Of a DNA stretch of 64,000 nucleotides, positions 1 to 64,000 are shown in pieces. This DNA is from Terrimonas sp. (GTDB lineage Bacteria; Bacteroidota; Bacteroidia; Chitinophagales; Chitinophagaceae). Position 1 is the first letter of the stretch, and every line of letters begins with the position of its first letter. The DNA lies in contig WGMO01000003.1 in NCBI GenBank assembly GCA_016125075.1, positions 62,001-126,000 on the forward strand. Reading direction: 5' to 3'. Both the position numbers and the translations under genes were made by a program. A model generated the notes under the pieces. It saw only the letters and a program-made list of their open reading frames with translations. It searched no databases and was not told where the DNA came from.

Positions 1-29
1 GTGCATGGAATTATTTCCACGCAAAAAAT

Positions 30-1520
30 TTATTGAAGGGTGGTAATCTTTAATACATTAGTCGGTAAATGTAAATGAACGGGTGTGCTGCCGGTGCTGA
101 CAACCACATCACCGCTTTTAATGAATCCCCTTTCCTTTAAAATGTCAATCTGGTCAAAGATGATATCATCAAGGCTTTCCTCTTCGGCATAATAGAAGGC
201 ACGCACCCCCCAGCTTAAACTCAGTTGGTTGACCAGGGTCTTTTCCTTTGTAAAAATATAGAGCGGGGATTGAGGCCGGTAACTGCTCAGCATAAAACCG
301 GTATAACCACTTTGCGTCATGCCGATCAGGGCGTTGGCGTTTACATCATTGGCCAGTTTACAGGCATTGTAGCAGATGGCGTCGCTGAGGAAGGAAGGGG
401 AGTGGGGAAGCGGTTTGAGCATTTCCTCACGGTTATAGTCATATGCTTTGTGTTCAACTTCCAGGATGATCTTTGTCATCGTTTCCACCACCAGTTTAGG
501 ATATTTGCCGGTAGCAGTTTCACCACTGAGCATCACCGCATCAGCGCCCTCTAATACCGCATTAGCGACATCCGTGATCTCACTTCGGTTGGGTTTTGTA
601 CGTTCCATCATGCTTTCCATCATCTGTGTTGCCACGATAACGGGTTTTGCCCGGTGGATACATTTTTTGATGATATCTTTCTGGATCAGCGGTACTTCTT
701 CTACCGGTAATTCAACACCCAGGTCGCCACGGGCAATCATGATGCCATCACTTTCCAGGATGATATCCCGGAGATTCCTGAGCGCTTCCGGCATTTCTAT
801 TTTTGCAATCACTTTTGATTTACTGCCGGCATCTTCAAGTTTCTTTTTCAGGTCGATGATGTCAATGGTCTTTCTGACGAAAGAGAGCGCCACCCAATCC
901 ACTTTCTGCTCAATGATAAATGCCAGGTCGATCAGGTCTTTTTCTGTCAGGGAAGGAAGCGAAATATTCGTATCGGGAAGATTGACCCCTTTCTTGGGCA
1001 ATAATATGCCTCCCAGCAAAACTGCTACTTTTACATTCTTTTCCGGAGTAATTTCGGTTACCTGTACCTCGATCTTTCCGTCATCGATCAGGATTTTTTC
1101 ACCGGGTTTTACATCCTTGTGCAGGTCAGGATAGGAGACAAATATCTTTTCCTTGGTCCCTACCAGTTTTTCGTTGGTAAAGGTCAGGATATCCCCTTCA
1201 TTCAGTTCGAGGGCACCTCCTTCGATTTCACCCACGCGTAATTTGGGCCCCTGGAGGTCAGCGAGAATGGAAATATTATAGGGTTCTTTGACATTGATCT
1301 GGTTGATCAGGTCAATAATCTTTTTCTTATCCTCATGGGTGCCATGGGAAAAGTTGAGCCGAAATACATTCACCCCGGCCCTTACCAGTTCTACAAGTTT
1401 TTCATACGTGTCACAGGCCGGGCCAACGGTCGCAACGATCTTTGTCCTTTTTGAAGCATGCTGCCGGCCTGCTTCCTTATCGAATTCTTTGTGAAAATAT
1501 TTATCTGCGTGTTTTGCCAT
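30..1520 (-). CDS. pyk: Pyruvate kinase
   Basis: Catalyses phosphoenolpyruvate + ADP to pyruvate + ATP, the last step of glycolysis, in the cytoplasm. At 496 residues it is of normal length. Visible motifs: NFSHG (res. 56-60) in the first part of the barrel, the KIE stretch with the catalytic lysine region (about 238-246), MIARGDLGVELP (261-272, metal and phosphate site), ATQMMESM (297-304) and SGETATGKYP (332-341). The C-terminal allosteric domain is present and ends in a normal STGSTPVH-type segment. It lies 24 bp downstream of pfkA on the same strand, so the two probably form one glycolytic transcript. The ATG at 1518-1520 is the only sensible start. Family assignment is secure. Confidence 0.97.
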   Translation of the reverse strand: MAKHADKYFHKEFDKEAGRQHASKRTKIVATVGPACDTYEKLVELVRAGVNVFRLNFSHGTHEDKKKIIDLINQINVKEPYNISILADLQGPKLRVGEIEGGALELNEGDILTFTNEKLVGTKEKIFVSYPDLHKDVKPGEKILIDDGKIEVQVTEITPEKNVKVAVLLGGILLPKKGVNLPDTNISLPSLTEKDLIDLAFIIEQKVDWVALSFVRKTIDIIDLKKKLEDAGSKSKVIAKIEMPEALRNLRDIILESDGIMIARGDLGVELPVEEVPLIQKDIIKKCIHRAKPVIVATQMMESMMERTKPNRSEITDVANAVLEGADAVMLSGETATGKYPKLVVETMTKIILEVEHKAYDYNREEMLKPLPHSPSFLSDAICYNACKLANDVNANALIGMTQSGYTGFMLSSYRPQSPLYIFTKEKTLVNQLSLSWGVRAFYYAEEESLDDIIFDQIDILKERGFIKSGDVVVSTGSTPVHLHLPTNVLKITTLQ

Positions 1521-1544
1521 TATTGTTTTGTTTATGCTGGTGAT

Positions 1545-2528
1545 TTAACTGGCCAGTATCTTAACGATCCGCATCCACTCATCGCTGATTTTTGCCTTGT
1601 TTTTGACGGCGGCTTCCAGGGGTATATAATGCATCTTATTGTTCAGGATGCCTACAAATACATTGTATCTACCTTCCACGAGGCTTTCCACCGCATGAAA
1701 ACCCATCCGGCTCGCGATTAACCGGTCGAGGCAGGAAGGGGAACCACCTCTTTGGATATGACCGAGTATACAAACCCTGATCTCTGCCTGTGGTAATTTT
1801 TCGGAAATCGTCCTTTCTACTTCATCGGCCCCGCCGAAATCATCACCTTCTGCCACCACGATCAGGTTGACCAGTTTTTTCCTGCGTTCCTTTTCCTGCA
1901 AAGACCTGATCACGTCATTGATATCTGTCTTCCGCTCGGGGATCAGGATATTTTCCGCACCGGTGGCAATCCCGCTGTGCAGGGCGATATAACCGGCATC
2001 CCTGCCCATTACTTCGATAATAAAGATCCTGTCATGCGCATCCATGGTATCCCTGATCTTGTCGATAGCTTCAACAGCTGTGTTCACCGCCGTATCAAAA
2101 CCAATCGTAAAGTCAGTACCATAAATATCCTTATCAATCGTGCCGGCAATCCCGATGCAGGGAATGTCAAATTCCTGGCTAAATTTTACGGCTCCCCGGA
2201 AGGATCCATCTCCCCCGATTATCACTAAACCATCGATCCCCCGTTTTTTTAATATTTGATAAGCCTTTTCTCTTCCTTCCGGTTCATAAAACTCCTTACA
2301 ACGGGCTGTTTTCAGGATAGTTCCGCCCCTTTGAATAATATTGGCTACTGAACGGGAATCCATTTGTACAATATCGTCTTCTATTAAACCCTGGTACCCC
2401 CGCATGATACCATATACTTCTAACCCATGGTATAAGCCGGTGCGGACAACAGCCCTGACAGCAGCGTTCATACCTGGTGCATCTCCACCCGAGGTGAGTA
2501 CCCCGATCTTGGTTACTTTTTTTGCCAT
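1545..2528 (-). CDS. pfkA: ATP-dependent 6-phosphofructokinase
   Basis: Phosphorylates fructose 6-phosphate to fructose 1,6-bisphosphate. The open frame extends upstream to 2639, but I start at 2528 (MAKKVTKIGVLTSGGDAPG). This gives 327 residues, the usual family length, with the nucleotide-binding GGDAPG at res. 14-19; the upstream 37 codons look unlike the family. Visible: GGDGS (105-109), and the catalytic TID-x-D site at 130-134 preceded by Gly, as in ATP- rather than PPi-using enzymes. The residue after the catalytic Asp is Lys (TIDKD) where most family members have Asn. GFDTA (144-148) and MGRDAGYIA follow. First gene of a probable pfkA-pyk operon. A TATTTTTG box lies on the minus strand at 2619-2612, without a convincing -33 element. 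Confidence 0.95.
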   Translation of the reverse strand: MAKKVTKIGVLTSGGDAPGMNAAVRAVVRTGLYHGLEVYGIMRGYQGLIEDDIVQMDSRSVANIIQRGGTILKTARCKEFYEPEGREKAYQILKKRGIDGLVIIGGDGSFRGAVKFSQEFDIPCIGIAGTIDKDIYGTDFTIGFDTAVNTAVEAIDKIRDTMDAHDRIFIIEVMGRDAGYIALHSGIATGAENILIPERKTDINDVIRSLQEKERRKKLVNLIVVAEGDDFGGADEVERTISEKLPQAEIRVCILGHIQRGGSPSCLDRLIASRMGFHAVESLVEGRYNVFVGILNNKMHYIPLEAAVKNKAKISDEWMRIVKILAS

Positions 2529-2685
2529 TCTTGATTTTCCTTTGTTTAAAAATTGTTCATTATCAGCCAGTAATCGTCGGAAAAATCGATTTTCTGTTTT
2601 CTTAAAGCCACCAAAAATACGGGATTGTTTTGATAACAACCGGTAGTTGTGAGCGTTTCGTCGAAGCCATTATTTCTTTTAAAAA

Positions 2686-2704
2686 CCGGGGTTTGTAACC
2701 CCGG
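2686..2704. repeat. Intergenic inverted repeat
   Basis: CCGGGGTT and AACCCCGG are separated by TGT, a perfect 8-bp hairpin between the divergent pfkA and reductase genes. There is no T run on either side, so it is not a typical intrinsic terminator. It could be an operator or a leader hairpin. Confidence 0.4.
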
Positions 2705-2758
2705 CAATAACATGACGATAAACCATTAGGCACACTGACGACAGGACATTTCTATTCC

Positions 2759-2766
2759 TATCTTTG
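2759..2766 (+). promoter_or_regulatory. Candidate -7 promoter box
   Basis: TATCTTTG matches the Bacteroidota -7 consensus TAnnTTTG and ends 5 nt before the ATG of the next gene. If used, the transcript would be leaderless or nearly so. I see no good -33 TTTG at the expected distance, so this is a moderate call. Confidence 0.4.
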
Positions 2767-2771
2767 AAAAC

Positions 2772-3671
2772 ATGAAAATTTTGATCACCGGGGCCAATGG
2801 ACTGCTTGGTCAGCATCTTGTGAAAAGGCTGCTGGAAAAACCCTACCAGGTTATTGCCACCGGAAAGGGGGATTGCCGGTTACCCTTTGAAGAAACGGAG
2901 GGTTTCCGGTATTATCCTCTCGATATTACCCTGGAAAGCCAGGTCCATGACGTGCTGGAAAAAGAAAGACCTGATGTAGTGGTGCATGCGGCAGCGATCA
3001 CACAGGTTGATACCTGTGAATTGAACGCTGCACAATGTGAAGCGGTTAATGTGCAGGGTACCTCTCATGTATTGGTTAACGCCGAAAGTTTTTCCGCACA
3101 TTTTATTTATGTTTCCACTGATTTTGTTTTTGATGGGGAACAGGGTATGTATAATGAGGATGACGAACTCCGGCCTGTCAATTTTTACGGGTTTACGAAA
3201 ATGCAGGCTGAAAGCCTTACCGAGACCAGTGAAATCCCTTTTACGATTATAAGAACCTGTCTCGTGTATGGCAATGTATTGAACGGGACCCGGAACAATA
3301 TACTCACCTGGGTAAAGGAAAGCCTGGAAAATAATAAAGTGATCAGGGTCGTAAATGATCAATGGCGTACCCCCACCTATGTGGAAGATCTTGCCAAAGG
3401 AATCGAGCTGGTGATTGAAAAAAAAGCAACCGGCACCTTTCATATTTCCGGAAATGAATGGTTATCTCCTTATGCGATGGCCTGTGGAGTGGCCGATCAG
3501 TTCGGTTTCGATAAAAAACGGATCGTTGAAGTGAGTGCCGGAACATTTTCACAACCCGGCAAAAGACCTCCTAAAACAGGATTTGTCATTGATAAAGCTG
3601 TCCGTGAATTGGGGTTTCAACCCATTAGCTTTGAAGAAGGGTTGAAAAAAACCTTTCGGGTTAAAAGCTGA
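2772..3671 (+). CDS. dTDP-4-dehydrorhamnose reductase-like SDR protein
   Basis: Extended short-chain dehydrogenase/reductase, 299 residues, related to RmlD, which reduces dTDP-4-keto-L-rhamnose with NAD(P)H. Visible: the Rossmann glycine motif TGANGLLGQHL (res. 6-16), STD (115-117) and the catalytic pair Tyr139-x3-Lys143 (YGFTK). The following RTCLVYG and the late FHISGNE segments are also family-like. There are no rmlA, B or C genes nearby, so the substrate is not shown by context; it could act on another nucleotide sugar. The end overlaps the end of the convergent TonB receptor by 11 bp. Confidence 0.82.
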   Translation: MKILITGANGLLGQHLVKRLLEKPYQVIATGKGDCRLPFEETEGFRYYPLDITLESQVHDVLEKERPDVVVHAAAITQVDTCELNAAQCEAVNVQGTSHVLVNAESFSAHFIYVSTDFVFDGEQGMYNEDDELRPVNFYGFTKMQAESLTETSEIPFTIIRTCLVYGNVLNGTRNNILTWVKESLENNKVIRVVNDQWRTPTYVEDLAKGIELVIEKKATGTFHISGNEWLSPYAMACGVADQFGFDKKRIVEVSAGTFSQPGKRPPKTGFVIDKAVRELGFQPISFEEGLKKTFRVKS

Positions 3672-5922
3672 AACTGATCCCCCCTTTAATGAAAAAGGGT
3701 GATCCGGTAGTGTAATGGATTTCTGAAACTGGAATTAATTCATTTTGTAGTCTTGATTCCGTATCGAACTGAGCTTCTCTCCATTCGCTATTCAACAAAT
3801 TCTCAACTGCTATCCAAAACCCTGATTTTTTTATTTTAAATCGTACAATCCCATCCAGGATAATATACCCTTTTGCTATGACTGTATTGGTTTCATTCGC
3901 AGGACGGTCAGCCATCATTCTGTAACGAATGGACCCTTCAAAACCTTTTTGGGTCTTTGCGGTAATTCCTCCAACACTGGTAAAAGAAGGGGCGAGGGGT
4001 ATATAGTTTTCATTTTTTCCCCTGTCAACTGCTCTTGCCCGTGTTAAATTCAGGTCCAGGTCACCCAATAGCCAAGAAGTAAGCTGGTAACGCATGGAAA
4101 GATCAACACCCCATCTTTGCGTTCTGCCCCCCGGTTCAACAATGCCTGCATCACCAACATATACAAATTCCTGTTGCGAAAAGAGTTGCCAAATAGCTGT
4201 CTTAACCACAAGTCTTTTGAATGCTTTTGCAATCAGTCCCAGGTCAGAACCAAAAACCCTGGGTAAAATTTCTTTTGCCCGGTTGTCAAGGATGACCCGG
4301 GTATCGTTAGAATGAAAACCGATACCATTATTCAGGTATATTTTGAGGGAAGGGGAGAAGCTATAGATGAAATTAAGTTTTGGGCTTATGATGCCCCTGT
4401 ATTGTCGTTGGGTGACGGATGGGGTCAGTAACAGGTTGGTGTAAACAAACCTGAAATGGTCAAATCGGAGTCCTCCCCGCATGGCGAAATGATTATTAAA
4501 CTTAATTTCCTGGTTCGAGAACAGGAAGCTATTCGTTTCATGGATATCACCTTTTTGAAGATATTCAATGAATCTTCTGTCAACGGTTCGGGATAAATGG
4601 ATATTATCAATATCATCATGCCGAAAACCTGCGCCAAAACTGGAATTGATTTTTAAACTGCCCAGCTGCCCGCCTTTTACCATTGAAGTGGTATATCCGA
4701 ATAGGTTCCTGTTCTCCATTTGTTGGATCTCATCCCCATTGACAGGATCATTCAAATAAAAGGTGAAATTAGAAAAGAGGTTAAAATCATACCGGGTATA
4801 ATATAAAAGGTGGGTACTCTGCCAGTTTTTTTTCCAAAGTTTGCTATATTGAATTTTGAAGTTTGTTCTCCGGGTATTACCTCCTTCTGAATCATCAATC
4901 GATCCATACCGGCTAATCGTTCCGTTTTTTACGGCTCGGTCAGGTATTTGTCCCGAGGCATTCCATTTGCTGTCAAACACAGATCCTGAAATGTAGAGTT
5001 TTGACTGGTTGTTAAAAAAGGCACTATATTTTCCCATCAGGTTGAAACGGGCAAAATTTTGATTTTTTTCAAAATAACCATCGCTGTAAAAATATTCGGT
5101 AGCAACATAAAATTGTTGCTTAATTTTTTTATTTTCCCGGTTGAAAAGTTTTATCAATCCGGCCACCCTTTTTGTTGCAAATTTTCCGGCTTCGATTTTT
5201 AGGATATTTTGACTTATGAAATCTTTGGTTGAGATATCAACAAAACCTGCAGTGGCGAGGTTCCCTTTCTCAACAAAATAGGGACCTTTATCGAAATTTA
5301 TTTTTTCTATAGTTTCCGGTATCAGGAAATGAAGGTCAGCATAACCCTGCCCATGGGCATGCGAAACCATATTAACAGGTATGCCGTCAACAGTTATATT
5401 GATATCTGTTCCATGGTCCAGATCAAATCCCCGCAGAAATATTTGTTCTGCTTTTCCGCCTCCTGCATGTTGTGCAATGAATAATCCGGGTACGATGCGC
5501 AATACATCCTGTGCTGTATTGACAGGTCTTAACTGTAAATCAATGTTGCTGATTGTATTAAGGGATGAACTTTTTGTGCTCATGAGGCTGATGGTGGCAA
5601 GATCCAAGCCCGTTCTGTGCATCGATACGGAAACATAAGATACAGAATCGTTTTTAATTCCAACCGGTATGATCTCCGTTTTATAGCCAATATAGGATAT
5701 TATGAGTTGGTATGAACCTTCTTTCAGCCCGCTAATGGTAAATGCCCCGAAAATATCTGCATCTTCTCCAGGTCCATGGGCCAAATTTATGGTAGCTCCA
5801 TTTAAGGGCTGATGTGTGTCAGCATCATTGACCCATCCACGGATCATTCCCTGCTGCGCTATCAGGGAATTTACCAGGAAACAAAAAAGGAGGGTTAGGG
5901 TGCAATTAAATTTAAAAGACAT
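3661..5922 (-). CDS. TonB-dependent outer-membrane receptor
   Basis: 753-residue outer-membrane transporter. An N-terminal signal peptide (cleavage near SLIAQQG) is followed by a carboxypeptidase-regulatory-like domain (about 25-105, with the GATINL and GSYQLIISYIGYKT segments), a plug domain (about 125-230, containing GFDLDHGTDINITVDG), then a beta barrel ending in the aromatic C-terminus GGISFSF. It would import a ligand using TonB energy. It faces the DUF4331-HupE-TPR genes across a 178-bp divergent intergenic region, which suggests a joint role, perhaps in metal or cofactor uptake (inference). No SusD partner is adjacent, so it is not a SusCD glycan system. Confidence 0.9.
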   Translation of the reverse strand: MSFKFNCTLTLLFCFLVNSLIAQQGMIRGWVNDADTHQPLNGATINLAHGPGEDADIFGAFTISGLKEGSYQLIISYIGYKTEIIPVGIKNDSVSYVSVSMHRTGLDLATISLMSTKSSSLNTISNIDLQLRPVNTAQDVLRIVPGLFIAQHAGGGKAEQIFLRGFDLDHGTDINITVDGIPVNMVSHAHGQGYADLHFLIPETIEKINFDKGPYFVEKGNLATAGFVDISTKDFISQNILKIEAGKFATKRVAGLIKLFNRENKKIKQQFYVATEYFYSDGYFEKNQNFARFNLMGKYSAFFNNQSKLYISGSVFDSKWNASGQIPDRAVKNGTISRYGSIDDSEGGNTRRTNFKIQYSKLWKKNWQSTHLLYYTRYDFNLFSNFTFYLNDPVNGDEIQQMENRNLFGYTTSMVKGGQLGSLKINSSFGAGFRHDDIDNIHLSRTVDRRFIEYLQKGDIHETNSFLFSNQEIKFNNHFAMRGGLRFDHFRFVYTNLLLTPSVTQRQYRGIISPKLNFIYSFSPSLKIYLNNGIGFHSNDTRVILDNRAKEILPRVFGSDLGLIAKAFKRLVVKTAIWQLFSQQEFVYVGDAGIVEPGGRTQRWGVDLSMRYQLTSWLLGDLDLNLTRARAVDRGKNENYIPLAPSFTSVGGITAKTQKGFEGSIRYRMMADRPANETNTVIAKGYIILDGIVRFKIKKSGFWIAVENLLNSEWREAQFDTESRLQNELIPVSEIHYTTGSPFFIKGGISFSF

Positions 5923-6100
5923 TTTATTGCTTTTATAGATATACGGCAGTATTCATTGTATGGATTAAAATTAAATTAAGACAACCGTTTTCAAATCTTT
6001 TTTTTATAAATCAATCTATTCTTGAAGGAATGCCGTAGATGAAGCTATCTAATCATCCAGGATAACATTTATCCTGCCATCAAAATCAAATTAAAAAATT

Positions 6101-6769
6101 ATGAAAAAGAAATTTCTCTATGGGGTCCTCCTGGGAATTGCACTGACCGGCACCATCCTTTTTGCCGCAGATCATATTGATGCACCCGCAGTGACCGGCA
6201 GTAACAGCGCCAGCCTGGGTACGGATATCACCGATCTTTATGCTTTTCAAAGTCCGGCTGATAACAGTAAGATGGTATTTGTCATCAATACCCAGGGGCT
6301 TTTGTCGCCTTCCTCTACCGCTGGCGCCCAATTCCCATCCAATGCGATGTATGAATTGAATATCGACAATACCGGAGATAATGTTGAAGACCTTGTTATT
6401 CAATGCCTGGTAAAAAACAACAAATTACGGGTATACGGACCTGTTGCCCCGGCAACTACCGGCCTGTCCAGTACAGTGAAAACCGATGGTATGATGACGG
6501 AAGCCACCGTTACAGCTTATGGGGCAACTGCGCCTTCCCTTGGTATGAAGAATGGTATTCAGGTATTTGCCGGGCCCAGGGATGACCCCTTCTTTTTTGA
6601 CCTGGTAAGCTACCAGGGAGTATTGAATGGCATGCAAAGCAGTTTCAATAATCCGGGGTCTGATACCTTTGCCGGCACCAATGTCATGTCCATCGTTGTT
6701 GAAGTCCCAAAATCGATGCTGGGATCTGCAACTTCCATCAATGTTTGGGCCGAGTCTAAAATCAAATAA
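6101..6769 (+). CDS. DUF4331 protein, N-terminal half
   Basis: 222-residue exported protein with a signal peptide (MKKKFLYGV... cleaved after FAA). The mature protein starts with DHIDAPAV and contains TDITDLYAFQSP, the hallmark opening of DUF4331. It ends at the VVEVPKSML segment, about where the first half of a full-length DUF4331 protein ends; the rest is in the next gene. Its function is not known. Together with the next gene, a HupE-like membrane protein and a divergent TonB receptor it forms an envelope module. Upstream, AGGATAA and TTATCCT (6059-6075) make a 7-bp inverted repeat that could be an operator. Confidence 0.82.
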   Translation: MKKKFLYGVLLGIALTGTILFAADHIDAPAVTGSNSASLGTDITDLYAFQSPADNSKMVFVINTQGLLSPSSTAGAQFPSNAMYELNIDNTGDNVEDLVIQCLVKNNKLRVYGPVAPATTGLSSTVKTDGMMTEATVTAYGATAPSLGMKNGIQVFAGPRDDPFFFDLVSYQGVLNGMQSSFNNPGSDTFAGTNVMSIVVEVPKSMLGSATSINVWAESKIK

Positions 6770-6796
6770 TCATTCAATTCAATAAAAATACCAGAA

Positions 6797-7324
6797 ATGA
6801 AAAATTTAAACAGAACTTTCTTCGCCCTGTCCCTGGGTGCCATATCGCTGATCAGTTGTAAAAAAGATAAGCAGGAAGATAATTTTGATACCGCCGGTAC
6901 TTATGTACAGGTTGACCAGATGGGAAGACCTGCTATCAATACAGTTTTTGTCAATTCAGCAAGAAAAAATGAATTCAATACCACGATCCCTACGGCCATG
7001 AATGCCGCCTTTAATGCCCAGTTCCAGACTGTATTATCCGGTTTCGGCTATACGACAAATATTCTTTCCCTGGACAAAGCCAGTTTTGCGGGTGTTTTGG
7101 CGACAGATGTACTGAATGTAAGCATGAATGGAACAACCAGTTTTTATGATGGTACCAATGTACTGACGGGCAGAGCCTTGTCCGATGATGTGATCACCAC
7201 CGAGCTCACCCTGATTTTTGGTGGGGCAGACGGTGCACAGAACCCGGGTTTAAGTGATGACCATGTGGATGCCAATGATAAGGCCTTTTTGGCCAGTTTC
7301 CCCTACCTGGCTTCTCCCTGGTAA
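6797..7324 (+). CDS. DUF4331 protein, C-terminal half, lipoprotein
   Basis: 175 residues. The N-terminus has a lipoprotein signal (GAISLISC followed by KKDKQED). The mature part starts with YVQVDQMGRPAINTVFV and ends with DDHVDANDKAFLASFPYLA, both characteristic of the second half of DUF4331 proteins. So a domain that is one chain elsewhere is carried here on two separately exported proteins, 27 bp apart. There is no sign of a recent frameshift, because the second gene has its own lipoprotein signal. The two probably associate in the periplasm or at the outer membrane (inference). An intrinsic terminator follows. Confidence 0.8.
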   Translation: MKNLNRTFFALSLGAISLISCKKDKQEDNFDTAGTYVQVDQMGRPAINTVFVNSARKNEFNTTIPTAMNAAFNAQFQTVLSGFGYTTNILSLDKASFAGVLATDVLNVSMNGTTSFYDGTNVLTGRALSDDVITTELTLIFGGADGAQNPGLSDDHVDANDKAFLASFPYLASPW

Positions 7325-7347
7325 TGGATATTCCTTTCATGTATTCA

Positions 7348-7387
7348 GGCTTTCTGCATTTTTATATTTATGCAGAAAGCCTTTTTT
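7348..7387 (+). terminator. Intrinsic terminator after the DUF4331 pair
   Basis: GGCTTTCTGCAT (7348-7359) pairs perfectly with ATGCAGAAAGCC (7370-7381), followed by TTTTTT. A 12-bp stem plus T run. It separates the DUF4331 genes from the HupE-like gene, so that gene has its own promoter or depends on readthrough. Confidence 0.88.
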
Positions 7388-7442
7388 ACGAAACTTACTA
7401 AACTATATGTTACTGTTTCAAACTTTGTCGGTACACCATGGT

Positions 7443-8096
7443 ATGCTGCGGAAAGCCGGATTGTTTTTGCTGCTTTGCCTTTTTAATTCCGGAGCCTTTG
7501 CCCATGAAGTGGTGCTGGAACTGGATAAGATGTCCGGATATAAAGCCGCCCGTGTTTATCTCGAAATGGGGTATAAACATATCCTGCCACTGGGATTTGA
7601 CCATATTCTCTTTGTGCTCAGTCTATTCTTACTGAGCACAAAGTTAAAAACCGTACTCTGGCAATCCCTGACCTTTACGATCGCCCACTCGGTTACATTA
7701 GGACTGGCGATGTATGGAGTCATCAGGCCGCCTTCCCAAATTGTTGAACCCCTGATCGCCATTTCAATCGTTTATGTGGCCCTTGAAAACATCTTCTCTC
7801 CGCGTTTAAAAGCTTCCAGGATTGGCGTTGTATTTCTTTTTGGCCTGGTGCATGGAATGGGTTTTGCCGGTGCCTTATCCGGATTAGGTTTGCCGGATGG
7901 TTCTTTTGCAGTATCGCTTGTTATGTTCAATGTGGGTGTGGAACTGGGACAACTAACGGTGATCCTGCTCGCCTGGTACCTGATGGCAAAATGGGTGGGT
8001 GATAAATCTTACTACCGGAAATATTTAGTGATTCCATTGTCGACGATCATTGCAATGGTTGCTGTGTACTGGACGATTGAAAGGATTTTTTTATAA
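7443..8096 (+). CDS. HupE/UreJ-like membrane protein
   Basis: 217 residues from the ATG at 7443, which gives a clean signal peptide (MLRKAGLFLLLCLF... AFA) before HEVVLEL; ATG 7407 is an alternative, and the open frame itself extends back to 7254 through the terminator. Five or six membrane spans follow. Conserved histidines sit in GFDHILF, the AHS segment and HGMGFAGAL, as in the HupE/UreJ group associated with nickel or other metal supply for hydrogenase and urease. No hydrogenase or urease gene is in the window, so the cargo is unknown. Context (TonB receptor, DUF4331, TPR lipoprotein) supports envelope transport. Confidence 0.8.
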   Translation: MLRKAGLFLLLCLFNSGAFAHEVVLELDKMSGYKAARVYLEMGYKHILPLGFDHILFVLSLFLLSTKLKTVLWQSLTFTIAHSVTLGLAMYGVIRPPSQIVEPLIAISIVYVALENIFSPRLKASRIGVVFLFGLVHGMGFAGALSGLGLPDGSFAVSLVMFNVGVELGQLTVILLAWYLMAKWVGDKSYYRKYLVIPLSTIIAMVAVYWTIERIFL

Positions 8097-9377
8097 GGAC
8101 TTTTTCAGGTCCCTCAGTTGAGATGGGGTTAGATCATATTTATTTTTCTGTGCAGCTTCCAAAAATCTTTTCGCATTATACCCTTTCTTCATTTCCTGCA
8201 TAAGTTTTCCCATATAATAAAGTTCAGGACCTTCCAGCGGTTTCCCGGAAACGAACTGTCTGAACACTTCATATGCTTTTTCCTTTTTGTCATTATTGAG
8301 TAATGCCCAGGCATACCATGCGTAGGTTTGGGGTGTCCTGCGGTTCATCAGTTCCTGCTCTGACAATTGAAGCGCCGTTTCAGGTTGTTGTAAAACGCCG
8401 GTATAGAGGGTAATCAGGTATTTGTTATACATGTTTTTGTATTTTTCATGACCAGCCATTTTAGCGTATGCAAGTGCAAGATTTTTAAAACCGGTACGGT
8501 CGCCGGCAGCATCGGAGGTATAAGCCATTTTTAGCAAAGCATCCGGGGATGCAGTATGGGCCTGAACAAATTCAAATATTCTTCTGGCCAGGACAAAATT
8601 CCTGTCATGCTGGAGTGCTATCCAGCCAATTCCCAGCATGCTGTGAAAATCAGTTCCGTTCAGGTTGATACTTTCCTGGTACAATTGATAGGCTTTTTTC
8701 AGGTCACCCTTATGGATGCAGAGATCCGCCGTGTTAGACAACGCAGCCTGTTGCAGGTACTTGTTTCCGTTTGCCTTTTCAGCTGCGAGCAGCATGTAAT
8801 GGATTGAACTGTCTAATGATCCTGCGTAATGTTCAAATTTTGATTTGCGGAAATAATAGGCATAGTTGTCCCTGGGATATATCCTGTTTAAGGCGTTTTC
8901 AGCTTCTTTATAAAAACCTGTTTCGAAGAAGACATCAAAAGAAGTGACAATTGTTGCAAAATTATCACCGCTCAGCTGACGAGCTTTTTCCAGGCAGGAT
9001 CTTGCTCTTTCAAAACGGTGTTCTAATTGCGAGAGGGAAGCAAGGTTGAGTAAAATCCCGGATTCGTGCTGTTGATAGGCTCGGGAAGCAGCCGATAAAA
9101 GGCTGTCAGCAGCCAGCAGGTCTTCAATATCTCCAAAAAGATGAAAGCGGGCAGAAAGTGCCGATGAAAGTTTAGGCCCGTACACAAAGTTGTCGGGTAA
9201 ACTATCCATTCTCTTCTTCCAGAAACTGTAATTACCGTTGATGGCTTTTGCAGCTTCGGGTAGCGAATAGTTTTTCAACAGGCTGTCTGCATAGCTAATT
9301 TCAACAATAGGTCTGTTGCCTGACTGGCAGGCTGAAAACAGGGAGCAAACCAGGATGAGCAGGGAGGAGATTTTCAT
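8091..9377 (-). CDS. TPR-repeat lipoprotein
   Basis: 428 residues with a lipoprotein signal (MKISSLLILVCSLFSAC, Cys17). The rest is helical tetratricopeptide-like repeats from about 60 to 400, e.g. LASLSQLEHRFERARSCLEKARQL, ALSNTADLCIHKGDLKKAYQLYQES, YYMGKLMQEMKKGYNAKRF. Probably a periplasm-facing scaffold. It converges on the HupE-like gene with a 6-bp overlap. TPR proteins often accompany DUF4331/HupE genes in this phylum (general knowledge, not checked here). Exact role unknown. Confidence 0.75.
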   Translation of the reverse strand: MKISSLLILVCSLFSACQSGNRPIVEISYADSLLKNYSLPEAAKAINGNYSFWKKRMDSLPDNFVYGPKLSSALSARFHLFGDIEDLLAADSLLSAASRAYQQHESGILLNLASLSQLEHRFERARSCLEKARQLSGDNFATIVTSFDVFFETGFYKEAENALNRIYPRDNYAYYFRKSKFEHYAGSLDSSIHYMLLAAEKANGNKYLQQAALSNTADLCIHKGDLKKAYQLYQESINLNGTDFHSMLGIGWIALQHDRNFVLARRIFEFVQAHTASPDALLKMAYTSDAAGDRTGFKNLALAYAKMAGHEKYKNMYNKYLITLYTGVLQQPETALQLSEQELMNRRTPQTYAWYAWALLNNDKKEKAYEVFRQFVSGKPLEGPELYYMGKLMQEMKKGYNAKRFLEAAQKNKYDLTPSQLRDLKKSL

Positions 9378-9433
9378 GAAGATCCGTTTCCCGCATATAC
9401 GAAAAGAAAACTAATAAAGATTCACCCGCCGGA

Positions 9434-10033
9434 TTAATGACTTTTTCCATAGGCCATCTCACCAGCTCGGATCGCAACGGGCAGGTTGTTTTCCTTTGGT
9501 GGGATCGGGCAATTGTATTTGCCGGAAATATAAGCACAGTAGGGGTTATAGGCCTTGTTGAAATCGATGGTCACCCGGTTGTTTTGAATTTCATTCATCG
9601 TAAAATCATAATATCGGCCCCCTGAATAGCTGTCAATGCCCGTGGTGGCATCTGTAAACGGAAGAAACAGGTATTCCCGGTATACGGGGTCCTGCATCAG
9701 GCTTTGCGACTGGTATACCTGGAGCGAGACCAGGGTGTCATGGATGTAAAATGAAAGGGTCCCGTACACCCTGTAATTCTTACGGATCAGTCCTGAGGTT
9801 TCCATCCTGAACCAGGGGCTGTTCTCTTTTTTTTCGAAATGACAAAGGACCCGGTATTGTTCATCGACGGGGAAAAAATGCAGGTATTGCTTGTCCTTAC
9901 CGGTTACCACTTCATGGTTCCTGATATAATTCCTGATATAGGACTGTACCGAATCGCGATATTCCCTGTTGCCCTGAGAAAAACCAGGTATAACAAACAG
10001 GAAGGAAAAGATGGTCAGCAAAAAACCTTTCAT
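9434..10033 (-). CDS. DUF1684 exported protein
   Basis: 199 residues with a signal peptide (MKGFLLTIFSFLFVIPGFSQ). The C-terminal part carries the DUF1684 signature: FLPFTDATTG, SGGRYYDF, DFNKAYNPYCAY, YNCPIPPKENNLPVAIRAGE. These conserved Cys, Tyr and Asn residues define the family but no enzyme activity is established. It lies 56 bp downstream of the TPR lipoprotein gene start, on the same strand, and may be cotranscribed with it. Confidence 0.85.
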   Translation of the reverse strand: MKGFLLTIFSFLFVIPGFSQGNREYRDSVQSYIRNYIRNHEVVTGKDKQYLHFFPVDEQYRVLCHFEKKENSPWFRMETSGLIRKNYRVYGTLSFYIHDTLVSLQVYQSQSLMQDPVYREYLFLPFTDATTGIDSYSGGRYYDFTMNEIQNNRVTIDFNKAYNPYCAYISGKYNCPIPPKENNLPVAIRAGEMAYGKSH

Positions 10034-10072
10034 CCGTTAAAGGTAAGTTGAATTGAAAAAAAGGCCATGCTG

Positions 10073-11218
10073 CTATTGCTTTATTATTTTCTCAGCAATG
10101 CTGATGTCGCCGGTTCTGAATATCAGCAGGTAAATGCCTTTTTTCAAATGTTGGAGGTCCATTGAATAGGTATTCAGCCCTTTTTCCAGGTTGATATTCA
10201 TTTCAGACATTAGTGTGCCGGTGGCATTATAGAGTGCAATCACCGCTTTTGCGGCATCCGGTGCAACCAGGTTAATGCCCACTTTATCCCTGACGGGATT
10301 CGGGTATATCTTTTCAAACATGAAATCTGTTGTATAATCCTTTCTGACCGATACCACTTTCGAATATTCAGCACGCCCATCCTGGTCAACCGACCGGATC
10401 CGGTAAAAGAAATCCGGGCCGGGAGGCTGGTTATGGATATAAGTATACGTTTGAAGGATATTGGAGTTGCCCGTGGCTTGTTTGGTTCCGATAGTGGTCC
10501 AGTTTCTTCCATCGGGACTATATTCAATTTCAAAATGGGAAACATTTTGTTCAGTAGCCGTTTGCCAGGTCAGTTCAATGTCGTTGGTATTTATTTTCCT
10601 TGCTTTCACGGAAACAAGGGTTACGGGCAGGGATATATTGCTAAGTACGCTGATTGCTGCAGCGGATAAGGCATCAGCATCACAGGTTGAAGTGTTCCAG
10701 TTGCCCGAAAAACCATCCGACATGATATTGGCAGAAATTCCTGCTGTGGAAGTATTGGTTCCGGTAACCACCACATTAAACCTGAATGTTCCGGATAGGG
10801 TAGTCGTGTTCCTGCCATAATTATTACCTGGGTTTCCATCATTGTCCTGGTCATAATATACACCGGGTCCAGCAGATCCCGGTCCATTCCCGGTAAATCC
10901 ATAACTCCATGTCCAACGGCCATTTCCGGGAAAACCTGTCCTCGAAAAATTCAAAGGGGTTGCAAAACTGAAATCGGATCCCAGGTTGATTTGAACACCA
11001 TGCCACCAGTTCCCGCCTGCCTGTACGTAAGTTCCCCCAACCGTTACCGTTACCCTTACTACCGATCCTGCCGTATAGGGGTGCGCAGGACTGCCATCTC
11101 CCGACCCGCTTACCAGGGTGGAGGAGCCAACAAAAGTGGCGTTGGTACCACATTGAGCATTAAGTTCTTGGGAAATAAGGGACAGCAGGAGAAACAGGAC
11201 AAGTAATGTTCTTTTCAT
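10073..11218 (-). CDS. Surface protein with type IX secretion sorting domain
   Basis: 381 residues. I start at 11218 (MKRTLLVLFLLLSLISQELNAQ), which gives a clean signal peptide; the open frame extends 17 codons further. The N-terminal part is Gly/Asn/Thr-rich with no recognised domain. Residues about 215-310 look like a fibronectin-III-type module (LPVTLVSVKARKINTNDIELTWQTATEQNVSHFEI). The last 75 residues are a type IX sorting domain (FEKIYPNPVRDKVGINL ... KKGIYLLIF ... KIIKQ), so it is exported and attached to the cell surface or released. The 7-bp inverted repeat ATAAGTA / TACTTAT at 11234-11251 lies just upstream. Confidence 0.85.
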   Translation of the reverse strand: MKRTLLVLFLLLSLISQELNAQCGTNATFVGSSTLVSGSGDGSPAHPYTAGSVVRVTVTVGGTYVQAGGNWWHGVQINLGSDFSFATPLNFSRTGFPGNGRWTWSYGFTGNGPGSAGPGVYYDQDNDGNPGNNYGRNTTTLSGTFRFNVVVTGTNTSTAGISANIMSDGFSGNWNTSTCDADALSAAAISVLSNISLPVTLVSVKARKINTNDIELTWQTATEQNVSHFEIEYSPDGRNWTTIGTKQATGNSNILQTYTYIHNQPPGPDFFYRIRSVDQDGRAEYSKVVSVRKDYTTDFMFEKIYPNPVRDKVGINLVAPDAAKAVIALYNATGTLMSEMNINLEKGLNTYSMDLQHLKKGIYLLIFRTGDISIAEKIIKQ

Positions 11219-11471
11219 AGGTTTGGATTTCGAATAAGTAAAAATACTTATCCAAAATCTGAATGTCAACCATATAAAATTTAAGTGTATGCACTTATTT
11301 TAGTCTTTTGTTCCAAATTTTTTTATCTTATTGTTAAATAAACAGATACACATTAAATATATTTTTCAATTAATTGAAATTCATATATTTAATTGATTAG
11401 CATCAAGAGATTTTTTCGGGATAACAAAGCATTTTTGATGTTTTACCATCGATATACACTAGACACCAGGC

Positions 11472-12395
11472 CTATCCTGCCTTTTTGGAGCGGGGTAAAA
11501 ATATTTCTGCCATCATGCATCGGGCACTGCCGCCCCCGTTTTTTTCAATGGTTGAAAGTTCGGCATGAACGATGGGATTATAGCGGGTTAATTGCCCGAT
11601 TTGTGCCGGGTTTAAAGATTGATAAGCCTGTGTGGACATGACCAGTAATTTTTCCTGCTGCCTGTTTTCCACCTGCAGCATATTCCCGGCAAAATGATTG
11701 AGTTGTGTTTGGGTAATTTCAATGATTTCTTTATCGCTGCCTGATATCAGTTTGACGATATCGGCTTTTTCTTTTGCATCGGTGATGGCATCCAGGCAAA
11801 TGACAACATACCGGTCTGCCACACACATCATAACATTGGTGTGATAGATTTCGTCGCCATTTTCATCCGTTGCATGAAAAACAAAGGGTTGGTACCCAAA
11901 TTTTTTACAAAACGCAGTCAATAAACCCGGATCGGTTCGGGCTGACAGGCAGGCATAAGCTATTTTATGATCACGGTCTAACACCATGCTGCCTGTTCCT
12001 TCCAGAAAAACACCTTTATCCTCATTGAGGCTGAGGTCTGTTATGCTGGCGATCGTGAATGATGTTTTGATGGCTTCCAGTACATGTTCCTTGCGTTCCT
12101 GCCTTCTGTTGACTGCAAACATGGGGTACAGTACCACCGATCCGTCTTCATGAAATGAAATCCAGTTGTTCGGAAACAGGGAATCCGGGGTATGGGGGAT
12201 GGGGGTGTCTTCCGCAACCATGACGCTAATGTCATTTTTCCGGAGGGTATTCACAAAGTCATCAAATTCCCTTAATGCTTTTTCCTGTGTGTTTTCGTTG
12301 TTTCCAGCAACCTGGAAACGGTTATTGACAGCGGTCTCTGCATTAAAGCCGAAATGCACCGGCCTGATCATTAATATGTTTGAAGTAGTGGGCAT
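11472..12395 (-). CDS. ctlX: Citrulline utilisation hydrolase CtlX-like
   Basis: 307-residue member of the guanidino-group-modifying (arginine deiminase / amidinotransferase) fold. The N-terminus (ILMIRPVHFGFNAETAVNNRFQ), SLFPNNWISFHEDGSVVLYPM, the His region HTNVMMCVADRYVV and a late Cys in GGSARCMMAEIF (about res. 293) match the CtlX group, proposed to hydrolyse citrulline or a related compound. It is 8 bp downstream of an arginine deiminase-family gene, so the likely order is arginine to citrulline to ornithine (inference). Assigned by motif only. Confidence 0.8.
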   Translation of the reverse strand: MPTTSNILMIRPVHFGFNAETAVNNRFQVAGNNENTQEKALREFDDFVNTLRKNDISVMVAEDTPIPHTPDSLFPNNWISFHEDGSVVLYPMFAVNRRQERKEHVLEAIKTSFTIASITDLSLNEDKGVFLEGTGSMVLDRDHKIAYACLSARTDPGLLTAFCKKFGYQPFVFHATDENGDEIYHTNVMMCVADRYVVICLDAITDAKEKADIVKLISGSDKEIIEITQTQLNHFAGNMLQVENRQQEKLLVMSTQAYQSLNPAQIGQLTRYNPIVHAELSTIEKNGGGSARCMMAEIFLPRSKKAG

Positions 12396-12403
12396 AATAC
12401 AAG

Positions 12404-13849
12404 TTACAATTCATCTCTCCATAAAGGCATACTCATACAATGAAATCCACCTCTAGCCCTCGACAATTCGGCGGAGGGCATCAGGATCAAGGTGTTTTCA
12501 ATTTCAGCGGGGTCCGTTTCATTATTTTCAAATTGTGCGATAAGGTCGCCGGCCTCAATAATCCTGAATCCATTTTCCCGGAAAGCTTCTACCGTCTTGT
12601 CATTACGGTCATAACCCAACACAACCCCTTCCTTCAGGGCGAGCAGGTTGCAGGAGTCGGTCCATTGTTCCCGGGCGTCGAAGGGGAACTCATTATTTCC
12701 CGAATAAATGAATTTTACCTTTTCCGAACATTTCAGGTCATTTTTGCTGATATCTTCCAGCAATTCTTCCAGGCTGTCGAAATGTATCGGGTTATCAATA
12801 TCTTTCTTTTTGAATTGTATGATTTTTATTTTCTCATCTTTCCTGGCAACTTCCAGCACCCTTTGAACCGGGTCGGCGTCCTCTTTTTTGATTGATTTTT
12901 TTGAAAATACCCCCAGCATCACCCATACATGCTGTTTTACCTGTGTGAAAACAGTGTCAATATGCATATAATCCCTTTTGCGGGGGATCTTGATCACGGT
13001 GATCTTTTTTACAACTGATTTTTCAAATAACACATTGATGGCCTGGTGAGCGGCTTCCATTGATGTCCTTTCGCTGACCCCGATCAGTAAATGATCCCGT
13101 GTTACCACCATCACATCACCTCCCTCCAGGGTTACTTTTTTATCATCTCCTTCTTTAGGCATCAGGAAATGATAGGAGGTGTCGGGAAGTTCAATCACGT
13201 TGTCCCTGTACGCTTTAAAAAAGGGGTGGTTGTAAAAGATATATTTCATAAGCAGCGCCTCCCTTACCCGCGCTTTTTTCGCCGGCTTATTGAGCAGGAT
13301 ATAATCGTTGATTACAATCCCGATATCCCGGGTAAAAATAAAATTGGGGATGGGGGCGAATATCATCTGATGGTCATTGACCGAACCACTGATAAATACC
13401 TTTGCCAACTGGGTGGGTGATAAAGTGGATAATTCGTTTTGTGTTTCATAAGAACAACCTTCGATGGCGCACACTGATGCTATGAGTTTCAGCTTGATCT
13501 CGTGATCATTTAATATTTCACTTAATAACCATTGTATTTCAATTACCCGGTCTGACTTAAAGAAATCTTCATTATCGGGTTTGTAAAAACTTCTTCTATT
13601 CTCCAGGTTATCGACAACGGAGAGCCGTCCTTTTATTTTTCCCGGATCGAGGAAATAAAGCAGCAGTTTGGTATAAAAATCATATTCCTTTCGCCGGATC
13701 GTATCCAGGTGTACAATATCTTCAAATAGCCAGTCCTGTGCCTTGGAGGGTACCACCTTACCAAGCCCGCTATCCGGACTGTGCACCAATACCCTTCGCA
13801 GACGTCCAATTTCAGAAGTAACGGATATTTTCTCTTTGTTTTTTGCCAT
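12404..13849 (-). CDS. Arginine deiminase family protein
   Basis: 481 residues. Converts arginine to citrulline and ammonia if a true ArcA. Visible: EIGRLRRVLVHSPD at the start, NFIFTRDIGIVIND (guanidino-binding Asp), LEGGDVMVV, MHIDTVFTQV (catalytic His region) and the C-terminal GGFHCMSMPLWRDEL with the nucleophile Cys471. It is longer than ArcA (about 410), with extra charged sequence in the middle (res. about 290-350). ctlX follows directly. No arcB or arcC is nearby, so this is not a standard ADI operon for ATP synthesis; arginine catabolism as nitrogen source seems more likely. Confidence 0.85.
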   Translation of the reverse strand: MAKNKEKISVTSEIGRLRRVLVHSPDSGLGKVVPSKAQDWLFEDIVHLDTIRRKEYDFYTKLLLYFLDPGKIKGRLSVVDNLENRRSFYKPDNEDFFKSDRVIEIQWLLSEILNDHEIKLKLIASVCAIEGCSYETQNELSTLSPTQLAKVFISGSVNDHQMIFAPIPNFIFTRDIGIVINDYILLNKPAKKARVREALLMKYIFYNHPFFKAYRDNVIELPDTSYHFLMPKEGDDKKVTLEGGDVMVVTRDHLLIGVSERTSMEAAHQAINVLFEKSVVKKITVIKIPRKRDYMHIDTVFTQVKQHVWVMLGVFSKKSIKKEDADPVQRVLEVARKDEKIKIIQFKKKDIDNPIHFDSLEELLEDISKNDLKCSEKVKFIYSGNNEFPFDAREQWTDSCNLLALKEGVVLGYDRNDKTVEAFRENGFRIIEAGDLIAQFENNETDPAEIENTLILMPSAELSRARGGFHCMSMPLWRDEL

Positions 13850-14191
13850 ATAAGGGATTTAATTGCAATCTTCCGGTTGGAAAATTGTTCCATTTTGATT
13901 TTATAATGTCATTAATCTGGTAAAAAGATGTTAGTCAGTAACCGGTAAATAGCCCAGTCGGTGGTTTGTATTGTAGTTTTGAAGGATGACATATACTAAC
14001 AATTGTAAGCAAAGTTAGTAAAATGGCTGCATCTTCCTATTTTGAAAACAAAGTGATACCCCGGTTATCCTGTCATTTATTTCAATTTATCCTAAATTTT
14101 TATCCCGGTAAATGTGAATAAATGGTTTATTACCAATAAGTTTATATACGTCCAATCGCTTATATTCGCCGCTATAAAACAGGAGGAAGCT
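13850..14191. other. Divergent intergenic region (arginine deiminase / smc)
   Basis: 342 bp without a gene. On the minus strand TAACTTTG (14017-14010) matches the -7 consensus and could serve the arginine deiminase gene with a leader of about 160 nt; no clear -33 box. No convincing box for smc. No RNA gene or strong hairpin seen. Confidence 0.35.
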
Positions 14192-17100
14192 GTGCGTTTA
14201 AAAAGTCTAGAGATCAAAGGTTTTAAAAGTTTTGCAGACAAAACACTGATCAATTTTGATGAAAGTATTACTGGTATAGTTGGCCCAAACGGGTGCGGGA
14301 AATCCAATATCGTGGATAGTATCCGATGGGTTATCGGTGAACAGAAAATCAGCCATCTGCGTTCAGAGAACCTGGAAAGCCTGGTGTTCAATGGTTCAAA
14401 ATCAAGAAGCGCCAGCGGTCTGGCCGAGGTGAGTCTTACATTTGAGAATACCAAGAACCTGTTACCCACCGAATTTAATACCGTCACCATCACCCGCAAA
14501 TTCTACAAAAGCGGCGAGAGTGAATACCGTTTAAATGATGTGCAATGCCGGTTAAAGGATATCCAGAATCTTTTTATGGATACGGGTGTATCGACCGACA
14601 GTTATGCCATTATTGAATTGGGCATGGTCGATGACCTGATCAAGGATAAGGATAACAGTCGGCGCCGGATGCTGGAACAGGCTGCCGGGATATCCATTTA
14701 TAAAACAAGAAAAAAAGAGGCAAAGCTTAAACTAGATGCCACCGAGCAGGACCTGGCCAGGATTGAAGACCTGCTTTTTGAAATCAATAACCAGTTAAAA
14801 AGTCTCGAAAGCCAGGCCAGGAAAGCCGAAAAATATTATGAGGTAAAGAAAGAATACCGCGAAGTCAGTATCGAGTTGGCAAAGGCAGCCCTCGAAGGAT
14901 TTAATATCACGTTCAAGGATCTGAATGAACAGCATAATACAGAAACCGATAAAAAGATCCAGCTTGAGGCATTGATCGCTAATGACGAAGCAGCCCTGGA
15001 ACTGGAAAAATCGGGTTTCATTGAAAAAGAGAAGGAATTACAATCCCTGCAACATGCTTTTAACGACCTGCAGCAATCGGTTCGCATCAAGGAAAATGAC
15101 AAAAACCTTGCTGCCCAAAAATTGCAATACCTTAAGGAAAAGGAAAAGGGTTTGCAGGAATTTCTATTAAAAGCAGGAGGGCAGCTTAAGGGCATTGAAG
15201 AAAGTATTGCTTTCACCCAGGTGCAGGTCGATGAAGAAGAAAAAGGGTTTGAGACCCTTAACCATGAGTTTGAAATTATTCGTGAACAGGTTGACCAGCA
15301 AAAGAATATCCTGGCAGAAAAAAGAGGGATACTTGAGCAATTACGATCTTCTCACCAGCAACTACAGCGTCAGCAGTTTGATGCAGAAAAAAAGGGGGCT
15401 GTTTCTGATACATCCATCCAGAACCTGCAAAGAGCGATCGCCCAGATTGAGGAGGAAAAGGCAAAACGGGAGGAACAGCGTCAACACCTGTCTTTAGAAT
15501 TGCAATTGAAAGAAAAGGAGTTGAATGTAAAGAAAACAGACCTGGAACAGTTGCAGCAACATCATGATTTCACCAAAGAACAAATCTTACAAACCCAATC
15601 GGTACTGGAATCCCTTCGCGCCGACCTGGCGGAGGAAAACCGGAAACTGGATGCCCGGAAAAATGAACATGATCTGCTGAAAAGCCTTATCGATACGATG
15701 GAGGGCTATCCGGAAAGTGTCAAATTCCTGCACAATAACCCGGATTTGGGTTACACGGCCCCCATCCTGTCTGATATCATTTATGTAAAAGAGGAATACC
15801 GGACAGCCCTTGAAAATGTATTGGAACCCTACCTCAGTTATTATGTTGTCAACAACCTTCAGGACGGGTTGAAAGCCGTTCACCTGCTGGATGCAAATAA
15901 AAAAGGAAAAGCGAATTTCTTTTTGCTGGAAAAGATCACCGGTTTTGATAACCAGGATGCGGGGCACCAGTTGAACAATGCCATACCAGCTTTGCAGGTG
16001 GTGGAAGTTGAAGAAAAATACAGGAAACTGGCCGAGCACCTGCTGGGTAATGTTTTTATAGCTGATAATGAGGAAGCGCTCAATAACAGCAATGGCTTTG
16101 TGGTGATTGAAAAGGAAGGACGCTATGTGAAAGGGAAATATTCCCTCACCGGAGGCAGTGTCGGGCTCTTTGAAGGGAAAAAGATCGGAAGGGCGAAGAA
16201 CCTTGAAAAACTTGCAGAGGAGATCGACCAGCAGCAACAAGTGGTTGACCGCCTCAAATCGGAAATCCAGATACGTCATAACGAGGTGCTCGCGTTTAAC
16301 GAGGACCTGCGGGAGAATGCGATCCGGGAAACGGAAAAAGAGATCCAACAGACCACCAACCTTGTTTTTTCCCTGCATAACAAACTGGAAAACCTCCATG
16401 CCCTTCAGCAGCAGAGTGATCATCGGGCGGGTGAGCTGGAACAGCAGCTCGGGCAGCTCTTTATCTCGCTGGAAAATATAAGGACCGAACTCAGTGCCTT
16501 CGAAGAAAAATTGAACCAGAGTTCAGCGGGCCTGCTGGAAGCCGAAGCAGCTTTTATGCAGGAGGAAAACAATTTCAATGATATCAATGCAAGGTATAAT
16601 GAATATAACCTGCAGGTAACAAAACAGCAAAGTAAGATCGGGTCACTGCGGCAGGAGAAAGAATTTAAATCGAACCAGCTCAATGATCTGCACCTCCAGA
16701 TTGAAGCGAACCAGGTCCAGCTGAATGAAACTACCCAGGAAATCGCAGCTTCAGCCCAGGCGGTTACAGCAATTGAAGAACAACTGCTGGGTATGATCAG
16801 GAAAAAGGAGGAGGAGGAGCAGAAACTCAATGAAGCCGACCAGGCCTATTATAACTGGCGTAACCAGCTTACAGAAAAGGAAAGTGAGCTGAGACATAAA
16901 ATAAAAGAAAGAGAACAGGTGGAGCATCTGCTCGCCGAAATAAAAGACCGGTTAAATGAGGTTAAACTTCAACTCGCCGGAATGAAGGAAAGACTGAATG
17001 TGGAATTCAGGATTCAGCTGGAAGACATACTCGATGAACCCAGGACCGGGGAAGCCACTGCAGAAGAGTTGCAGGAAAAGGCAGAGAAAATGAAAAAGCG

Positions 17101-17722
17101 TATGGAAAACCTGGGGGAAGTCAACCCGACCGCAATCGAGGCTTTCCAGGAAATGAAAAAAAGGTATGATTTCATTTTAGAACAGAAAAATGATCTGGTC
17201 AATGCCAAAGAAAGCCTGATGCAGACCATCCAGGAAGTGGAAGCCACCGCAAACCAGAAATTCCTGGAAACATTTCATGCGGTGCGTGAAAACTTTCATG
17301 CGGTTTTCAAGACTTTGTTTACGGAAGATGACCAGTGCGATCTTGTTTTGGAAAATCCTGAAAACCTGGCTGAAACAGGCATTGATGTTATTGCCAAACC
17401 CAAGGGGAAAAGGCCTACTTCGCTTACCCAATTGAGTGGGGGAGAGCGGACGCTTACTGCCACCGCACTTTTATTCGCTATTTACCTGATCAAACCGGCC
17501 CCCTTCTGTATACTGGATGAGGTTGATGCGCCCCTGGATGATGCCAATGTGGGCAAGTTTACAAACATGATCCGCAATTTCAGTGAGAACTCGCAGTTTA
17601 TCATCGTTACGCATAACAAGACCACGATGAGTACGGTGGACGTGATTTATGGGGTTACCATGCAGGAACCGGGTGTGAGTAAACTGGTATCTGTTGATTT
17701 CAGGAATCTAAGTCAAAATTAG
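14192..17722 (+). CDS. smc: Chromosome segregation protein SMC
   Basis: 1176-residue SMC ATPase that compacts and segregates the chromosome as a dimer, normally with ScpA and ScpB (not in the window). I start at the GTG of 14192 (VRLKSLEIKGFKSFADKT): it is the family's N-terminus and has AGGAGG about 5 nt upstream, rare in this phylum; the open frame itself runs back to 14114. Visible: Walker A GPNGCGKSN (31-39), long coiled coils (about 165-500 and 670-1000), a hinge (about 510-660), the ABC signature LSGGER (about 1081-1086), Walker B with CILDEVDAPLDD (about 1106-1117) and the D-loop/His region VTHNK. Complete. An intrinsic terminator follows. Confidence 0.96.
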   Translation: MRLKSLEIKGFKSFADKTLINFDESITGIVGPNGCGKSNIVDSIRWVIGEQKISHLRSENLESLVFNGSKSRSASGLAEVSLTFENTKNLLPTEFNTVTITRKFYKSGESEYRLNDVQCRLKDIQNLFMDTGVSTDSYAIIELGMVDDLIKDKDNSRRRMLEQAAGISIYKTRKKEAKLKLDATEQDLARIEDLLFEINNQLKSLESQARKAEKYYEVKKEYREVSIELAKAALEGFNITFKDLNEQHNTETDKKIQLEALIANDEAALELEKSGFIEKEKELQSLQHAFNDLQQSVRIKENDKNLAAQKLQYLKEKEKGLQEFLLKAGGQLKGIEESIAFTQVQVDEEEKGFETLNHEFEIIREQVDQQKNILAEKRGILEQLRSSHQQLQRQQFDAEKKGAVSDTSIQNLQRAIAQIEEEKAKREEQRQHLSLELQLKEKELNVKKTDLEQLQQHHDFTKEQILQTQSVLESLRADLAEENRKLDARKNEHDLLKSLIDTMEGYPESVKFLHNNPDLGYTAPILSDIIYVKEEYRTALENVLEPYLSYYVVNNLQDGLKAVHLLDANKKGKANFFLLEKITGFDNQDAGHQLNNAIPALQVVEVEEKYRKLAEHLLGNVFIADNEEALNNSNGFVVIEKEGRYVKGKYSLTGGSVGLFEGKKIGRAKNLEKLAEEIDQQQQVVDRLKSEIQIRHNEVLAFNEDLRENAIRETEKEIQQTTNLVFSLHNKLENLHALQQQSDHRAGELEQQLGQLFISLENIRTELSAFEEKLNQSSAGLLEAEAAFMQEENNFNDINARYNEYNLQVTKQQSKIGSLRQEKEFKSNQLNDLHLQIEANQVQLNETTQEIAASAQAVTAIEEQLLGMIRKKEEEEQKLNEADQAYYNWRNQLTEKESELRHKIKEREQVEHLLAEIKDRLNEVKLQLAGMKERLNVEFRIQLEDILDEPRTGEATAEELQEKAEKMKKRMENLGEVNPTAIEAFQEMKKRYDFILEQKNDLVNAKESLMQTIQEVEATANQKFLETFHAVRENFHAVFKTLFTEDDQCDLVLENPENLAETGIDVIAKPKGKRPTSLTQLSGGERTLTATALLFAIYLIKPAPFCILDEVDAPLDDANVGKFTNMIRNFSENSQFIIVTHNKTTMSTVDVIYGVTMQEPGVSKLVSVDFRNLSQN

Positions 17723-17742
17723 CAGGGATACAGGATATTATT

Positions 17743-17769
17743 AAGCCGGAACATCGTTCCGGCTTTTTT
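17743..17769 (+). terminator. Intrinsic terminator after smc
   Basis: AAGCCGGAAC (17743-17752) pairs with GTTCCGGCTT (17756-17765) around an ATC loop, followed by a T run. A strong 10-bp stem. Confidence 0.9.
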
Positions 17770-17782
17770 CTTGAACAACATT

Positions 17783-18037
17783 TTATCGGTCTGAACCAGC
17801 CTGTTCATGCGTTTTTTGCCGGTGTTTGATATCAAATTTGAGTTTATGGACGAAAGCACTGCCCATGAAATAAACACCCAAAGAAAAACAAAGGGAGTCC
17901 AGTACTGCGAAAATGACCCACCTGGAAGTATCCTGCAGGTAGGCCAGGGAGTAATAAATAAAAAAGACGGCGATTACGATCAATAAAAATCCCAGTAAAG
18001 ATTTGATAATCCATTTGTCATAGTGGTTGCTGGCCAT
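17783..18037 (-). CDS. Small two-span membrane protein
   Basis: 84 residues. Two hydrophobic segments (about 13-34 LLGFLLIVIAVFFIYYSLAYL and 40-63 VIFAVLDSLCFSLGVYFMGSAF), then a basic tail (KLKFDIKHRQKTHEQ). I do not recognise a family. It converges with smc across a terminator. The clean ATG and membrane-protein composition favour a real gene; function unknown. Confidence 0.6.
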   Translation of the reverse strand: MASNHYDKWIIKSLLGFLLIVIAVFFIYYSLAYLQDTSRWVIFAVLDSLCFSLGVYFMGSAFVHKLKFDIKHRQKTHEQAGSDR

Positions 18038-18139
18038 GGTTTAAAATTTCAATAAATGTAGAAAAAATAAATATAATGTTAATTAGTCATCCTGAAGACC
18101 TTTTTGAATCCGGGGATTTGATAATTTTAATGTTCAATA

Positions 18140-18733
18140 ATGGATATGAAGAAGATACTTTTTTATTGTTTGATAGTATGGTTTTCTGTACCGGTACTGG
18201 CACAGGAGAAGCCCGAAGGATTGTTTATCAATTCAAAGGCACCTGATTTTAAGGGGAAGGATCAATTGGGGAATGATATCCGGCTAAAGGATATGCTCAA
18301 AGAAGGGCCGGTAGTCCTTGTTTTTTACAGGGGAGAATGGTGTCCCTATTGCAATAAAGCCTTAAAAAAACTGGAAGATTCCCTACAATTTATTACTGAT
18401 AAAGGGGCCCGGCTGATTGCTATAACACCAGAAAAAACCCCTTCAGTAGCCAAAACGGTCGAGAAGACGGGAGCTAGTTTTTCCATTATTTCAGATGATA
18501 AGCTTAAGATCATGAAAGCTTATGATGTGGCATTCCAGGTCGACGAAAAAACAGTAAAGCGCTACAAAAGCTTTGATATCGACCTGGCAGGTAATAATGG
18601 CGACAATGGGGCTTATCTTCCGGTTCCCGCCGTTTATATTATCAATAAGGAAGGCTCCGTTACGTTCCGCTACTTTGAGCCGGATTACAAGAAAAGGGTT
18701 TCGGTAAAAGAAATTCTGGATAATATCCAATAA
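18140..18733 (+). CDS. Exported peroxiredoxin-like protein (AhpC/TSA)
   Basis: 197 residues with a signal peptide (KKILFYCLIVWFSVPVLAQ). The thioredoxin-fold domain has FYRGEWCPYC (about 56-65), where the peroxiredoxin Cys position lies in a CxxC pair, then AITPEKTPSVAKT and VPAVYIINKEGSVTFRYF. Likely reduces peroxides or disulfides in the periplasm; which one cannot be told from sequence. The start could be 18140 or the second ATG at 18146. Confidence 0.82.
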   Translation: MDMKKILFYCLIVWFSVPVLAQEKPEGLFINSKAPDFKGKDQLGNDIRLKDMLKEGPVVLVFYRGEWCPYCNKALKKLEDSLQFITDKGARLIAITPEKTPSVAKTVEKTGASFSIISDDKLKIMKAYDVAFQVDEKTVKRYKSFDIDLAGNNGDNGAYLPVPAVYIINKEGSVTFRYFEPDYKKRVSVKEILDNIQ

Positions 18734-18779
18734 AGGATCAGGCAATTTCCGGCATTGGCTTGTAGGAGCTGTTATTGAA

Positions 18780-19817
18780 TTAATTGATCCTGAGTCGCGC
18801 GATCTTACCGTTATTGCCACTGAGAAAAACGGCAGTACCGAATTTAGCTGCCTGGCAGCTGTGAAATCCGCTATTACTGATCAGACTCCAGTTTTTTCCA
18901 CCATCATAAGAATAGTCCACGCCGTTGAGTCCGCAACTGATGATTTCCTTTTTACTGAGGTATTCTACACAGCTCCTGTATCCATGCGGGGCAGTATGGG
19001 GCTGCTTCCAGGACCTGCCCCTGTTTTCCGAATAGGCACAATTGAGACGGGTTGAATCCGGGTGGTTAAAATCACCTCCTACAATGATGATCCTGCTACC
19101 GGCATTTTTTCTGTAATCATCCCAAACGGCTACCGAGTTGGCACCCGTTGTTTCCCGGCCCTGTAAAATGGGGATGCTGATTTTTTCATTGTTGATAAAA
19201 AGATGAGATTGAACCCCACCGCTCGCCAAAAACAGGGATTGGTTATAGAGTAGGGAAATATTGGTTCCGCTTGCAGCAAAAAAAGCCTCACCGGTGTTTG
19301 CGGTAGGTCTTTCATCTGTTGTCAAACTGTTCCAGGTTTCGCCACCATCAGTTGTTTTTGCCATGAAAAAATGACCATCTACAGGGTCACCGATCACAAT
19401 GCCATTGGCAGGAGTACTAAAATCGAAGGCGTCGAGAAACATACCCTTTGTCTTGTTTTCATAAACAATTTTCCAGGATTCACCGCCGTCATGGGTTTTT
19501 AGGATATACGCCGGTTCCCCAATGGACAGCATGACAGCCGTGGAAGCATCAAAGGCTTCGATATCCCTGAAATCATTTTTCTCAAACCCTTTTACAGTGA
19601 TCCATTTCCAGTTTTTACCCCCATTACTGGAACGGCCCACTACGCCGTTGCTACCGCTCACCCAAACAATATTATCATTCACAACACTCAACCCTCTTAA
19701 ACTGGTCTGCATGCCGGAATCCAGTATTTCAATGAAAGGATGTTTGTTTTGGGCGGTCAGGTCACTGTTAGCGAATAATAATGCCAGCAGGAATAATACA
19801 GGTATTGTGCGACGCAT
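18780..19817 (-). CDS. Exported BNR/YCF48-like beta-propeller protein
   Basis: 345 residues with a signal peptide (MRRTIPVLFLLALLFANSDLTAQ). It has repeated Asp-box-like motifs: SSNGGKNWKWI, THDGGESWKIV, TTDGGETWNSL, SENRGRSWKQ, SYDGGKNWSLI. Such repeats form propeller blades in sialidase-like and photosystem assembly (YCF48) proteins; annotation pipelines often name these oxidoreductases without evidence. No catalytic residues of sialidases are evident. It is 3 bp upstream of the rhodanese-thioredoxin gene end, same strand, so the two are probably cotranscribed in the order 20525 to 18780. Confidence 0.75.
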   Translation of the reverse strand: MRRTIPVLFLLALLFANSDLTAQNKHPFIEILDSGMQTSLRGLSVVNDNIVWVSGSNGVVGRSSNGGKNWKWITVKGFEKNDFRDIEAFDASTAVMLSIGEPAYILKTHDGGESWKIVYENKTKGMFLDAFDFSTPANGIVIGDPVDGHFFMAKTTDGGETWNSLTTDERPTANTGEAFFAASGTNISLLYNQSLFLASGGVQSHLFINNEKISIPILQGRETTGANSVAVWDDYRKNAGSRIIIVGGDFNHPDSTRLNCAYSENRGRSWKQPHTAPHGYRSCVEYLSKKEIISCGLNGVDYSYDGGKNWSLISNSGFHSCQAAKFGTAVFLSGNNGKIARLRIN

Positions 19818-19820
19818 TGA

Positions 19821-20525
19821 TTAAAGCAGTTGGGATTGGAGAACAGATTTTTCAACGATACCGCTTTGACGCCATATTTCTTTTCCATTCTTGTAAATGA
19901 TAAAAGTAGGGTAAGCTTCCACGTTCAGCGGTTGCAGGATATTGGTATGGGTCCCTACATCCACCCTGATCAGCGTAAATTTGCCTTGTAAGGATTTTTC
20001 CAGGTCATCCAATACGGGTTGCATTTTTACACAGGGAGGACACCAGTCTGCTCCAAAATCAACCAGAACAGTGCCGGTACCGGGAATCATATGCTGATAG
20101 TCGTCCAGCGTCATTTGTTGCTGGGGTGCTGAAGTTTCTACCGGTTTATGGTCCCTCTTCCACTGAATAAAACCACCCTCCAGTTCAGTGACCTGTTTGA
20201 AGCCGTTTTTACGCATCCAACTGGCAGCTGCAGCACTCCTTGCACCACTGGCACAATAGATCAGTACCGGGATGTTTTTGTCCATGTATTTTATACGGTC
20301 CTGGAATTGTGTGCTGTTGGTCCAGTCGGCCAGCAGGGTATTGGCAATATGGCCGTTATTGTACTCGCCGGAAGTTCTTACATCCAGTAATTGCACATTT
20401 TTGGCATGGAGTTCCTTTTCAAATGCATCTGAGTTGACTTGCGTAGCACCGGATGTCTGGGCATTACAGGAAATAAACAGGGCCGTAGTCGTAACCAGGC
20501 CAATTAGGAGGTTGAATATTTTCAT
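19821..20525 (-). CDS. Rhodanese-thioredoxin fusion lipoprotein
   Basis: 234 residues from ATG 20525 (MKIFNLLIGLVTTTALFISC, a lipoprotein signal with Cys20); the open frame extends 17 codons upstream, which would hide the signal. Residues about 30-120 are a rhodanese domain with LLDVRTSGEYNNGHI and the active-site loop YCASGARS. Residues about 130-234 are a thioredoxin domain with DWCPPCVKM. So a sulfurtransferase is joined to a disulfide reductase in one envelope-anchored protein. The partner electron donor is not in the window. Confidence 0.85.
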   Translation of the reverse strand: MKIFNLLIGLVTTTALFISCNAQTSGATQVNSDAFEKELHAKNVQLLDVRTSGEYNNGHIANTLLADWTNSTQFQDRIKYMDKNIPVLIYCASGARSAAAASWMRKNGFKQVTELEGGFIQWKRDHKPVETSAPQQQMTLDDYQHMIPGTGTVLVDFGADWCPPCVKMQPVLDDLEKSLQGKFTLIRVDVGTHTNILQPLNVEAYPTFIIYKNGKEIWRQSGIVEKSVLQSQLL

Positions 20526-20593
20526 GGGGTAAAAATAAATTTTCTTATGACATGGCAGGTGATAATTAGTACACAAATTGTCGGTTGGCTGTA

Positions 20594-20857
20594 TTATTCA
20601 TCATCTTCTTCATAATACGCATCCTCGCTGTTGTAATACTTTTCCCATTCCCGGGTCGTATCATCCGTCAGGCATTCCAGGATATCATGGATCGGATCGT
20701 TCTTTTTCTTCCATTCCGTAACCATGGGTTCATCATAGCGGGTGATGAACATACATACATCCGATTCAACCGTTGCCTTGATCAGGCTGATGGGGCTATT
20801 AATTTTTTCCTGTACCAGGTAATAGCATCCTGGTTCAAGTAATGCATACGTATACAT
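20594..20857 (-). CDS. Hypothetical small acidic protein
   Basis: 87 residues, no recognised family. It starts MYTYALLEPGCYYLVQE and ends in an acidic, Tyr-rich tail (YYNSEDAYYEEDDE). No signal peptide or membrane span, so probably cytoplasmic. It stands alone between the rhodanese-thioredoxin gene and an AT-rich 294-bp gap. Base composition resembles its neighbours. Moderate confidence that it is a gene. Confidence 0.55.
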   Translation of the reverse strand: MYTYALLEPGCYYLVQEKINSPISLIKATVESDVCMFITRYDEPMVTEWKKKNDPIHDILECLTDDTTREWEKYYNSEDAYYEEDDE

Positions 20858-21151
20858 ATTCTTACTCCTCTTTAATATATGTTATCAAACGGTGATAATG
20901 GGGTAGTGCAGTGAAATTAATGGGTACTTAGTAAGTTGATTCTGGAAAATGCTTCAATGGGTCAGTAACCAAATTTAGGCGATTCCCCCGTACCGGGAAA
21001 GCAGAATTTGGCAATGGAGAAAAATTTAAGAAAAAATAAAATATTTATATTGAAAATCAAATAAATACAAATATAAATAAATATAATTTTATAAGCTCAG
21101 CGGACTGGATTTATCTCAAATCTTTCACTTGAACGGAGGAGATCCTTGTCT

Positions 21152-21817
21152 TTATTTTACAATCGCCATCGCCATCCCATCGTGCTCCTTGGCCCCAACC
21201 GTTTGAAAAATTGTGGCAGTTACCTGTTTGCATTGCGACAGGTAATCGTTAAACCGCCTCACACCCATCACCCTTTCATCATGATCACCTGTATCCAGAA
21301 CCTTCCCTTCCCTGATCACATTATCTGCGATGATGAGGGTACCGGGTCTGGAAACCTGCAGGGCCCATTGGAAGTATGCTGTGTAAGGTGGTTTGTCGGC
21401 ATCAATAAAAATCATATCAAATGGCCCGGCTTTTGACCCTACCAGTGCAGGAAGGGTTTCGATGGCATTCCCGGTTTTGATCGTGATACGGTCAGCTAAT
21501 CCGCAACGGATGAAATTCTCTTTTGCCACAGCAGCATGCTTTTCATTGCTTTCCAAAGTTAAAAGATGACCATTTTCCGGGAGTGCCCTGGCCATCCATA
21601 CCGTACTATAACCGGCCAAAGTTCCCAACTCCAGAATATTTTTTGCATGGCAGAGTTTGGCCAGTAGATGCAACAATTTTCCCTGTGTGGGAGAAATACT
21701 GATCGATGGAATATCGTTTTCAATAATGGATCGTTCAATGGCCGCAAGGCAGGGGTCTGTTTCAACAAAAAGCCCTGTGATATACTGGTCAACTTTTTCA
21801 AATAATTGCTGGTGCAT
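21152..21817 (-). CDS. SAM-dependent O-methyltransferase
   Basis: 221 residues, in the caffeoyl-CoA/catechol O-methyltransferase family. Visible: the SAM-binding motif ILELGTLAGYSTVWMARALP (about res. 61-80), the acidic strand LTLES, FDMIFIDADKPPY with metal-binding Asp, and GTLIIADNVIREGKV. These enzymes methylate hydroxyl groups of small aromatic substrates using a divalent metal; the substrate is unknown. It follows the GH16 gene by 26 bp on the same strand. Confidence 0.88.
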   Translation of the reverse strand: MHQQLFEKVDQYITGLFVETDPCLAAIERSIIENDIPSISISPTQGKLLHLLAKLCHAKNILELGTLAGYSTVWMARALPENGHLLTLESNEKHAAVAKENFIRCGLADRITIKTGNAIETLPALVGSKAGPFDMIFIDADKPPYTAYFQWALQVSRPGTLIIADNVIREGKVLDTGDHDERVMGVRRFNDYLSQCKQVTATIFQTVGAKEHDGMAMAIVK

Positions 21818-21843
21818 TTTCAGAATTTTAATGGGGAGTGGTT

Positions 21844-22608
21844 TTATTGATAGACCCTCACATAATCAATTATCATTTGCTGTGGCCAGATCGAGGTATC
21901 GATGCCCTTTTGCCCGCCCCAATTTCCGCCAACGGCAATATTGAGCAATAAATGCATTTTGTTGTCAAATGGCCAGTTGGAATAACCGCTTTTATCGTTG
22001 GCATAACGGAAATACACTTTTCCATCCACCGAGGTTCGAATGGTATCCTTATCCCATTCCAGCCCGTAAACATGGAATTGGCTGGAGCAATCAGGTATTT
22101 CAATAGTATCCGTTTCATTTCTTCCTCTACAATGCACAGAACCCTGTATGAATCCCTGGTTAAAACCGACATGCTCCATGATGTCAATTTCTCCATCCTC
22201 CGGCCAATGGAAGGGGGTATTAGAACCCAGCATCCAAATAGCCGGCCAGGTACCTCGGCCTTGCGGGATCATGGCCCTGACCAGGATTTCGCCATATTGC
22301 CAGTCGCCTTTTCCTTTTGTATGCAGCCTGGCAGAACTGTAATCAGCCCCTTCCCATTTTTCTCTCCTGGCTTCTAAAATCAGGGAACCATTCTCCACCC
22401 TTGCATTTTCTTTTCGGTGGGAAGTATAAAACTGTATTTCCCGGTTTCCCCAACCGTGTCCGCCTGTATCATAGTTCCATTTTGTGGAGTCGGGTAATCC
22501 TGCCTGTTCGAACTCGTCATGCCAAACCATTTTTTTGGCGGTAGAAGGAATATGGAAGGCACATTGTGTGAAATCAATAACCAAAAAAAAGAATAAAAAT
22601 ATCTTCAT
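21844..22608 (-). CDS. Glycoside hydrolase family 16 beta-glucanase-like
   Basis: 254 residues. N-terminal signal (MKIFLFFFLVIDFTQCAFH), then a GH16 jelly roll: WHDEFEQAGLPDSTKWNYDTGG, AMIPQGRGTWPAIWMLG, the catalytic motif GEIDIMEHVG (ExDxxE with nucleophile and acid/base glutamates), FHVYGLEWD, and LLLNIAVGGNWGG. It would cleave beta-1,3- or 1,3-1,4-glucan, or a related polysaccharide, outside the cytoplasm. No CBM or type IX sorting domain. Divergent from the his leader region. Confidence 0.9.
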   Translation of the reverse strand: MKIFLFFFLVIDFTQCAFHIPSTAKKMVWHDEFEQAGLPDSTKWNYDTGGHGWGNREIQFYTSHRKENARVENGSLILEARREKWEGADYSSARLHTKGKGDWQYGEILVRAMIPQGRGTWPAIWMLGSNTPFHWPEDGEIDIMEHVGFNQGFIQGSVHCRGRNETDTIEIPDCSSQFHVYGLEWDKDTIRTSVDGKVYFRYANDKSGYSNWPFDNKMHLLLNIAVGGNWGGQKGIDTSIWPQQMIIDYVRVYQ

Positions 22609-22673
22609 AACAGTTGTTAGTGGGTGTGTTGTGAAATAGCCGGTGGATAAAGTTAGTCGAATATGGAATAAAA

Positions 22674-22705
22674 TTTGGCTGAAATACGGCCGGCTGTTAT
22701 TTTTG
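22674..22705 (+). promoter_or_regulatory. Promoter of the his leader
   Basis: TTTG (22674-22677) and TATTTTTG (22698-22705) match the -33 and -7 elements of Bacteroidota sigma-ABfr promoters with a 20-nt spacer. The -7 box ends 7 nt before the leader-peptide ATG, so transcription should start at or just before that ATG. Confidence 0.75.
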
Positions 22706-22712
22706 CATACAA

Positions 22713-22763
22713 ATGAATTTATTCTTACACATCGGTCATCATCATACTTGCCTGAACAGGTAA
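22713..22763 (+). CDS. hisL: his operon leader peptide
   Basis: 16-codon reading frame MNLFLHIGHHHTCLNR followed by TAA. It has four His codons, three in a row at 22737-22745, directly upstream of a terminator and hisG. This is the layout of a ribosome-stalling attenuator: with scarce charged tRNA-His the ribosome stops at the His codons. Too short for ordinary ORF finding. The ATG is 7 nt after the -7 box, so the frame may be read on a leaderless transcript. Confidence 0.85.
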   Translation: MNLFLHIGHHHTCLNR

Positions 22764-22829
22764 GCCGGTGGTGCTATGTGTATAAACATAAATCGCTTTA
22801 AAAGGCTTACCGGATGGTGGGCCTTTTTT
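22759..22829 (+). promoter_or_regulatory. his attenuator (antiterminator / terminator)
   Basis: Terminator: AGGCTTACC (22803-22811) pairs with GGTGGGCCT (22816-22824), two G-U pairs, GGAT loop, then a T run to 22829. Antiterminator: GGTAAGCC (22759-22766) is a perfect complement of GGCTTACC (22804-22811), the left arm of the terminator. This antiterminator strand contains the leader stop codon (22761-22763). A ribosome at the stop would mask it and allow termination; a ribosome stalled at the His codons would leave it free and prevent termination. Confidence 0.85.
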
Positions 22830-22839
22830 ATTTAAAATA

Positions 22840-23709
22840 ATGTATATGGAAAAAACTGTTATCCGGATTGCCATTCAAAAAAGCGGAAGGCTTTATGAAG
22901 ACTCGGTGAAACTGCTGAAAGAATGTGGCATTGATCTCCGGAATGTAAAAGACCGGCTGAAGACTGAAAGTGATAATTTCCCGATGGAAGTGTTTTTCCT
23001 GCGGGATGATGATATCCCTCAGTATGTGGAGGATGGTGTTGCCGATATTGGCATCGTAGGGGAAAATGTTCTCTATGAGAAGAACAAGGATGTCAGTGTG
23101 GTGGAAAAACTGGGATTTGGCAAATGCAGGCTTTCATTTGCTATTCCTAAAACAGATGAATATACCGGGATGCATGACCTTGCCGGCAAAAGGATCGCAA
23201 CCAGTTATCCATTCCTGGTGAAAAAATATTTATCGGAAAAAAATGCAGTAGCGGAGATCCATGAGATCAGCGGTTCAGTCGAAATTGCTCCTGGCATCGG
23301 TTTATCGGATATCGTATGTGACCTGGTGAGCAGCGGCTCGACATTATTAATGAATGGGCTGAAAGAGGTGGAAACGATTTTACACTCCCAGGCGGTCCTA
23401 ATTCGCAACCATTCTTTTAATGGCGAAAAACTGAAATTGCTCAACAAACTGGTCTTTCGGATCAATGCGGTTAAAAAGGCAAAGCATAATAAATACATCC
23501 TGCTCAATGCCCCCAATGACAAACTGGAAGATATCATTGCCCTGTTACCCGGCATGAAGAGCCCGACGGTGCTCCCCCTTGCGGAAACGGGTTGGAGCAG
23601 TGTCCATTCGGTTTTGAATGAAGACGTTTTCTGGGAAAAAATTGAAAAATTAAAAGAGGCAGGTGCACAGGGTATCCTGGTGATTCCAATTGAAAAAATG
23701 GTGATTTGA
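22840..23709 (+). CDS. hisG: ATP phosphoribosyltransferase (long form)
   Basis: First enzyme of histidine synthesis: ATP + PRPP to phosphoribosyl-ATP. 289 residues, the long form with a C-terminal ACT-like regulatory domain that binds histidine, so no HisZ is needed. Visible: IRIAIQKSGRLYEDS at the start, VEDGVADIGIVGENVL, ISGSVEIAPGIGLSDIVCDLVSSGSTL (PRPP loop), and the regulatory part with LPGMKSPTVLPLAETGWSSVHSV. The start may be 22840 or the second ATG at 22846. First structural gene behind the his attenuator; hisD follows after 18 bp. Confidence 0.96.
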   Translation: MYMEKTVIRIAIQKSGRLYEDSVKLLKECGIDLRNVKDRLKTESDNFPMEVFFLRDDDIPQYVEDGVADIGIVGENVLYEKNKDVSVVEKLGFGKCRLSFAIPKTDEYTGMHDLAGKRIATSYPFLVKKYLSEKNAVAEIHEISGSVEIAPGIGLSDIVCDLVSSGSTLLMNGLKEVETILHSQAVLIRNHSFNGEKLKLLNKLVFRINAVKKAKHNKYILLNAPNDKLEDIIALLPGMKSPTVLPLAETGWSSVHSVLNEDVFWEKIEKLKEAGAQGILVIPIEKMVI

Positions 23710-23727
23710 TCTTTTAACGCTTACAAG

Positions 23728-25020
23728 ATGAAAATATATAAATACCCCGGCAGGAACGAATGGCCTGAAATTTTAAAAAGGCCCGCCTATGATGCCCGGC
23801 TTTTGGATAAGAAAGTGGGTAAAATCTTAAAGGCTGTACAAAAAAACGGGGATCGTGCCGTGAAGAAGTTTACGGCAGAATTTGACGGCGTCCGGTTACG
23901 AAAATTAGAAGTGACGGGAAAGGAATTCAGGGAGGCGGAAAAGGAACTGGGAAATCCGCTGCAGAATGCCATCCGGATGGCGATGGAAAACATTCAGAAA
24001 TTTCATCAGTCGCAAGCAAAGACCGAGGAGGTGATCGAAACGATGCCGGGTGTGAAATGCTGGCGGAAAAGCCTGGCCATCGAAAAGGTCGGTATCTATA
24101 TACCGGGTGGTACAGCGCCCCTGTTCTCCACTATTCTGATGCTTGCTGTACCGGCTGTGATGGCGGGTTGCCGGGAAATCATTATGTGTTCTCCTCCCGG
24201 CAAAGACGGCAAGTTGCATCCGGCCATTTTGTTTACTGCAAAACTGGCGGGTGTCACCAGGATATTTAAGGTGGGCGGGGTACAGGCTATAGGCGCTATG
24301 GCCTATGGTACAGCAACCATACCTGCAGTATATAAGATTTTCGGGCCCGGAAACCAATATGTAACGAGTGCCAAAAAACTTATCCAGCAGGATGCAGTGT
24401 CCATTGATATGCCGGCAGGACCCAGTGAAGTGGCGATCTATGCTGATGAGACCGCCATACCGGCATTTGTGGCGGCTGATCTTTTAAGTCAGGCAGAACA
24501 TGGAGCAGACAGCCAGGTTATACTGGTCAGTAGTAAGGAAGGGGTATTGGAAGCAGTCAGCAGGGAGCTCAAACGTCAGTCAGCCATGCTTAACCGAAAA
24601 GAACTGGTGGAAAAAGCCCTTGCGCACAGCAGGATGTTGTTGGTGCAATCGGAGAAAGATGCTATTGACATCCTCAACGATTATGCAGCAGAACACCTGA
24701 TCCTCAACTGTAAAAATGCAGCGGCCCTGGCTGAAGGTATCAGGAATGCCGGTTCGGTGTTCCTGGGTAATTATTCCCCTGAAAGTGCAGGTGATTATGC
24801 CAGCGGAACGAATCATACCCTACCGACAAACGGATATGCAAAAGCCTATAGTGGCGTAAGTCTGGATAGTTTTGTGAAAAAGGTAACGTTCCAGCAATTG
24901 AGCCCATCCGGATTGGAACAGCTTGCGGATGCTGTCATCCTGATGGCGGAAGCAGAGGGTCTGCAGGCGCATGCCCGTGCCATCAGCATCAGAATCGATA
25001 AAACCCAAAAGGAAAATTGA
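23728..25020 (+). CDS. hisD: Histidinol dehydrogenase
   Basis: Oxidises L-histidinol to L-histidine in two NAD-dependent steps (last step of the pathway), zinc enzyme. 430 residues, normal. Visible: [76 protein letters not shown] (catalytic region), and the late [17 protein letters not shown]. Its TGA is just before the hisC ATG, so the genes are coupled. Confidence 0.97.
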
Positions 25021-25022
25021 TC

Positions 25023-26084
25023 ATGTCTTTCAATCTAAACAACCTGGTCAGGGAAAATATTAAAAATTTAAAGCCTTATTCTTCGGCCAGGGATGAGTTC
25101 AGGGGGGAAGCCCATGTGTTCCTGGATGCTAATGAAAACAGCCTGGGTTCGCCATTGGCAAAATGGTATAACCGCTATCCCGACCCGCTCCAAGTTAAAG
25201 TGAAAGAGCAACTGGAAAAGATAAAAGGCGTGGCCGTTCCGAATATCTTTATCGGAAACGGGAGCGATGAATGCATTGATATTCTTTGCAGGGCCTTTTG
25301 TGAACCATCCATCGATAATATCATCATTTGCCCGCCCACTTATGGTATGTACGAAGTGAGCGCAGGGATCAATAATATCGGGATAAAAAAGGTGAACCTC
25401 ACGCCTGCATTTCAATTGGACCTGGACGCAATCGAAAAAGCAATCGACGACCATACAAAAATGATTTTCCTTTGTTCTCCGAATAATCCTACGGGGAATG
25501 CCTTACATTACCAGGATATTGAAGTCATACTGAATAATTATTTTGGTCTTGTCGTGATCGATGAAGCTTATATCAATTTTTCAAGACAGCATTCGTTTAC
25601 CAAAGAACTGAACAATTACCCGAATCTTGTTGTTTTACAGACCTTGTCCAAGGCCTGGGGGCTTGCCGCTTTGCGATTGGGTATCGCTTTTGCCAGTGAG
25701 GAGATCATCCAGGTAATGAATAAGATCAAGCCACCCTATAACATCAACCAGGCTTCCCAGGAAATAGCCTTAAAAGCCCTTGAAGAAGTGGAACAGGTAA
25801 ATGATATGATTGTTGAGATCGTAGAGCAAAGAAAAAAGCTTGAGGAAGTATTGTTGAAGATCCCGGTCGTTATCCATATCTACCCATCGGATGCCAATTT
25901 CCTGCTAGTAAAAGTGACGGAACCAAAATTGATTTACAGGTTCCTCCTGGAAGCCGGCATCGTGGTAAGAGACAGGAGCCATGTTGAACTTTGCGAAGGA
26001 TGTTTGCGGATCACTGTCGGTACGCAGAAAGAAAATGATGAAATGATCCGTTTATTACAGCAATTCAGCCTGAAAAATCAATAA
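25023..26084 (+). CDS. hisC: Histidinol-phosphate aminotransferase
   Basis: PLP-dependent transaminase converting imidazole-acetol phosphate to histidinol phosphate. 353 residues from ATG 25023; an upstream TTG at 25017 overlapping the hisD stop is less likely. Visible: DANENSLGSP, IGNGSDECIDILCRAF, CSPNNPTGNALH, VVIDEAYINF, LSKAWGLAALRLG with the PLP-binding Lys, and RITVGTQKEND near the end. Only 2 bp after hisD. Confidence 0.96.
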   Translation: MSFNLNNLVRENIKNLKPYSSARDEFRGEAHVFLDANENSLGSPLAKWYNRYPDPLQVKVKEQLEKIKGVAVPNIFIGNGSDECIDILCRAFCEPSIDNIIICPPTYGMYEVSAGINNIGIKKVNLTPAFQLDLDAIEKAIDDHTKMIFLCSPNNPTGNALHYQDIEVILNNYFGLVVIDEAYINFSRQHSFTKELNNYPNLVVLQTLSKAWGLAALRLGIAFASEEIIQVMNKIKPPYNINQASQEIALKALEEVEQVNDMIVEIVEQRKKLEEVLLKIPVVIHIYPSDANFLLVKVTEPKLIYRFLLEAGIVVRDRSHVELCEGCLRITVGTQKENDEMIRLLQQFSLKNQ

Positions 26085-26110
26085 ATTTATCTTTTTTAAA
26101 AAATGTGATT

Positions 26111-27385
26111 ATGAAATATAGCAAATACCTCCTGATCTTTTTTACCGCTTCGTCTTTTCTGGTTGCCTGCGGTAACGATTCTACAAAAGCAAAGTCAGGC
26201 CCATTACCTGCCGGGGATGATCCCCGCCTGGTGTTGCCCGATGGTTTCAGCGCTTTAAGGATCATCAAAGACCTTGGAAGGGCAAGACATATTGCAGTGA
26301 GTGCAAACGGAGATGTATTTGTGAAGCTGGATAAATTATATAATGGAAAAGGCATTTACCGTTTGCATGATAGCGATGGGGATGGCATTGCCGATGACAT
26401 AACCGGTTTTGGTGATTATAAAGGAACTGGTATCGCAATAAAGAACGGCTATCTCTATGCTTCATCCAATTCGGAAGTGTTCCGGTATACTATCGATGAA
26501 TCCAGTGGCAGGGTGGACGAGGGTTCAAAAAAAAGGATCATCACCGGTTTGGTTGACCAGGGCCAGCATAATTCGAAATCCATTGCATTGGACAATAGCG
26601 GGAATATTTATGTAAACGTAGGGGCACCCTCCAACATGTGCCAGGAACAGGATAGGGTGAAGGGCTCACCGGGGAAAGATCCCTGTCCTTTACTGGAAAC
26701 GGCAGGCGGTATCTGGCAATTCAGGGCTGATGGCCAGGACCAGAGCTACAAGGAGTCAGTCCATTATGCCACCGGTTTGCGAAATGTGGTGGGACTTGAC
26801 TGGAATACCAGCTCCAACGATCTCTATGTAATGCAGCATGGCAGGGATATGTTGTTCCAGTTCTATCCAGAATTATTTGACCAGCAATCGGGTGCCAACA
26901 ATCCCGCCGAAGAAATGTTCCGCATTAAAAAGGGGGATGACTGTGGATGGCCATATTGCTATTTTGACAATGAAAAAAAACAGAAACTTCTGAACCCGGA
27001 ATATGGGGGTGACCGGAATAAGGTGGGCCGTTGTGAAGATAAAAACCATTCCATTTTACAGTTTCCCGGACATTTGGCACCCAATGCCTTATTGTTTTAT
27101 ACCGGAAACCAATTCCCGGAAAAATATCAAAATGGTGCCTTTATCGCCTTTCATGGATCCTGGAACAGGTCCCCAGAACCACAGGCCGGTTATTTCGTCG
27201 TTTTTGTGCCCTTTAAGGATGGGATGCCATCCGGTGACTGGGAGGTCTTTGCAGATGGCTTTGCCGGCCCGAATATCAACAAGGCAGAGTATCGACCCTG
27301 CGGACTTGCCCAGGGACCTGACGGGTCGCTTTATGTAAGTGATGACCGAAACGGATCTGTATGGAAGATTACGTATAAAAAATAA
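26111..27385 (+). CDS. PQQ-dependent sugar/sorbosone dehydrogenase-like lipoprotein
   Basis: 424 residues. N-terminal lipoprotein signal (YLLIFFTASSFLVAC, then GNDSTKAK). The rest is a six-bladed propeller of the soluble glucose / L-sorbosone dehydrogenase type: ARHIAVSANGDVFVKL, HDSDGDGIADDITGF, GLVDQGQHNSKSIALDNSGNIYVNVGAPS, TGLRNVVGLDWNTSSNDLYVMQHGRD, FIAFHGSWNRSPEPQ, DGSLYVSDDRNGSVWKI. It would oxidise an aldose or aldehyde in the periplasm, passing electrons to the cytochrome encoded 12 bp downstream. It sits between hisC and hisB, where it has no known role in histidine synthesis. The start is ATG 26111, with a GTG at 26105 possible. Confidence 0.82.
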   Translation: MKYSKYLLIFFTASSFLVACGNDSTKAKSGPLPAGDDPRLVLPDGFSALRIIKDLGRARHIAVSANGDVFVKLDKLYNGKGIYRLHDSDGDGIADDITGFGDYKGTGIAIKNGYLYASSNSEVFRYTIDESSGRVDEGSKKRIITGLVDQGQHNSKSIALDNSGNIYVNVGAPSNMCQEQDRVKGSPGKDPCPLLETAGGIWQFRADGQDQSYKESVHYATGLRNVVGLDWNTSSNDLYVMQHGRDMLFQFYPELFDQQSGANNPAEEMFRIKKGDDCGWPYCYFDNEKKQKLLNPEYGGDRNKVGRCEDKNHSILQFPGHLAPNALLFYTGNQFPEKYQNGAFIAFHGSWNRSPEPQAGYFVVFVPFKDGMPSGDWEVFADGFAGPNINKAEYRPCGLAQGPDGSLYVSDDRNGSVWKITYKK

Positions 27386-27397
27386 CGAAAATCAAAT

Positions 27398-27820
27398 ATG
27401 CGCATATTGTCCGTATCGGCTGTACTGTTCCTTATGATCCTGCTCAGTTCTTTTCATTTCATGCGGCAGGGTGGCTTGAAAGAGACGCTGGAAAGAGGCC
27501 AGAAAGTATATGCTGCAACCTGCATCGCCTGCCACCAGGCCGATGGCAATGGTTCGCCGCCCATGAATCCACCCCTGGTAAAGACACAATGGGTGTTAGG
27601 GGATAAAAAAGCGCTGATTAAAATTGTACTGAAAGGGTTGAAAGGAGGAGAAATCGAAATTGATGGAGATAGCTTTTATAACCCGATGCCGCCACTCGAA
27701 TCGATATTAAACGATCAGCAGATTGCAGATGCCCTGACCTATGTACGAAAAAGTTTTGGGAACAATGCCAGTATTGTTTCACCCGCAGAAGTAAAAGCAG
27801 TGCGCGCAACAATAAAATAA
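27398..27820 (+). CDS. Cytochrome c class I
   Basis: 140 residues with an N-terminal hydrophobic signal (ILSVSAVLFLMILLSSF). One heme c site CIACH (about res. 44-48) after GQKVYAATC, and a later Met in YNPMPPLESILNDQQIADALTYVRKSFG that probably is the distal ligand. Likely electron acceptor of the adjacent PQQ-type dehydrogenase. It ends 2 bp before hisB. Confidence 0.88.
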   Translation: MRILSVSAVLFLMILLSSFHFMRQGGLKETLERGQKVYAATCIACHQADGNGSPPMNPPLVKTQWVLGDKKALIKIVLKGLKGGEIEIDGDSFYNPMPPLESILNDQQIADALTYVRKSFGNNASIVSPAEVKAVRATIK

Positions 27821-27822
27821 TT

Positions 27823-28965
27823 ATGAAGAGGGTGTTATTTATAGACCGTGATGGTACGCTGATCAATGAAGCTCCGCCTACCTACCAGCTCGACGCCTTT
27901 GATAAACTAAGCTTTTATCCCGGGATGTTCGAATTCATGGGGCGTATTGCCAGGGAACTGGATTATGAACTTGTGATGGTCACCAACCAGGATGGGTTGG
28001 GTACGGCTGCATTCCCGGAAGACAGTTTCTGGCCCTTGCAGAACCTGGTGATGAAAAGCCTGGAGGGGGAAGGTATCCTTTTTTCAAAAGTATTTATTGA
28101 CAGATCATATCCTGAAGATAATTTGCCTACCCGTAAACCCGGTACCGGTATGTTGACTGAATACCTGGACAATGAAAAGTATGATATTCCCAATTCCTTT
28201 GTGATCGGTGACCGTATCACCGATATGCAGCTGGCAAAGAACCTGGGATGCAAGGGTATCTGGCTGAACAACGATCCCACCCTGGGTGGGGGTGAAATAA
28301 AAGACAAAGCGGAAGCATTAAGGGATACAACGATATCCCTGGAAACAACGCTATGGGCTGAAATCTATTCTTTTTTAAAACTCGGATTACGGAAAGTGCG
28401 GTATGAAAGGAAGACCAGTGAAACGGATATTGTCGTTGCATTGAATGCAGACGGTTCGGGAAAATCCGTCATCAGGACCGGGATCGGTTTTTTTGATCAT
28501 ATGCTCGACCAGGTGGCCCGTCATGGTAAGGTGGACCTGGATATCCTTGTAAAAGGCGACCTGCATATTGATGAACATCATACGATAGAAGACACCGGTA
28601 TTGCTCTTGGGGAAGCCTTTGCAAGGGCCCTGGCCGATAAAAGAGGCATGGGAAGGTACGGGTTTGCATTACCCATGGATGAAAGCGAGGCAAAAGTGCT
28701 GATTGATTTCGGGGGCCGCAGCTGGATCGTTTGGCAGGCCGAATTTAAAAGGGAAAAAATCGGCGATATGCCGACGGAAATGTTTTTTCATTTCTTCAAA
28801 TCTTTCAGCGATGCTGCAAGATGTAATTTGCATATCGAATGCAGGGGAGACAATGAGCATCACATGGCGGAGGCGATCTTCAAGGCTTTTGCAAGGGCCA
28901 TCCGGATGGCCGTGCAGCGCGATCCTTTCAGCAATCACCTGCCCACTACAAAAGGAATTTTATAA
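27823..28965 (+). CDS. hisB: Bifunctional histidinol-phosphatase / imidazoleglycerol-phosphate dehydratase
   Basis: 380 residues, fused as in E. coli. N-terminal HAD phosphatase (about 1-165): FIDRDGTLINE with the nucleophile Asp, MVTNQDGLGTAAF, IGDRITDMQLAKNLG. C-terminal dehydratase (about 185-380): RTGIGFFDHMLDQVARHG, DLHIDEHHTIEDTGIALGEAF, DNEHHMAEAIFKAFARA with metal-binding histidines. Covers pathway steps 6 and 8. The trp promoter starts 3 bp after its stop codon. Confidence 0.96.
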   Translation: MKRVLFIDRDGTLINEAPPTYQLDAFDKLSFYPGMFEFMGRIARELDYELVMVTNQDGLGTAAFPEDSFWPLQNLVMKSLEGEGILFSKVFIDRSYPEDNLPTRKPGTGMLTEYLDNEKYDIPNSFVIGDRITDMQLAKNLGCKGIWLNNDPTLGGGEIKDKAEALRDTTISLETTLWAEIYSFLKLGLRKVRYERKTSETDIVVALNADGSGKSVIRTGIGFFDHMLDQVARHGKVDLDILVKGDLHIDEHHTIEDTGIALGEAFARALADKRGMGRYGFALPMDESEAKVLIDFGGRSWIVWQAEFKREKIGDMPTEMFFHFFKSFSDAARCNLHIECRGDNEHHMAEAIFKAFARAIRMAVQRDPFSNHLPTTKGIL

Positions 28966-28968
28966 AAA

Positions 28969-29000
28969 TTTGGTGAAACGGATTTTGCTCATCATATTTG
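28969..29000 (+). promoter_or_regulatory. Promoter of the trp leader
   Basis: TTTG (28969-28972), a 20-nt spacer, then CATATTTG (28993-29000). The -7 box is weaker than TAnnTTTG at its first two bases, but the spacing, and the 7 nt from its end to the leader ATG, are exactly as in the his promoter of this window. Confidence 0.65.
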
Positions 29001-29007
29001 CAGTGTA

Positions 29008-29067
29008 ATGAATCAATCGTATAATAATCAGTGGTGGTGGCATACAAACTCTTCAGGGGTGCTGTAA
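29008..29067 (+). CDS. trpL: trp operon leader peptide
   Basis: 19-codon frame MNQSYNNQWWWHTNSSGVL with TAA at 29065-29067. Three consecutive Trp codons at 29032-29040, upstream of a strong terminator and trpE. A stalling peptide that senses charged tRNA-Trp. Like the his leader it starts 7 nt after the -7 box and is probably translated on a leaderless transcript. Confidence 0.88.
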   Translation: MNQSYNNQWWWHTNSSGVL

Positions 29068-29123
29068 TGTCATTACTTTATTTATAAGGTATTCAGAAGC
29101 CCCCGAAATGTCGGGGGCTTTTT
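29052..29123 (+). promoter_or_regulatory. trp attenuator (antiterminator / terminator)
   Basis: Terminator: AAGCCCCCGA (29097-29106) pairs with TCGGGGGCTT (29111-29120), AATG loop, then T run. Antiterminator: TTC(A)GGGG(T)GCT (29052-29063) can pair with AGCCCCCGAA (29098-29107), ten pairs with two single-base bulges. The antiterminator strand ends one nt before the leader stop codon, so it is masked by a ribosome finishing the leader and free when the ribosome is held at the Trp codons. No competing 1:2 hairpin is needed. Confidence 0.85.
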
Positions 29124-29148
29124 ATTTTTCATCGCGGAATTGGAAAAC

Positions 29149-30561
29149 ATGAAGAAAATTGATATTAAAACAACCTGTAAAAGACTGCTGGCTGATGTGT
29201 ATACGCCCGTTGGTATTTACCTGCGTTTGCGTGACCGGTTCCGGGATACGATCCTGCTGGAAAGCACAGACAGCCATGCCGCCGAAAACAGTTATTCCTT
29301 TATTTGTATCAATGCCATCGCCGGAATAGAGGCCATCAATTACGAGAATCTTGAGTTCAAATTACCGGGGCAGCAAGCAGCAAAGATTTCTATCCAGGAC
29401 CGCCAGGATGTACCCGGGCATTTATGGGACTTTATGCAACAATTCAATATGCATAAACCTATAATCAAAGAAGGGGCATATGCCCAGGGTCTTTATGGAT
29501 ATACCTCTTTTGATGCGGTTCCGTTTTTTGAATCCATACAATTTGTAAAACCGCCGCAGAATGGCATATCCCTGCTCCGGTACCGGTTATACCAGTACGT
29601 GATCGTTTTTAATCATTTCAAGGATGAACTCTTTATCTGCGAAAATCTCATCGAAGGCATCGAAAGTGAAAGGGAAGGAGTAGAGTCCCTGATCCGCAGC
29701 AGGGATGTTCCTGTTTTCCCTTTCATGGCAAAAGGGGAGGAGACTTCTGATATGACCGATGCAGCATACATGGAAATGGTGGAGAGAGGCATACAGCATT
29801 GTCACAGGGGCGATGTTTTCCAGATCGTACTCAGCCGGTGCTTTCATCAAAGCTTTACGGGGGATGAATTCAATGTATACAGGGCCCTGAGAAGCATCAA
29901 CCCTTCGCCCTATCTTTTTTATTTTGATTACGGGGATTATAAACTGATGGGTTCTTCGCCGGAGTCACAGATCATCATCCGTCAGGGAAAGGCAGTGGTT
30001 CACCCTATTGCCGGCACTTTTAAACGGACTGGGGATGATGCATGGGACCAGAAAGAGACCGAACGCCTGTTAAAGGATGCAAAAGAGAATGCTGAGCATG
30101 TCATGCTTGTTGATCTTGCCCGTAACGATTTGAGCCGGGTTTGTGATGAAGTTTCAGTTACCCATTACCGGCAGGTCCAGTATTACTCGCATGTCATCCA
30201 TCTGGTTAGTGAAGTGACCGGTTCGGTGAAAGAAGGGAGCAACCCTTTCCTGTTATTGGCGAAGACATTTCCCGCAGGCACCTTGAGCGGGGCGCCAAAA
30301 TTCAGGGCCATGGAGCTGATCGATCATTTTGAACCCACCGCAAGAAGTTATTATGGCGGGGCTATCGGGTTTATCGGGTTTGACGGCAGTTGTAACCATG
30401 CTATTATGATCCGGACATTCCTGAGCAGGCATAATACGCTCACTTACCAGGCAGGTGCCGGAATTGTAGCGGCCTCTGTTCCGGTCAATGAACTGGAAGA
30501 AGTTGGAAATAAATTAGGGGCCTTGAAAAAGGCGATTGATTTTGCAGCAGCCATAAAATAA
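29149..30561 (+). CDS. trpE: Anthranilate synthase component I
   Basis: Makes anthranilate from chorismate with ammonia from TrpG. 470 residues from ATG 29149 (a TTG at 29140 is less likely). Visible: ILLESTDS, containing the LLES element of the tryptophan feedback site, FQIVLSRCF, PSPYLFYFDYGDYKLMGSSPE, HPIAGTFKRTGDD, ENAEHVMLVDLARNDLSRVC, PAGTLSGAPKFRAMELID, YYGGAIGFIGFDG. Complete. First structural gene after the trp attenuator; trpG follows after 5 bp. Confidence 0.97.
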   Translation: MKKIDIKTTCKRLLADVYTPVGIYLRLRDRFRDTILLESTDSHAAENSYSFICINAIAGIEAINYENLEFKLPGQQAAKISIQDRQDVPGHLWDFMQQFNMHKPIIKEGAYAQGLYGYTSFDAVPFFESIQFVKPPQNGISLLRYRLYQYVIVFNHFKDELFICENLIEGIESEREGVESLIRSRDVPVFPFMAKGEETSDMTDAAYMEMVERGIQHCHRGDVFQIVLSRCFHQSFTGDEFNVYRALRSINPSPYLFYFDYGDYKLMGSSPESQIIIRQGKAVVHPIAGTFKRTGDDAWDQKETERLLKDAKENAEHVMLVDLARNDLSRVCDEVSVTHYRQVQYYSHVIHLVSEVTGSVKEGSNPFLLLAKTFPAGTLSGAPKFRAMELIDHFEPTARSYYGGAIGFIGFDGSCNHAIMIRTFLSRHNTLTYQAGAGIVAASVPVNELEEVGNKLGALKKAIDFAAAIK

Positions 30562-30566
30562 TTAAA

Positions 30567-31145
30567 ATGAAGGTCCTTGTTTTTGATAACTATGATTCGT
30601 TTACCTATAACCTTGTTCACCTGGTGGAAAAGATCACGCATGCCCGGGTAGATGTTTTCAGAAATGACCAGATCGCCATGGAAGCCATACGATCCTACGA
30701 TAAGATTATCCTTTCGCCGGGTCCGGGCATTCCGGAGGAGGCGGGATTGTTATTACCGCTGATCAGGGAGTATGCTTCGTCGAAATCCATCCTGGGTGTT
30801 TGCCTGGGTCACCAGGCAATCGGGGAAGCTTTTGGTGGTACCCTTGTGAATTTAACAACGGTTTATCATGGCGTGGCTACACCCATCTTTGTGGAAAATA
30901 AAACAGTTGCCGCCCGGAGTGGGCTTTTCCGGGGTTTGCCGGATGAAATAGAAGTGGGGCGTTATCATTCCTGGGTGATCAGTGATGTTGATTTTCCTAA
31001 AGAACTGGTTATTACGGCAAGGGATGAGGGGGGGATGATCATGGCCTTGCAGCATACAACCTATGATGTGCAGGGCGTACAGTTTCATCCGGAAAGTGTA
31101 TTGACACCCATGGGTGAAACAATATTAAGGAACTGGCTTTCCTGA
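30567..31145 (+). CDS. trpG: Anthranilate synthase component II (glutamine amidotransferase)
   Basis: 192-residue class I glutamine amidotransferase feeding ammonia to TrpE. Visible: FDNYDSFTYNLVH, the oxyanion SPGPGIPEEAG, nucleophile Cys in ILGVCLGHQAIGEAFGG, and the His/Glu pair in VQFHPESVLTPMG. Separate gene, not fused to trpE or trpD. Could also serve p-aminobenzoate synthase, as is known for some bacteria. Confidence 0.96.
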   Translation: MKVLVFDNYDSFTYNLVHLVEKITHARVDVFRNDQIAMEAIRSYDKIILSPGPGIPEEAGLLLPLIREYASSKSILGVCLGHQAIGEAFGGTLVNLTTVYHGVATPIFVENKTVAARSGLFRGLPDEIEVGRYHSWVISDVDFPKELVITARDEGGMIMALQHTTYDVQGVQFHPESVLTPMGETILRNWLS

Positions 31146-31191
31146 AATCTACGAACAAAGCATTTTCAAGTTTGGAAAATCATAACAAATC

Positions 31192-32187
31192 ATGAAAAAG
31201 ATTTTACAATACCTGTTTGAACATAAGACGCTGAGCCGGGAGACGGCAAAAGAAGTGCTGGTGAATATCGGGAAATCTGTATACAATGAACATGAGGTTA
31301 CAGCATTCATGACCGTGTACCTGATGCGAAGTGTAACAATCGATGAATTACAGGGCTTCCGGGATGCCCTCCTGGAACTATGTGTGAGACTGGACCTGGG
31401 TACATATAATACCATCGATATCGTAGGAACGGGGGGAGATGGAAAGAATACCTTTAATATCTCCACCCTAAGTTGTTTTATCGTAGCGGGCACAGGCCAG
31501 AAAGTGGCCAAACATGGCAATTACGGGGCTTCTTCTGTTAGCGGGGCCTCCAATGTCATGGAACAACTGGGATACCGGTTTAAAGTAGACAATGTTACAT
31601 TAAAAAATGAACTGGAAGAAGCAGGTATCTGTTTTCTTCATGCTCCTTTGTTTCACCCGGCATTGAAAACTGTCGGCCCCATCAGGAAAAATCTCGGGAT
31701 GCGAACTTTTTTTAATATGCTGGGCCCGATGGTGAACCCGGCCCATCCCGCCTATCAACTGGTGGGCGTTTATAACCTGGAGATGGCGAGGATCTATAAT
31801 TATCTGCTGCAGCAGTCCGGGAAACCCTTTACAGTAATCCATAGCCTGGATGGTTATGATGAGATTTCCTTAACCGGCGATACAAAAGTCATTACAAATG
31901 ATGGAGAGTATGTCAGGACACCTGAAGCATTGGGCAAAAGGATGGTGCAGTCATCAGATATCTATGGAGGGGCGACTGTTGAGGAAGCGGCCGGTCTTTT
32001 TGCCAGGATATTAAAAGGGAAGGGAAGTTTTGCCCAAAATGCTGTAGTATTGGCCAATGCGGCTATGGCCCTGCATTGTACAGGGAATTACGATGAATAT
32101 GAAGCAGCTTATGCGGCGGCAGTGGAAAGTTTGGAACAGGGAAAGGCCCATGCTTGTTTAGTCAAATTATTGGCCCTTCAAAATTAA
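31192..32187 (+). CDS. trpD: Anthranilate phosphoribosyltransferase
   Basis: 331 residues. Joins anthranilate to PRPP. Visible: VGTGGDGKNTFNIS (PRPP loop), KHGNYGASSVSGASNVMEQLG, the KTVGPIRKNLGMRTFFNMLGPMVNP region and GYDEISLTGDTKV. 46 bp after trpG. Family and length normal. Confidence 0.97.
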   Translation: MKKILQYLFEHKTLSRETAKEVLVNIGKSVYNEHEVTAFMTVYLMRSVTIDELQGFRDALLELCVRLDLGTYNTIDIVGTGGDGKNTFNISTLSCFIVAGTGQKVAKHGNYGASSVSGASNVMEQLGYRFKVDNVTLKNELEEAGICFLHAPLFHPALKTVGPIRKNLGMRTFFNMLGPMVNPAHPAYQLVGVYNLEMARIYNYLLQQSGKPFTVIHSLDGYDEISLTGDTKVITNDGEYVRTPEALGKRMVQSSDIYGGATVEEAAGLFARILKGKGSFAQNAVVLANAAMALHCTGNYDEYEAAYAAAVESLEQGKAHACLVKLLALQN

Positions 32188-32204
32188 AATTGTAGCAGGC
32201 AGTT

Positions 32205-32996
32205 ATGAATATGCTGGATACCATAGTGGCGTACAAAAAGAAAGAGGTCAGTGACCGTAAATCGGGCAGGAAGATCGCCGAACTGGAAAAGTCGGCATTT
32301 TTCGGCAGGCAATGTTACTCACTGGCAGCTGCTTTGAAGGATGAACGGCAAACAGGTATTATTGCTGAATTCAAACGAAAATCACCTTCAAAAGGGATGA
32401 TCAATCCCCAGGCCGATATCCTGAAAGTGACAAAAGGGTATACGGATAACGGGGCTTCCTGCTTATCGGTGCTGACCGATGCCTATTTTTTCGGAGGGTC
32501 TTCAGAAGACTTAGAAATGGCGAGGGTGAACAGGATACCCATCCTGCGAAAGGAATTTATTATTGATGAATACCAGGTTTATGAAGCCAAAAGTATCGGC
32601 GCTGATGTAATTTTACTGATAGCGGCCTGCCTGACACCCCGCCAGGTCAGGGAACTGGCAGTGTTGTCGGGGAAACTGGGTATGGAGGTGATACTTGAGA
32701 TCCATGATGCAGAAGAACTGGGACATATAACGGATGAAACATCCATGGTGGGTATCAATAACCGTAACCTCAAGACCTTTGAAGTCGATATCGACCGAAG
32801 CCTGAGGATGTCGGAAAAGATTGCGGCTGATAAAATAAAGATAGCAGAGAGCGGAATCAGTACGATTGAAAATATTCTTTTATTCAAAGAACATGGCTAT
32901 AAGGGTTTCCTGATCGGGGAAAATTTCATGAAGCAACCCGACCCAACGATTGCTTTTGCTGAATTTGTAAATCAATTAAAAGCAAAAGCGTTATGA
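32205..32996 (+). CDS. trpC: Indole-3-glycerol-phosphate synthase
   Basis: 263-residue TIM barrel closing the indole ring. Visible: LDTIVAYKKKEV at the start, IIAEFKRKSPSKG (catalytic Glu and Lys), LRKEFIIDEYQVYEA, ILLIAACL, VGINNRNLKTFEVD, IAESGI, GFLIGENFM. Separate from trpF, unlike the enterobacterial fusion; the two overlap by 4 bp. The start may be the second ATG (32211). Confidence 0.96.
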   Translation: MNMLDTIVAYKKKEVSDRKSGRKIAELEKSAFFGRQCYSLAAALKDERQTGIIAEFKRKSPSKGMINPQADILKVTKGYTDNGASCLSVLTDAYFFGGSSEDLEMARVNRIPILRKEFIIDEYQVYEAKSIGADVILLIAACLTPRQVRELAVLSGKLGMEVILEIHDAEELGHITDETSMVGINNRNLKTFEVDIDRSLRMSEKIAADKIKIAESGISTIENILLFKEHGYKGFLIGENFMKQPDPTIAFAEFVNQLKAKAL

Positions 32997-33628
32997 GAAT
33001 CAAAGTTTGTGGCATGACATTGCCGGAACAGGTAAATGCCCTCGAAGAGATGGGGGTTGACCTGGCTGGCTTTATCTTTTATCCAAAATCGCCAAGATTC
33101 GTAGGCAATAAGATTGCCCCGGAGAAAATGAAAAAAACCGGTGGCCGTATCGCCAAAGTTGGGGTGTTTGTAAATGAGGATTATGAAAAACTGATGAAAA
33201 CGGTAGAAGACTACAGGCTGGATATGGTGCAACTCCACGGAGATGAGTCGGAACGCTATTGTGAAAAAGTGGCCAATTATGTTTCCGTTATCAAGGCTTT
33301 CCGGTTAAGTGACAACGACCCAATCGAGTGGATGGTACGACCCTTTGATGACTGTTGCGACATGTATATGTTTGACACGCTGGGGGCAGGCTATGGCGGT
33401 ACCGGTAAAAAATTTGACTGGAATATCCTGAAAGGGAAAGTGATCGATAAGATTTTTTTGCTGAGCGGTGGCATTGAACCGGGCGATGAGGAAAAACTGA
33501 AAGCCTTCGAAAAAGAACCGGTGGCCGGCAAATTGTTTTCAATTGATATCAATAGCAGGTTTGAAGTGAGTGCAGGGGTCAAGAATATGGAAAAAGTTAG
33601 AAATTTTGTAAATGCATTGAAGGGGTGA
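32993..33628 (+). CDS. trpF: Phosphoribosylanthranilate isomerase
   Basis: 211-residue TIM barrel. Visible: IKVCGMT (catalytic Cys), GFIFYPKSPRFV, VGVFVNEDYE, VQLHGDES, FDTLGAGYGGTGKKFDW (catalytic Asp), LLSGGIEPGDE, IDINSRFEVSAGVKN. The ATG overlaps the trpC stop in an ATGA arrangement, implying translational coupling. Confidence 0.96.
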   Translation: MRIKVCGMTLPEQVNALEEMGVDLAGFIFYPKSPRFVGNKIAPEKMKKTGGRIAKVGVFVNEDYEKLMKTVEDYRLDMVQLHGDESERYCEKVANYVSVIKAFRLSDNDPIEWMVRPFDDCCDMYMFDTLGAGYGGTGKKFDWNILKGKVIDKIFLLSGGIEPGDEEKLKAFEKEPVAGKLFSIDINSRFEVSAGVKNMEKVRNFVNALKG

Positions 33629-33671
33629 AAATAACAATGAAAAACCTTTTGAATAGCGGCGGCTAAAAGCA

Positions 33672-34868
33672 ATGAGCAACATGACAACAACATTTAAACA
33701 ACCCACGGAACATGGGTATTACGGAAAATTTGGGGGTGCCTATGTGCCTGAAATGCTGCATCGGAATGTGGAAGAACTTCGATCAACCTATCTGGACATA
33801 ATCTATGAAGCAGCATTCCAGCAAGATTTTAAGGCCTTACTCAAAGACTATGTGGGGCGGCCAACTCCCTTATATTATGCAGAACGCCTCAGTAAACATT
33901 TTCAAACAAATATTTTCCTGAAACGGGAAGACCTTTGCCATACAGGTGCCCATAAAATCAATAATACAATTGGACAGATATTACTGGCTATCCGGCTGGG
34001 CAAGAAAAGGATCATTGCAGAAACCGGCGCTGGTCAGCATGGCGTTGCCACTGCAACTGTCTGTGCCCTCAAAGGCATTGAATGTATCGTTTATATGGGG
34101 GAGAAAGATATTGAAAGACAGGCTCCCAATGTGGCAAGAATGAAGATGCTGGGTGCCAGGGTCATCCCGGCTGTAAGTGGTAGTAAAACCTTGAAAGATG
34201 CCACCAATGAAGCGATCCGCGACTGGATCAATCACCCTAACGATACACATTATATCATCGGTAGTGTGGTGGGACCCCATCCTTACCCCGACATGGTGGC
34301 CAGGTTCCAGAGTGTAATCAGCGAGGAAATCAGGTGGCAGTTACGGGAAAAAACTGGCAAGGAATTGCCGGAATATGTGATAGCCTGCGTTGGCGGCGGG
34401 AGTAATGCAGCCGGGGCCTTTTATCATTTTCTGGATGAGGAAAAAGTACAGTTGGTTGCCGTGGAGGCAGCCGGTAAAGGTATTACAAGCGGCATGAGTG
34501 CTGCGACCACGCAATTAGGCAGGACCGGTATCCTGCATGGCAGTAAAAGTATCGTCATGCAAACGGAGGATGGCCAGGTTACAGAACCCCACAGTATTTC
34601 AGCGGGCTTGGATTACCCTGGTATTGGCCCTCTTCATGCCCATTTATTTGATAGCAGGCGGGCAGTTTTTATGGCCGCTACCGATGAAGAAGCGATGCAG
34701 GCTGCCTTCGAACTTGCAAGACTGGAAGGAATCATCCCGGCACTGGAAACGGCCCATGCGCTGGCGGCACTCCGTGATATGCAGTTCAGGACGGACGATA
34801 ATGTGGTAATATGTTTAAGTGGCCGGGGCGACAAGGACCTGTCCATGTATGTTAGCGCCATGAAATGA
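33672..34868 (+). CDS. trpB: Tryptophan synthase beta chain
   Basis: 398-residue PLP enzyme condensing indole with serine. Visible: HGYYGKFGGAYVPEML, LKREDLCHTGAHKINNTIGQ (PLP Lys in HKIN), AETGAGQHGVATATVCAL, GSVVGPHPYPDMV, CVGGGSNAAG, SAGLDYPGIGP, LSGRGDKDL. 43 bp after trpF. A small lipoprotein gene separates it from trpA. Confidence 0.97.
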   Translation: MSNMTTTFKQPTEHGYYGKFGGAYVPEMLHRNVEELRSTYLDIIYEAAFQQDFKALLKDYVGRPTPLYYAERLSKHFQTNIFLKREDLCHTGAHKINNTIGQILLAIRLGKKRIIAETGAGQHGVATATVCALKGIECIVYMGEKDIERQAPNVARMKMLGARVIPAVSGSKTLKDATNEAIRDWINHPNDTHYIIGSVVGPHPYPDMVARFQSVISEEIRWQLREKTGKELPEYVIACVGGGSNAAGAFYHFLDEEKVQLVAVEAAGKGITSGMSAATTQLGRTGILHGSKSIVMQTEDGQVTEPHSISAGLDYPGIGPLHAHLFDSRRAVFMAATDEEAMQAAFELARLEGIIPALETAHALAALRDMQFRTDDNVVICLSGRGDKDLSMYVSAMK

Positions 34869-34880
34869 AAAATAATAAAA

Positions 34881-35243
34881 ATGCGATATTTATGGGTTCT
34901 ATTATTGTTGTTGGGAACATGGAGTTGTAAAACAAAACCTTTTTTGAAGGTCAGTTTGAAATCTGAAAAACTGCGCGATGATTGCAAAGGAATGGATATG
35001 GCATTCAGGATGAATTCAAACCTGAATGGTGAACGTTATGAGTTTCAGCGCTGTCTTGATGCCGATTTTTCGAAGGAAAAATTTGAGGCCCTGCGCGAGG
35101 GTGATACTGTTGTGTTGAAATTCAAACGAACCGGTTCCCGGCAGGCACTGTTTGATATCACCATCGATATCGATAGCTATCCGCGCTATAATTTTTTGAC
35201 AATAGACGGGGAAACATTTCCCATAATACCGGTAGGAAGTTAA
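34881..35243 (+). CDS. Small lipoprotein of unknown function in the trp operon
   Basis: 120 residues. Lipoprotein signal (MRYLWVLLLLLGTWSC, Cys16, then KTKPF). The remainder is a compact, probably beta-rich domain with two further Cys (CKGMDMAFRM and FQRCLDADF) that could form a disulfide. No family recognised. Placed 12 bp after trpB and 105 bp before trpA, in the same direction; the intergenic stretch before trpA shows no clear promoter. No obvious tie to tryptophan synthesis. Confidence 0.65.
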   Translation: MRYLWVLLLLLGTWSCKTKPFLKVSLKSEKLRDDCKGMDMAFRMNSNLNGERYEFQRCLDADFSKEKFEALREGDTVVLKFKRTGSRQALFDITIDIDSYPRYNFLTIDGETFPIIPVGS

Positions 35244-35348
35244 AGCGTTTTGTGCAATACCGATGTAGGAAAATAATATTAAATGCAGTTTTAAATTAGA
35301 TCATAAACCCTTATCGCTTATCCGGCATAAGGTTATCAGGACAGGACG

Positions 35349-36119
35349 ATGAACAGGTTACAATTACTATTTAAAAATAAGAGCAGCAGGGTGCTCAATG
35401 TGTACTGCACGGCTGGTTATCCCCACCTGGACAGCACCCTTAATGTCATGAGGGCTTTGCAGGACCATGGAGCGGATATCATAGAGATTGGGATGCCTTA
35501 TAGCGACCCGCTGGCAGACGGGCCGGTTATTCAGCAAAGCAGCAGTATCGCCCTGGGGAATGGGATGACCATTAAAAAGTTATTTGAACAATTGAAGGAC
35601 TTTCGATCAACGATCCGTATACCCGTTGTGTTGATGGGCTATATGAATCCGGTATTACAGTATGGGTTTGAACAATTTTGTGCCGATGCTGCTGATGTAG
35701 GTATCGATGGATTGATTATCCCCGACCTTCCGGAATATGAATTTGACACTGAATATGGACCGATCATCCGGCAATACGGTTTAGATTTTATCTTTCTCAT
35801 CACACCCGAAACATCGGTGGAAAGAGTGGAAAAACTGGATGCGAACAGCAGTGGCTTTCTCTATGCTGTATCCTCATCTTCCACGACCGGTTCGGATAAA
35901 AATATGCCTGATGTAAAAGACTATTTAAAACGGATCAACAACCTGGGTCTCCGGAATCCTGTCCTGGTGGGATTTGGCATACGGGATAAAGAAAGTTTTG
36001 AAGGGGCCTGTGCACTGGCCAATGGTGCAATCATCGGCAGCGCCTATATAAAAGCTTTGGGAACGGGTAAAAATATCGAAGAAGCGACAAAAGAATTTTT
36101 AAATGCAGTATTAAAATGA
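35349..36119 (+). CDS. trpA: Tryptophan synthase alpha chain
   Basis: 256-residue TIM barrel that releases indole from indole-glycerol phosphate and channels it to TrpB. Visible: VYCTAGYPHLDSTL, DIIEIGMPYSDPLADGPVIQQSS (catalytic Glu and Asp), LMGYMNPVLQYG, DGLIIPDLPEYE, VSSSSTTGSDK, VLVGFGIRDKES, IIGSAYIKAL. The TGA stop shares its last base with the antisense tRNA-Gly gene. Last trp gene. Confidence 0.97.
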   Translation: MNRLQLLFKNKSSRVLNVYCTAGYPHLDSTLNVMRALQDHGADIIEIGMPYSDPLADGPVIQQSSSIALGNGMTIKKLFEQLKDFRSTIRIPVVLMGYMNPVLQYGFEQFCADAADVGIDGLIIPDLPEYEFDTEYGPIIRQYGLDFIFLITPETSVERVEKLDANSSGFLYAVSSSSTTGSDKNMPDVKDYLKRINNLGLRNPVLVGFGIRDKESFEGACALANGAIIGSAYIKALGTGKNIEEATKEFLNAVLK

Positions 36120-36191
36120 GCGGAAGACGGGACTCGAACCCGCTACCTACAGCTTGGGAAGCTGTCGCTCTACCAGATGAGCTACTTCCGC
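36119..36191 (-). tRNA. tRNA-Gly (CCC anticodon)
   Basis: Full cloverleaf on the minus strand: acceptor GCGGAAG / CTTCCGC, D arm GCTC...GAGC, anticodon arm ACAGC-TTCCCAA-GCTGT (anticodon CCC), variable loop AGGTA, T arm GCGGG-TTCGAGT-CCCGT, discriminator U73. CCA is not encoded. The discriminator base lies opposite the last base of the trpA stop codon. It is antisense to the his/trp transcript direction and is the attachment site of the element to its right. The D loop has U15 where a purine is usual; with A48 this could still make a reversed Levitt pair (inference). Confidence 0.95.
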
Positions 36192-36194
36192 TTG
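36142..36194. repeat. Left attachment repeat (attL), within intact tRNA
   Basis: 53 nt identical, apart from one base (A at 36177), to 43127-43179. It covers tRNA-Gly positions 1-50 plus three upstream bases. Here the rest of the tRNA follows, so the left copy is the functional gene. Confidence 0.9.
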
Positions 36195-36207
36195 TTTCCA
36201 GCGCAAT
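36191..36207 (+). repeat. Left subterminal inverted repeat of the element
   Basis: CTTGTTTCCAGCGCAAT; its complement matches 43088-43104 (ATTCGCTGGAAATCAAG) with a 9-base perfect core CGCTGGAAA. Both are close to the attachment repeats; possible recombinase or excisionase binding sites. Confidence 0.5.
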
Positions 36208-36214
36208 CTATAAA

Positions 36215-36310
36215 AAATGTTCGAAATATCGAACATTTCGCTGATTTTCAGATGTTTGAAATTTCGAACATCACATGATTTTAATGTCAAAATGTTCGAT
36301 TAATCGAACA
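36215..36310. promoter_or_regulatory. Three palindromic operator-like sites upstream of the recombinase
   Basis: Site 1, 36215-36238: AAATGTTCGA and its exact complement around AATA. Site 2, 36251-36272: GATGTTTGAAA / TTTCGAACATC, one mismatch. Site 3, 36293-36310: TGTTCGATTAATCGAACA, a perfect palindrome. All share TGTTCGA...TCGAACA; centres are 35 and 40 bp apart. They lie between the tRNA 5' end and the recombinase start, so a dimeric repressor could control the recombinase, the tRNA, or both. The XRE-like gene at 39.2-39.5 kb is a candidate regulator (inference). Confidence 0.65.
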
Positions 36311-36376
36311 GAAGCCGATGCAATAATTGGAGGAAATTTCTGTTTTAACAACATTCCACATGCAAAATGTATGCAA

Positions 36377-37657
36377 ATGGCAAAAATTAACCGTCCCTCC
36401 ACCTCAATCGTGCTTGACACACGTTATCAAAGAACAAACAAAACGTATCCTGTAAAGTTAAGGCTAACATTCCGACAAAAGCAATACTATTACCCGACAA
36501 ACATCTATCTAACCCAAGCTGATTTTGACCGAATGAATGGGCCAAAGCCCCGTGTAGCATTCCAGGAGTTAAAAAGGAAAGCCTATGATGAGAAATACCG
36601 GGCCGATGATATTATCGAGGATTTGAGGGATTTCAGTATCCAGGCATTCGAGGCAAAGTTCCTTGCGCCTAAAAACCTCACCACTGACCTAAGCAGCCTT
36701 TTTGAATCTTACTGGAAAAAGCTACAGACGGATGGAAAGGCTGAGGGTACAATTGCCCTTTATAAGACCACATTATCTTCTATCTTAAAATTTCATCCCC
36801 ACTGCCAGGTTACAGATATAACGGTTTCATGGTTGAAAAGCTATGAAAACTGGATGCTGCATGAGCAAAATAATAGCTCTACAATTCTAAGCATCTATCT
36901 CCGCAATCTCCGTGCAGTGATAAACCGGGCCATCAAAGTGGATAAGGTAATGAATGAAGACCTTTATCCCTTTGGAAAATATGGTTATTCCATACCGGAA
37001 GGCAACAATGATAAGCAAGCTTTAGACTTTGCAGACATAGAGAAGATATTTAGCTACAAACCTGTTGCCGTGACTGCCGAAGATAATTTTTACCAACGCA
37101 ACAGGAAAGAAAATATCAGAAAGGCGAGGGCCTTCTTCTGTTTTAGTTATTTGGCAAGCGGCATGAATTTAAAGGATATGGCCTTACTAAGGAACTCAGA
37201 TATTACCAATGACCAAATCATCTATTACAGGGCCAAAACCGCATCCCGGAGAAAGAAACCTCAACCTATCAAAATACCGCTCAGAAAGGAAATAAAAGGT
37301 ATCCTACGAACCTGGGGAAATAAGAGCAAAACCCCGAATGATTTTGTTTTCGACATCTACACCCCAGAAATGACACCCAAACAGCAAAGGGCCAAAATCC
37401 AGGAGTTCAATAAATTCATGAATAAATATCTTGGCTTATTAGCAGAAGAAGAATTAGGTATCCCAAGGTTTACTACTTATGCAGCAAGACATTCATTTGC
37501 TACAATTCTGCGCAATAGCGGTGCGCCTACCGAGTTCATCCAGGAATCATTAGGTCATGAAGACCTGGCCACGACACAAAATTATTTGGCTGGTTTTCCT
37601 GATGCCATGAAACGGAAGTGGACTGAAGCTTTGACTGATTTCAAAAAAGCGTCTTGA
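36377..37657 (+). CDS. Tyrosine recombinase / integrase of the element
   Basis: 426 residues from ATG 36377 (MAKINRPSTSIVLDTRY), which matches the usual start of Bacteroidota integrases; the open frame goes back to 36275 and ATG 36371 is also possible. N-terminal arm-binding domain, a SAM-like core-binding domain (about 100-200), then the catalytic domain. Visible: ARHSFAT (catalytic Arg about 371), LGHEDLATTQNYL with His about 394 and the nucleophile Tyr about 403. The first catalytic Arg of box I is not evident: the segment reads LASGMNLKDMALL. Loss of it is known in integrases of Bacteroidota conjugative elements (IntDOT type). Integrates the element into tRNA-Gly. Confidence 0.9.
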   Translation: MAKINRPSTSIVLDTRYQRTNKTYPVKLRLTFRQKQYYYPTNIYLTQADFDRMNGPKPRVAFQELKRKAYDEKYRADDIIEDLRDFSIQAFEAKFLAPKNLTTDLSSLFESYWKKLQTDGKAEGTIALYKTTLSSILKFHPHCQVTDITVSWLKSYENWMLHEQNNSSTILSIYLRNLRAVINRAIKVDKVMNEDLYPFGKYGYSIPEGNNDKQALDFADIEKIFSYKPVAVTAEDNFYQRNRKENIRKARAFFCFSYLASGMNLKDMALLRNSDITNDQIIYYRAKTASRRKKPQPIKIPLRKEIKGILRTWGNKSKTPNDFVFDIYTPEMTPKQQRAKIQEFNKFMNKYLGLLAEEELGIPRFTTYAARHSFATILRNSGAPTEFIQESLGHEDLATTQNYLAGFPDAMKRKWTEALTDFKKAS

Positions 37658-37673
37658 TTTATTTTCAAATTTT

Positions 37674-39143
37674 ATGAGAGTATTTATTCCAGAAAATATC
37701 GAGATTGAAGAACTTCTAAAGAAAACTCCGCCTAAAAACAACGGTAAACCAAAGAAGGATTATTTAGCCTATGTCATGGGAGTGGTGAGTGAAGAAATCT
37801 TTAAAAGGCGGAATCGGCTTGAAGTTGACGAGTATGTTCCCATCTATAGCAAACTGTTAAAAGAACTGATTGGCAGCAACTATAATAAATATCTTGACTA
37901 TCTGCGAAGGACAAAGATTTTAAAAAGAAATAAACAATATACAGAAGGAAAGAGTAGGGGCTATTATTTCAACAAACCATATCTGAAAGGATTTAAGCCC
38001 TACACAATCAAAGACAGAAAACTAAGACTTAAATTAAAAACATATTTTGAAAAGGAAGAAAGGGCGGCAGTAAGAAAACTTCCATATCTCCATAAATGGA
38101 TTAAAAGCGGAAAGCTATCAATTGAAAAAGATTTGGCTCAGTCTGTTTTGCCATTAAAGTATAATGAGAAAATAAATGCACCGAAATCTTCGAAAAGCAA
38201 GATGTCAAAGGAAGAAATTGCTAACATATCCATGTATTGTTGGCAAAGAAGTATTGATAGTTTTTACAACGGAATTTATGTTAATAGATTTACAGTTGAT
38301 GACGGAGGCGGAAGACTGCATACTGCTTTAACTAATATATCCCGAAGTTTTAGAAAGTACTTGAAGTATGACAACCAAACATTAGTTCATGTTGATATTG
38401 CCAATTCACAACCCTATTTTGCGGCAGTATTGCTAAATCCCAGCTTTTGGGAATCATCAATGCTTAATTCACGGCAACGGCAGCGAATCAGACAAAAGTT
38501 AAATAAAAGGAAAAAGCACCCGCAACCCCAAAATGAACCTAAAGCCAAAAAAGAAGGTTTTGAAATATCCCCAAAGCTAAAATCTGATATTAAGTATAAT
38601 AAGTATTATTCACTACTTATGGTGCTTAAATCAGATGAAAGTGAGTCCCAGAGGGAGTTTGAGCGATACAAAAAATATGTCAGTTCGGGACAGTTTTACC
38701 AAAAAGTAGCGGATGAATTTAACAACGCTGTTAAACCCCGGAAAGATGCAATGAGGGAAGATGTCAAAAAGTGGATGTTCGAGGTATTTTTTTCCAAAAA
38801 TCCACCTTTCTTGGTCGAATCGTTAGAACGTCCACAATCTAAGTTGTTCCGTCAGTTATTTCCGGCAGTTAGTCAAATCTTTAAGATAATCAAAAAAGAC
38901 AAACACAATACTCTGGCTCTTTTACTACAGAATCTCGAAAGTCAGGCCCTACTTCACTGTATATGCCGTTTAATAGCCAGGAAACACCCCAAAATTCCCT
39001 TATTCACCATTCATGACAGTGTTGTTACCACAGTAGGCAATGAAGGCATTGTAAAAGAAATAATGCACCAAGAACTTGAAAGATTAACTGGTCTGCCTCC
39101 TACACTAAGGATTAAAATTTGGGACGAACATTATGATGAGTAA
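37674..39143 (+). CDS. Family A polymerase-like protein of the element
   Basis: 489 residues, not a standard annotated family to me. Four segments in the right order match the family A DNA polymerase / T7-type RNA polymerase core: GRLHTALTNI (213-222; compare GRLSS...NLQNI of Pol I), motif A LVHVDIANSQPYFAAVLL with Asp241, motif B RxxxKxxxFxxxF (Arg361, Lys365, Phe369, Phe373; Tyr in most at the last position), and motif C FTIHDSVVTT with His447-Asp448. The two metal-binding Asp are thus both present. No exonuclease domain; the first 200 residues are Lys-rich and unrecognised. It starts 16 bp after the recombinase gene and is likely cotranscribed. Probably a replicase or primer-polymerase for the excised element (inference). 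Catalysis is unproven. Confidence 0.7.
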   Translation: MRVFIPENIEIEELLKKTPPKNNGKPKKDYLAYVMGVVSEEIFKRRNRLEVDEYVPIYSKLLKELIGSNYNKYLDYLRRTKILKRNKQYTEGKSRGYYFNKPYLKGFKPYTIKDRKLRLKLKTYFEKEERAAVRKLPYLHKWIKSGKLSIEKDLAQSVLPLKYNEKINAPKSSKSKMSKEEIANISMYCWQRSIDSFYNGIYVNRFTVDDGGGRLHTALTNISRSFRKYLKYDNQTLVHVDIANSQPYFAAVLLNPSFWESSMLNSRQRQRIRQKLNKRKKHPQPQNEPKAKKEGFEISPKLKSDIKYNKYYSLLMVLKSDESESQREFERYKKYVSSGQFYQKVADEFNNAVKPRKDAMREDVKKWMFEVFFSKNPPFLVESLERPQSKLFRQLFPAVSQIFKIIKKDKHNTLALLLQNLESQALLHCICRLIARKHPKIPLFTIHDSVVTTVGNEGIVKEIMHQELERLTGLPPTLRIKIWDEHYDE

Positions 39144-39182
39144 AATGCAAATTAGTTTTTACAAGGCTAATTAGGATTCAAA

Positions 39183-39458
39183 CTATTTTTTCCCGGTTGG
39201 CTTTTTTTCAATGGCTTTAACAATCAAGTCGTACAATTTTCTGCTGTCAATATTTATAAGTTGGGAATAAGCGAGAATTTCCTTAACGGTAAATTTTTCA
39301 GGATTCTTTATTTTTTCTGTCAACCTCACAAAATTTATTCCTGTTTCCTTCACAAATACAACTTTAGGAACAATCTCAAAAATTTCGGAGAAGGCTTTTA
39401 TTTCTCCTGAATCAATGTATGTTTTTAAGGCATTAAACCTTTTGTCTTTCACTTTCAT
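39183..39458 (-). CDS. Small XRE/HTH-like regulator
   Basis: 91 residues. MKVKDKRFNALKTYIDSGEIKAFSEIF... is followed by helix-turn-helix-like VVFVKETGINFVRLTEKIKNPEKFTVKEILAYSQLINIDSRKLYDLIVKAIE. It resembles the short Cro/C1-type proteins common in Bacteroidota, where a LG(I/M)N...RL...P..F(T)...I...A.LI..D pattern recurs. It is divergently oriented from the recombinase and polymerase genes and could bind the TGTTCGA palindromes. Assignment is from pattern only. Confidence 0.6.
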   Translation of the reverse strand: MKVKDKRFNALKTYIDSGEIKAFSEIFEIVPKVVFVKETGINFVRLTEKIKNPEKFTVKEILAYSQLINIDSRKLYDLIVKAIEKKPTGKK

Positions 39459-39608
39459 TGTGTTTGGACAAAAGGTATATTGGATTAGGGGTATGTTTTA
39501 CAAAAAGCGATTCTATGTATTTGTAAATCATACAAATTGTATTATTTTGGCGGTTAAAATGTATGAGATGATATAGCCATGCTAAAATGGCTAAAAAAAA
39601 TACCAACT

Positions 39609-40475
39609 ATGAAATATTCAATCCTTTTGTTTCTGCTCGTTATTTGTGGCGAAACATACAGTCAGGAATTACCCGTCAACCCCCAAACCGGTCTCATTTT
39701 TATTAAAGATTCAGCGGAAACAAATGGCAAGTCATTGCAAGAAGTAAAGGATGTACTATCAAAGTGGGCATATACGCTTCTTGATGAGGGGAATCTTGTC
39801 AAAGTATATAAGCTCGACAATTCAAAGCAGACTGAAAAGATTTCAATCAATCTGCCTTTATGGTCGGTTCTCACGCAGGATAAGGGTGGCAATAAGTTTG
39901 TAATCAATGGCACGCTGACATATAGCAAAACCAAAACAAAAGGACTTGCACCAACCGTAACTTTTGGTGCAGTCAAATTTGATTTTTCATACACTATTAG
40001 TGCAAATAGATTAATCTATGAATTCACCAATTTGGAATACAGTCATGATATGGTGCATTATGGAAAGTTTGAAGGGGATAAGCCGCCAAGTGATAATTAC
40101 AACAACTCATTGCTTTTTAAGATGAGCAAAAAAGAGTGGGCGGCTGTGAAGACAGAGTATTTCGAGAATCTCAAAGTCCTTACTGCAAACTTAAAAGAAT
40201 ATTCAGGGAATTTATTAATGAGCAATCAGGCCATAACAAACAAGTCTCCGATAAATTATGAATCATATAAGAAGATAACAACAGGAATGAGCTACGACGA
40301 TGTTGTAAAGTTATTAGCAGTTGAAGGAAAGGAACTCAGTAATGGAATCACGCAAATAAATGGGAAAGCCGTAACTCAACAGACAATTGTCTGGAATGAT
40401 TTAGACAAAACCAAAAACATTACAATCACTTTTACGGATGGAAAAGTGAGTTCAAAATCTCAAACTAATTTATAG
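39609..40475 (+). CDS. Exported DUF4468 / OmlA-like protein
   Basis: 288 residues from ATG 39609, which gives a signal peptide (MKYSILLFLLVICGETYSQ); an upstream ATG 39579 is less likely. Residues about 20-190 fit DUF4468, a TBP-like fold (LPVNPQTGLIFIKDSAETNGKSLQEVKDVLSKWAY, YEFTNLEYSH). The last 65 residues (YKKITTGMSYDDVVKLLAVEGKEL... TQQTIVWNDLDKTKNITITFTDGKV) resemble the SmpA/OmlA or BLIP-like repeat. Cargo of the element; function unknown. Confidence 0.7.
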   Translation: MKYSILLFLLVICGETYSQELPVNPQTGLIFIKDSAETNGKSLQEVKDVLSKWAYTLLDEGNLVKVYKLDNSKQTEKISINLPLWSVLTQDKGGNKFVINGTLTYSKTKTKGLAPTVTFGAVKFDFSYTISANRLIYEFTNLEYSHDMVHYGKFEGDKPPSDNYNNSLLFKMSKKEWAAVKTEYFENLKVLTANLKEYSGNLLMSNQAITNKSPINYESYKKITTGMSYDDVVKLLAVEGKELSNGITQINGKAVTQQTIVWNDLDKTKNITITFTDGKVSSKSQTNL

Positions 40476-40482
40476 TAGTCTT

Positions 40483-41250
40483 ATGAATGCCTATTTCATC
40501 AAAACTGATAAGAAACAATATGGGCCGCTAACACTTGAAATGCTCAAATCTCTATCCATTCATAGAGATACCATGCTGTGGAGAAAGGGAATGAATGAAT
40601 GGCAGAAAGCGGAAGAGTTTCCGGAGCTACAATCAATTTTTACGGACGTACCTCCAAACTTGGACGGTACTTCGTTTCATCGGCATTCCTACATAAAAAA
40701 GAAAATACTGCTCTTTAGACTTGCCAAATGCGTAAAGCCAGCGTTAATAGCTTCAGTTATTCTGACAATTTTAACTGCTGTTGTCCTATGGCTTACTTTT
40801 AAACCGAACAAATTTGGCGAAGCGGAGGTTGAGCGAATTAATCAGTATTTCAGGGAGCAACAGTTAAAGTTTCAAGCTCAGCAGATGGCGGATGAGGCTG
40901 AAATGAGAAAGTGGAAAGAGTATGAGAGACAGCATCCAGAAGTTGAGCAAGAGAGGAAAAGGCTAACAGAAGGAATCAATAACCCATTCAAAGATGTTGG
41001 TGTAGTTCCCATCGGCCCAGGAGCAAGTATTCCCTACGAATATGTGGATGGTTTTTGGGATTATTGTAAAAACGCCGATGGAGAGGTATTTCTTAACCTA
41101 ACAGATATTAAGTCCAGTTTCGATAGTCGCAGTTCATATCTGACCAAAAAAATCGTAAAGATTTGTGTGTTTTCGTTTTTGATATTCTTTGCGACAATAT
41201 TGGCATTTTTATATTACAAACATGGTTTAGTAAATAGGAAAGTATCATGA
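40483..41250 (+). CDS. GYF_2 domain membrane protein
   Basis: 255 residues. The first 50 (AYFIKTDKKQYGPLTLEMLKSL...DTMLWRKGMNEWQKAEEFPEL) are a GYF_2 domain. Two membrane spans (about 88-106 ALIASVILTILTAVVLWL and about 226-244 VFSFLIFFATILAFLYY) flank a soluble Glu/Gln-rich helical region (about 115-170). 7 bp after the DUF4468 gene, so probably one transcript. GYF_2 domains are thought to bind peptides; no partner is known here. Confidence 0.75.
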   Translation: MNAYFIKTDKKQYGPLTLEMLKSLSIHRDTMLWRKGMNEWQKAEEFPELQSIFTDVPPNLDGTSFHRHSYIKKKILLFRLAKCVKPALIASVILTILTAVVLWLTFKPNKFGEAEVERINQYFREQQLKFQAQQMADEAEMRKWKEYERQHPEVEQERKRLTEGINNPFKDVGVVPIGPGASIPYEYVDGFWDYCKNADGEVFLNLTDIKSSFDSRSSYLTKKIVKICVFSFLIFFATILAFLYYKHGLVNRKVS

Positions 41251-41299
41251 TTAACTCAACACTTAAACATTGGCAGGCTTATTAATCTTATAAAAGCAA

Positions 41300-41698
41300 A
41301 TGTATATTACCCCAATTACGAGGATGGTTTGCGTGCTTGATGGCTATTTAGAAATTATAAACAGCTATCAACGGAATCTTGTTATGGATATTAATCAAGA
41401 TTTTCATTTAGAAAATACAGAATCAGGTATATATGTCCGGCGCAATCCTGAAAGCCTACATAATCTAAAATCTGAACCCGGAAAAGCACGCCAAATTGTC
41501 GCCCACATGAAGAATACATTAAGAGGTGGCTGTGGTGGAAAAAATAATATTGATTCTTTGGAGACTTTATTAAAGCAACATGCTTCCTATTTTTATCAAA
41601 ATGACTCCGACTCATTTCTGTTTGCTGAATCTGTTGTCTGCCGAATGATTGAATTAGCTGCCGACGACAGCCAGTTTTCTGAATTCTCTTATTTTTGA
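41300..41698 (+). CDS. Hypothetical protein of the element
   Basis: Up to 132 residues; the second in-frame start, ATG 41384 (MDINQDFHLENTES), would give 104 and looks more natural. It contains a Gly/Cys stretch (LRGGCGGKNN) and an otherwise helical C-terminal half. No family recognised, no signal or membrane span. Same direction as the GYF_2 gene, 49 bp downstream. Confidence 0.45.
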   Translation: MYITPITRMVCVLDGYLEIINSYQRNLVMDINQDFHLENTESGIYVRRNPESLHNLKSEPGKARQIVAHMKNTLRGGCGGKNNIDSLETLLKQHASYFYQNDSDSFLFAESVVCRMIELAADDSQFSEFSYF

Positions 41699-41809
41699 AA
41701 AAAGTAAATCAAATTGGAATAGCTCCGAAAGGTGGATTTTGAGTTCCAACACAGTTTTTTGTTAAAGATGCGAATAAGTTTAACAAGTTAAAATAGTAGC
41801 TATTACCGA

Positions 41810-42262
41810 TTAATAGTCCCAAATACTTCTCCGATTTTTTGGTTGGGGAGTGTAGTTCGGCGGAGTATATTCAATCAATTGATTTTGATTTATCCATTGA
41901 TGCTTCACTTCCTTTTCGTGCGTCCAAGAACAGTGAACTTTATTATTTATAAAATTGTAGCTGCCTGCACTCATTACTGGATAGGTATGAGTTGATAAGA
42001 TTACCCTCGTTCCTTCCTCAAATTTTTGTTTAGCTTTTAGTTTTTTTCTTACAAGAGCTATGAATATAACAAGAAGTATTAAGCCTACAGTAAAAGCCAG
42101 AAGTTGACTTACAGTCAGCACAATTTTTTGGCTTAATAAGGCTTTAGTAGCTTTAGCAATTGCAAAGACCGAAAGCCCTGTAACGATTGCAAAAAGGGCA
42201 ATAATCTTTTCTACTGAAGTCTCAATGAGTTTGTCATATACCTTGTCCGAAAAGCTGCTCAT
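41810..42262 (-). CDS. Membrane protein with a DUF2158-like C-terminal module
   Basis: 150 residues. Two membrane spans near residues 20-40 (IIALFAIVTGLSVFAIA) and 48-70 (VLTVSQLLAFTVGLILLVIFIALV), then a basic linker (RKKLKAKQK). Residues about 80-130 (GTRVILSTHTYPVMSAGSYNFINNKVHCSWTHEKEVKHQWINQNQLIEY) resemble the small SH3-like DUF2158 (YodC-type) domain. Opposite direction to the other cargo genes. Function unknown. Confidence 0.6.
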   Translation of the reverse strand: MSSFSDKVYDKLIETSVEKIIALFAIVTGLSVFAIAKATKALLSQKIVLTVSQLLAFTVGLILLVIFIALVRKKLKAKQKFEEGTRVILSTHTYPVMSAGSYNFINNKVHCSWTHEKEVKHQWINQNQLIEYTPPNYTPQPKNRRSIWDY

Positions 42263-42308
42263 CTTTTGTTTATTTCATTAAGAGATTAACGGTAAAGCTA
42301 AGAATTTA

Positions 42309-42334
42309 AAAACCTCCGGCGCACCAGAGGTTTT
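42309..42334. terminator. Hairpin with T run, possible terminator
   Basis: AAAACCTC (42309-42316) pairs with GAGGTTTT (42327-42334), with two more inner pairs and one mismatch. T-rich on both strands. It lies upstream of the minus-strand membrane gene, so it does not end any gene that I can see. It may instead end transcripts entering from the right or begin a + strand RNA. Confidence 0.5.
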
Positions 42335-42434
42335 ATTAATCAAAAACCATTAACCATTAAACCTTATCCTATGAAAGAGGTAAGTTAGTTATTATTGTCC
42401 GATATAGTGAGGCTGAATTTGTCACAATTTTTGA

Positions 42435-42473
42435 TGATAATTTTATCAGAATTATCACAGGATTTTGTGATAA
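42435..42473. repeat. Clustered inverted repeats TGATAA / TTATCACA
   Basis: TGATAA-TT-TTATCA (42435-42448) is followed by TTATCACA (42452-42459) and TGTGATAA (42466-42473), a perfect 8-bp pair. An isolated TCACAA lies at 42422. Such iterated short repeats suit a replication initiator or repressor. Confidence 0.55.
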
Positions 42474-43087
42474 AAATTTGGAGTGCGGATTGCCTGTAAC
42501 TTTTTTTCGATTTTAAATTCTAAATATGTGCGAGAGAAAGGATGTGGTCAAAACCGGCCCTTTTTGGCTCTTTTTTGGCTGGGCAAAAAAAACACAGGTT
42601 TTTGGTCATCAATATCTGAAAAATGAATTTTCGAGCAGTTTTTCACCTTTCTAATTTGCCTGTATCTATTTCCAGGCAAGGGTTTTCAGCCGCCACTTTA
42701 ATTTGGGCTACTTTTTCGCCACGTCGCTAAAAATATCCTCTTATTTTGCTAATATCGCATACTCTTGGGAATGTAATCTATGTATGAGGGGCCAGACCCA
42801 CCCACCAATAGAACCCTCCCAGCTAACCCCTCTGGCGGTAGCCCCCGGTATCTTGCTCCCAATCACTTTTGAAATTTGATAGCCGTAAAACGAAAATAAA
42901 CCTTGTTATATTGGATTTTTTGGGGGAGAGTGAAACTGCTCCCTTCGCAAAATGGTCTGTAAAAAATTAATTAGCCGGATAAGTTGATGAGACACGATTC
43001 AACGATTAACTTTGAGATGACAGAAAAAGCTCTTTTCCTCTATTTCGGCTGATTTGTATGCAAAATCTATGTAAATAAAATCGGCAA

Positions 43088-43104
43088 ATTCGCTGGAAAT
43101 CAAG
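43088..43104 (-). repeat. Right subterminal inverted repeat of the element
   Basis: ATTCGCTGGAAATCAAG, inverted relative to 36191-36207; the shared core is CGCTGGAAA. It is 22 bp inside the right attachment repeat. Confidence 0.5.
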
Positions 43105-43126
43105 ACTGGTAAAGGTTTTCAGAGTA

Positions 43127-43179
43127 GCTACCTACAGCTTGGGAAGCTGTCGCTCTACCAGGTGAGCTACTTCCGCTTG
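43127..43179 (-). repeat. Right attachment repeat (attR): truncated tRNA-Gly
   Basis: Contains positions 1-50 of tRNA-Gly plus three upstream bases, with G at 43162 where the left copy has A. The T arm and 3' acceptor strand are missing, replaced by element sequence, so this copy cannot be a tRNA. It is the remnant of the chromosomal 5' half; hisH starts 17 bp to the right. Confidence 0.9.
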
Positions 43180-43196
43180 AACGATAAAATTCGAAT

Positions 43197-43814
43197 GTGA
43201 ATTTAGTAATTATTAAATATAATGCAGGCAATATCCGGAGTGTTTTATTTGCTTTGGAGCGGATTGGCATGAATGCCCTCGTTACCGATGACCCGGAGCA
43301 GATACTCCGGGCGGATAAAGTGATTTTCCCGGGGGTGGGTGAAGCCAGTTCTGCCATGCAGTATCTCCGGGAAAGGCAACTGGATACCCTGATCGCCGGG
43401 CTGAAACAGCCGGTACTGGGTATCTGCCTGGGTTTGCAACTGATGTGCCGTTTCAGCGAGGAAAATGATACGAACTGCCTGGGTATCTTTGATGAAGTGG
43501 TAAAAAAGTTTGAACCGCCTGTCAAAAATTGGAAACTGAACAGTTCGGAACCCCGTATTAAAGTTCCCCAGATCGGTTGGAATTCCATTTATGGCCTGGA
43601 ATCGGAATTGTTTAAGGGTCTCCCGGAAAATAGTTTTTGTTATTTTGTCCATGGCTATTTCGCTTCCCTGGGAGCACATACCATTGCCAGGGCCGATTAT
43701 ATTCAGCCGTATAGTGCCGGCCTGCACCGGGATAATTTTTTTGGGGTGCAGTTTCACCCTGAGAAATCTTCACTGATCGGTGAAAAAATCATTAAAAATT
43801 TTATAGCACTTTAA
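43197..43814 (+). CDS. hisH: Imidazole glycerol phosphate synthase, glutaminase subunit
   Basis: 205-residue glutamine amidotransferase that feeds ammonia to HisF. The start is GTG 43197 (NLVIIKYNAGNIRSV); no ATG is available in frame. Visible: FPGVGEASSAM, PVLGICLGLQLMC with the nucleophile Cys, PQIGWN, CYFVHGYFA, and GVQFHPEKSSLIG with the His/Glu pair. It begins just after the right end of the element, so the insertion has cut it off from upstream his/trp promoters; I see no clear TAnnTTTG box in the preceding 150 bp. Confidence 0.95.
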   Translation: MNLVIIKYNAGNIRSVLFALERIGMNALVTDDPEQILRADKVIFPGVGEASSAMQYLRERQLDTLIAGLKQPVLGICLGLQLMCRFSEENDTNCLGIFDEVVKKFEPPVKNWKLNSSEPRIKVPQIGWNSIYGLESELFKGLPENSFCYFVHGYFASLGAHTIARADYIQPYSAGLHRDNFFGVQFHPEKSSLIGEKIIKNFIAL

Positions 43815-43815
43815 T

Positions 43816-44538
43816 ATGCAGATCATACCGGCTATCGATATCATTGAGGGCAAATGTGTCAGGCTGACAGCGGGTGATTATACCCAGAAAAAGATCTATA
43901 ATGAACATCCTCTTGAGGTGGCCAGGCAGTTTGAAGATGCGGGTTTGTCCCGCTTACACCTGGTTGACCTGGATGGTGCCAGATCCGGAAGGGTGAAAAA
44001 CTGGAAAGTATTGGAGTCCATCGCCGGAAAGACATCCCTGGTGATTGATTTTGGGGGAGGGATCAAAAAAGAAGATGACCTGCGGGTGGTTTTCAATTCG
44101 GGTGCGGCTTTGGCAACCATCGGCAGTATCGCCGTAAAAGACGAAGCAACATTTATCGGTTGGATAAATAAATTTGGCGCTGAAAAATTCCTCCTGGGGG
44201 CCGATGTGAAAGATGAAAAGATCACGATCGGGGGCTGGATGGAAACAACAGAAATCCTGGTAGATGATTTTATTGAAAAATACAGGAAGCTCGGTATTAT
44301 ACAAGTGTTTTGTACGGATGTCAGTAAAGACGGTAGGCTGGAAGGTCCTGCGACAACTTTGTATCAGAAACTAATTGAAAAGTTTCCCGATCTTTTTTTG
44401 ATCGCCAGTGGAGGGGTCAGTTCTTTACAAGACCTGGAGGAATTACAGGAAGCCGGTTGCAGTGGGGTGATTATCGGGAAGGCGATCTATGAAAGCCGCA
44501 TCAGCCTGCATCAGTTAACAAGGATGAATAATAATTAA
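43816..44538 (+). CDS. hisA: ProFAR isomerase
   Basis: 240-residue TIM barrel isomerising phosphoribosyl-formimino-AICAR-phosphate. Visible: IIPAIDIIEGKCVRLTAGDY, LHLVDLDGARSG, VIDFGGGIKKEDDL, CTDVSKDGRLEGPATTLY, IASGGVSSLQDL, GVIIGKAIYE. 1 bp after hisH and directly abutting hisF. Confidence 0.97.
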   Translation: MQIIPAIDIIEGKCVRLTAGDYTQKKIYNEHPLEVARQFEDAGLSRLHLVDLDGARSGRVKNWKVLESIAGKTSLVIDFGGGIKKEDDLRVVFNSGAALATIGSIAVKDEATFIGWINKFGAEKFLLGADVKDEKITIGGWMETTEILVDDFIEKYRKLGIIQVFCTDVSKDGRLEGPATTLYQKLIEKFPDLFLIASGGVSSLQDLEELQEAGCSGVIIGKAIYESRISLHQLTRMNNN

Positions 44539-45297
44539 ATGCTGACCAAAAGAATCATACCCTGTCTTGATATTAAAGATGGAAGAACGGTAAAAGGCAC
44601 CAATTTTGTGGACCTGAGGGATGCCGGTGACCCGGTAGAACTCGGGGCCCTGTATGCACAACAGGGAGCCGATGAATTGGTGTTTCTGGATATCACGGCT
44701 ACGGTCGAAAAAAGAAAGACGCTCAGCGACCTGGTGAATAAGATTGCCCACCACGTCAATATACCCTTTACAGTGGGAGGGGGCGTGAAGTCGGTGGAAG
44801 ACGCTTCCATCCTTCTTAATAACGGGGCCGACAAGGTATCCGTCAATACAGCGGCAGTAAAAGACCCTTTATTGATTCCGCAACTGGCCAGAGAATTTGG
44901 CAGCCAGTTTGTGGTATTGGCCATTGATACCAAATTGGAAGAAGACGGGGAATGGTATGTATATCTTCAGGGGGGAAGAAAAAAGACGGAGCTGACCTGT
45001 TTTGAATGGGCCAAACGGGCCGTAGAAGCCGGTGCAGGAGAGATATTATTGACATCGATGAACCATGATGGTACCAAAAAAGGGTTTGCTGTTGATATTA
45101 ACAGAAAAATTTCGATGTCCTTACCGGTACCGGTTATTGCTTCGGGGGGCGGCGGTACAGCTGCTCATTTTGCGACGATATTTAAAGAAGGTCTGGCAGA
45201 TGCGGCCCTGGCAGCCAGCATTTTTCATTTTAAGGAATTGTCGATTCCTGAATTGAAAAACTATTTGATCAGTGAGGGGATAGCCATTAGGATCTGA
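44539..45297 (+). CDS. hisF: Imidazole glycerol phosphate synthase, cyclase subunit
   Basis: 252-residue TIM barrel partner of HisH. Visible: [20 protein letters not shown] (catalytic Asp), [49 protein letters not shown] (second catalytic Asp), [13 protein letters not shown]. Starts one base after the hisA stop. Confidence 0.97.
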
Positions 45298-45393
45298 CAT
45301 TAGCTTTTCCTTTGTCAGGTTGGCAATTGGTTGAACCCATTTTATTATGCTTAATTTGAAACAACAATTTTTTTACGCTCAAAAAGCGATTCG

Positions 45394-45993
45394 ATGAAAG
45401 TAGATTATAACAAATACGCGGATGGACTGGTTCCGGCTGTGATCCAGGATTTTAACACGCAAAAAGTCCTGATGCTGGGGTTTATGAACGAGGAGGCAGT
45501 ACAGAGAACGATGCAGGAAGGGAAAGTGACATTTTTCAGCCGCAGTAAAAACCGGCTGTGGACAAAGGGCGAGGAATCGGGCAACCATTTGATCGTTAAA
45601 GAGGTCTTATTGGATTGTGACCAGGATAGCCTGTTGATCAAGGCCGAGCCCCTGGGTCCTGTATGTCATACGGGGGCCGATACCTGTTGGAATGAGAAAA
45701 ATCATAGCAGTGATTTTCTTCATTACCTGGAAGAGATCATTGCTTTACGAAAAGACAGCGAAGATCCGAAGTCATATGTAAGACAGTTATTTCAGAAAGG
45801 AATTAATAAAATTGCTCAAAAAGTCGGGGAGGAAGCGGTCGAACTGGTTATAGAAGCAAAAGATGTTAATAAAGACCTATTTTTAAATGAAGCGGCTGAC
45901 CTTCTTTTTCATTATTTAATTTTGCTGCAAGCTAAAGATTTTGCCCTGGAGGATGTAACAGCAATCCTGCGGGAACGTCATCAACACCGTTAA
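45394..45993 (+). CDS. hisI: Bifunctional phosphoribosyl-AMP cyclohydrolase / phosphoribosyl-ATP pyrophosphatase
   Basis: 199 residues; HisI and HisE fused (hisIE). N-terminal cyclohydrolase (about 1-110): VQRTMQEGKVTFFSRSKNRLWTKGEESGNHL, LDCDQDSLLIKAEPLGPVCHTGADTCW with Zn and Mg ligands. C-terminal pyrophosphatase (about 115-199): SYVRQLFQKGINKIAQKVGEEAVELVIEAKD, AADLLFHYLILL. A 96-bp gap separates it from hisF. It completes the ten pathway activities found in the window. Confidence 0.96.
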   Translation: MKVDYNKYADGLVPAVIQDFNTQKVLMLGFMNEEAVQRTMQEGKVTFFSRSKNRLWTKGEESGNHLIVKEVLLDCDQDSLLIKAEPLGPVCHTGADTCWNEKNHSSDFLHYLEEIIALRKDSEDPKSYVRQLFQKGINKIAQKVGEEAVELVIEAKDVNKDLFLNEAADLLFHYLILLQAKDFALEDVTAILRERHQHR

Positions 45994-45994
45994 T

Positions 45995-47101
45995 ATGAAA
46001 CAAGCGATATTGGTATTTTTTTTATGGATATGGTACACTCCTTCACAGGCACAGCAGGATCCTGTAAAGGACAGCTTTACCGTTAAAGGCAGTATTGTGG
46101 GTTTGTCCAATGGTGTCCTGGTAAAGCTCCTGAACACAAATGATAATATGGTATTGGCGTCCGATACCATTCATAACTACAAATTCTCCCTGAAAGGTCA
46201 TTTACAGGAACCGGATATTTACTGGCTGGTGATTGGCAACGAGTCACCACAGTACCTCTATCTTGAAAACAGTGATATCAGTGTGGTTGGAAATAGTGAT
46301 AATGTAAAGGACCTGAATGTTTTTGGATCATCATCCCATAATGATTATGTAGCGTTCAAAAATATCTTTAACCCGCTGGTGCTTTCGATGAATGCCTATG
46401 TGGGTGAGATCAATAAGTCGGCAGAGGGCGCCGTTAGGGATTCCCTGATCGAACTGTATTATGGTTTACTGGCCAGGGTTCAAACCTCTATTGATAGTTT
46501 TGTACAGGAACATCCATCCTCTTATGTTTCGCCATTTGTCTTATCGGTCACTTCCCAATTTTATGATGATCCCGTATTGCTGGAAAACAGGTTCAACCGC
46601 TTAGATGAAGCCATCCGGACTTCCAGGGCCGGAATGGATTTAAAGGCGTTTATTGACTATAATAAAGTGGGGGCGGTGGGAACGGATGCGATTGATTTTA
46701 CACAACCGGATACTACGGGTACTCCTGTTTCCCTTTCCTCTTTCAGGGGTAAATATGTGCTGGTTGATTTCTGGGCCAGCTGGTGTAGCCCCTGTCGTAT
46801 GGAAAACCCGAATGTAGTTGCCAATTACAATAAGTTTAAGGAAAAGAATTTCACCGTTTTGGGCGTTTCACTGGATCAGCCCGGAAAAAGACAGGCCTGG
46901 ATACAGGCGATAAATAAGGACAGGCTGACATGGACACAGGTCAGTGACCTTAAGTTCTGGAACAATGAAGCAGCCCAGCTTTACCGGGTGCAGAGCATTC
47001 CTTTTAATTTTTTAGTGAACCCGGAAGGTAAGATCGTAGCAAAAAACCTCCGCGGGCAGGACCTGGAAAATAAATTATGTGAATTATTGGGATGTAATTA
47101 A
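45995..47101 (+). CDS. TlpA-like thioredoxin with DUF4369 domain
   Basis: 368 residues. Signal peptide (MKQAILVFFLWIWYTPSQAQQ). Residues about 25-120 look like DUF4369 (FTVKGSIVGLSNGVLVKLLN...DTIHNYKFSLKGHL). The C-terminal 140 are a TlpA/ResA-type thioredoxin domain with VDFWASWCSPCRMENP. Likely an envelope disulfide reductase. One base after hisI and thus likely part of the same transcript, though unrelated to histidine. Confidence 0.85.
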   Translation: MKQAILVFFLWIWYTPSQAQQDPVKDSFTVKGSIVGLSNGVLVKLLNTNDNMVLASDTIHNYKFSLKGHLQEPDIYWLVIGNESPQYLYLENSDISVVGNSDNVKDLNVFGSSSHNDYVAFKNIFNPLVLSMNAYVGEINKSAEGAVRDSLIELYYGLLARVQTSIDSFVQEHPSSYVSPFVLSVTSQFYDDPVLLENRFNRLDEAIRTSRAGMDLKAFIDYNKVGAVGTDAIDFTQPDTTGTPVSLSSFRGKYVLVDFWASWCSPCRMENPNVVANYNKFKEKNFTVLGVSLDQPGKRQAWIQAINKDRLTWTQVSDLKFWNNEAAQLYRVQSIPFNFLVNPEGKIVAKNLRGQDLENKLCELLGCN

Positions 47102-47133
47102 AAAAATACCGGGCTCATGACAAACCCGGTATT
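47099..47133 (-). terminator. Intrinsic terminator of the DUF2911 gene
   Basis: AATACCGGG (47105-47113) pairs with CCCGGTATT (47125-47133). Read on the minus strand it is followed by a T run, so it ends the DUF2911 gene; it may also slow transcripts from the left. Confidence 0.75.
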
Positions 47134-47154
47134 AAATCTGAAAAATAAGTGATC

Positions 47155-48258
47155 TTAATTGATATCCTCTTTGTTATTCAATTTTTCGATCATTGTTTCC
47201 ACAGCTTTTTTGTTAGGTTCATTCGGTGATAGCGGCAAAGCTTTCGTCATATATTTTAAAGCATTTTTAAAATCACCTGTAGCCGAATATCCCCTGCCCA
47301 GTCCAACGAGGGTGGTAAATTGATCTGGATTCTTACTGTAATTCAGTTTAAAAATTTCAAGGGCTTCATTAGTCTTCTTTTCAGCGATCAGCTGCCTGGC
47401 ATATTGATGCAAGTCATTTACATTGCCTAATGGTATGGCAATTTTCATTTCGGCCTCCGCCTCTGCATTTCTGCCCAGTCCATTCAGTACACTGGCCCGG
47501 TTAAGGTGTGGAAGGAATTCTGTCGCGCCGCCAAAAAACGGACCGGTTGCAGAATCTGCCCACAACAAGGCTTCATCCAGGTTGGTATGGTGCTGTATAC
47601 ACCAGTAAGCTGCCTGGTCCCAGGTCTGCCAAACAAAACCCTTTCTGTTTCTGAGTTCATTTCTGAATACCGCTAATTGAGTCTGTTCTAAATCCACTTC
47701 CACTTTGAAGGGTATCATTTTCTTTTCCCACTTCAAAGCCACCGTAGCGCTGTTATCGGTTTGGTTGATGAATTCATATTTTAGCCATTCCACTGATTTG
47801 TCAAGGTCTACAGGTTTTACCGTAACCCGAAGGGCATCTTCATTTGGATCGTAGAAAAAACTGCCCCAGGAAACACTGTTATGGGAAAAGATGACAGTAC
47901 AAACATCCGGTTCATAGGCAACGAAAAAACCATATTTTCCTGCCTTTAGGTCCTTCCCTTCAATTTTAACGTCGGTCGAAAATTCAATGGTGGTGTTTTC
48001 ATTGGCCCCGGCACGCCAGGGAGCAGCCGTCGCTGTTCCAAAACCAAGGTTTTGAAAACCCGTATGGACGATTGGAGTGCCATATATTTTACCTTCCCGG
48101 CCTTTTACACCAGGCCGGTCATAATGAATTTCCACCTGGGTAAGTCCTACCTGTTCACCTACCATGGCTTTTTTATTACCACCGCTGGGTGGGGTGGTCA
48201 GTTGCGCGAAACAGTTTAGTGAAAAGAAAGTCAATAATCCTAAAAGTGTATTTTTCAT
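47155..48258 (-). CDS. DUF2911 / TPR exported protein
   Basis: 367 residues from ATG 48258 (MKNTLLGLLTFFSLNCFAQ, a signal peptide); the frame extends 10 codons more. Residues about 20-190 are DUF2911: VEIHYDRPGVKGREGKIYG, PWRAGANENTTIEFSTDVKIEG, AGKYGFFV, FSHNSVSWGSFFYDPNEDALRVTV, LKWEKKMIPF. The C-terminal half has TPR-like helices (LPHLNRASVLNGLGRNAEAEAEMKIAI, LVGLGRGYSATGDFKNALKYMTKAL). Probably periplasmic; function unknown. Confidence 0.85.
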   Translation of the reverse strand: MKNTLLGLLTFFSLNCFAQLTTPPSGGNKKAMVGEQVGLTQVEIHYDRPGVKGREGKIYGTPIVHTGFQNLGFGTATAAPWRAGANENTTIEFSTDVKIEGKDLKAGKYGFFVAYEPDVCTVIFSHNSVSWGSFFYDPNEDALRVTVKPVDLDKSVEWLKYEFINQTDNSATVALKWEKKMIPFKVEVDLEQTQLAVFRNELRNRKGFVWQTWDQAAYWCIQHHTNLDEALLWADSATGPFFGGATEFLPHLNRASVLNGLGRNAEAEAEMKIAIPLGNVNDLHQYARQLIAEKKTNEALEIFKLNYSKNPDQFTTLVGLGRGYSATGDFKNALKYMTKALPLSPNEPNKKAVETMIEKLNNKEDIN

Positions 48259-48447
48259 ATTTCTCAATTTTAACCACAATCTATTCATTTGGTCGATTAT
48301 GGGTGTATAAAAATTATGGAAGCTTCAAATGGTTGATAAGATGGCTTTTCAGCTGATATTCGGATAAAGGCATGTCAAATTTTTACTTCCTTATGCAAAA
48401 TGAGCTAAATCCAGTTTACCATAGCTTCGGATTATTCAGGAAGGCGC

Positions 48448-49167
48448 TTAACTTAACTGTCTTTTATAGAGTTGAATGGCATTCTCAAAACCCAGATAAA
48501 GTGCATCGCAAATCAATGCATGGCCAATACTCACCTCATCCAGTTGGGGTATATGCTGTTTTAAATATTTAAGGTTGTGCAGATCCAGGTCGTGCCCGGC
48601 ATTGATACCCAGACCAAGTGCTGTTGCTTTTTCGGCCGCCCGTGCATAAGGTGCTGCAGCCTTTTCCTGTTCCCCTTCGGCATACAGATGGGCATAAGAT
48701 GCTGTATAGAGTTCAATCCGGTCTGTTCCGGTCGTCGCCGCGGCCTCAATCATTTCTATTACCGGGTCAACAAAGATCGACACCCGTATTCCAGCATTTT
48801 TGAAGACAGAAATAATATCTTTAAGGTAGTCCTGGTGTTTGAGGGTATCCCAGCCATGGTCACTGGTCAGCTGATCCAATGCATCTGGAACTAAGGTTAC
48901 CTGATGGGGTTTCACTTCCAAAACCAGGTCGATAAATTTCTGTTCAGTACAGTTGCCCTCAATATTAAATTCTGTTTTGATGATCCTGCTGATATCTCTC
49001 ACATCCTGGTAACGGATATGCCGTTCATCGGGCCTGGGGTGCACGGTAATACCATCTGCCCCGAATAATTGGGCATCGATGGCTGCTTTTACAACGTCGG
49101 GGTTATTGCCCCCCCGGCTGTTCCGGAGAGTGGCAATCTTATTAATGTTGACAGAAAGTTTTGTCAT
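48448..49167 (-). CDS. pdxJ: Pyridoxine 5'-phosphate synthase
   Basis: 239-residue TIM barrel making pyridoxine 5'-phosphate from deoxyxylulose 5-phosphate and 3-amino-2-oxopropyl phosphate. Visible: LSVNINKIATLRNSRGGN, GADGITVHPRPDERHI, NIEGNCT, VTLVPDALDQLTSDHGWD, RVSIFVDP, GTDRIELYTASYA, GINAGHDLDLHNL, VSIGHALI. Complete. The deoxyxylulose 5-phosphate-dependent PdxJ route to PLP is thus encoded. Confidence 0.96.
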   Translation of the reverse strand: MTKLSVNINKIATLRNSRGGNNPDVVKAAIDAQLFGADGITVHPRPDERHIRYQDVRDISRIIKTEFNIEGNCTEQKFIDLVLEVKPHQVTLVPDALDQLTSDHGWDTLKHQDYLKDIISVFKNAGIRVSIFVDPVIEMIEAAATTGTDRIELYTASYAHLYAEGEQEKAAAPYARAAEKATALGLGINAGHDLDLHNLKYLKQHIPQLDEVSIGHALICDALYLGFENAIQLYKRQLS

Positions 49168-49189
49168 GCAGCAAAGCTACAACGCATTC

Positions 49190-49221
49190 ATAAAAAAACC
49201 GGCTCTGGGATGAGCCGGTTT
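49190..49221 (-). terminator. Intrinsic terminator of the 1107-residue surface protein
   Basis: AAACCGGCTC (49196-49205) pairs with GAGCCGGTTT (49212-49221), TGGGAT loop. On the minus strand a run of T follows. Confidence 0.88.
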
Positions 49222-49244
49222 CTGAAAACCTTTGCGGGGTTCAA

Positions 49245-52200
49245 TTATCTTGTTATGATCAGTTCTTTTTGTACTTCTACGCCATCGGCATTTCTGATGA
49301 TCAGCGTATACCTTCCTGCAGGCCATGGTAAACTGTATTGATTGAGTTTACCGGATAATGTCCAGGTCTGCATTTTTTGACCCATTTGGTTATAGGCTGT
49401 TACAGAAGCTCCGACAAATTCAGGTGCTACCACAACCTTTACATCACCGCTCAGGCTTGGGTTGGGGAAGATATTGATCTTATTACTGCTGCTCGCAATA
49501 ACAGTGAATACATCCGTGGCTGAGCTTACACATCCATATTGGTCAGTATAAGTGTAATTCACCTGGTGGTTGCCCTGGGTAAAGGCAGCCGGGTTGATCA
49601 TGGAACCACTGATCCCGGTTCCGGAATAAACCCCGCCTCCCGGAGCACCGCCGCCCAATGATTGGATCGGGGAGCTGACATATAAGGTGTCAAATGGCAG
49701 GTTCAGGGTTGATGGGGTGGGTGGTACCACAGTCACATTGATGGTATCGCGTTTGAAACAGGATTGTGAGTTGGTTACCTGTACCCAATATTGACCTGTG
49801 GTAGCTGCTACAATTGTTTGGGTAGTGGCGCCTGTATTCCAAAGGAAGCTGGAACCGGAAGGTTGTGTGCCCGCATCAAGGGTCTTTGTTCCTCCCTGGC
49901 AAACAACGGCATCAGCACCGAGGTTGACGACTGGTTCAGGTTTCACCACTACATCAATGGCGTCAGTATTGGGACAACCTGTGCCGGCAGCAGGAAGTGA
50001 ATCATTAAATACAATGCGCCAGCTATTGATTGTACCCTGGTCGCCGGTAAAATAGTCAGTTACCCTGATTGACCAGTTACCATTGGGGTTTTGGCCATTA
50101 AATACGCTGAAAGAACCCTCCGGCAGATAAGTGCCGGTAAAGGGCGGGGTTCCGCCGGTAATGGATGTTGCTGCGGTAGCAGTAAAACAGGTATTGGTGT
50201 AATTATCACCTGATCCACCGTTACCGATTGAAAGATCCATAGTGGTACCGTTCGGGGATACCAGCAGGATATCCATATCGGAATCCCAGGTATGGGAGAT
50301 ATTGATACAAACGCTATCCACACTGTTGGCATTCATACTGGTATTCAGCAATCCGGATACTGCTTGTGTTGAATTCACAGTTTGCAGGTCAAAAATACCT
50401 ACCGGGGTACTAGTCGAATATGTTTTCTTGCCCGGACCGTTTAATAAGGGGCTGGTTACCGTTACAGAATAAGTACCCGAAGCAAATACCGTAATATTTG
50501 CGGTTGTTTCATTCGTACTCCAGAGATAAGAAGAACCGGCGGGCTGTGCTCCCGGGTTCAATAAGATTCCACTATTGGCGCACTCATTCACATCAGGACC
50601 CAGGTTAACAACCGGGACCTGGTTGATGGTTTTGGAAGTGCTGAAATCATCATTGGCGGGATTGCCATCACCCACAGCGGTTGCATTGACCGCGAAATTA
50701 TAGTTACCTGAATTGCTGAAAGCAAAGGCCGGAGATACACTAACGGTGGTGGTGGCCCCGACTGCCAAAGTTCCGGTATTCAGCGTGCCGGTTAATGTTG
50801 CGGTTGTGGCACCGGTTACATTTATGGTCACGGTTGCAGGGTTAACACTAAAATCAATCGTCGATGCGCCAAAATTCTGAATGGTAGCCTGCAGGTTACT
50901 GGCCGATGGGGAAGGACAGGTTACGGAAGGAAGAGTCAGACCTGTGGCACCGATATCGGCAGCAGGAACTTCTTCCATTTTGAAATCATCAAAACTCAGG
51001 TACCAGGGGTTGCCGGTGGGTTCATTTACCCTGATGGCGAAATAATAAACGCCAGAACTTGAGGGGGTGAAGGATTGTTTCACTTCTGTATAAACCGTCG
51101 GCCCCGGTGTGCCCGTATTCAGGAAATTATATAGCAAGGTAGCACCGGTTGAATTTTGGGCTGAGTTATAAAAAATATCACCTACCCAGGATGTGCTTCC
51201 ATCATAATCGGCATACCAGAAGGAGAAATTATATTGTGTTCCGGCTGTCAGTTGGAAGCCGGGGGTCCAGATATATTCATTTGTTGCAGACCAGGGAATT
51301 TCAATAAAGTTGGGTGCAGACCTGGCATTGGCATCAAAACTGGAACTACTGTTATTGGCCGATCTCCAGTCGCCATTTTCCTTGAACCAGCAGTTAGGAA
51401 ATATCGTTGATCCAACGGAAGCCAATCCGTCGAAATTCTCTGTCCAGGGCAATATTGTGATCGGGGCACAGGCTGTTGTAAAGCTTGTTGTAACCCAGGC
51501 ACTGGTTGTGGGCCCTGCACAGCTTGACCTGATACAGAAAGTGTAGGTAGTGCTGGGTAATAAACCTGTGAGGTTTACAGACGTCGTAGCAGTGGTACCG
51601 GTATTGCCGGGTGAAGCGGTTCCACAGGCACCTGCTCCCAGGGTGTTGATTTCCCAGGTATAGGAATTGGCAGAGCCACTGGCGGTCCAGCTAACTGTAG
51701 CAGAATTGGTAGTTATGGCAGAAGGAGTTAGGCCGCCGGGGGCTGAACAGGAAGGAGCCGTCCAGGTAAAAGTAAGTCCTGAAGCCGGAGGGGTGACCGC
51801 AGTCGTAGTTGTTGCATTTTGACACCCTTGTGTATTATTAGATGCAGAAGATGTTGCATTCCAGTCATGGGGAATTGTTGTTGTACGGCTATTCCAGTCA
51901 GTAGCAGCAATTCCCCCTAATCCAACCTGGTCGATTGAGGAGGTCGCGGTGGTAGTATTAAACACAATGGTTCCATAAACAATTTGAACCGTATTGCTCG
52001 TCTCATTCAGAATGATCTGAAAATTGAAATTATCTCCCGTTCCTGCAGTTCCGAATCTTTTATAATTGGTGAATTGAATGACACATTGCCGGTTAGGGGC
52101 ACTTCCAATGGTTTCGATCCTTATCTCGGCACCGGTCTGTGCCTGTAAATCCCTTCCCATTCCAGCAATCCTGGCCCTCAGATCTGCAGGTGTATTGGTA

Positions 52201-52568
52201 GCGGTGGATGCCAGGGGTACATAGGAACTCGTACTGTTGATATCGACACTTGGTGTAAGGGCAGACTGGCCTAATGAAATCCAGCCATTGGCATTGACAG
52301 CAAAACGGTCATAGACAGCACCATTGTAAGTAAAGTTAAATCCAATCGGGAACCCCGGGCCTGTCAGTATGGTGGTACTTCCAAGCGGTGAACCCGGGTC
52401 AACAAATCGCTGATCGTCGGTACTGGTATTACCCAATACGGTTCCGCCGGTGATAGGCGTATAAGTTCCTGATGATTGCGAAAAATTATAGGCACTGACC
52501 TGTGCCTGGGTATTGATTCCTTGAAATAAAATAATAGCAGAAAACAGAGCTAAGTAAAGCTTTCTCAT
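49245..52568 (-). CDS. Large multidomain type IX secreted surface protein
   Basis: 1107 residues. Signal peptide (MRKLYLALFSAIILFQGINTQAQ), a first beta domain (about 25-265), a fibronectin-III module (about 275-365, SAITTNSATVSWTASGSANSYTWEI), a jelly-roll-like region (about 370-530, beginning LPWTENFDGL), a CARDB-like region (about 535-650), a proprotein convertase P-domain (about 700-850, CINISHTWDSDMDILLVSPNG and WSIRVTDYFTGDQGTINSW), two gliding-motility/Ig-like repeats with LGPDVNEC and LGADAVVCQGGTKTLDAGTQPSGSSFLW, and a C-terminal sorting domain (NIFPNPSLSGDVKVVV ... KELIITR). An adhesin-like role at the cell surface is an inference; no catalytic site seen. Confidence 0.87.
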   Translation of the reverse strand: MRKLYLALFSAIILFQGINTQAQVSAYNFSQSSGTYTPITGGTVLGNTSTDDQRFVDPGSPLGSTTILTGPGFPIGFNFTYNGAVYDRFAVNANGWISLGQSALTPSVDINSTSSYVPLASTATNTPADLRARIAGMGRDLQAQTGAEIRIETIGSAPNRQCVIQFTNYKRFGTAGTGDNFNFQIILNETSNTVQIVYGTIVFNTTTATSSIDQVGLGGIAATDWNSRTTTIPHDWNATSSASNNTQGCQNATTTTAVTPPASGLTFTWTAPSCSAPGGLTPSAITTNSATVSWTASGSANSYTWEINTLGAGACGTASPGNTGTTATTSVNLTGLLPSTTYTFCIRSSCAGPTTSAWVTTSFTTACAPITILPWTENFDGLASVGSTIFPNCWFKENGDWRSANNSSSSFDANARSAPNFIEIPWSATNEYIWTPGFQLTAGTQYNFSFWYADYDGSTSWVGDIFYNSAQNSTGATLLYNFLNTGTPGPTVYTEVKQSFTPSSSGVYYFAIRVNEPTGNPWYLSFDDFKMEEVPAADIGATGLTLPSVTCPSPSASNLQATIQNFGASTIDFSVNPATVTINVTGATTATLTGTLNTGTLAVGATTTVSVSPAFAFSNSGNYNFAVNATAVGDGNPANDDFSTSKTINQVPVVNLGPDVNECANSGILLNPGAQPAGSSYLWSTNETTANITVFASGTYSVTVTSPLLNGPGKKTYSTSTPVGIFDLQTVNSTQAVSGLLNTSMNANSVDSVCINISHTWDSDMDILLVSPNGTTMDLSIGNGGSGDNYTNTCFTATAATSITGGTPPFTGTYLPEGSFSVFNGQNPNGNWSIRVTDYFTGDQGTINSWRIVFNDSLPAAGTGCPNTDAIDVVVKPEPVVNLGADAVVCQGGTKTLDAGTQPSGSSFLWNTGATTQTIVAATTGQYWVQVTNSQSCFKRDTINVTVVPPTPSTLNLPFDTLYVSSPIQSLGGGAPGGGVYSGTGISGSMINPAAFTQGNHQVNYTYTDQYGCVSSATDVFTVIASSSNKINIFPNPSLSGDVKVVVAPEFVGASVTAYNQMGQKMQTWTLSGKLNQYSLPWPAGRYTLIIRNADGVEVQKELIITR

Positions 52569-52683
52569 ACGCCGGGTAGTTTTGGTAATAAAATGAATGT
52601 TTAAAAAACACCAATTTGAGCTATGAATTTAGGTATATTTTCTTAACTGGAAATATTTATTTTTCCCTTTGATAATGATCTAT

Positions 52684-53472
52684 TTATATCTCTTTCCAGG
52701 TATGGTCTGCCAGTAGTTGTACGGCGGCGGTAAATCGTTTATAGGGGCCTGTTTTGCCCCATTCTTTTGGCGATACCAGCGACAGGGTGAAACTGTCATC
52801 TTCCTTTTCATAGAGATAATAGGTTTGACCGATATTGGGTTTGAAGGACAGCCGGGCTTTATAGATCATCAGGGAGAGTTCCTTCCTTTTTTGAATTTCC
52901 TGTGCCTGTAATGCCAGCAGTTCGATTTGTTTCCTGATCTGGTCAAACTGCATGTTCGTCTGCTCTTCCATCGCAGTCAGGGCCTTATGCCTGATCATCC
53001 CTTCTTCGTTGGGTTTGATGACCGCACCTGACACAGCAGCCGAATAAGGCAGTACACTCAATTGTTTATGAAAAATCTCGGTATTGGTAAATGCGGTATG
53101 GTCTGGACGGTAACCCTTTTCAATAATCTTTAAATACCCGTTGGGTTCAATGCTATGGCAGATTTGGAGTACCTGCTCCTGTTGTCTGAAAAAAATAAAC
53201 TCCATAGAAATACTGTCAGGAAAGATGACCTGGACTGAATCGGCCAAAGTAGTATATGCTAAGGGGTGAATATCTCCGTCTGCAGGAATTTCCATTTCCG
53301 AACGGAAAGCCTGGTTTTCCAGGTTCTGCCAGTTCTTTTGGATCCTCAATTTTTTTTCACCTTCGATGGCTACAATTTTGAATATTCCATTTTTGGGGCG
53401 CTCCCCGCATTCATAATGACCTTTTTCAGGGAAAAGTTGCCAGCTGGCCATGAAATTATAGGCTTGTACCAT
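52684..53472 (-). CDS. Fusion of a beta-rich domain with DUF2452
   Basis: 262 residues. Residues 1-125 (ASWQLFPEKGHYECGERPKNGIFKIVAIEGEKKLRIQ... QICHSIEPNGYLKIIEKGY) form an unrecognised, probably lipocalin-like beta domain. Residues about 140-262 resemble DUF2452: VSGAVIKPNEEGMIRHKALTAMEEQTNMQFDQIRKQIELL, then FKPNIGQTYYLYEKEDDSFTLSLVSPKEWG and the end LLADHTWKEI. No signal peptide, so cytoplasmic. Function unknown. The start may be the second ATG eight codons in. Confidence 0.75.
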   Translation of the reverse strand: MVQAYNFMASWQLFPEKGHYECGERPKNGIFKIVAIEGEKKLRIQKNWQNLENQAFRSEMEIPADGDIHPLAYTTLADSVQVIFPDSISMEFIFFRQQEQVLQICHSIEPNGYLKIIEKGYRPDHTAFTNTEIFHKQLSVLPYSAAVSGAVIKPNEEGMIRHKALTAMEEQTNMQFDQIRKQIELLALQAQEIQKRKELSLMIYKARLSFKPNIGQTYYLYEKEDDSFTLSLVSPKEWGKTGPYKRFTAAVQLLADHTWKEI

Positions 53473-53532
53473 ATGATCTGAAACAACAGTTGGTGGGTAA
53501 AAATGTTTAGGATTCTTGATGCATAAGTGTAA

Positions 53533-54471
53533 TCAAAGAGGGATCTTCATCCCCTCCCGTGCCAGTCGGTAACCCTTTTGTTCAATGTCCATGCTTTCCT
53601 TTCCATCACGGATAAGGGGGTTGGTATGATTGAAATGAATAAAGATGACCTTATTTTTCTCCTGCGGTGTAAGACTGTCAAATAGTGCGATGGATTCCCG
53701 AACAAAAGGGTGGGGTACCTCCCGCATATCCCTTTCGATTTCCCCGTTTTGCAGGAAGGTACCGTCAACGATCAACTGGTCATTTTCCCGAATCATCTGG
53801 ATGATATCCTGATCCCATAGCTGCCATTTATCGATATCCGGGATATATAGTATTGCACCGGAAGAACTGCAGATCCGGTATCCGACAGTTTCCGAATACT
53901 CGTCTCTGTGAGGAACCCGTATTGGTGTAACAGTTATCTTACCCGCTAAGGCAATGGGTTGCTGATTTTCGAGGGTTGTGATCTGTATATTTTGGAGTTG
54001 CACTAACAGGTCCCAGGGGCCGTTATTTTCCAGGAAGGTTTTCATACCTGGCATGGCATATACCGGAACCCCCTTCGCCGACATGGCCTCCCTGCCCAGC
54101 ATCATAAGACCGGTATAATGCCCAATATGGGCATGGGTCAGGAATAGGCCATCCGGTTGTGATTTTCTTGTCAAACTGGCAGTCTGCAGGGTTTCCCATT
54201 GCCGGGTGAAATCTGGGGTGGCGTCAAACAGGTATAACTGATGACTGGAAGGGATGACCAAACCAAGGGAGGCCACCTGTTTACGGGTCTCCTTTCCGCT
54301 CCAATAGGCTTTACAACATTCCTTTTCACAACCAGCCTGGGGATAGCCGGCATCCTGGGCAATACCCAGGATAATAATATAAGGGTGATCATCCGGAAGT
54401 GCAGTTCGTTTACCCCGGCAACCGGTACAGAGAATAAAGATTGAAAGACATTGAATAAAGACTTTCCACAT
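53533..54471 (-). CDS. PqqB-like metallo-beta-lactamase-fold lipoprotein
   Basis: 312 residues with a lipoprotein signal (IQCLSIFILCTGC, Cys about 18). The mature part resembles PqqB: IILGIAQDAGYPQAGCEKECCKAYW, LFDATPDFTRQW, GLFLTHAHIGHYTGLMMLGREAM, VDGTFLQNGE, FIHFNHTNPL. The HxHxDH metal motif of the fold reads HAHIGH, with Gly for Asp. No other pqq gene is in the window; PQQ biosynthesis is therefore unlikely and the substrate is unknown. Membrane-anchored location differs from the usual cytoplasmic PqqB. Confidence 0.8.
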   Translation of the reverse strand: MWKVFIQCLSIFILCTGCRGKRTALPDDHPYIIILGIAQDAGYPQAGCEKECCKAYWSGKETRKQVASLGLVIPSSHQLYLFDATPDFTRQWETLQTASLTRKSQPDGLFLTHAHIGHYTGLMMLGREAMSAKGVPVYAMPGMKTFLENNGPWDLLVQLQNIQITTLENQQPIALAGKITVTPIRVPHRDEYSETVGYRICSSSGAILYIPDIDKWQLWDQDIIQMIRENDQLIVDGTFLQNGEIERDMREVPHPFVRESIALFDSLTPQEKNKVIFIHFNHTNPLIRDGKESMDIEQKGYRLAREGMKIPL

Positions 54472-54493
54472 GGGTTTTCAAAAAGGCAATATA

Positions 54494-54528
54494 ATCAAAA
54501 ACCCCGGCAAAATACCAGGGTTTTTTTG
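54494..54528. terminator. Bidirectional intrinsic terminator
   Basis: AAACCCCGG (54499-54507) pairs with CCAGGGTTT (54515-54523), one G-U on one strand. T runs on both sides. It separates the PqqB-like gene from the upstream surface-protein gene. Confidence 0.8.
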
Positions 54529-54551
54529 TTCAAAGGTGGCGGATTAAATTA

Positions 54552-55967
54552 TTATTGTTTGATGATTTTTTCGTTGTAAGCGATGCCGTTCGCCGGGATC
54601 AGTCTTAAGATAAAAGTGCCGGTACGCAGCGTGTTAACGTTGATGGTGTTTACACCCTGTTGCAGTTTATTTTCCAACAACAGTTTTCCCGTCAGGTCAT
54701 ACACCTGCGCTTTGATAAACGTATTGCCATTATCACCATCATTAATCAGCTGGATATGATCCTTTGCCGGGTTTGGCCATACTGAAACCGATTTGTTTTC
54801 ATTGTGAAGGGTGATAACCCTTACATCCGAATAAGTTTCATTCCCGTTAGGGTCAAGCTGTTTCAGCCGGTAATATTGTTTGCCGTTCAGGTTATTGATA
54901 TAGGTATACACATAGCTGGAAATGGTTTTGGGATCATTCTTACTTTTTACATAGGAGATATCTTCCCAGGTATTGCCATCCAGGCTGTGCTGGATATAAA
55001 AACCTTTGCTGTTCTGCTCAAAAACATCCCAGCTAAGGTTTACGGTATTGCTTTTCTGTACCGTTACATTGAAATTTTTCCAAAGTACCGGTAATATTTT
55101 GTAAGGGAAGCTGCAGGAAGTAAGGTCATTTCCCACATCACTGGTGGTAAAGCTTCCTATAAATGTCAGGGATAAATTATTTTCTAACCGGTACAGCCTG
55201 TTGCCGCTTTTGGTGGCCATATAGATCTGGCCGGTTGGGTTAAATGCTATACCGGCAAAGCTCTGACCTGTGGGTGTTGAAGCAGACGGATCAATAACCC
55301 TTGTTACGGTAAAAGAAGCCTGGGGGGTCGTGGGAAGGTTCGCGGGGAATTTATATAAACCATAATTAGAGTTACTGGCAGTAACCAGCCAGATATTGCC
55401 CCATCCGTCAATTGCCATATCTCCTGCATTTTGCGACTTGATAATACTGCTTACGTCATTGCCGTCCTGGTCTTTAATGACCGAAGTGATAAAGGTCCAG
55501 GTGTTTAGTGTGATATTATAATAACTCATTGTTCCATTCACATCAATTACATAGTAACCCGTACCGCTCGAACTTACGCAACCAGTATGAATATCTGCGG
55601 TATTTGTACTGGTTGCCAGGACGGTCACCGTATTCGTTGAAGGGTTGAAGGAGACAAATTCTTCAGGCGAGGATGTTACGTTTCTTTTAAAATAGTAGAA
55701 TTTACCATTTATATAATTATAACCAAGGCCATTAGCACTGCTGGGAGAATTACCTGAATAAGTATTGTCTTTGACTACAGTGCCCGTAACAGCGGTGTTC
55801 ATGTTCACTTCATAAATCATTCCGTTACCAGTCAGGCCATAGATATATGTATTGGGATCAGTACATACAGTTGTAACCTGTGCAGATGTTTTAAAGGTGA
55901 CAAAAAGCAACATCAAAAACACAATCACATACGAATTTCCTTTTCTAAGGGTAGAGTTCAGTTTCAT
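54552..55967 (-). CDS. Type IX secreted surface protein with propeller-like repeats
   Basis: 471 residues. Signal peptide (SYVIVFLMLLFVTFKTSAQV). Residues about 30-290 have repeats such as YIYGLTGNGMIYEVN, GKFYYFKRN, GNIWLVTASNSNYGLYKFP, GQIYMATKSGNRLYRLENN, which suggest a beta-propeller. Residues about 295-395 are a fibronectin-III-like module (LSWDVFEQNSKGFYIQHSLDGNTWEDI). The C-terminal 80 are a type IX sorting domain (VSVWPNPAKDHIQLIND ... TGTFILRLIPANGIAYNEKIIKQ). Secreted; partner unknown. Confidence 0.85.
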   Translation of the reverse strand: MKLNSTLRKGNSYVIVFLMLLFVTFKTSAQVTTVCTDPNTYIYGLTGNGMIYEVNMNTAVTGTVVKDNTYSGNSPSSANGLGYNYINGKFYYFKRNVTSSPEEFVSFNPSTNTVTVLATSTNTADIHTGCVSSSGTGYYVIDVNGTMSYYNITLNTWTFITSVIKDQDGNDVSSIIKSQNAGDMAIDGWGNIWLVTASNSNYGLYKFPANLPTTPQASFTVTRVIDPSASTPTGQSFAGIAFNPTGQIYMATKSGNRLYRLENNLSLTFIGSFTTSDVGNDLTSCSFPYKILPVLWKNFNVTVQKSNTVNLSWDVFEQNSKGFYIQHSLDGNTWEDISYVKSKNDPKTISSYVYTYINNLNGKQYYRLKQLDPNGNETYSDVRVITLHNENKSVSVWPNPAKDHIQLINDGDNGNTFIKAQVYDLTGKLLLENKLQQGVNTINVNTLRTGTFILRLIPANGIAYNEKIIKQ

Positions 55968-56315
55968 CTTTTAGGGTTTTACGAATTAAATAAAAACTGA
56001 TTTTTCTACGGATCAATTGGATAAGGTCAGATACGAAAAAAATCAACCTTTAGTTTTTTTACTTATTTGAATCCGGTAAATGATGAAGTGAAGTTGCGAC
56101 GAGAAAAATACGTAGTTGTACTGCAATTCATCATAAGGTTCGGATCTAATACGATGTAAATATCTTACATGAAATACGTATTTGCAATAGAAAATCTACG
56201 TATTGATTACAGGGGATTTTACGATTACTAGGCTAACTGCTTAAATACCAAACAATCGTATTTTTTACAACCGGGAAAAAACTGCCCATAAAAGACATTT
56301 TTTTTCAACCAGCGT

Positions 56316-56349
56316 AAAAAAAGCCGGATCAAATTTGATTGATCCGGCT
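56316..56349 (-). terminator. Intrinsic terminator of the 56.4-57.2 kb gene
   Basis: AGCCGGATCAA (56322-56332) pairs with TTGATCCGGCT (56339-56349), an 11-bp stem. On the minus strand a T run follows. Confidence 0.9.
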
Positions 56350-56370
56350 GCTATTAATGATTGTTGATCC

Positions 56371-57183
56371 TTATCGGTAGCCCATCCAGGTCCTTGTATC
56401 CTTGTCAAAAAGAAAGAAGATACCATTGGTATAAGCAAAGTTGAGCCGCTCACAATCAGGGGAACCTGCAGGTAATGCTGCCATCCGGGTCATATAACCT
56501 GTTTTCCGGCTATACATTTCGATCCGGCCTTCGCCAAAGTTTAAGACAGCGAATTCGGCATTTTTGGAACCGGTATAGATGATACTGGTGGTATTGTATT
56601 TTTCTTCAATAGCATCACCGGCAACGGATCCCCCGTCTTTTTTTGAAGTTTGACCCAGGTGCAGGGTAATGGTTTCGGATTTTATACCGCCGGGATAACT
56701 CCAGCCTACTGCATTACCGTCATGATCCATAAAATAGACCCTGCTCTTTTTAGCATCAATGGAACCGGCACTTTGGGCATCCGGCTGGTGCATACCTTCA
56801 AGGATATTGACGACTGAAACCGGTATACCACTTGCATTCAGTTCATAGGCCTTCCAGCCTTCATCATTATAACCATTGACCTCGATCTTACCGGATTTGC
56901 TGTTAAACCATACGCCCCTGACATCCACTTTTGTAGTCAGGTCATCGGGCGACAGTAGTTTACCGCTTTCATTAAAAACACAAAGGGGAAATTCCGAATT
57001 TCCTGCAAAAGCTGCATAATATTTTTTTTCTCGCGAATGCCAGGCTACACCTGCTCCATTATTGCCGCTGCCATCAGCCATCTTTAAGGATAAGGTGAGA
57101 CTTAAATTTTGCGATTTCTGTGCCTGACCCTCAAAATAGCCCATTGCCAGCAATAGAAATAAATACATGATTTTATTTGTCAT
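56371..57183 (-). CDS. Exported protein of unknown function
   Basis: 270 residues from ATG 57183 (MTNKIMYLFLLLAMGYFEGQAQ, a signal peptide); ATG 57201 would add six residues. The mature part has propeller-like strands (NNGAGVAWHSREKKYYAAFAGNSEFPLCVFNESG, VRGVWFNSKSGKIEVNGYND, NAEFAVLNFGEGRIEMYS, FAYTNGIFFLFDKDTRTWMGYR). No family recognised, no sorting domain or lipobox. Its own terminator follows. Confidence 0.7.
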   Translation of the reverse strand: MTNKIMYLFLLLAMGYFEGQAQKSQNLSLTLSLKMADGSGNNGAGVAWHSREKKYYAAFAGNSEFPLCVFNESGKLLSPDDLTTKVDVRGVWFNSKSGKIEVNGYNDEGWKAYELNASGIPVSVVNILEGMHQPDAQSAGSIDAKKSRVYFMDHDGNAVGWSYPGGIKSETITLHLGQTSKKDGGSVAGDAIEEKYNTTSIIYTGSKNAEFAVLNFGEGRIEMYSRKTGYMTRMAALPAGSPDCERLNFAYTNGIFFLFDKDTRTWMGYR

Positions 57184-57201
57184 AGCTTTAATTTGATCCA
57201 A

Positions 57202-57530
57202 AATAAATAACTATTTCTTTTTCAGGCAATACCTTTATTTGGGTATATGAAAACTGTTCAACAAAGTGAAGAGCCTGCGCTGATTCTTATCCCCACCTGT
57301 TAATAACTCTAAATCCTAAGGGCAATGCCTGTTTTGTTATATTTGCCCGTACCGGGTTGACCAGTATTTGTATTGATGGAATTATCTTATTGTTAAGTGC
57401 TTATGGATTTTTGTTCAGGTTAAGAAAATACTGTCAGGACAATGGAAAAGTTGAACGTTGCGGTGAATCTTCGATATCGCTGTCAGGAATGGTCCGGGGG
57501 ATCAGATGATGAAAAACTAAATCGTACCAA
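57202..57530. other. Intergenic region upstream of the topoisomerase operon
   Basis: About 330 bp without a gene. TATATTTG (57338-57345, +) fits the -7 consensus and could start the downstream operon with a leader of about 180 nt; no -33 TTTG is found at the right spacing. No strong hairpin. Confidence 0.35.
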
Positions 57531-59432
57531 ATGGCAAAAGAAAAGGATAACGGACTTTTTGAATATACGGAAGACAGTATAAAAAGTCTTGACTGGCGGG
57601 AACATATCCGTCTCCGGCCCGGTATGTATATCGGAAAACTGGGTGATGGCAGCAGCCCGGATGACGGGATTTATGTACTGATCAAAGAAGTGATCGATAA
57701 TTGTATCGATGAATTTACCATGGGGCATGGGAAAACGGTCGAGATCACGATTGAAAAGGGTGTGGTGGCCGTACGGGATTATGGAAGGGGGATTCCCCTG
57801 GGAAAAGTGGTGGATGTAGTGAGCAAGATCAATACCGGCGCCAAATATGATAGCAAAGTGTTTCAGAAAAGTGTGGGGTTAAATGGGGTGGGCACCAAGG
57901 CCGTGAATGCCCTGAGCAATTATTTTAAAGTCACTGCATTCCGGGAAGGAAAAGAGAAAACGGCTGAATTTTCGAAAGGGGTGCTGACCAAGGAGTTCAA
58001 AGAAACCAAAACGACCGAACCCAACGGAACCCTGGTAACTTTTATCCCGGATGATTCTGTTTTCAAGAATTATAAATATATCCATGAATACCTGGAAAAC
58101 CAGATCTGGAACTATTGTTTCCTGAATGCCGGGCTGAAGATTGTCCTGAACGGAAAATCTTTTGTAAGCCGAAATGGTTTGCTGGACCTGCTGCAGCGTA
58201 AAACCAATGAAGATGAAATCCGTTATCCCATCATACACCTCAGGGGAGAAGATATTGAATTGGCCATGACCCATAATAATGATTATGGTGAAGATATTTA
58301 CAGCTTCGTCAATGGCCAGCACACCACACAGGGCGGTACGCACCAACAGGCTTTCCGGGAGGCCTATGTTAAAACGATCCGGGATTTTTTTAAAAAGGAT
58401 TATGATGCAGCAGATATAAGGGGCAGCATCGTAGCGGCGATTTCCGTTCGGGTGGTGGAACCGGTGTTCGAGTCACAGACCAAGACTAAACTGGGTTCTG
58501 TGAATGTGGATGAAGGCGGTCCCAGCATGCGCCAGTTTGTTGGTGATTTCCTGTCCAGGGAGCTGGATAATTTCCTGCATAAGAATCCGGCAACCGCAGA
58601 TGCTTTAAAGAAACGGATCGAGCAAAGTGAAAAAGAACGTAAGGAATTGGCGGGTATCAAAAAACTCGCCAACGAGCGGGCTAAGAAAGCAAACCTGCAT
58701 AACCGAAAACTCAGGGATTGCCGTTTCCACCTGAATGATGAGGCACCCGCCAAAGGGAAAGAAGAGTTTTTCTCCAAACAAAAGGAAAGTACCATTTTCA
58801 TTACCGAAGGTGATAGTGCCAGCGGTTCCATCACCAAGGCAAGAGATGTGGAAACACAGGCTGTATTCAGCCTGAGGGGAAAACCCCTCAATTGTTTTGG
58901 CCTGACCAAAAAGGTCGTTTACGAAAACGAAGAATTCAATCTTTTACAACATGCCCTGAACATCGAAGACGGGATGGATGGGTTACGGTATAACAATATT
59001 GTCATCGCTACCGATGCTGATGTTGACGGCATGCATATCCGGCTATTACTGATGACCTTTTTTCTCCAGTTTTTTCCGGACCTGGTCAAACATGAAAAAG
59101 TGTATGTATTGGAAACCCCTTTGTTCCGGGTGCGGAACAAGCAGGAGACCATCTACTGTTATGATGAAAATGAGAAACAGGCTGCCATCAAAAAACTGGG
59201 AAATAAGCCGGAAATAACCAGGTTCAAAGGCCTGGGTGAGATCAGCCCGGATGAATTTGCCAGGTTCATCGCTGCTGATATGCGTAAACAACTGATGCGC
59301 CTTGATGCGGGAGATCATATTCAGCAATTGCTGGAATATTACATGGGTAAAAACACACCCGACAGGCAGGAGTTTATTATTGAAAACCTGAAAGTGGAAC
59401 TGGATGAACCCGTTGAAAATTTAAAAGCTTAA
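57531..59432 (+). CDS. parE: Topoisomerase IV subunit B (GyrB/ParE type)
   Basis: 633 residues. ATPase subunit of a type IIA topoisomerase that separates linked daughter chromosomes. Visible: [26 protein letters not shown] (catalytic Glu and ATP-binding Asn), [33 protein letters not shown], the [18 protein letters not shown] and [12 protein letters not shown], and the terminal [13 protein letters not shown]. The length and the pairing with the 838-residue A subunit four genes on favour topoisomerase IV over gyrase, but sequence alone does not fully prove it. First gene of a tight five-gene operon. Confidence 0.92.
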
Positions 59433-59440
59433 ACAAGATC

Positions 59441-60235
59441 GTGTTTGAATTTCACGCAGATAAGAAAAGGTATTTTGACATACAGGCAGAAAATGCTGCC
59501 GAATATGTGATCCCTTTTATTGAAGCGGCCTTTCCTATTCAGCCGGGTATGCGGGTGCTGGAGATCGGATGCGCCGAGGGGGGAGTTTTAAAGGTCTTTA
59601 TTGATAAGGGATGTACCGGTATTGGCGTGGAAATGGATGAACCCAGGCTGGTACTGGCAAGGGATTTCCTGCAAAAAGAAATCAACGAAGGTAAAATCAG
59701 GTTTATTTCAAAAGATATTTACCAGGTGGACCTCGATGCTGATTTCAAGGGTGGTTTTGATATCATCGTCCTGAAAGATGTGATAGAACATATTCACGAC
59801 CAGGCAATACTGATCGGTTGGATGAAAAAATTCTTGAGACCCGAAGGAGTAGTTTTTTTTGGATTTCCTCCCTGGCAAATGCCTTTTGGCGGGCACCAGC
59901 AGATCTGTCAAAAAAAATGGCTGGCATCGCTACCTTATTATCACCTGCTTCCGGCGGGTTTGTATAAATGGATCTTAAAAAACAACAAAGAACCCTGGGA
60001 ACATTTGCTGGAAATAAAGGAAACCGGGATTTCGATTGAACGGTTTGAAAAGATCGTGAAGAAAAATGATTACAGGATCATCAGGAATACCCATTTTCTG
60101 ATCAACCCGATCTATAAATATAAGTTTGGTTGGAAAGCCCGGAAACAACTGGGAATGATCAGGGCGATCCCGGTTTTGAGAAATTTTTTTACAACCTGTG
60201 TCTATTATTTAATACAATCAAATGAACAAAGATGA
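59441..60235 (+). CDS. SAM-dependent class I methyltransferase
   Basis: 264 residues, starting at GTG 59441 (FEFHADKKRYFDIQAENAAEYV); no ATG is available near. Visible: MRVLEIGCAEGGVLKVFIDKGC (SAM motif I), GVEMDE, FDIIVLKDVIEHIHDQ and LRPEGVVFFGFPPWQMPFGGHQQI. The family includes ubiquinone/menaquinone-type and small-molecule methyltransferases; the C-terminal aromatic part is not diagnostic. 8 bp after parE and overlapping the next gene by 4 bp. Substrate unknown. Confidence 0.82.
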   Translation: MFEFHADKKRYFDIQAENAAEYVIPFIEAAFPIQPGMRVLEIGCAEGGVLKVFIDKGCTGIGVEMDEPRLVLARDFLQKEINEGKIRFISKDIYQVDLDADFKGGFDIIVLKDVIEHIHDQAILIGWMKKFLRPEGVVFFGFPPWQMPFGGHQQICQKKWLASLPYYHLLPAGLYKWILKNNKEPWEHLLEIKETGISIERFEKIVKKNDYRIIRNTHFLINPIYKYKFGWKARKQLGMIRAIPVLRNFFTTCVYYLIQSNEQR

Positions 60236-61083
60236 TGCATATAGTCTTTAATGAGTCTGAACTTGCATTGATGAAAGAAGTGATGATGCTCGATGCGACC
60301 TTAGCGGGAGAAGTGATCCTGATACGGGACGACTATGCAGTGGGGCCGTTGGCCGGTATCGATACGGAGGAAGGCTGGACAATACGACAGGAATGGTGGC
60401 AGGATCTTCTCCGGCATTCCCACTATAAGGAAAATGAAATCACTCCTGTCGATGACCGGGAAACGATGAAACTGATCACAGAAAAACTGGACCAGGACCC
60501 TGAGGAACAATTATGGATATGGATGGGCCAGAACCAGCATGATGTATGTGGTTATTTCTGGATGATCCCCCAATTAAGCACTTACCAGGGCCGTGTAATG
60601 GTTCTGTATATGAACAATCTTCCTTTTATCAATGATAAAGGGCAGTTGTTCTACCCTTCCTGGCTTCAGGAAATCCCTGCCCGGGAATTCGTAAAAGCCA
60701 AAAAACTGGCAAGACCCGTAACACTGAGTGAGTTTGAAGTGGATCCCGACGAATGGCGCAGGCTTGCTGAAGAAAATGGCAGTGTAAGGGTCCTCGAAGG
60801 AGGAAAAAAAATCCTGAGCAAAGACGAAACCTTTTATGACACCGAGATCTTGAAAAACCTGAATGCAGACTGGCAGAAGGGTTGGCGGGTGGTGAGCAAT
60901 ACCCTTCACAGGATGAAAATCAAGACCGGCGATGTATTTATCGAATGGAGGATCAAAATGCTGGTCGATCTGGGAAAGATTGATCTGGCAGGCGAAGCCG
61001 CAAGGGGTTGGAAAGATATCGACCTTAAACTCGGAGGTATCCCATCGGCAACAGCAAAATCGGAAAACGAAAATGATAATTGA
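60232..61083 (+). CDS. DUF1835 protein
   Basis: 283 residues. N-terminal half fits DUF1835 (MHIVFNESELALMKEVMM, GEVILIRDDYAVGPLAGIDTEEGWTIRQEWW), the C-terminal half its usual companion DUF3658 (EWRRLAEENGSVRVLEGGKKILSKDETFYDTEIL, VSNTLHRMKIKTGDVFIEWRI). No signal peptide. No activity is established for the family. Overlaps the methyltransferase by 4 bp and precedes the DUF4260 gene by 3 bp. Confidence 0.85.
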   Translation: MMHIVFNESELALMKEVMMLDATLAGEVILIRDDYAVGPLAGIDTEEGWTIRQEWWQDLLRHSHYKENEITPVDDRETMKLITEKLDQDPEEQLWIWMGQNQHDVCGYFWMIPQLSTYQGRVMVLYMNNLPFINDKGQLFYPSWLQEIPAREFVKAKKLARPVTLSEFEVDPDEWRRLAEENGSVRVLEGGKKILSKDETFYDTEILKNLNADWQKGWRVVSNTLHRMKIKTGDVFIEWRIKMLVDLGKIDLAGEAARGWKDIDLKLGGIPSATAKSENENDN

Positions 61084-61086
61084 GCC

Positions 61087-61452
61087 ATGAAAAACCTGTT
61101 AAAAACCGAAGAATTATTGATGTGTGCGGCCGCAGTTTATGCACTTTGGTTTTCCGGAGCCTCCTGGATATTTTATCTATTGATGTTTATTGGTCCTGAT
61201 ATTGGGATGCTGGGTTATTGTATCAATAACAAAACAGGCGCCTTTACTTATAATCTATTTCACCATAAGGCCATAGCCATTGTCTTATTTTTTGCCGGTT
61301 ACTATACCGGGTCATGGGGACTCCTTGTGACCGGTATTATTCTTTTCGGCCATGCCTCCATGGACCGGTTCTTTGGCTATGGACTTAAATTAAAAGAAGG
61401 ATTTAGTTTTACCCACCTGGGACCCATTGGAAAAAATAAGCAAGCAGTGTAA
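61087..61452 (+). CDS. DUF4260 membrane protein
   Basis: 121 residues with about three membrane spans. DUF4260 signature: ELLMCAAAVYALWFSGASWIFYLLMFIGPDIGMLGY, YNLFHHKAIAIVLFFAGYY, GHASMDRFFGYGLKL. Uncharacterised family. 2 bp before the topoisomerase A subunit start, so coupled with it. Confidence 0.85.
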   Translation: MKNLLKTEELLMCAAAVYALWFSGASWIFYLLMFIGPDIGMLGYCINNKTGAFTYNLFHHKAIAIVLFFAGYYTGSWGLLVTGIILFGHASMDRFFGYGLKLKEGFSFTHLGPIGKNKQAV

Positions 61453-61454
61453 CA

Positions 61455-63971
61455 ATGAGTGCAGCAAAAAATAAGAAAATTGATGTAACGGCTAACGAGT
61501 CCGGTTTACATGGCCAGTATAAGACCTGGTTCCTTGATTATGCTTCCTATGTGATCCTGGAAAGGGCCGTGCCGGCTGTTGAAGACGGGTTGAAACCCGT
61601 ACAAAGACGGATTTTACATGCGATGAAGGAAATGGACGATGGGCGATTCAATAAGGTCGCCAATATCATTGGGCAAGCCATGCAATACCATCCGCATGGT
61701 GATGCCAGTATTGGGGATGCCCTGGTAAATATCGGGCAGAAAGACCTTATGGTGGATACCCAGGGTAACTGGGGGGACGTCAGGACCGGCGATGATGCCG
61801 CCGCCGCCCGGTATATTGAAGCCCGGTTATCAAAATTTGCCCTGGAAGTTGCCTTTAATGCCAAGACCACTGATTGGCAACTCAGTTATGATGGCAGAAA
61901 AAATGAACCGGTCACCTTACCGATGAAATTTCCATTGTTATTGGCACAGGGAGCGGATGGAATTGCAGTAGGACTTTCTACAAAAATTCTGCCGCATAAT
62001 TTTTGCGAACTGATCGATGCTGCCATTAAATATTTACGGGGAAAAAAGTTTGACCTCCATCCTGATTTCCAAACCGGGGGCATGGTAGACGTTACGGATT
62101 ATAACCAGGGTAAACGTGGAGGGAAAGTCAAAGTCAGGGCCCATATCGAAGAGGCGGATAAGAAAACACTGCTGATCAAGAGTGTGCCTTATAGTGTTAC
62201 GACCACCCAACTGATCGATTCCATTGTAAGGGCCAATGACCAGGGCAAGATCAAAATAAAAAAAGTGACGGATAATACGGCAGCCGAGGTGGAGATCCAA
62301 ATAGACCTTGCGCCCGGTATCTCCCCGGATATCACAATTGATGCGCTGTATAAATTTACCGACTGCGAGATATCCATTTCGCCCAATGCCTGTGTGATCG
62401 TTGAGCATAAGCCCCAGTTCCTGGGGGTGCAGGAATTATTAAAACTGTCTGTTGATAAGACAAAAGACCTCCTCGAAAAAGAACTTAAAATCAGGCTGGC
62501 GGAGCTCCAGGAAAAATGGCATTACACTTCCCTGGAAAAGATATTCTTCGAAGAAAAGATATATAAGGAGCTGGAGAAGAAACACGAAACCTGGGATAAG
62601 GTTATCGAGGCTATCGATAAGGCATTTGTTCCCTTTAAAAAACAGCTAAAAAGGGAAATCACTCGCGAAGACATCATCAAACTCACCGAAAAACCGGTTC
62701 GGAGGATTTACCGGCTGGATATTGATGAACTGAATGACCAGATCAAAAAACTGGAAGCGGATATCAAACAGGTCAAACATGATCTCAATAACCTGGTCGA
62801 TTTTGCCGTGGCCTATTATGAAAACCTGTTGACCAAGTACGGAAAAGGGAGGGAAAGAAAAACGGAAATCCGCCAGTTTGAAGTGATCGAGGCCAAACAA
62901 GTGGCGATTGCCAATACCAAATTGTTTGTGAACCGGGAAGAAGGTTTTATCGGTACCAGCCTGAAGAAAGATGAATTCCTGCTGGAATGTTCCGATCTTG
63001 ATGATATTGTAGTTTTTGCGAAGAATGGAATCATGAAAGTGGTAAAGGTGCAGGATAAAGTTTTCATCGGCAAAGATATCCTGCATGCTGCCGTTTTCAT
63101 GAAGAATGATGACCGAACTACCTATAATATGATCTACACTGATGGCAAAACGGGCGTCAGTTATGCAAAAAGGTTTAACGTGACCGGGGTAACCCGCGAC
63201 AAGGAATATGATCTCACCAGGGGTACGGAGAAAAGCAAGGTGCAATATCTTTCCGTCAATCCTAACGGTGAGGCAGAAGTGGTAAAGATCCTGCTCACCC
63301 CGGGCAGTAAAGCCAGGATCAAGGAGTTTGACTTCTATTTTGAAGAATTGGCCATAAAGGGCCGGAACAGTATGGGTAACCAGGTCACCAAGTATGCCAT
63401 CAAATCGGTCCGGTTCAAGGAAGCGGGTAAAGCCACGCTGGCGGGTAAAAAGATGTGGTTTGATGATAAGTTTGGCAGATTGAATGCAGATGAAAAAGGT
63501 ATATTCCTGGGCATGTTTGAACCTGATGACAGGATCCTGGTGATTTTCCGGGATGGCAGTTATGAGGTTACTGACCAGGAACTCACCCAGCGTTTCGACA
63601 ATGATAATATTTTTCTGATCGAGAAATTTGATCCTGAGAAGATCATTTCAGCCGTTTACCTGGATAATGAAAAGAAACAATACAATGTAAAACGGTTTAA
63701 GATTGAAACCTCTACGTTAAAAAGTAAATTCCTGTTTATCAAAGAAGGGAAGGGTAATTACCTGGAAGCGGTGACCACCGATGCCTTGCCGGTCCTGGCA
63801 GTTCAGCAGGGAAGGGGGTCGCAGGTAAGAAGGGGGAAATTCAAGATTGAAAAAGTGGTGGAAGTAATGGGTTGGAAGGCAGTGGGGAATAAATTACTGG
63901 ATTACAGCAAAAGTGTGGAGATGGAATGGGAAAGGAAACAGGATAACCAACAGCCGGAGTTATTTGGGTAG
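61455..63971 (+). CDS. parC: Topoisomerase IV subunit A (GyrA/ParC type)
   Basis: 838 residues; the breakage-reunion subunit. Visible: YVILERAVPAVEDGLKPVQRRILHAM, YHPHGDASIGDALV (quinolone-determining region; the residue equal to GyrA Ser83 of E. coli is Ala84), AAAARYIEARLSKFA with the catalytic Tyr120, a GADGIAVGLSTKILPHN loop, coiled-coil (about 345-470) and a C-terminal pinwheel-type domain (about 480-810). Complete, ends 29 bp before the window edge. Paired with the B subunit at the head of the operon. Confidence 0.93.
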   Translation: MSAAKNKKIDVTANESGLHGQYKTWFLDYASYVILERAVPAVEDGLKPVQRRILHAMKEMDDGRFNKVANIIGQAMQYHPHGDASIGDALVNIGQKDLMVDTQGNWGDVRTGDDAAAARYIEARLSKFALEVAFNAKTTDWQLSYDGRKNEPVTLPMKFPLLLAQGADGIAVGLSTKILPHNFCELIDAAIKYLRGKKFDLHPDFQTGGMVDVTDYNQGKRGGKVKVRAHIEEADKKTLLIKSVPYSVTTTQLIDSIVRANDQGKIKIKKVTDNTAAEVEIQIDLAPGISPDITIDALYKFTDCEISISPNACVIVEHKPQFLGVQELLKLSVDKTKDLLEKELKIRLAELQEKWHYTSLEKIFFEEKIYKELEKKHETWDKVIEAIDKAFVPFKKQLKREITREDIIKLTEKPVRRIYRLDIDELNDQIKKLEADIKQVKHDLNNLVDFAVAYYENLLTKYGKGRERKTEIRQFEVIEAKQVAIANTKLFVNREEGFIGTSLKKDEFLLECSDLDDIVVFAKNGIMKVVKVQDKVFIGKDILHAAVFMKNDDRTTYNMIYTDGKTGVSYAKRFNVTGVTRDKEYDLTRGTEKSKVQYLSVNPNGEAEVVKILLTPGSKARIKEFDFYFEELAIKGRNSMGNQVTKYAIKSVRFKEAGKATLAGKKMWFDDKFGRLNADEKGIFLGMFEPDDRILVIFRDGSYEVTDQELTQRFDNDNIFLIEKFDPEKIISAVYLDNEKKQYNVKRFKIETSTLKSKFLFIKEGKGNYLEAVTTDALPVLAVQQGRGSQVRRGKFKIEKVVEVMGWKAVGNKLLDYSKSVEMEWERKQDNQQPELFG

Positions 63972-64000
63972 TTTGCCCGGGCAAGCGTATCGGCTCTACA

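Follow-up and report, generated by a model that had tools for sequence, protein, structure and literature searches.

The 489-residue protein whose gene lies directly behind an integrase gene in the window (the whole 64,000-nucleotide stretch of DNA that was analyzed) is very probably a polymerase, as judged by its predicted fold and its active site. It is encoded on a 6,985-bp segment that is, with practical certainty, a site-specific integrated island, and on balance we favor a role for the protein as the replication polymerase or primase of this island. The first-pass annotation had proposed a compact family A polymerase without an exonuclease domain on a small integrase-borne element, and the predicted fold and the conservation of the motifs agree with that proposal. 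These results place a family A polymerase at the center of a class of Bacteroidota islands that is linked to very large phages, and the polymerase family has no name in Pfam, PHROGs, NCBIfam, or the PDB as searched here. Should the enzyme prime, it would extend the known routes to primase activity and could serve as a compact tool enzyme; should its product be RNA, it would be a small single-subunit RNA polymerase.

The island at the tRNA-Gly gene

The island is bounded by direct repeats of 53 bp, the left of which overlaps the gene for tRNA-Gly(CCC), and the integrase and the polymerase are its first genes (Table 1). The G+C content was found to be 32-42% inside the island versus 41-52% in the flanks. 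The gene order that is interrupted is presumably trpA, tRNA-Gly, hisH, the gene names having been recognized from the ORF translations. In three relatives the site is empty: the joined flanks match across the junction, the tRNA-Gly(CCC) is intact, and there is no insert. The spans of the query that matched were 122-594 and 119-464 in two of these genomes and 219-596 in a genome of the same genus, the last covering the tRNA and the right flank only. Because of the repeats, the overlap with the tRNA, the contrast in G+C content, and the empty sites in relatives, the segment is assigned as a site-specific integrated island, and the small integrated element suggested earlier is borne out. The start codon of the polymerase gene follows the integrase stop codon by 16 nt, directly behind the integrase as had been claimed. 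For the integrase itself, the in-frame ATG at 36377 appears to be a likelier start than position 36275.

Table 1. Features of the island and of the polymerase gene, in window coordinates.
Feature	Position	Strand	Basis
tRNA-Gly (anticodon CCC), integration target	36118..36191	-	ARAGORN
Left attachment repeat (attL), 53 bp	36142..36194	.	direct repeat, 98% identical to 43127-43179, spacing 6985
Three palindromes TGTTCGA-N4-TCGAACA, possible operator or origin sites	36218-36235, 36253-36270, 36293-36310	.	attL to likely integrase start
Tyrosine integrase (Arm-DNA-bind_5, SAM-like, Phage_integrase domains)	36275..37657	+	Pfam, Phage_integrase E 2.6e-19
Polymerase gene, 489 aa	37674..39143	+	ORF translation; conserved motifs; predicted fold
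N-terminal domain, residues 1-114, probable winged helix	37674..38015	+	AlphaFold2 pLDDT 91.8, pTM 0.84; VIA best Z 7.6
Predicted thumb, palm, and fingers of polymerase, residues 130-488	38061..39137	+	VIA Z 15.2 to Pol1 6vdd, 281 aligned, rmsd 4.4
Motif GRLHTAL with R214, position of GRL hairpin arginine	38310..38330	+	R in 99/100 aligned rows
Motif A, DIANSQP, catalytic Asp241	38394..38414	+	D241 100/100, Q246 99/100
Motif B, R361-x3-K365-x3-F369-x3-F373	38754..38792	+	K365 100/100
Motif C, H447-D448-S449	39012..39020	+	H447 and D448 100/100, S449 90/100
91-aa ORF, possible small regulator (guess from sequence)	39183..39458	-	no family above cut-off (Pfam, PHROGs, NCBIfam)
298-aa protein, signal-like N-terminus, DUF3862, cargo	39579..40475	+	Pfam E 6.3e-6
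GYF_2-domain membrane protein, cargo	40483..41250	+	Pfam E 1.2e-13
132-aa ORF, cargo	41300..41698	+	no family match
150-aa ORF, probable membrane protein, cargo	41810..42262	-	weak Pfam matches, mostly membrane families
Right attachment repeat (attR), 53 bp, just upstream of hisH	43127..43179	.	direct repeat

The three palindromes are near-perfect, have starts that are 35 and 40 bp apart, and occur nowhere else in the window. The pattern taken from the first site gave 6 matches (3 sites, both strands) with at most 3 mismatches, against 0.03 expected. When repeated 9-mers were counted between attL and the integrase, the window contained five copies, versus a largest value of 3 in five shuffles. 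In the same test of 18 other islands delimited at tRNA genes (described below), four reached 4 copies versus 3 and the rest were within the shuffles (L141: 3, one shuffle 3), so that by this test a repeat cluster comparable to that of the window is absent between att and integrase in those 18. Since no comparable cluster is found in the other islands, the palindromes may be operators instead of a conserved origin. No SSB-like or helicase partner was recognized in the island by searches of Pfam, PHROGs, and NCBIfam, a kind of search that OB folds escape.

Active-site motifs and predicted fold

The residues named in the first-pass annotation (R214 of the GRL segment, Asp241, R361/K365/F369/F373, and H447-D448-S449) were all located at the claimed positions of the ORF translation. 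In an hhalign comparison, the spacing of motif B was the same as that of the host's own Pol I, MRYKAKSVNFGIIYG. Conservation was determined from a 100-row alignment of the 489-residue protein with 99 of 110 non-redundant homologues, from which we excluded 11 fragments or over-long ORFs; a further alignment (A5) took 89 of the 100 rows. The 99 aligned homologues are 23-33% identical to the protein, and only eight columns are invariant: D241, S245, P247, Y342, K365, E422, H447, and D448. The three residues singled out beforehand for a conservation check, Asp241, Lys365, and Asp448, are thus unchanged in 100 of 100 rows. Six of the eight invariant columns fall inside the 23 residues of motifs A, B, and C (hypergeometric P 1.4e-7, with motif limits of our own choice), and because of this concentration the motif set is taken to be more than chance. 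In the R361 column, 72 of the 100 rows have R and 22 have K. The F369 column contains F in 47 and Y in 32, so that F or Y is found four residues past the lysine in 79 rows; the F373 column contains F in 81 and Y in 19, which places F or Y eight residues past the lysine in every row.

Searches with the protein sequence gave no match in PHROGs, NCBIfam, or the PDB and none above the cut-off in Pfam, where DUF3994 was best (E 0.041, below cut-off). The cut-off of Pfam DNA_pol_A (PF00476) is not reached by the protein, and this model matches one place in its own genome, the host Pol I. A 20-row homologue profile found no polymerase match in the PDB. In the 20-member alignment, one member touches phrog_15971, annotated as DNA polymerase I (E 0.002), and five match phrog_4756 (function not known). 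The hhalign comparison of the homologue profile with the host Pol I gave P 0.043 and a probability of 1.2%, yet motifs B and C were aligned correctly. A demonstration of polymerase kinship from sequence alone failed (no library match; hhalign P 0.043), and the assignment is made because of the predicted fold, not a sequence score.

The AlphaFold2 model built on the 100-row alignment has a pLDDT of 89 and a pTM of 0.87. Using VIA-align 2, residues 131-488 were matched to Pol1 of M. smegmatis with a Z of 15.2 and an rmsd of 4.4 over 281 residues. The best 50 VIA matches (Z 13.4-15.2) are all family A DNA polymerases, including DNA polymerases I, theta, nu, T7, and apicoplast. With Foldseek against the PDB, 36 matches had E <= 0.001, each a family A DNA polymerase or a complex containing such an enzyme; a mitochondrial RNA polymerase stands at rank 46 among the best 50 matches, and the whole-chain TM-scores are low (0.23-0.41). 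A search of viral structures returned a Barbavirus polymerase among its matches (E 4.3e-6). The structure prediction called for beforehand, which was to reveal whether a palm exists, thus gave a right-hand polymerase fold. The predicted right-hand palm together with the motif A aspartate, the motif B lysine, and the motif C aspartate corresponds to a family A (Pol I-like) enzyme. The 3'-5' and 5'-3' exonuclease domains of a bacterial DNA polymerase I are absent, as had been claimed: residues 1-114 form another domain and residues 130-488 the polymerase. Because the thumb, palm, and fingers and the N-terminal domain fill the chain, there would be no room for an exonuclease. Gln246, conserved in 99 of 100 rows, lies at what we take to be the position of the sugar-gate glutamate of Pol I, motif A being aligned gap-free. 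On the evidence of Gln246 and the HDS triplet of motif C, the product may be DNA or RNA.

Residues 1-114, when folded alone with AlphaFold2, have the element order of a winged helix. Foldseek found no match to these residues below E 0.001; inside its first ten rows are the N-domains of 4pql, 5kbj, and 4pt7, which we take to be plasmid RepA initiators. The VIA matches include ORC2 and origin-recognition winged helices (Z 6.7-7.6), the plasmid initiators 4pt7 (Z 7.3) and 4pql (Z 7.2), and Fur (Z 7.2); models that lack a clear match commonly score a Z of 7-8. Judged from the model, the domain is a probable DNA-binding winged helix, and its likeness to initiators, level with that to Fur, is a lead.

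Relatives in chromosomes, phages, and plasmids

Using the single protein as query, 13 of 395 genomes of the window's phylum gave a match, its own genome included, and the 100-row profile gave 19 of 395. A pattern scan of genome contigs yielded 79 loci (80 of 84 matches were kept), 77 of which have Bacteroidota titles by our reading; the other two come from one MAG titled Rickettsiales, and may be misbinned. A survey of integrase-adjacent homologues in Bacteroidota, suggested at the outset, found a tyrosine integrase within 4 kb in 53 of the 66 loci that have more than 4 kb on both sides. The nearest integrase is upstream on the same strand in 43 of the 53 and downstream and convergent in 10. 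The detector used the window's integrase alone as seed, with a minimum of 300 aa. The within-locus control for this linkage came to 1 of 5 ORFs, which is too small, and viral contigs served as the contrast set: an integrase was detected within 4 kb in 0 of 58 viral loci.

Of the 79 loci, 18 yielded delimited tRNA islands, in which the repeats are separated by 6,006 to 15,134 bp. A repeat overlapping the end of a tRNA gene, as read off the table by us, was the definition of delimited, and some of these repeats are 16-24 bp. The islands lie at Arg, Asp, Ser, Phe, Asn, Met, Val, Ala, and Glu tRNAs and at one tRNA of undetermined isotype; with the Gly of the window included, there are ten isotypes in addition to that tRNA. 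The empty-site check covered the island of the window, and for other loci the island end may lie past the flank. By choice of the loci, the integrase and the polymerase are the constant pair of the islands, and the defence genes vary. In a scan of 145 of 168 cargo ORFs (at least 75 aa, none with X, the window's five excluded), the variable genes were HTH_17 proteins (excisionase-like by position), restriction-modification enzymes, resolvases, SIR2, SEFIR/TIR, ArdA, RadC, DUF3871, AAA_24 ATPases, and an ABC exporter. A prohead protease or DUF5681 protein, as packaging-type Pfam matches, was found in two delimited islands. No named helicase, relaxase, or replication initiator is among the Pfam families listed (25 of 33 and 25 of 31), which include one CHC2 zinc-finger match. 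As no other such family is among those listed, the polymerase is the sole shared replication-type gene seen.

Several single loci deserve mention. In a same-genus genome (L280), the polymerase gene lies near a tRNA-Met (7904-8746 and 17885-19444 noted) with no integrase detected in 19.9 kb; by eye, an AAA_24-like ATPase is nearby and Cas2-like and SIR2-like genes are further off. At L111:9971-12028 and L004:1471-3528, one island polymerase, 686 aa in total, has a C-terminal extension that resembles a GIY-YIG homing endonuclease by eye; for the trimmed copy in the 20-member alignment, Pfam GIY-YIG gave E 0.046 for one member. Loci L114-L127 and their relatives, which represent many Flavobacteriaceae, have a near-uniform arrangement of an integrase of ~416 aa, a gap of ~450 bp, and the polymerase, beside a tRNA-Ser. 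No right-end repeat was found in the flank examined, and these are possibly long or fixed islands. L182 (Rufibacter latericius) contains five ORFs of the family, whole and partial, inside 12 kb and may be an island hot spot.

In IMG/VR, 148 of 165 pattern matches encode a relative, and 80 of the 148 were kept for the viral set. Three queries of a phage record collection returned six records of 595-735 kb, all titled uncultured phage, two of which are equal in length and perhaps represent one genome. In a quick tree, the phage and chromosomal members are largely separate, with 8 label changes versus 34 in shuffles; the tree informs this split and does not settle the placement of the 489-residue protein. 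Among 16 phage records that carry the family, 10 match a family B polymerase, 3 a family C polymerase, and 4 a family A polymerase, and 13 of the 16 match a family B or C replicase. Toprim_2, a domain of primases and also of other enzymes, was found in 7 of 13 phage records, 5 of them above the cut-off. From these sequence matches, the phage version looks like an extra polymerase. Since most phages with a relative also encode a regular DNA polymerase, it is not to be assumed that the protein carries out bulk copying. That the family supplies the main replicase of large phages is unlikely for the 13 records with a family B or C match. Three queries of 72,556 plasmid records found one record with a homologue. 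A role as sole plasmid replication protein is rejected for this plasmid, which has its own annotated replication initiation protein.

Two features of the phage loci were noted in passing. A short, divergent second family A protein adjoins the relative in 7 of 84 viral loci at a distance of 0-271 bp (L051:10976-12280 and homologues in L024, L036, L041, L045, L047, and L048); its representative matches DNA_pol_A with E 2.7e-21, and three records that contain it also match a family C replicase. Two conserved genes, represented by L106:8162-9592 and L077:11127-11708 with their homologues, flank the phage polymerase in 41 of 84 viral loci each. Neither representative has a Pfam or PHROG match, and the upstream gene has no match in the PDB.

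Proposed function and known systems

In the mechanism that we propose, the integrase would cut the 6,985-bp island out of tRNA-Gly in circular form, as the att repeats and the empty sites suggest, and the gene cluster of the integrase would also supply the polymerase. The probable winged helix at its N-terminus would hold the polymerase on the island DNA, perhaps at the palindromes near the integrase. The exonuclease-less family A domain would then start or support a new strand on the circle, as a primase or primase-polymerase, and the host replisome would complete the copy. Catalytic activity, DNA as the product, priming, origin binding, and replication of a circle are what we infer. It is a tentative further suggestion that an origin-binding winged helix fused to a priming family A polymerase might act as a one-protein replication starter, together with the host helicase and replisome. 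If true, this starter would define a family A class of self-replicating Bacteroidota islands, parallel to the pipolins, with an enzyme common to very large phages. The predicted fold, the invariant catalytic residues, the island with its empty sites, the linkage to the integrase, the lack of another shared replication-type gene among the listed cargo families, and the initiators among the top N-terminal matches argue for a replication role, for which CCPol-MP and the pipolins are precedents. Against it count the full replicases and the Toprim_2 matches of the phages, the separate initiator of the plasmid, the absence of a shared iteron-like site by the 9-mer test, the failure to recognize an SSB-like or helicase partner by sequence, the equally good N-terminal match to Fur, the low whole-chain TM-scores, and the same-genus copy with no integrase detected in 19.9 kb.

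It is unlikely that the protein is instead a single-subunit RNA polymerase, like that of T7, transcribing island (or phage) genes. The likeness to T7-type RNA polymerase that the first-pass annotation drew from motif C holds for the HDS triplet, which is common to both, and finds no support beyond it: the profile alignment to T7 RNA polymerase by hhalign spans motif C only (P 0.14), the best 50 structural matches from VIA are all DNA polymerases, and in the best 50 from Foldseek the mitochondrial RNA polymerase comes only at rank 46. The glutamine at the presumed place of the sugar gate (in a gap-free alignment) and the presence of the phage members in addition to a regular DNA polymerase would fit such an enzyme. 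For divPolA2, this possibility was also put forward by Yutin et al. (PMC11348598). It is likewise improbable that the protein, instead of replicating the element, is an accessory DNA polymerase for filling gaps or ends in excision, integration, or recombination. The linkage to the integrase and the occurrence in phages beside a replicase are consistent with it, as are three genes matching AAA_24 and five matching DUF3871 in the delimited islands, which could, as a guess, be a recombination module; however, the phage members have no integrase detected within 4 kb (0 of 58), and tyrosine recombinases require no DNA synthesis.

Abi and DRT reverse transcriptases make toxic or protective DNA upon phage infection. 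We consider it quite improbable that the present protein is a defence polymerase of this kind: large phages themselves retain it, and the integrase and polymerase are constant where the defence genes are variable, although the restriction enzymes, SIR2, SEFIR/TIR, and ArdA genes of the islands and the failure to find an obligatory replication partner would fit such a role. Nothing was found in favor of a decayed host Pol I or an ORF that arose by chance, and both are ruled out for practical purposes by the active site that is invariant in 100 rows, the host's own Pol I elsewhere in the genome, and the confident predicted fold.

The closest enzymes described are the TV-Pols of Iyer, Abhiman, and Aravind (2008), which are family A polymerases reduced to a minimum, found in transposons and viruses and in some cases next to lambda-type integrases; they were proposed to act as primase plus polymerase and count Bacteroidetes among their hosts (PMC2579912). 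Their description includes a fingers aspartate that is conserved, together with either D5-like helicases or an N-terminal domain that is all-helical (PMC2579912). The 489-residue protein shares with this description the exonuclease-less family A core, the hairpin arginine, the two aspartates, the RxxxK motif (with R at position 361 in 72 of 100 rows and K in 22), and the location in mobile elements. In contrast, no fingers aspartate is conserved here, the best acidic column between motifs A and B being E328 (55 E and 29 D of 100), and the N-terminus is winged-helix-like, the all-helical domain of the TV-Pols being itself a prediction. No D5 helicase family is among the Pfam families listed for the island genes (25 of 33 and 25 of 31), and a homologue profile run against Ma-LMM01 returned an empty answer with no match. 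Because the fingers aspartate is not conserved, the protein is not filed as a TV-Pol, with TV-Pols compared by their description; on the same footing, some Bacteroidetes TV-Pols may belong to its clade.

Pipolins are integrative elements with a priming family B polymerase, piPolB (PMC7385651). As described there, they resemble the present islands in the tyrosine recombinase, the tRNA target, and the att repeats, and also in that the polymerase gene is constant where the cargo varies; the pipolin enzyme is of family B, whereas the present one is of family A by its predicted fold and is not a primer-independent family B polymerase. CCPol-MP of SCC elements is a family A polymerase able to prime, and no TV-Pol besides CCPol had been characterized to the knowledge of its authors (PMC7581432); Rice (2023) extended the work on family A primases in Bacillota (PMC10061031). 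CCPol-MP and PolA-SSB, of SCC and related elements, are, like the present protein, family A polymerases of mobile elements, with a primase activity that is known there and proposed here (PMC7581432, PMC10061031). By the same accounts, they occur together with a helicase, a partner of OB fold, and serine recombinases, and in the full-length enzymes the exonuclease domain is retained in part or whole, whereas sequence searches found no such feature here.

Yutin et al. (2024) described additional, divergent PolAs of phages; among them, divPolA2 of tailed phages resembles the present protein in being an extra family A-like protein that has no exonuclease and begins with a globular domain (PMC11348598). 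It is said to be without a homologous thumb (PMC11348598), whereas the present match spans the thumb region. In the member compared, AUR84708, motif A is DFKAFET and motif C is FDE versus DIxNSQP and HDS here. The homologue profile gave no match to divPolA2, and hhalign gave P 0.028, but there is a likeness in structure, seen in the Barbavirus polymerase match of the viral structure search. Phage satellites, as far as they are described, are similar in size (7-20 kb), att repeats, integrase, and replication gene, and differ in that packaging-type Pfam matches occur in only two delimited islands. In the open-licence literature, we recognized no paper that matches the present set, where a family A polymerase accompanies an integrase, be it in tRNA islands or among Bacteroidota. 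The best reading of these comparisons is that the 489-residue protein is close to the TV-Pols, with a TV-Pol-like core on a pipolin-like element and with its own N-terminal domain and host range.
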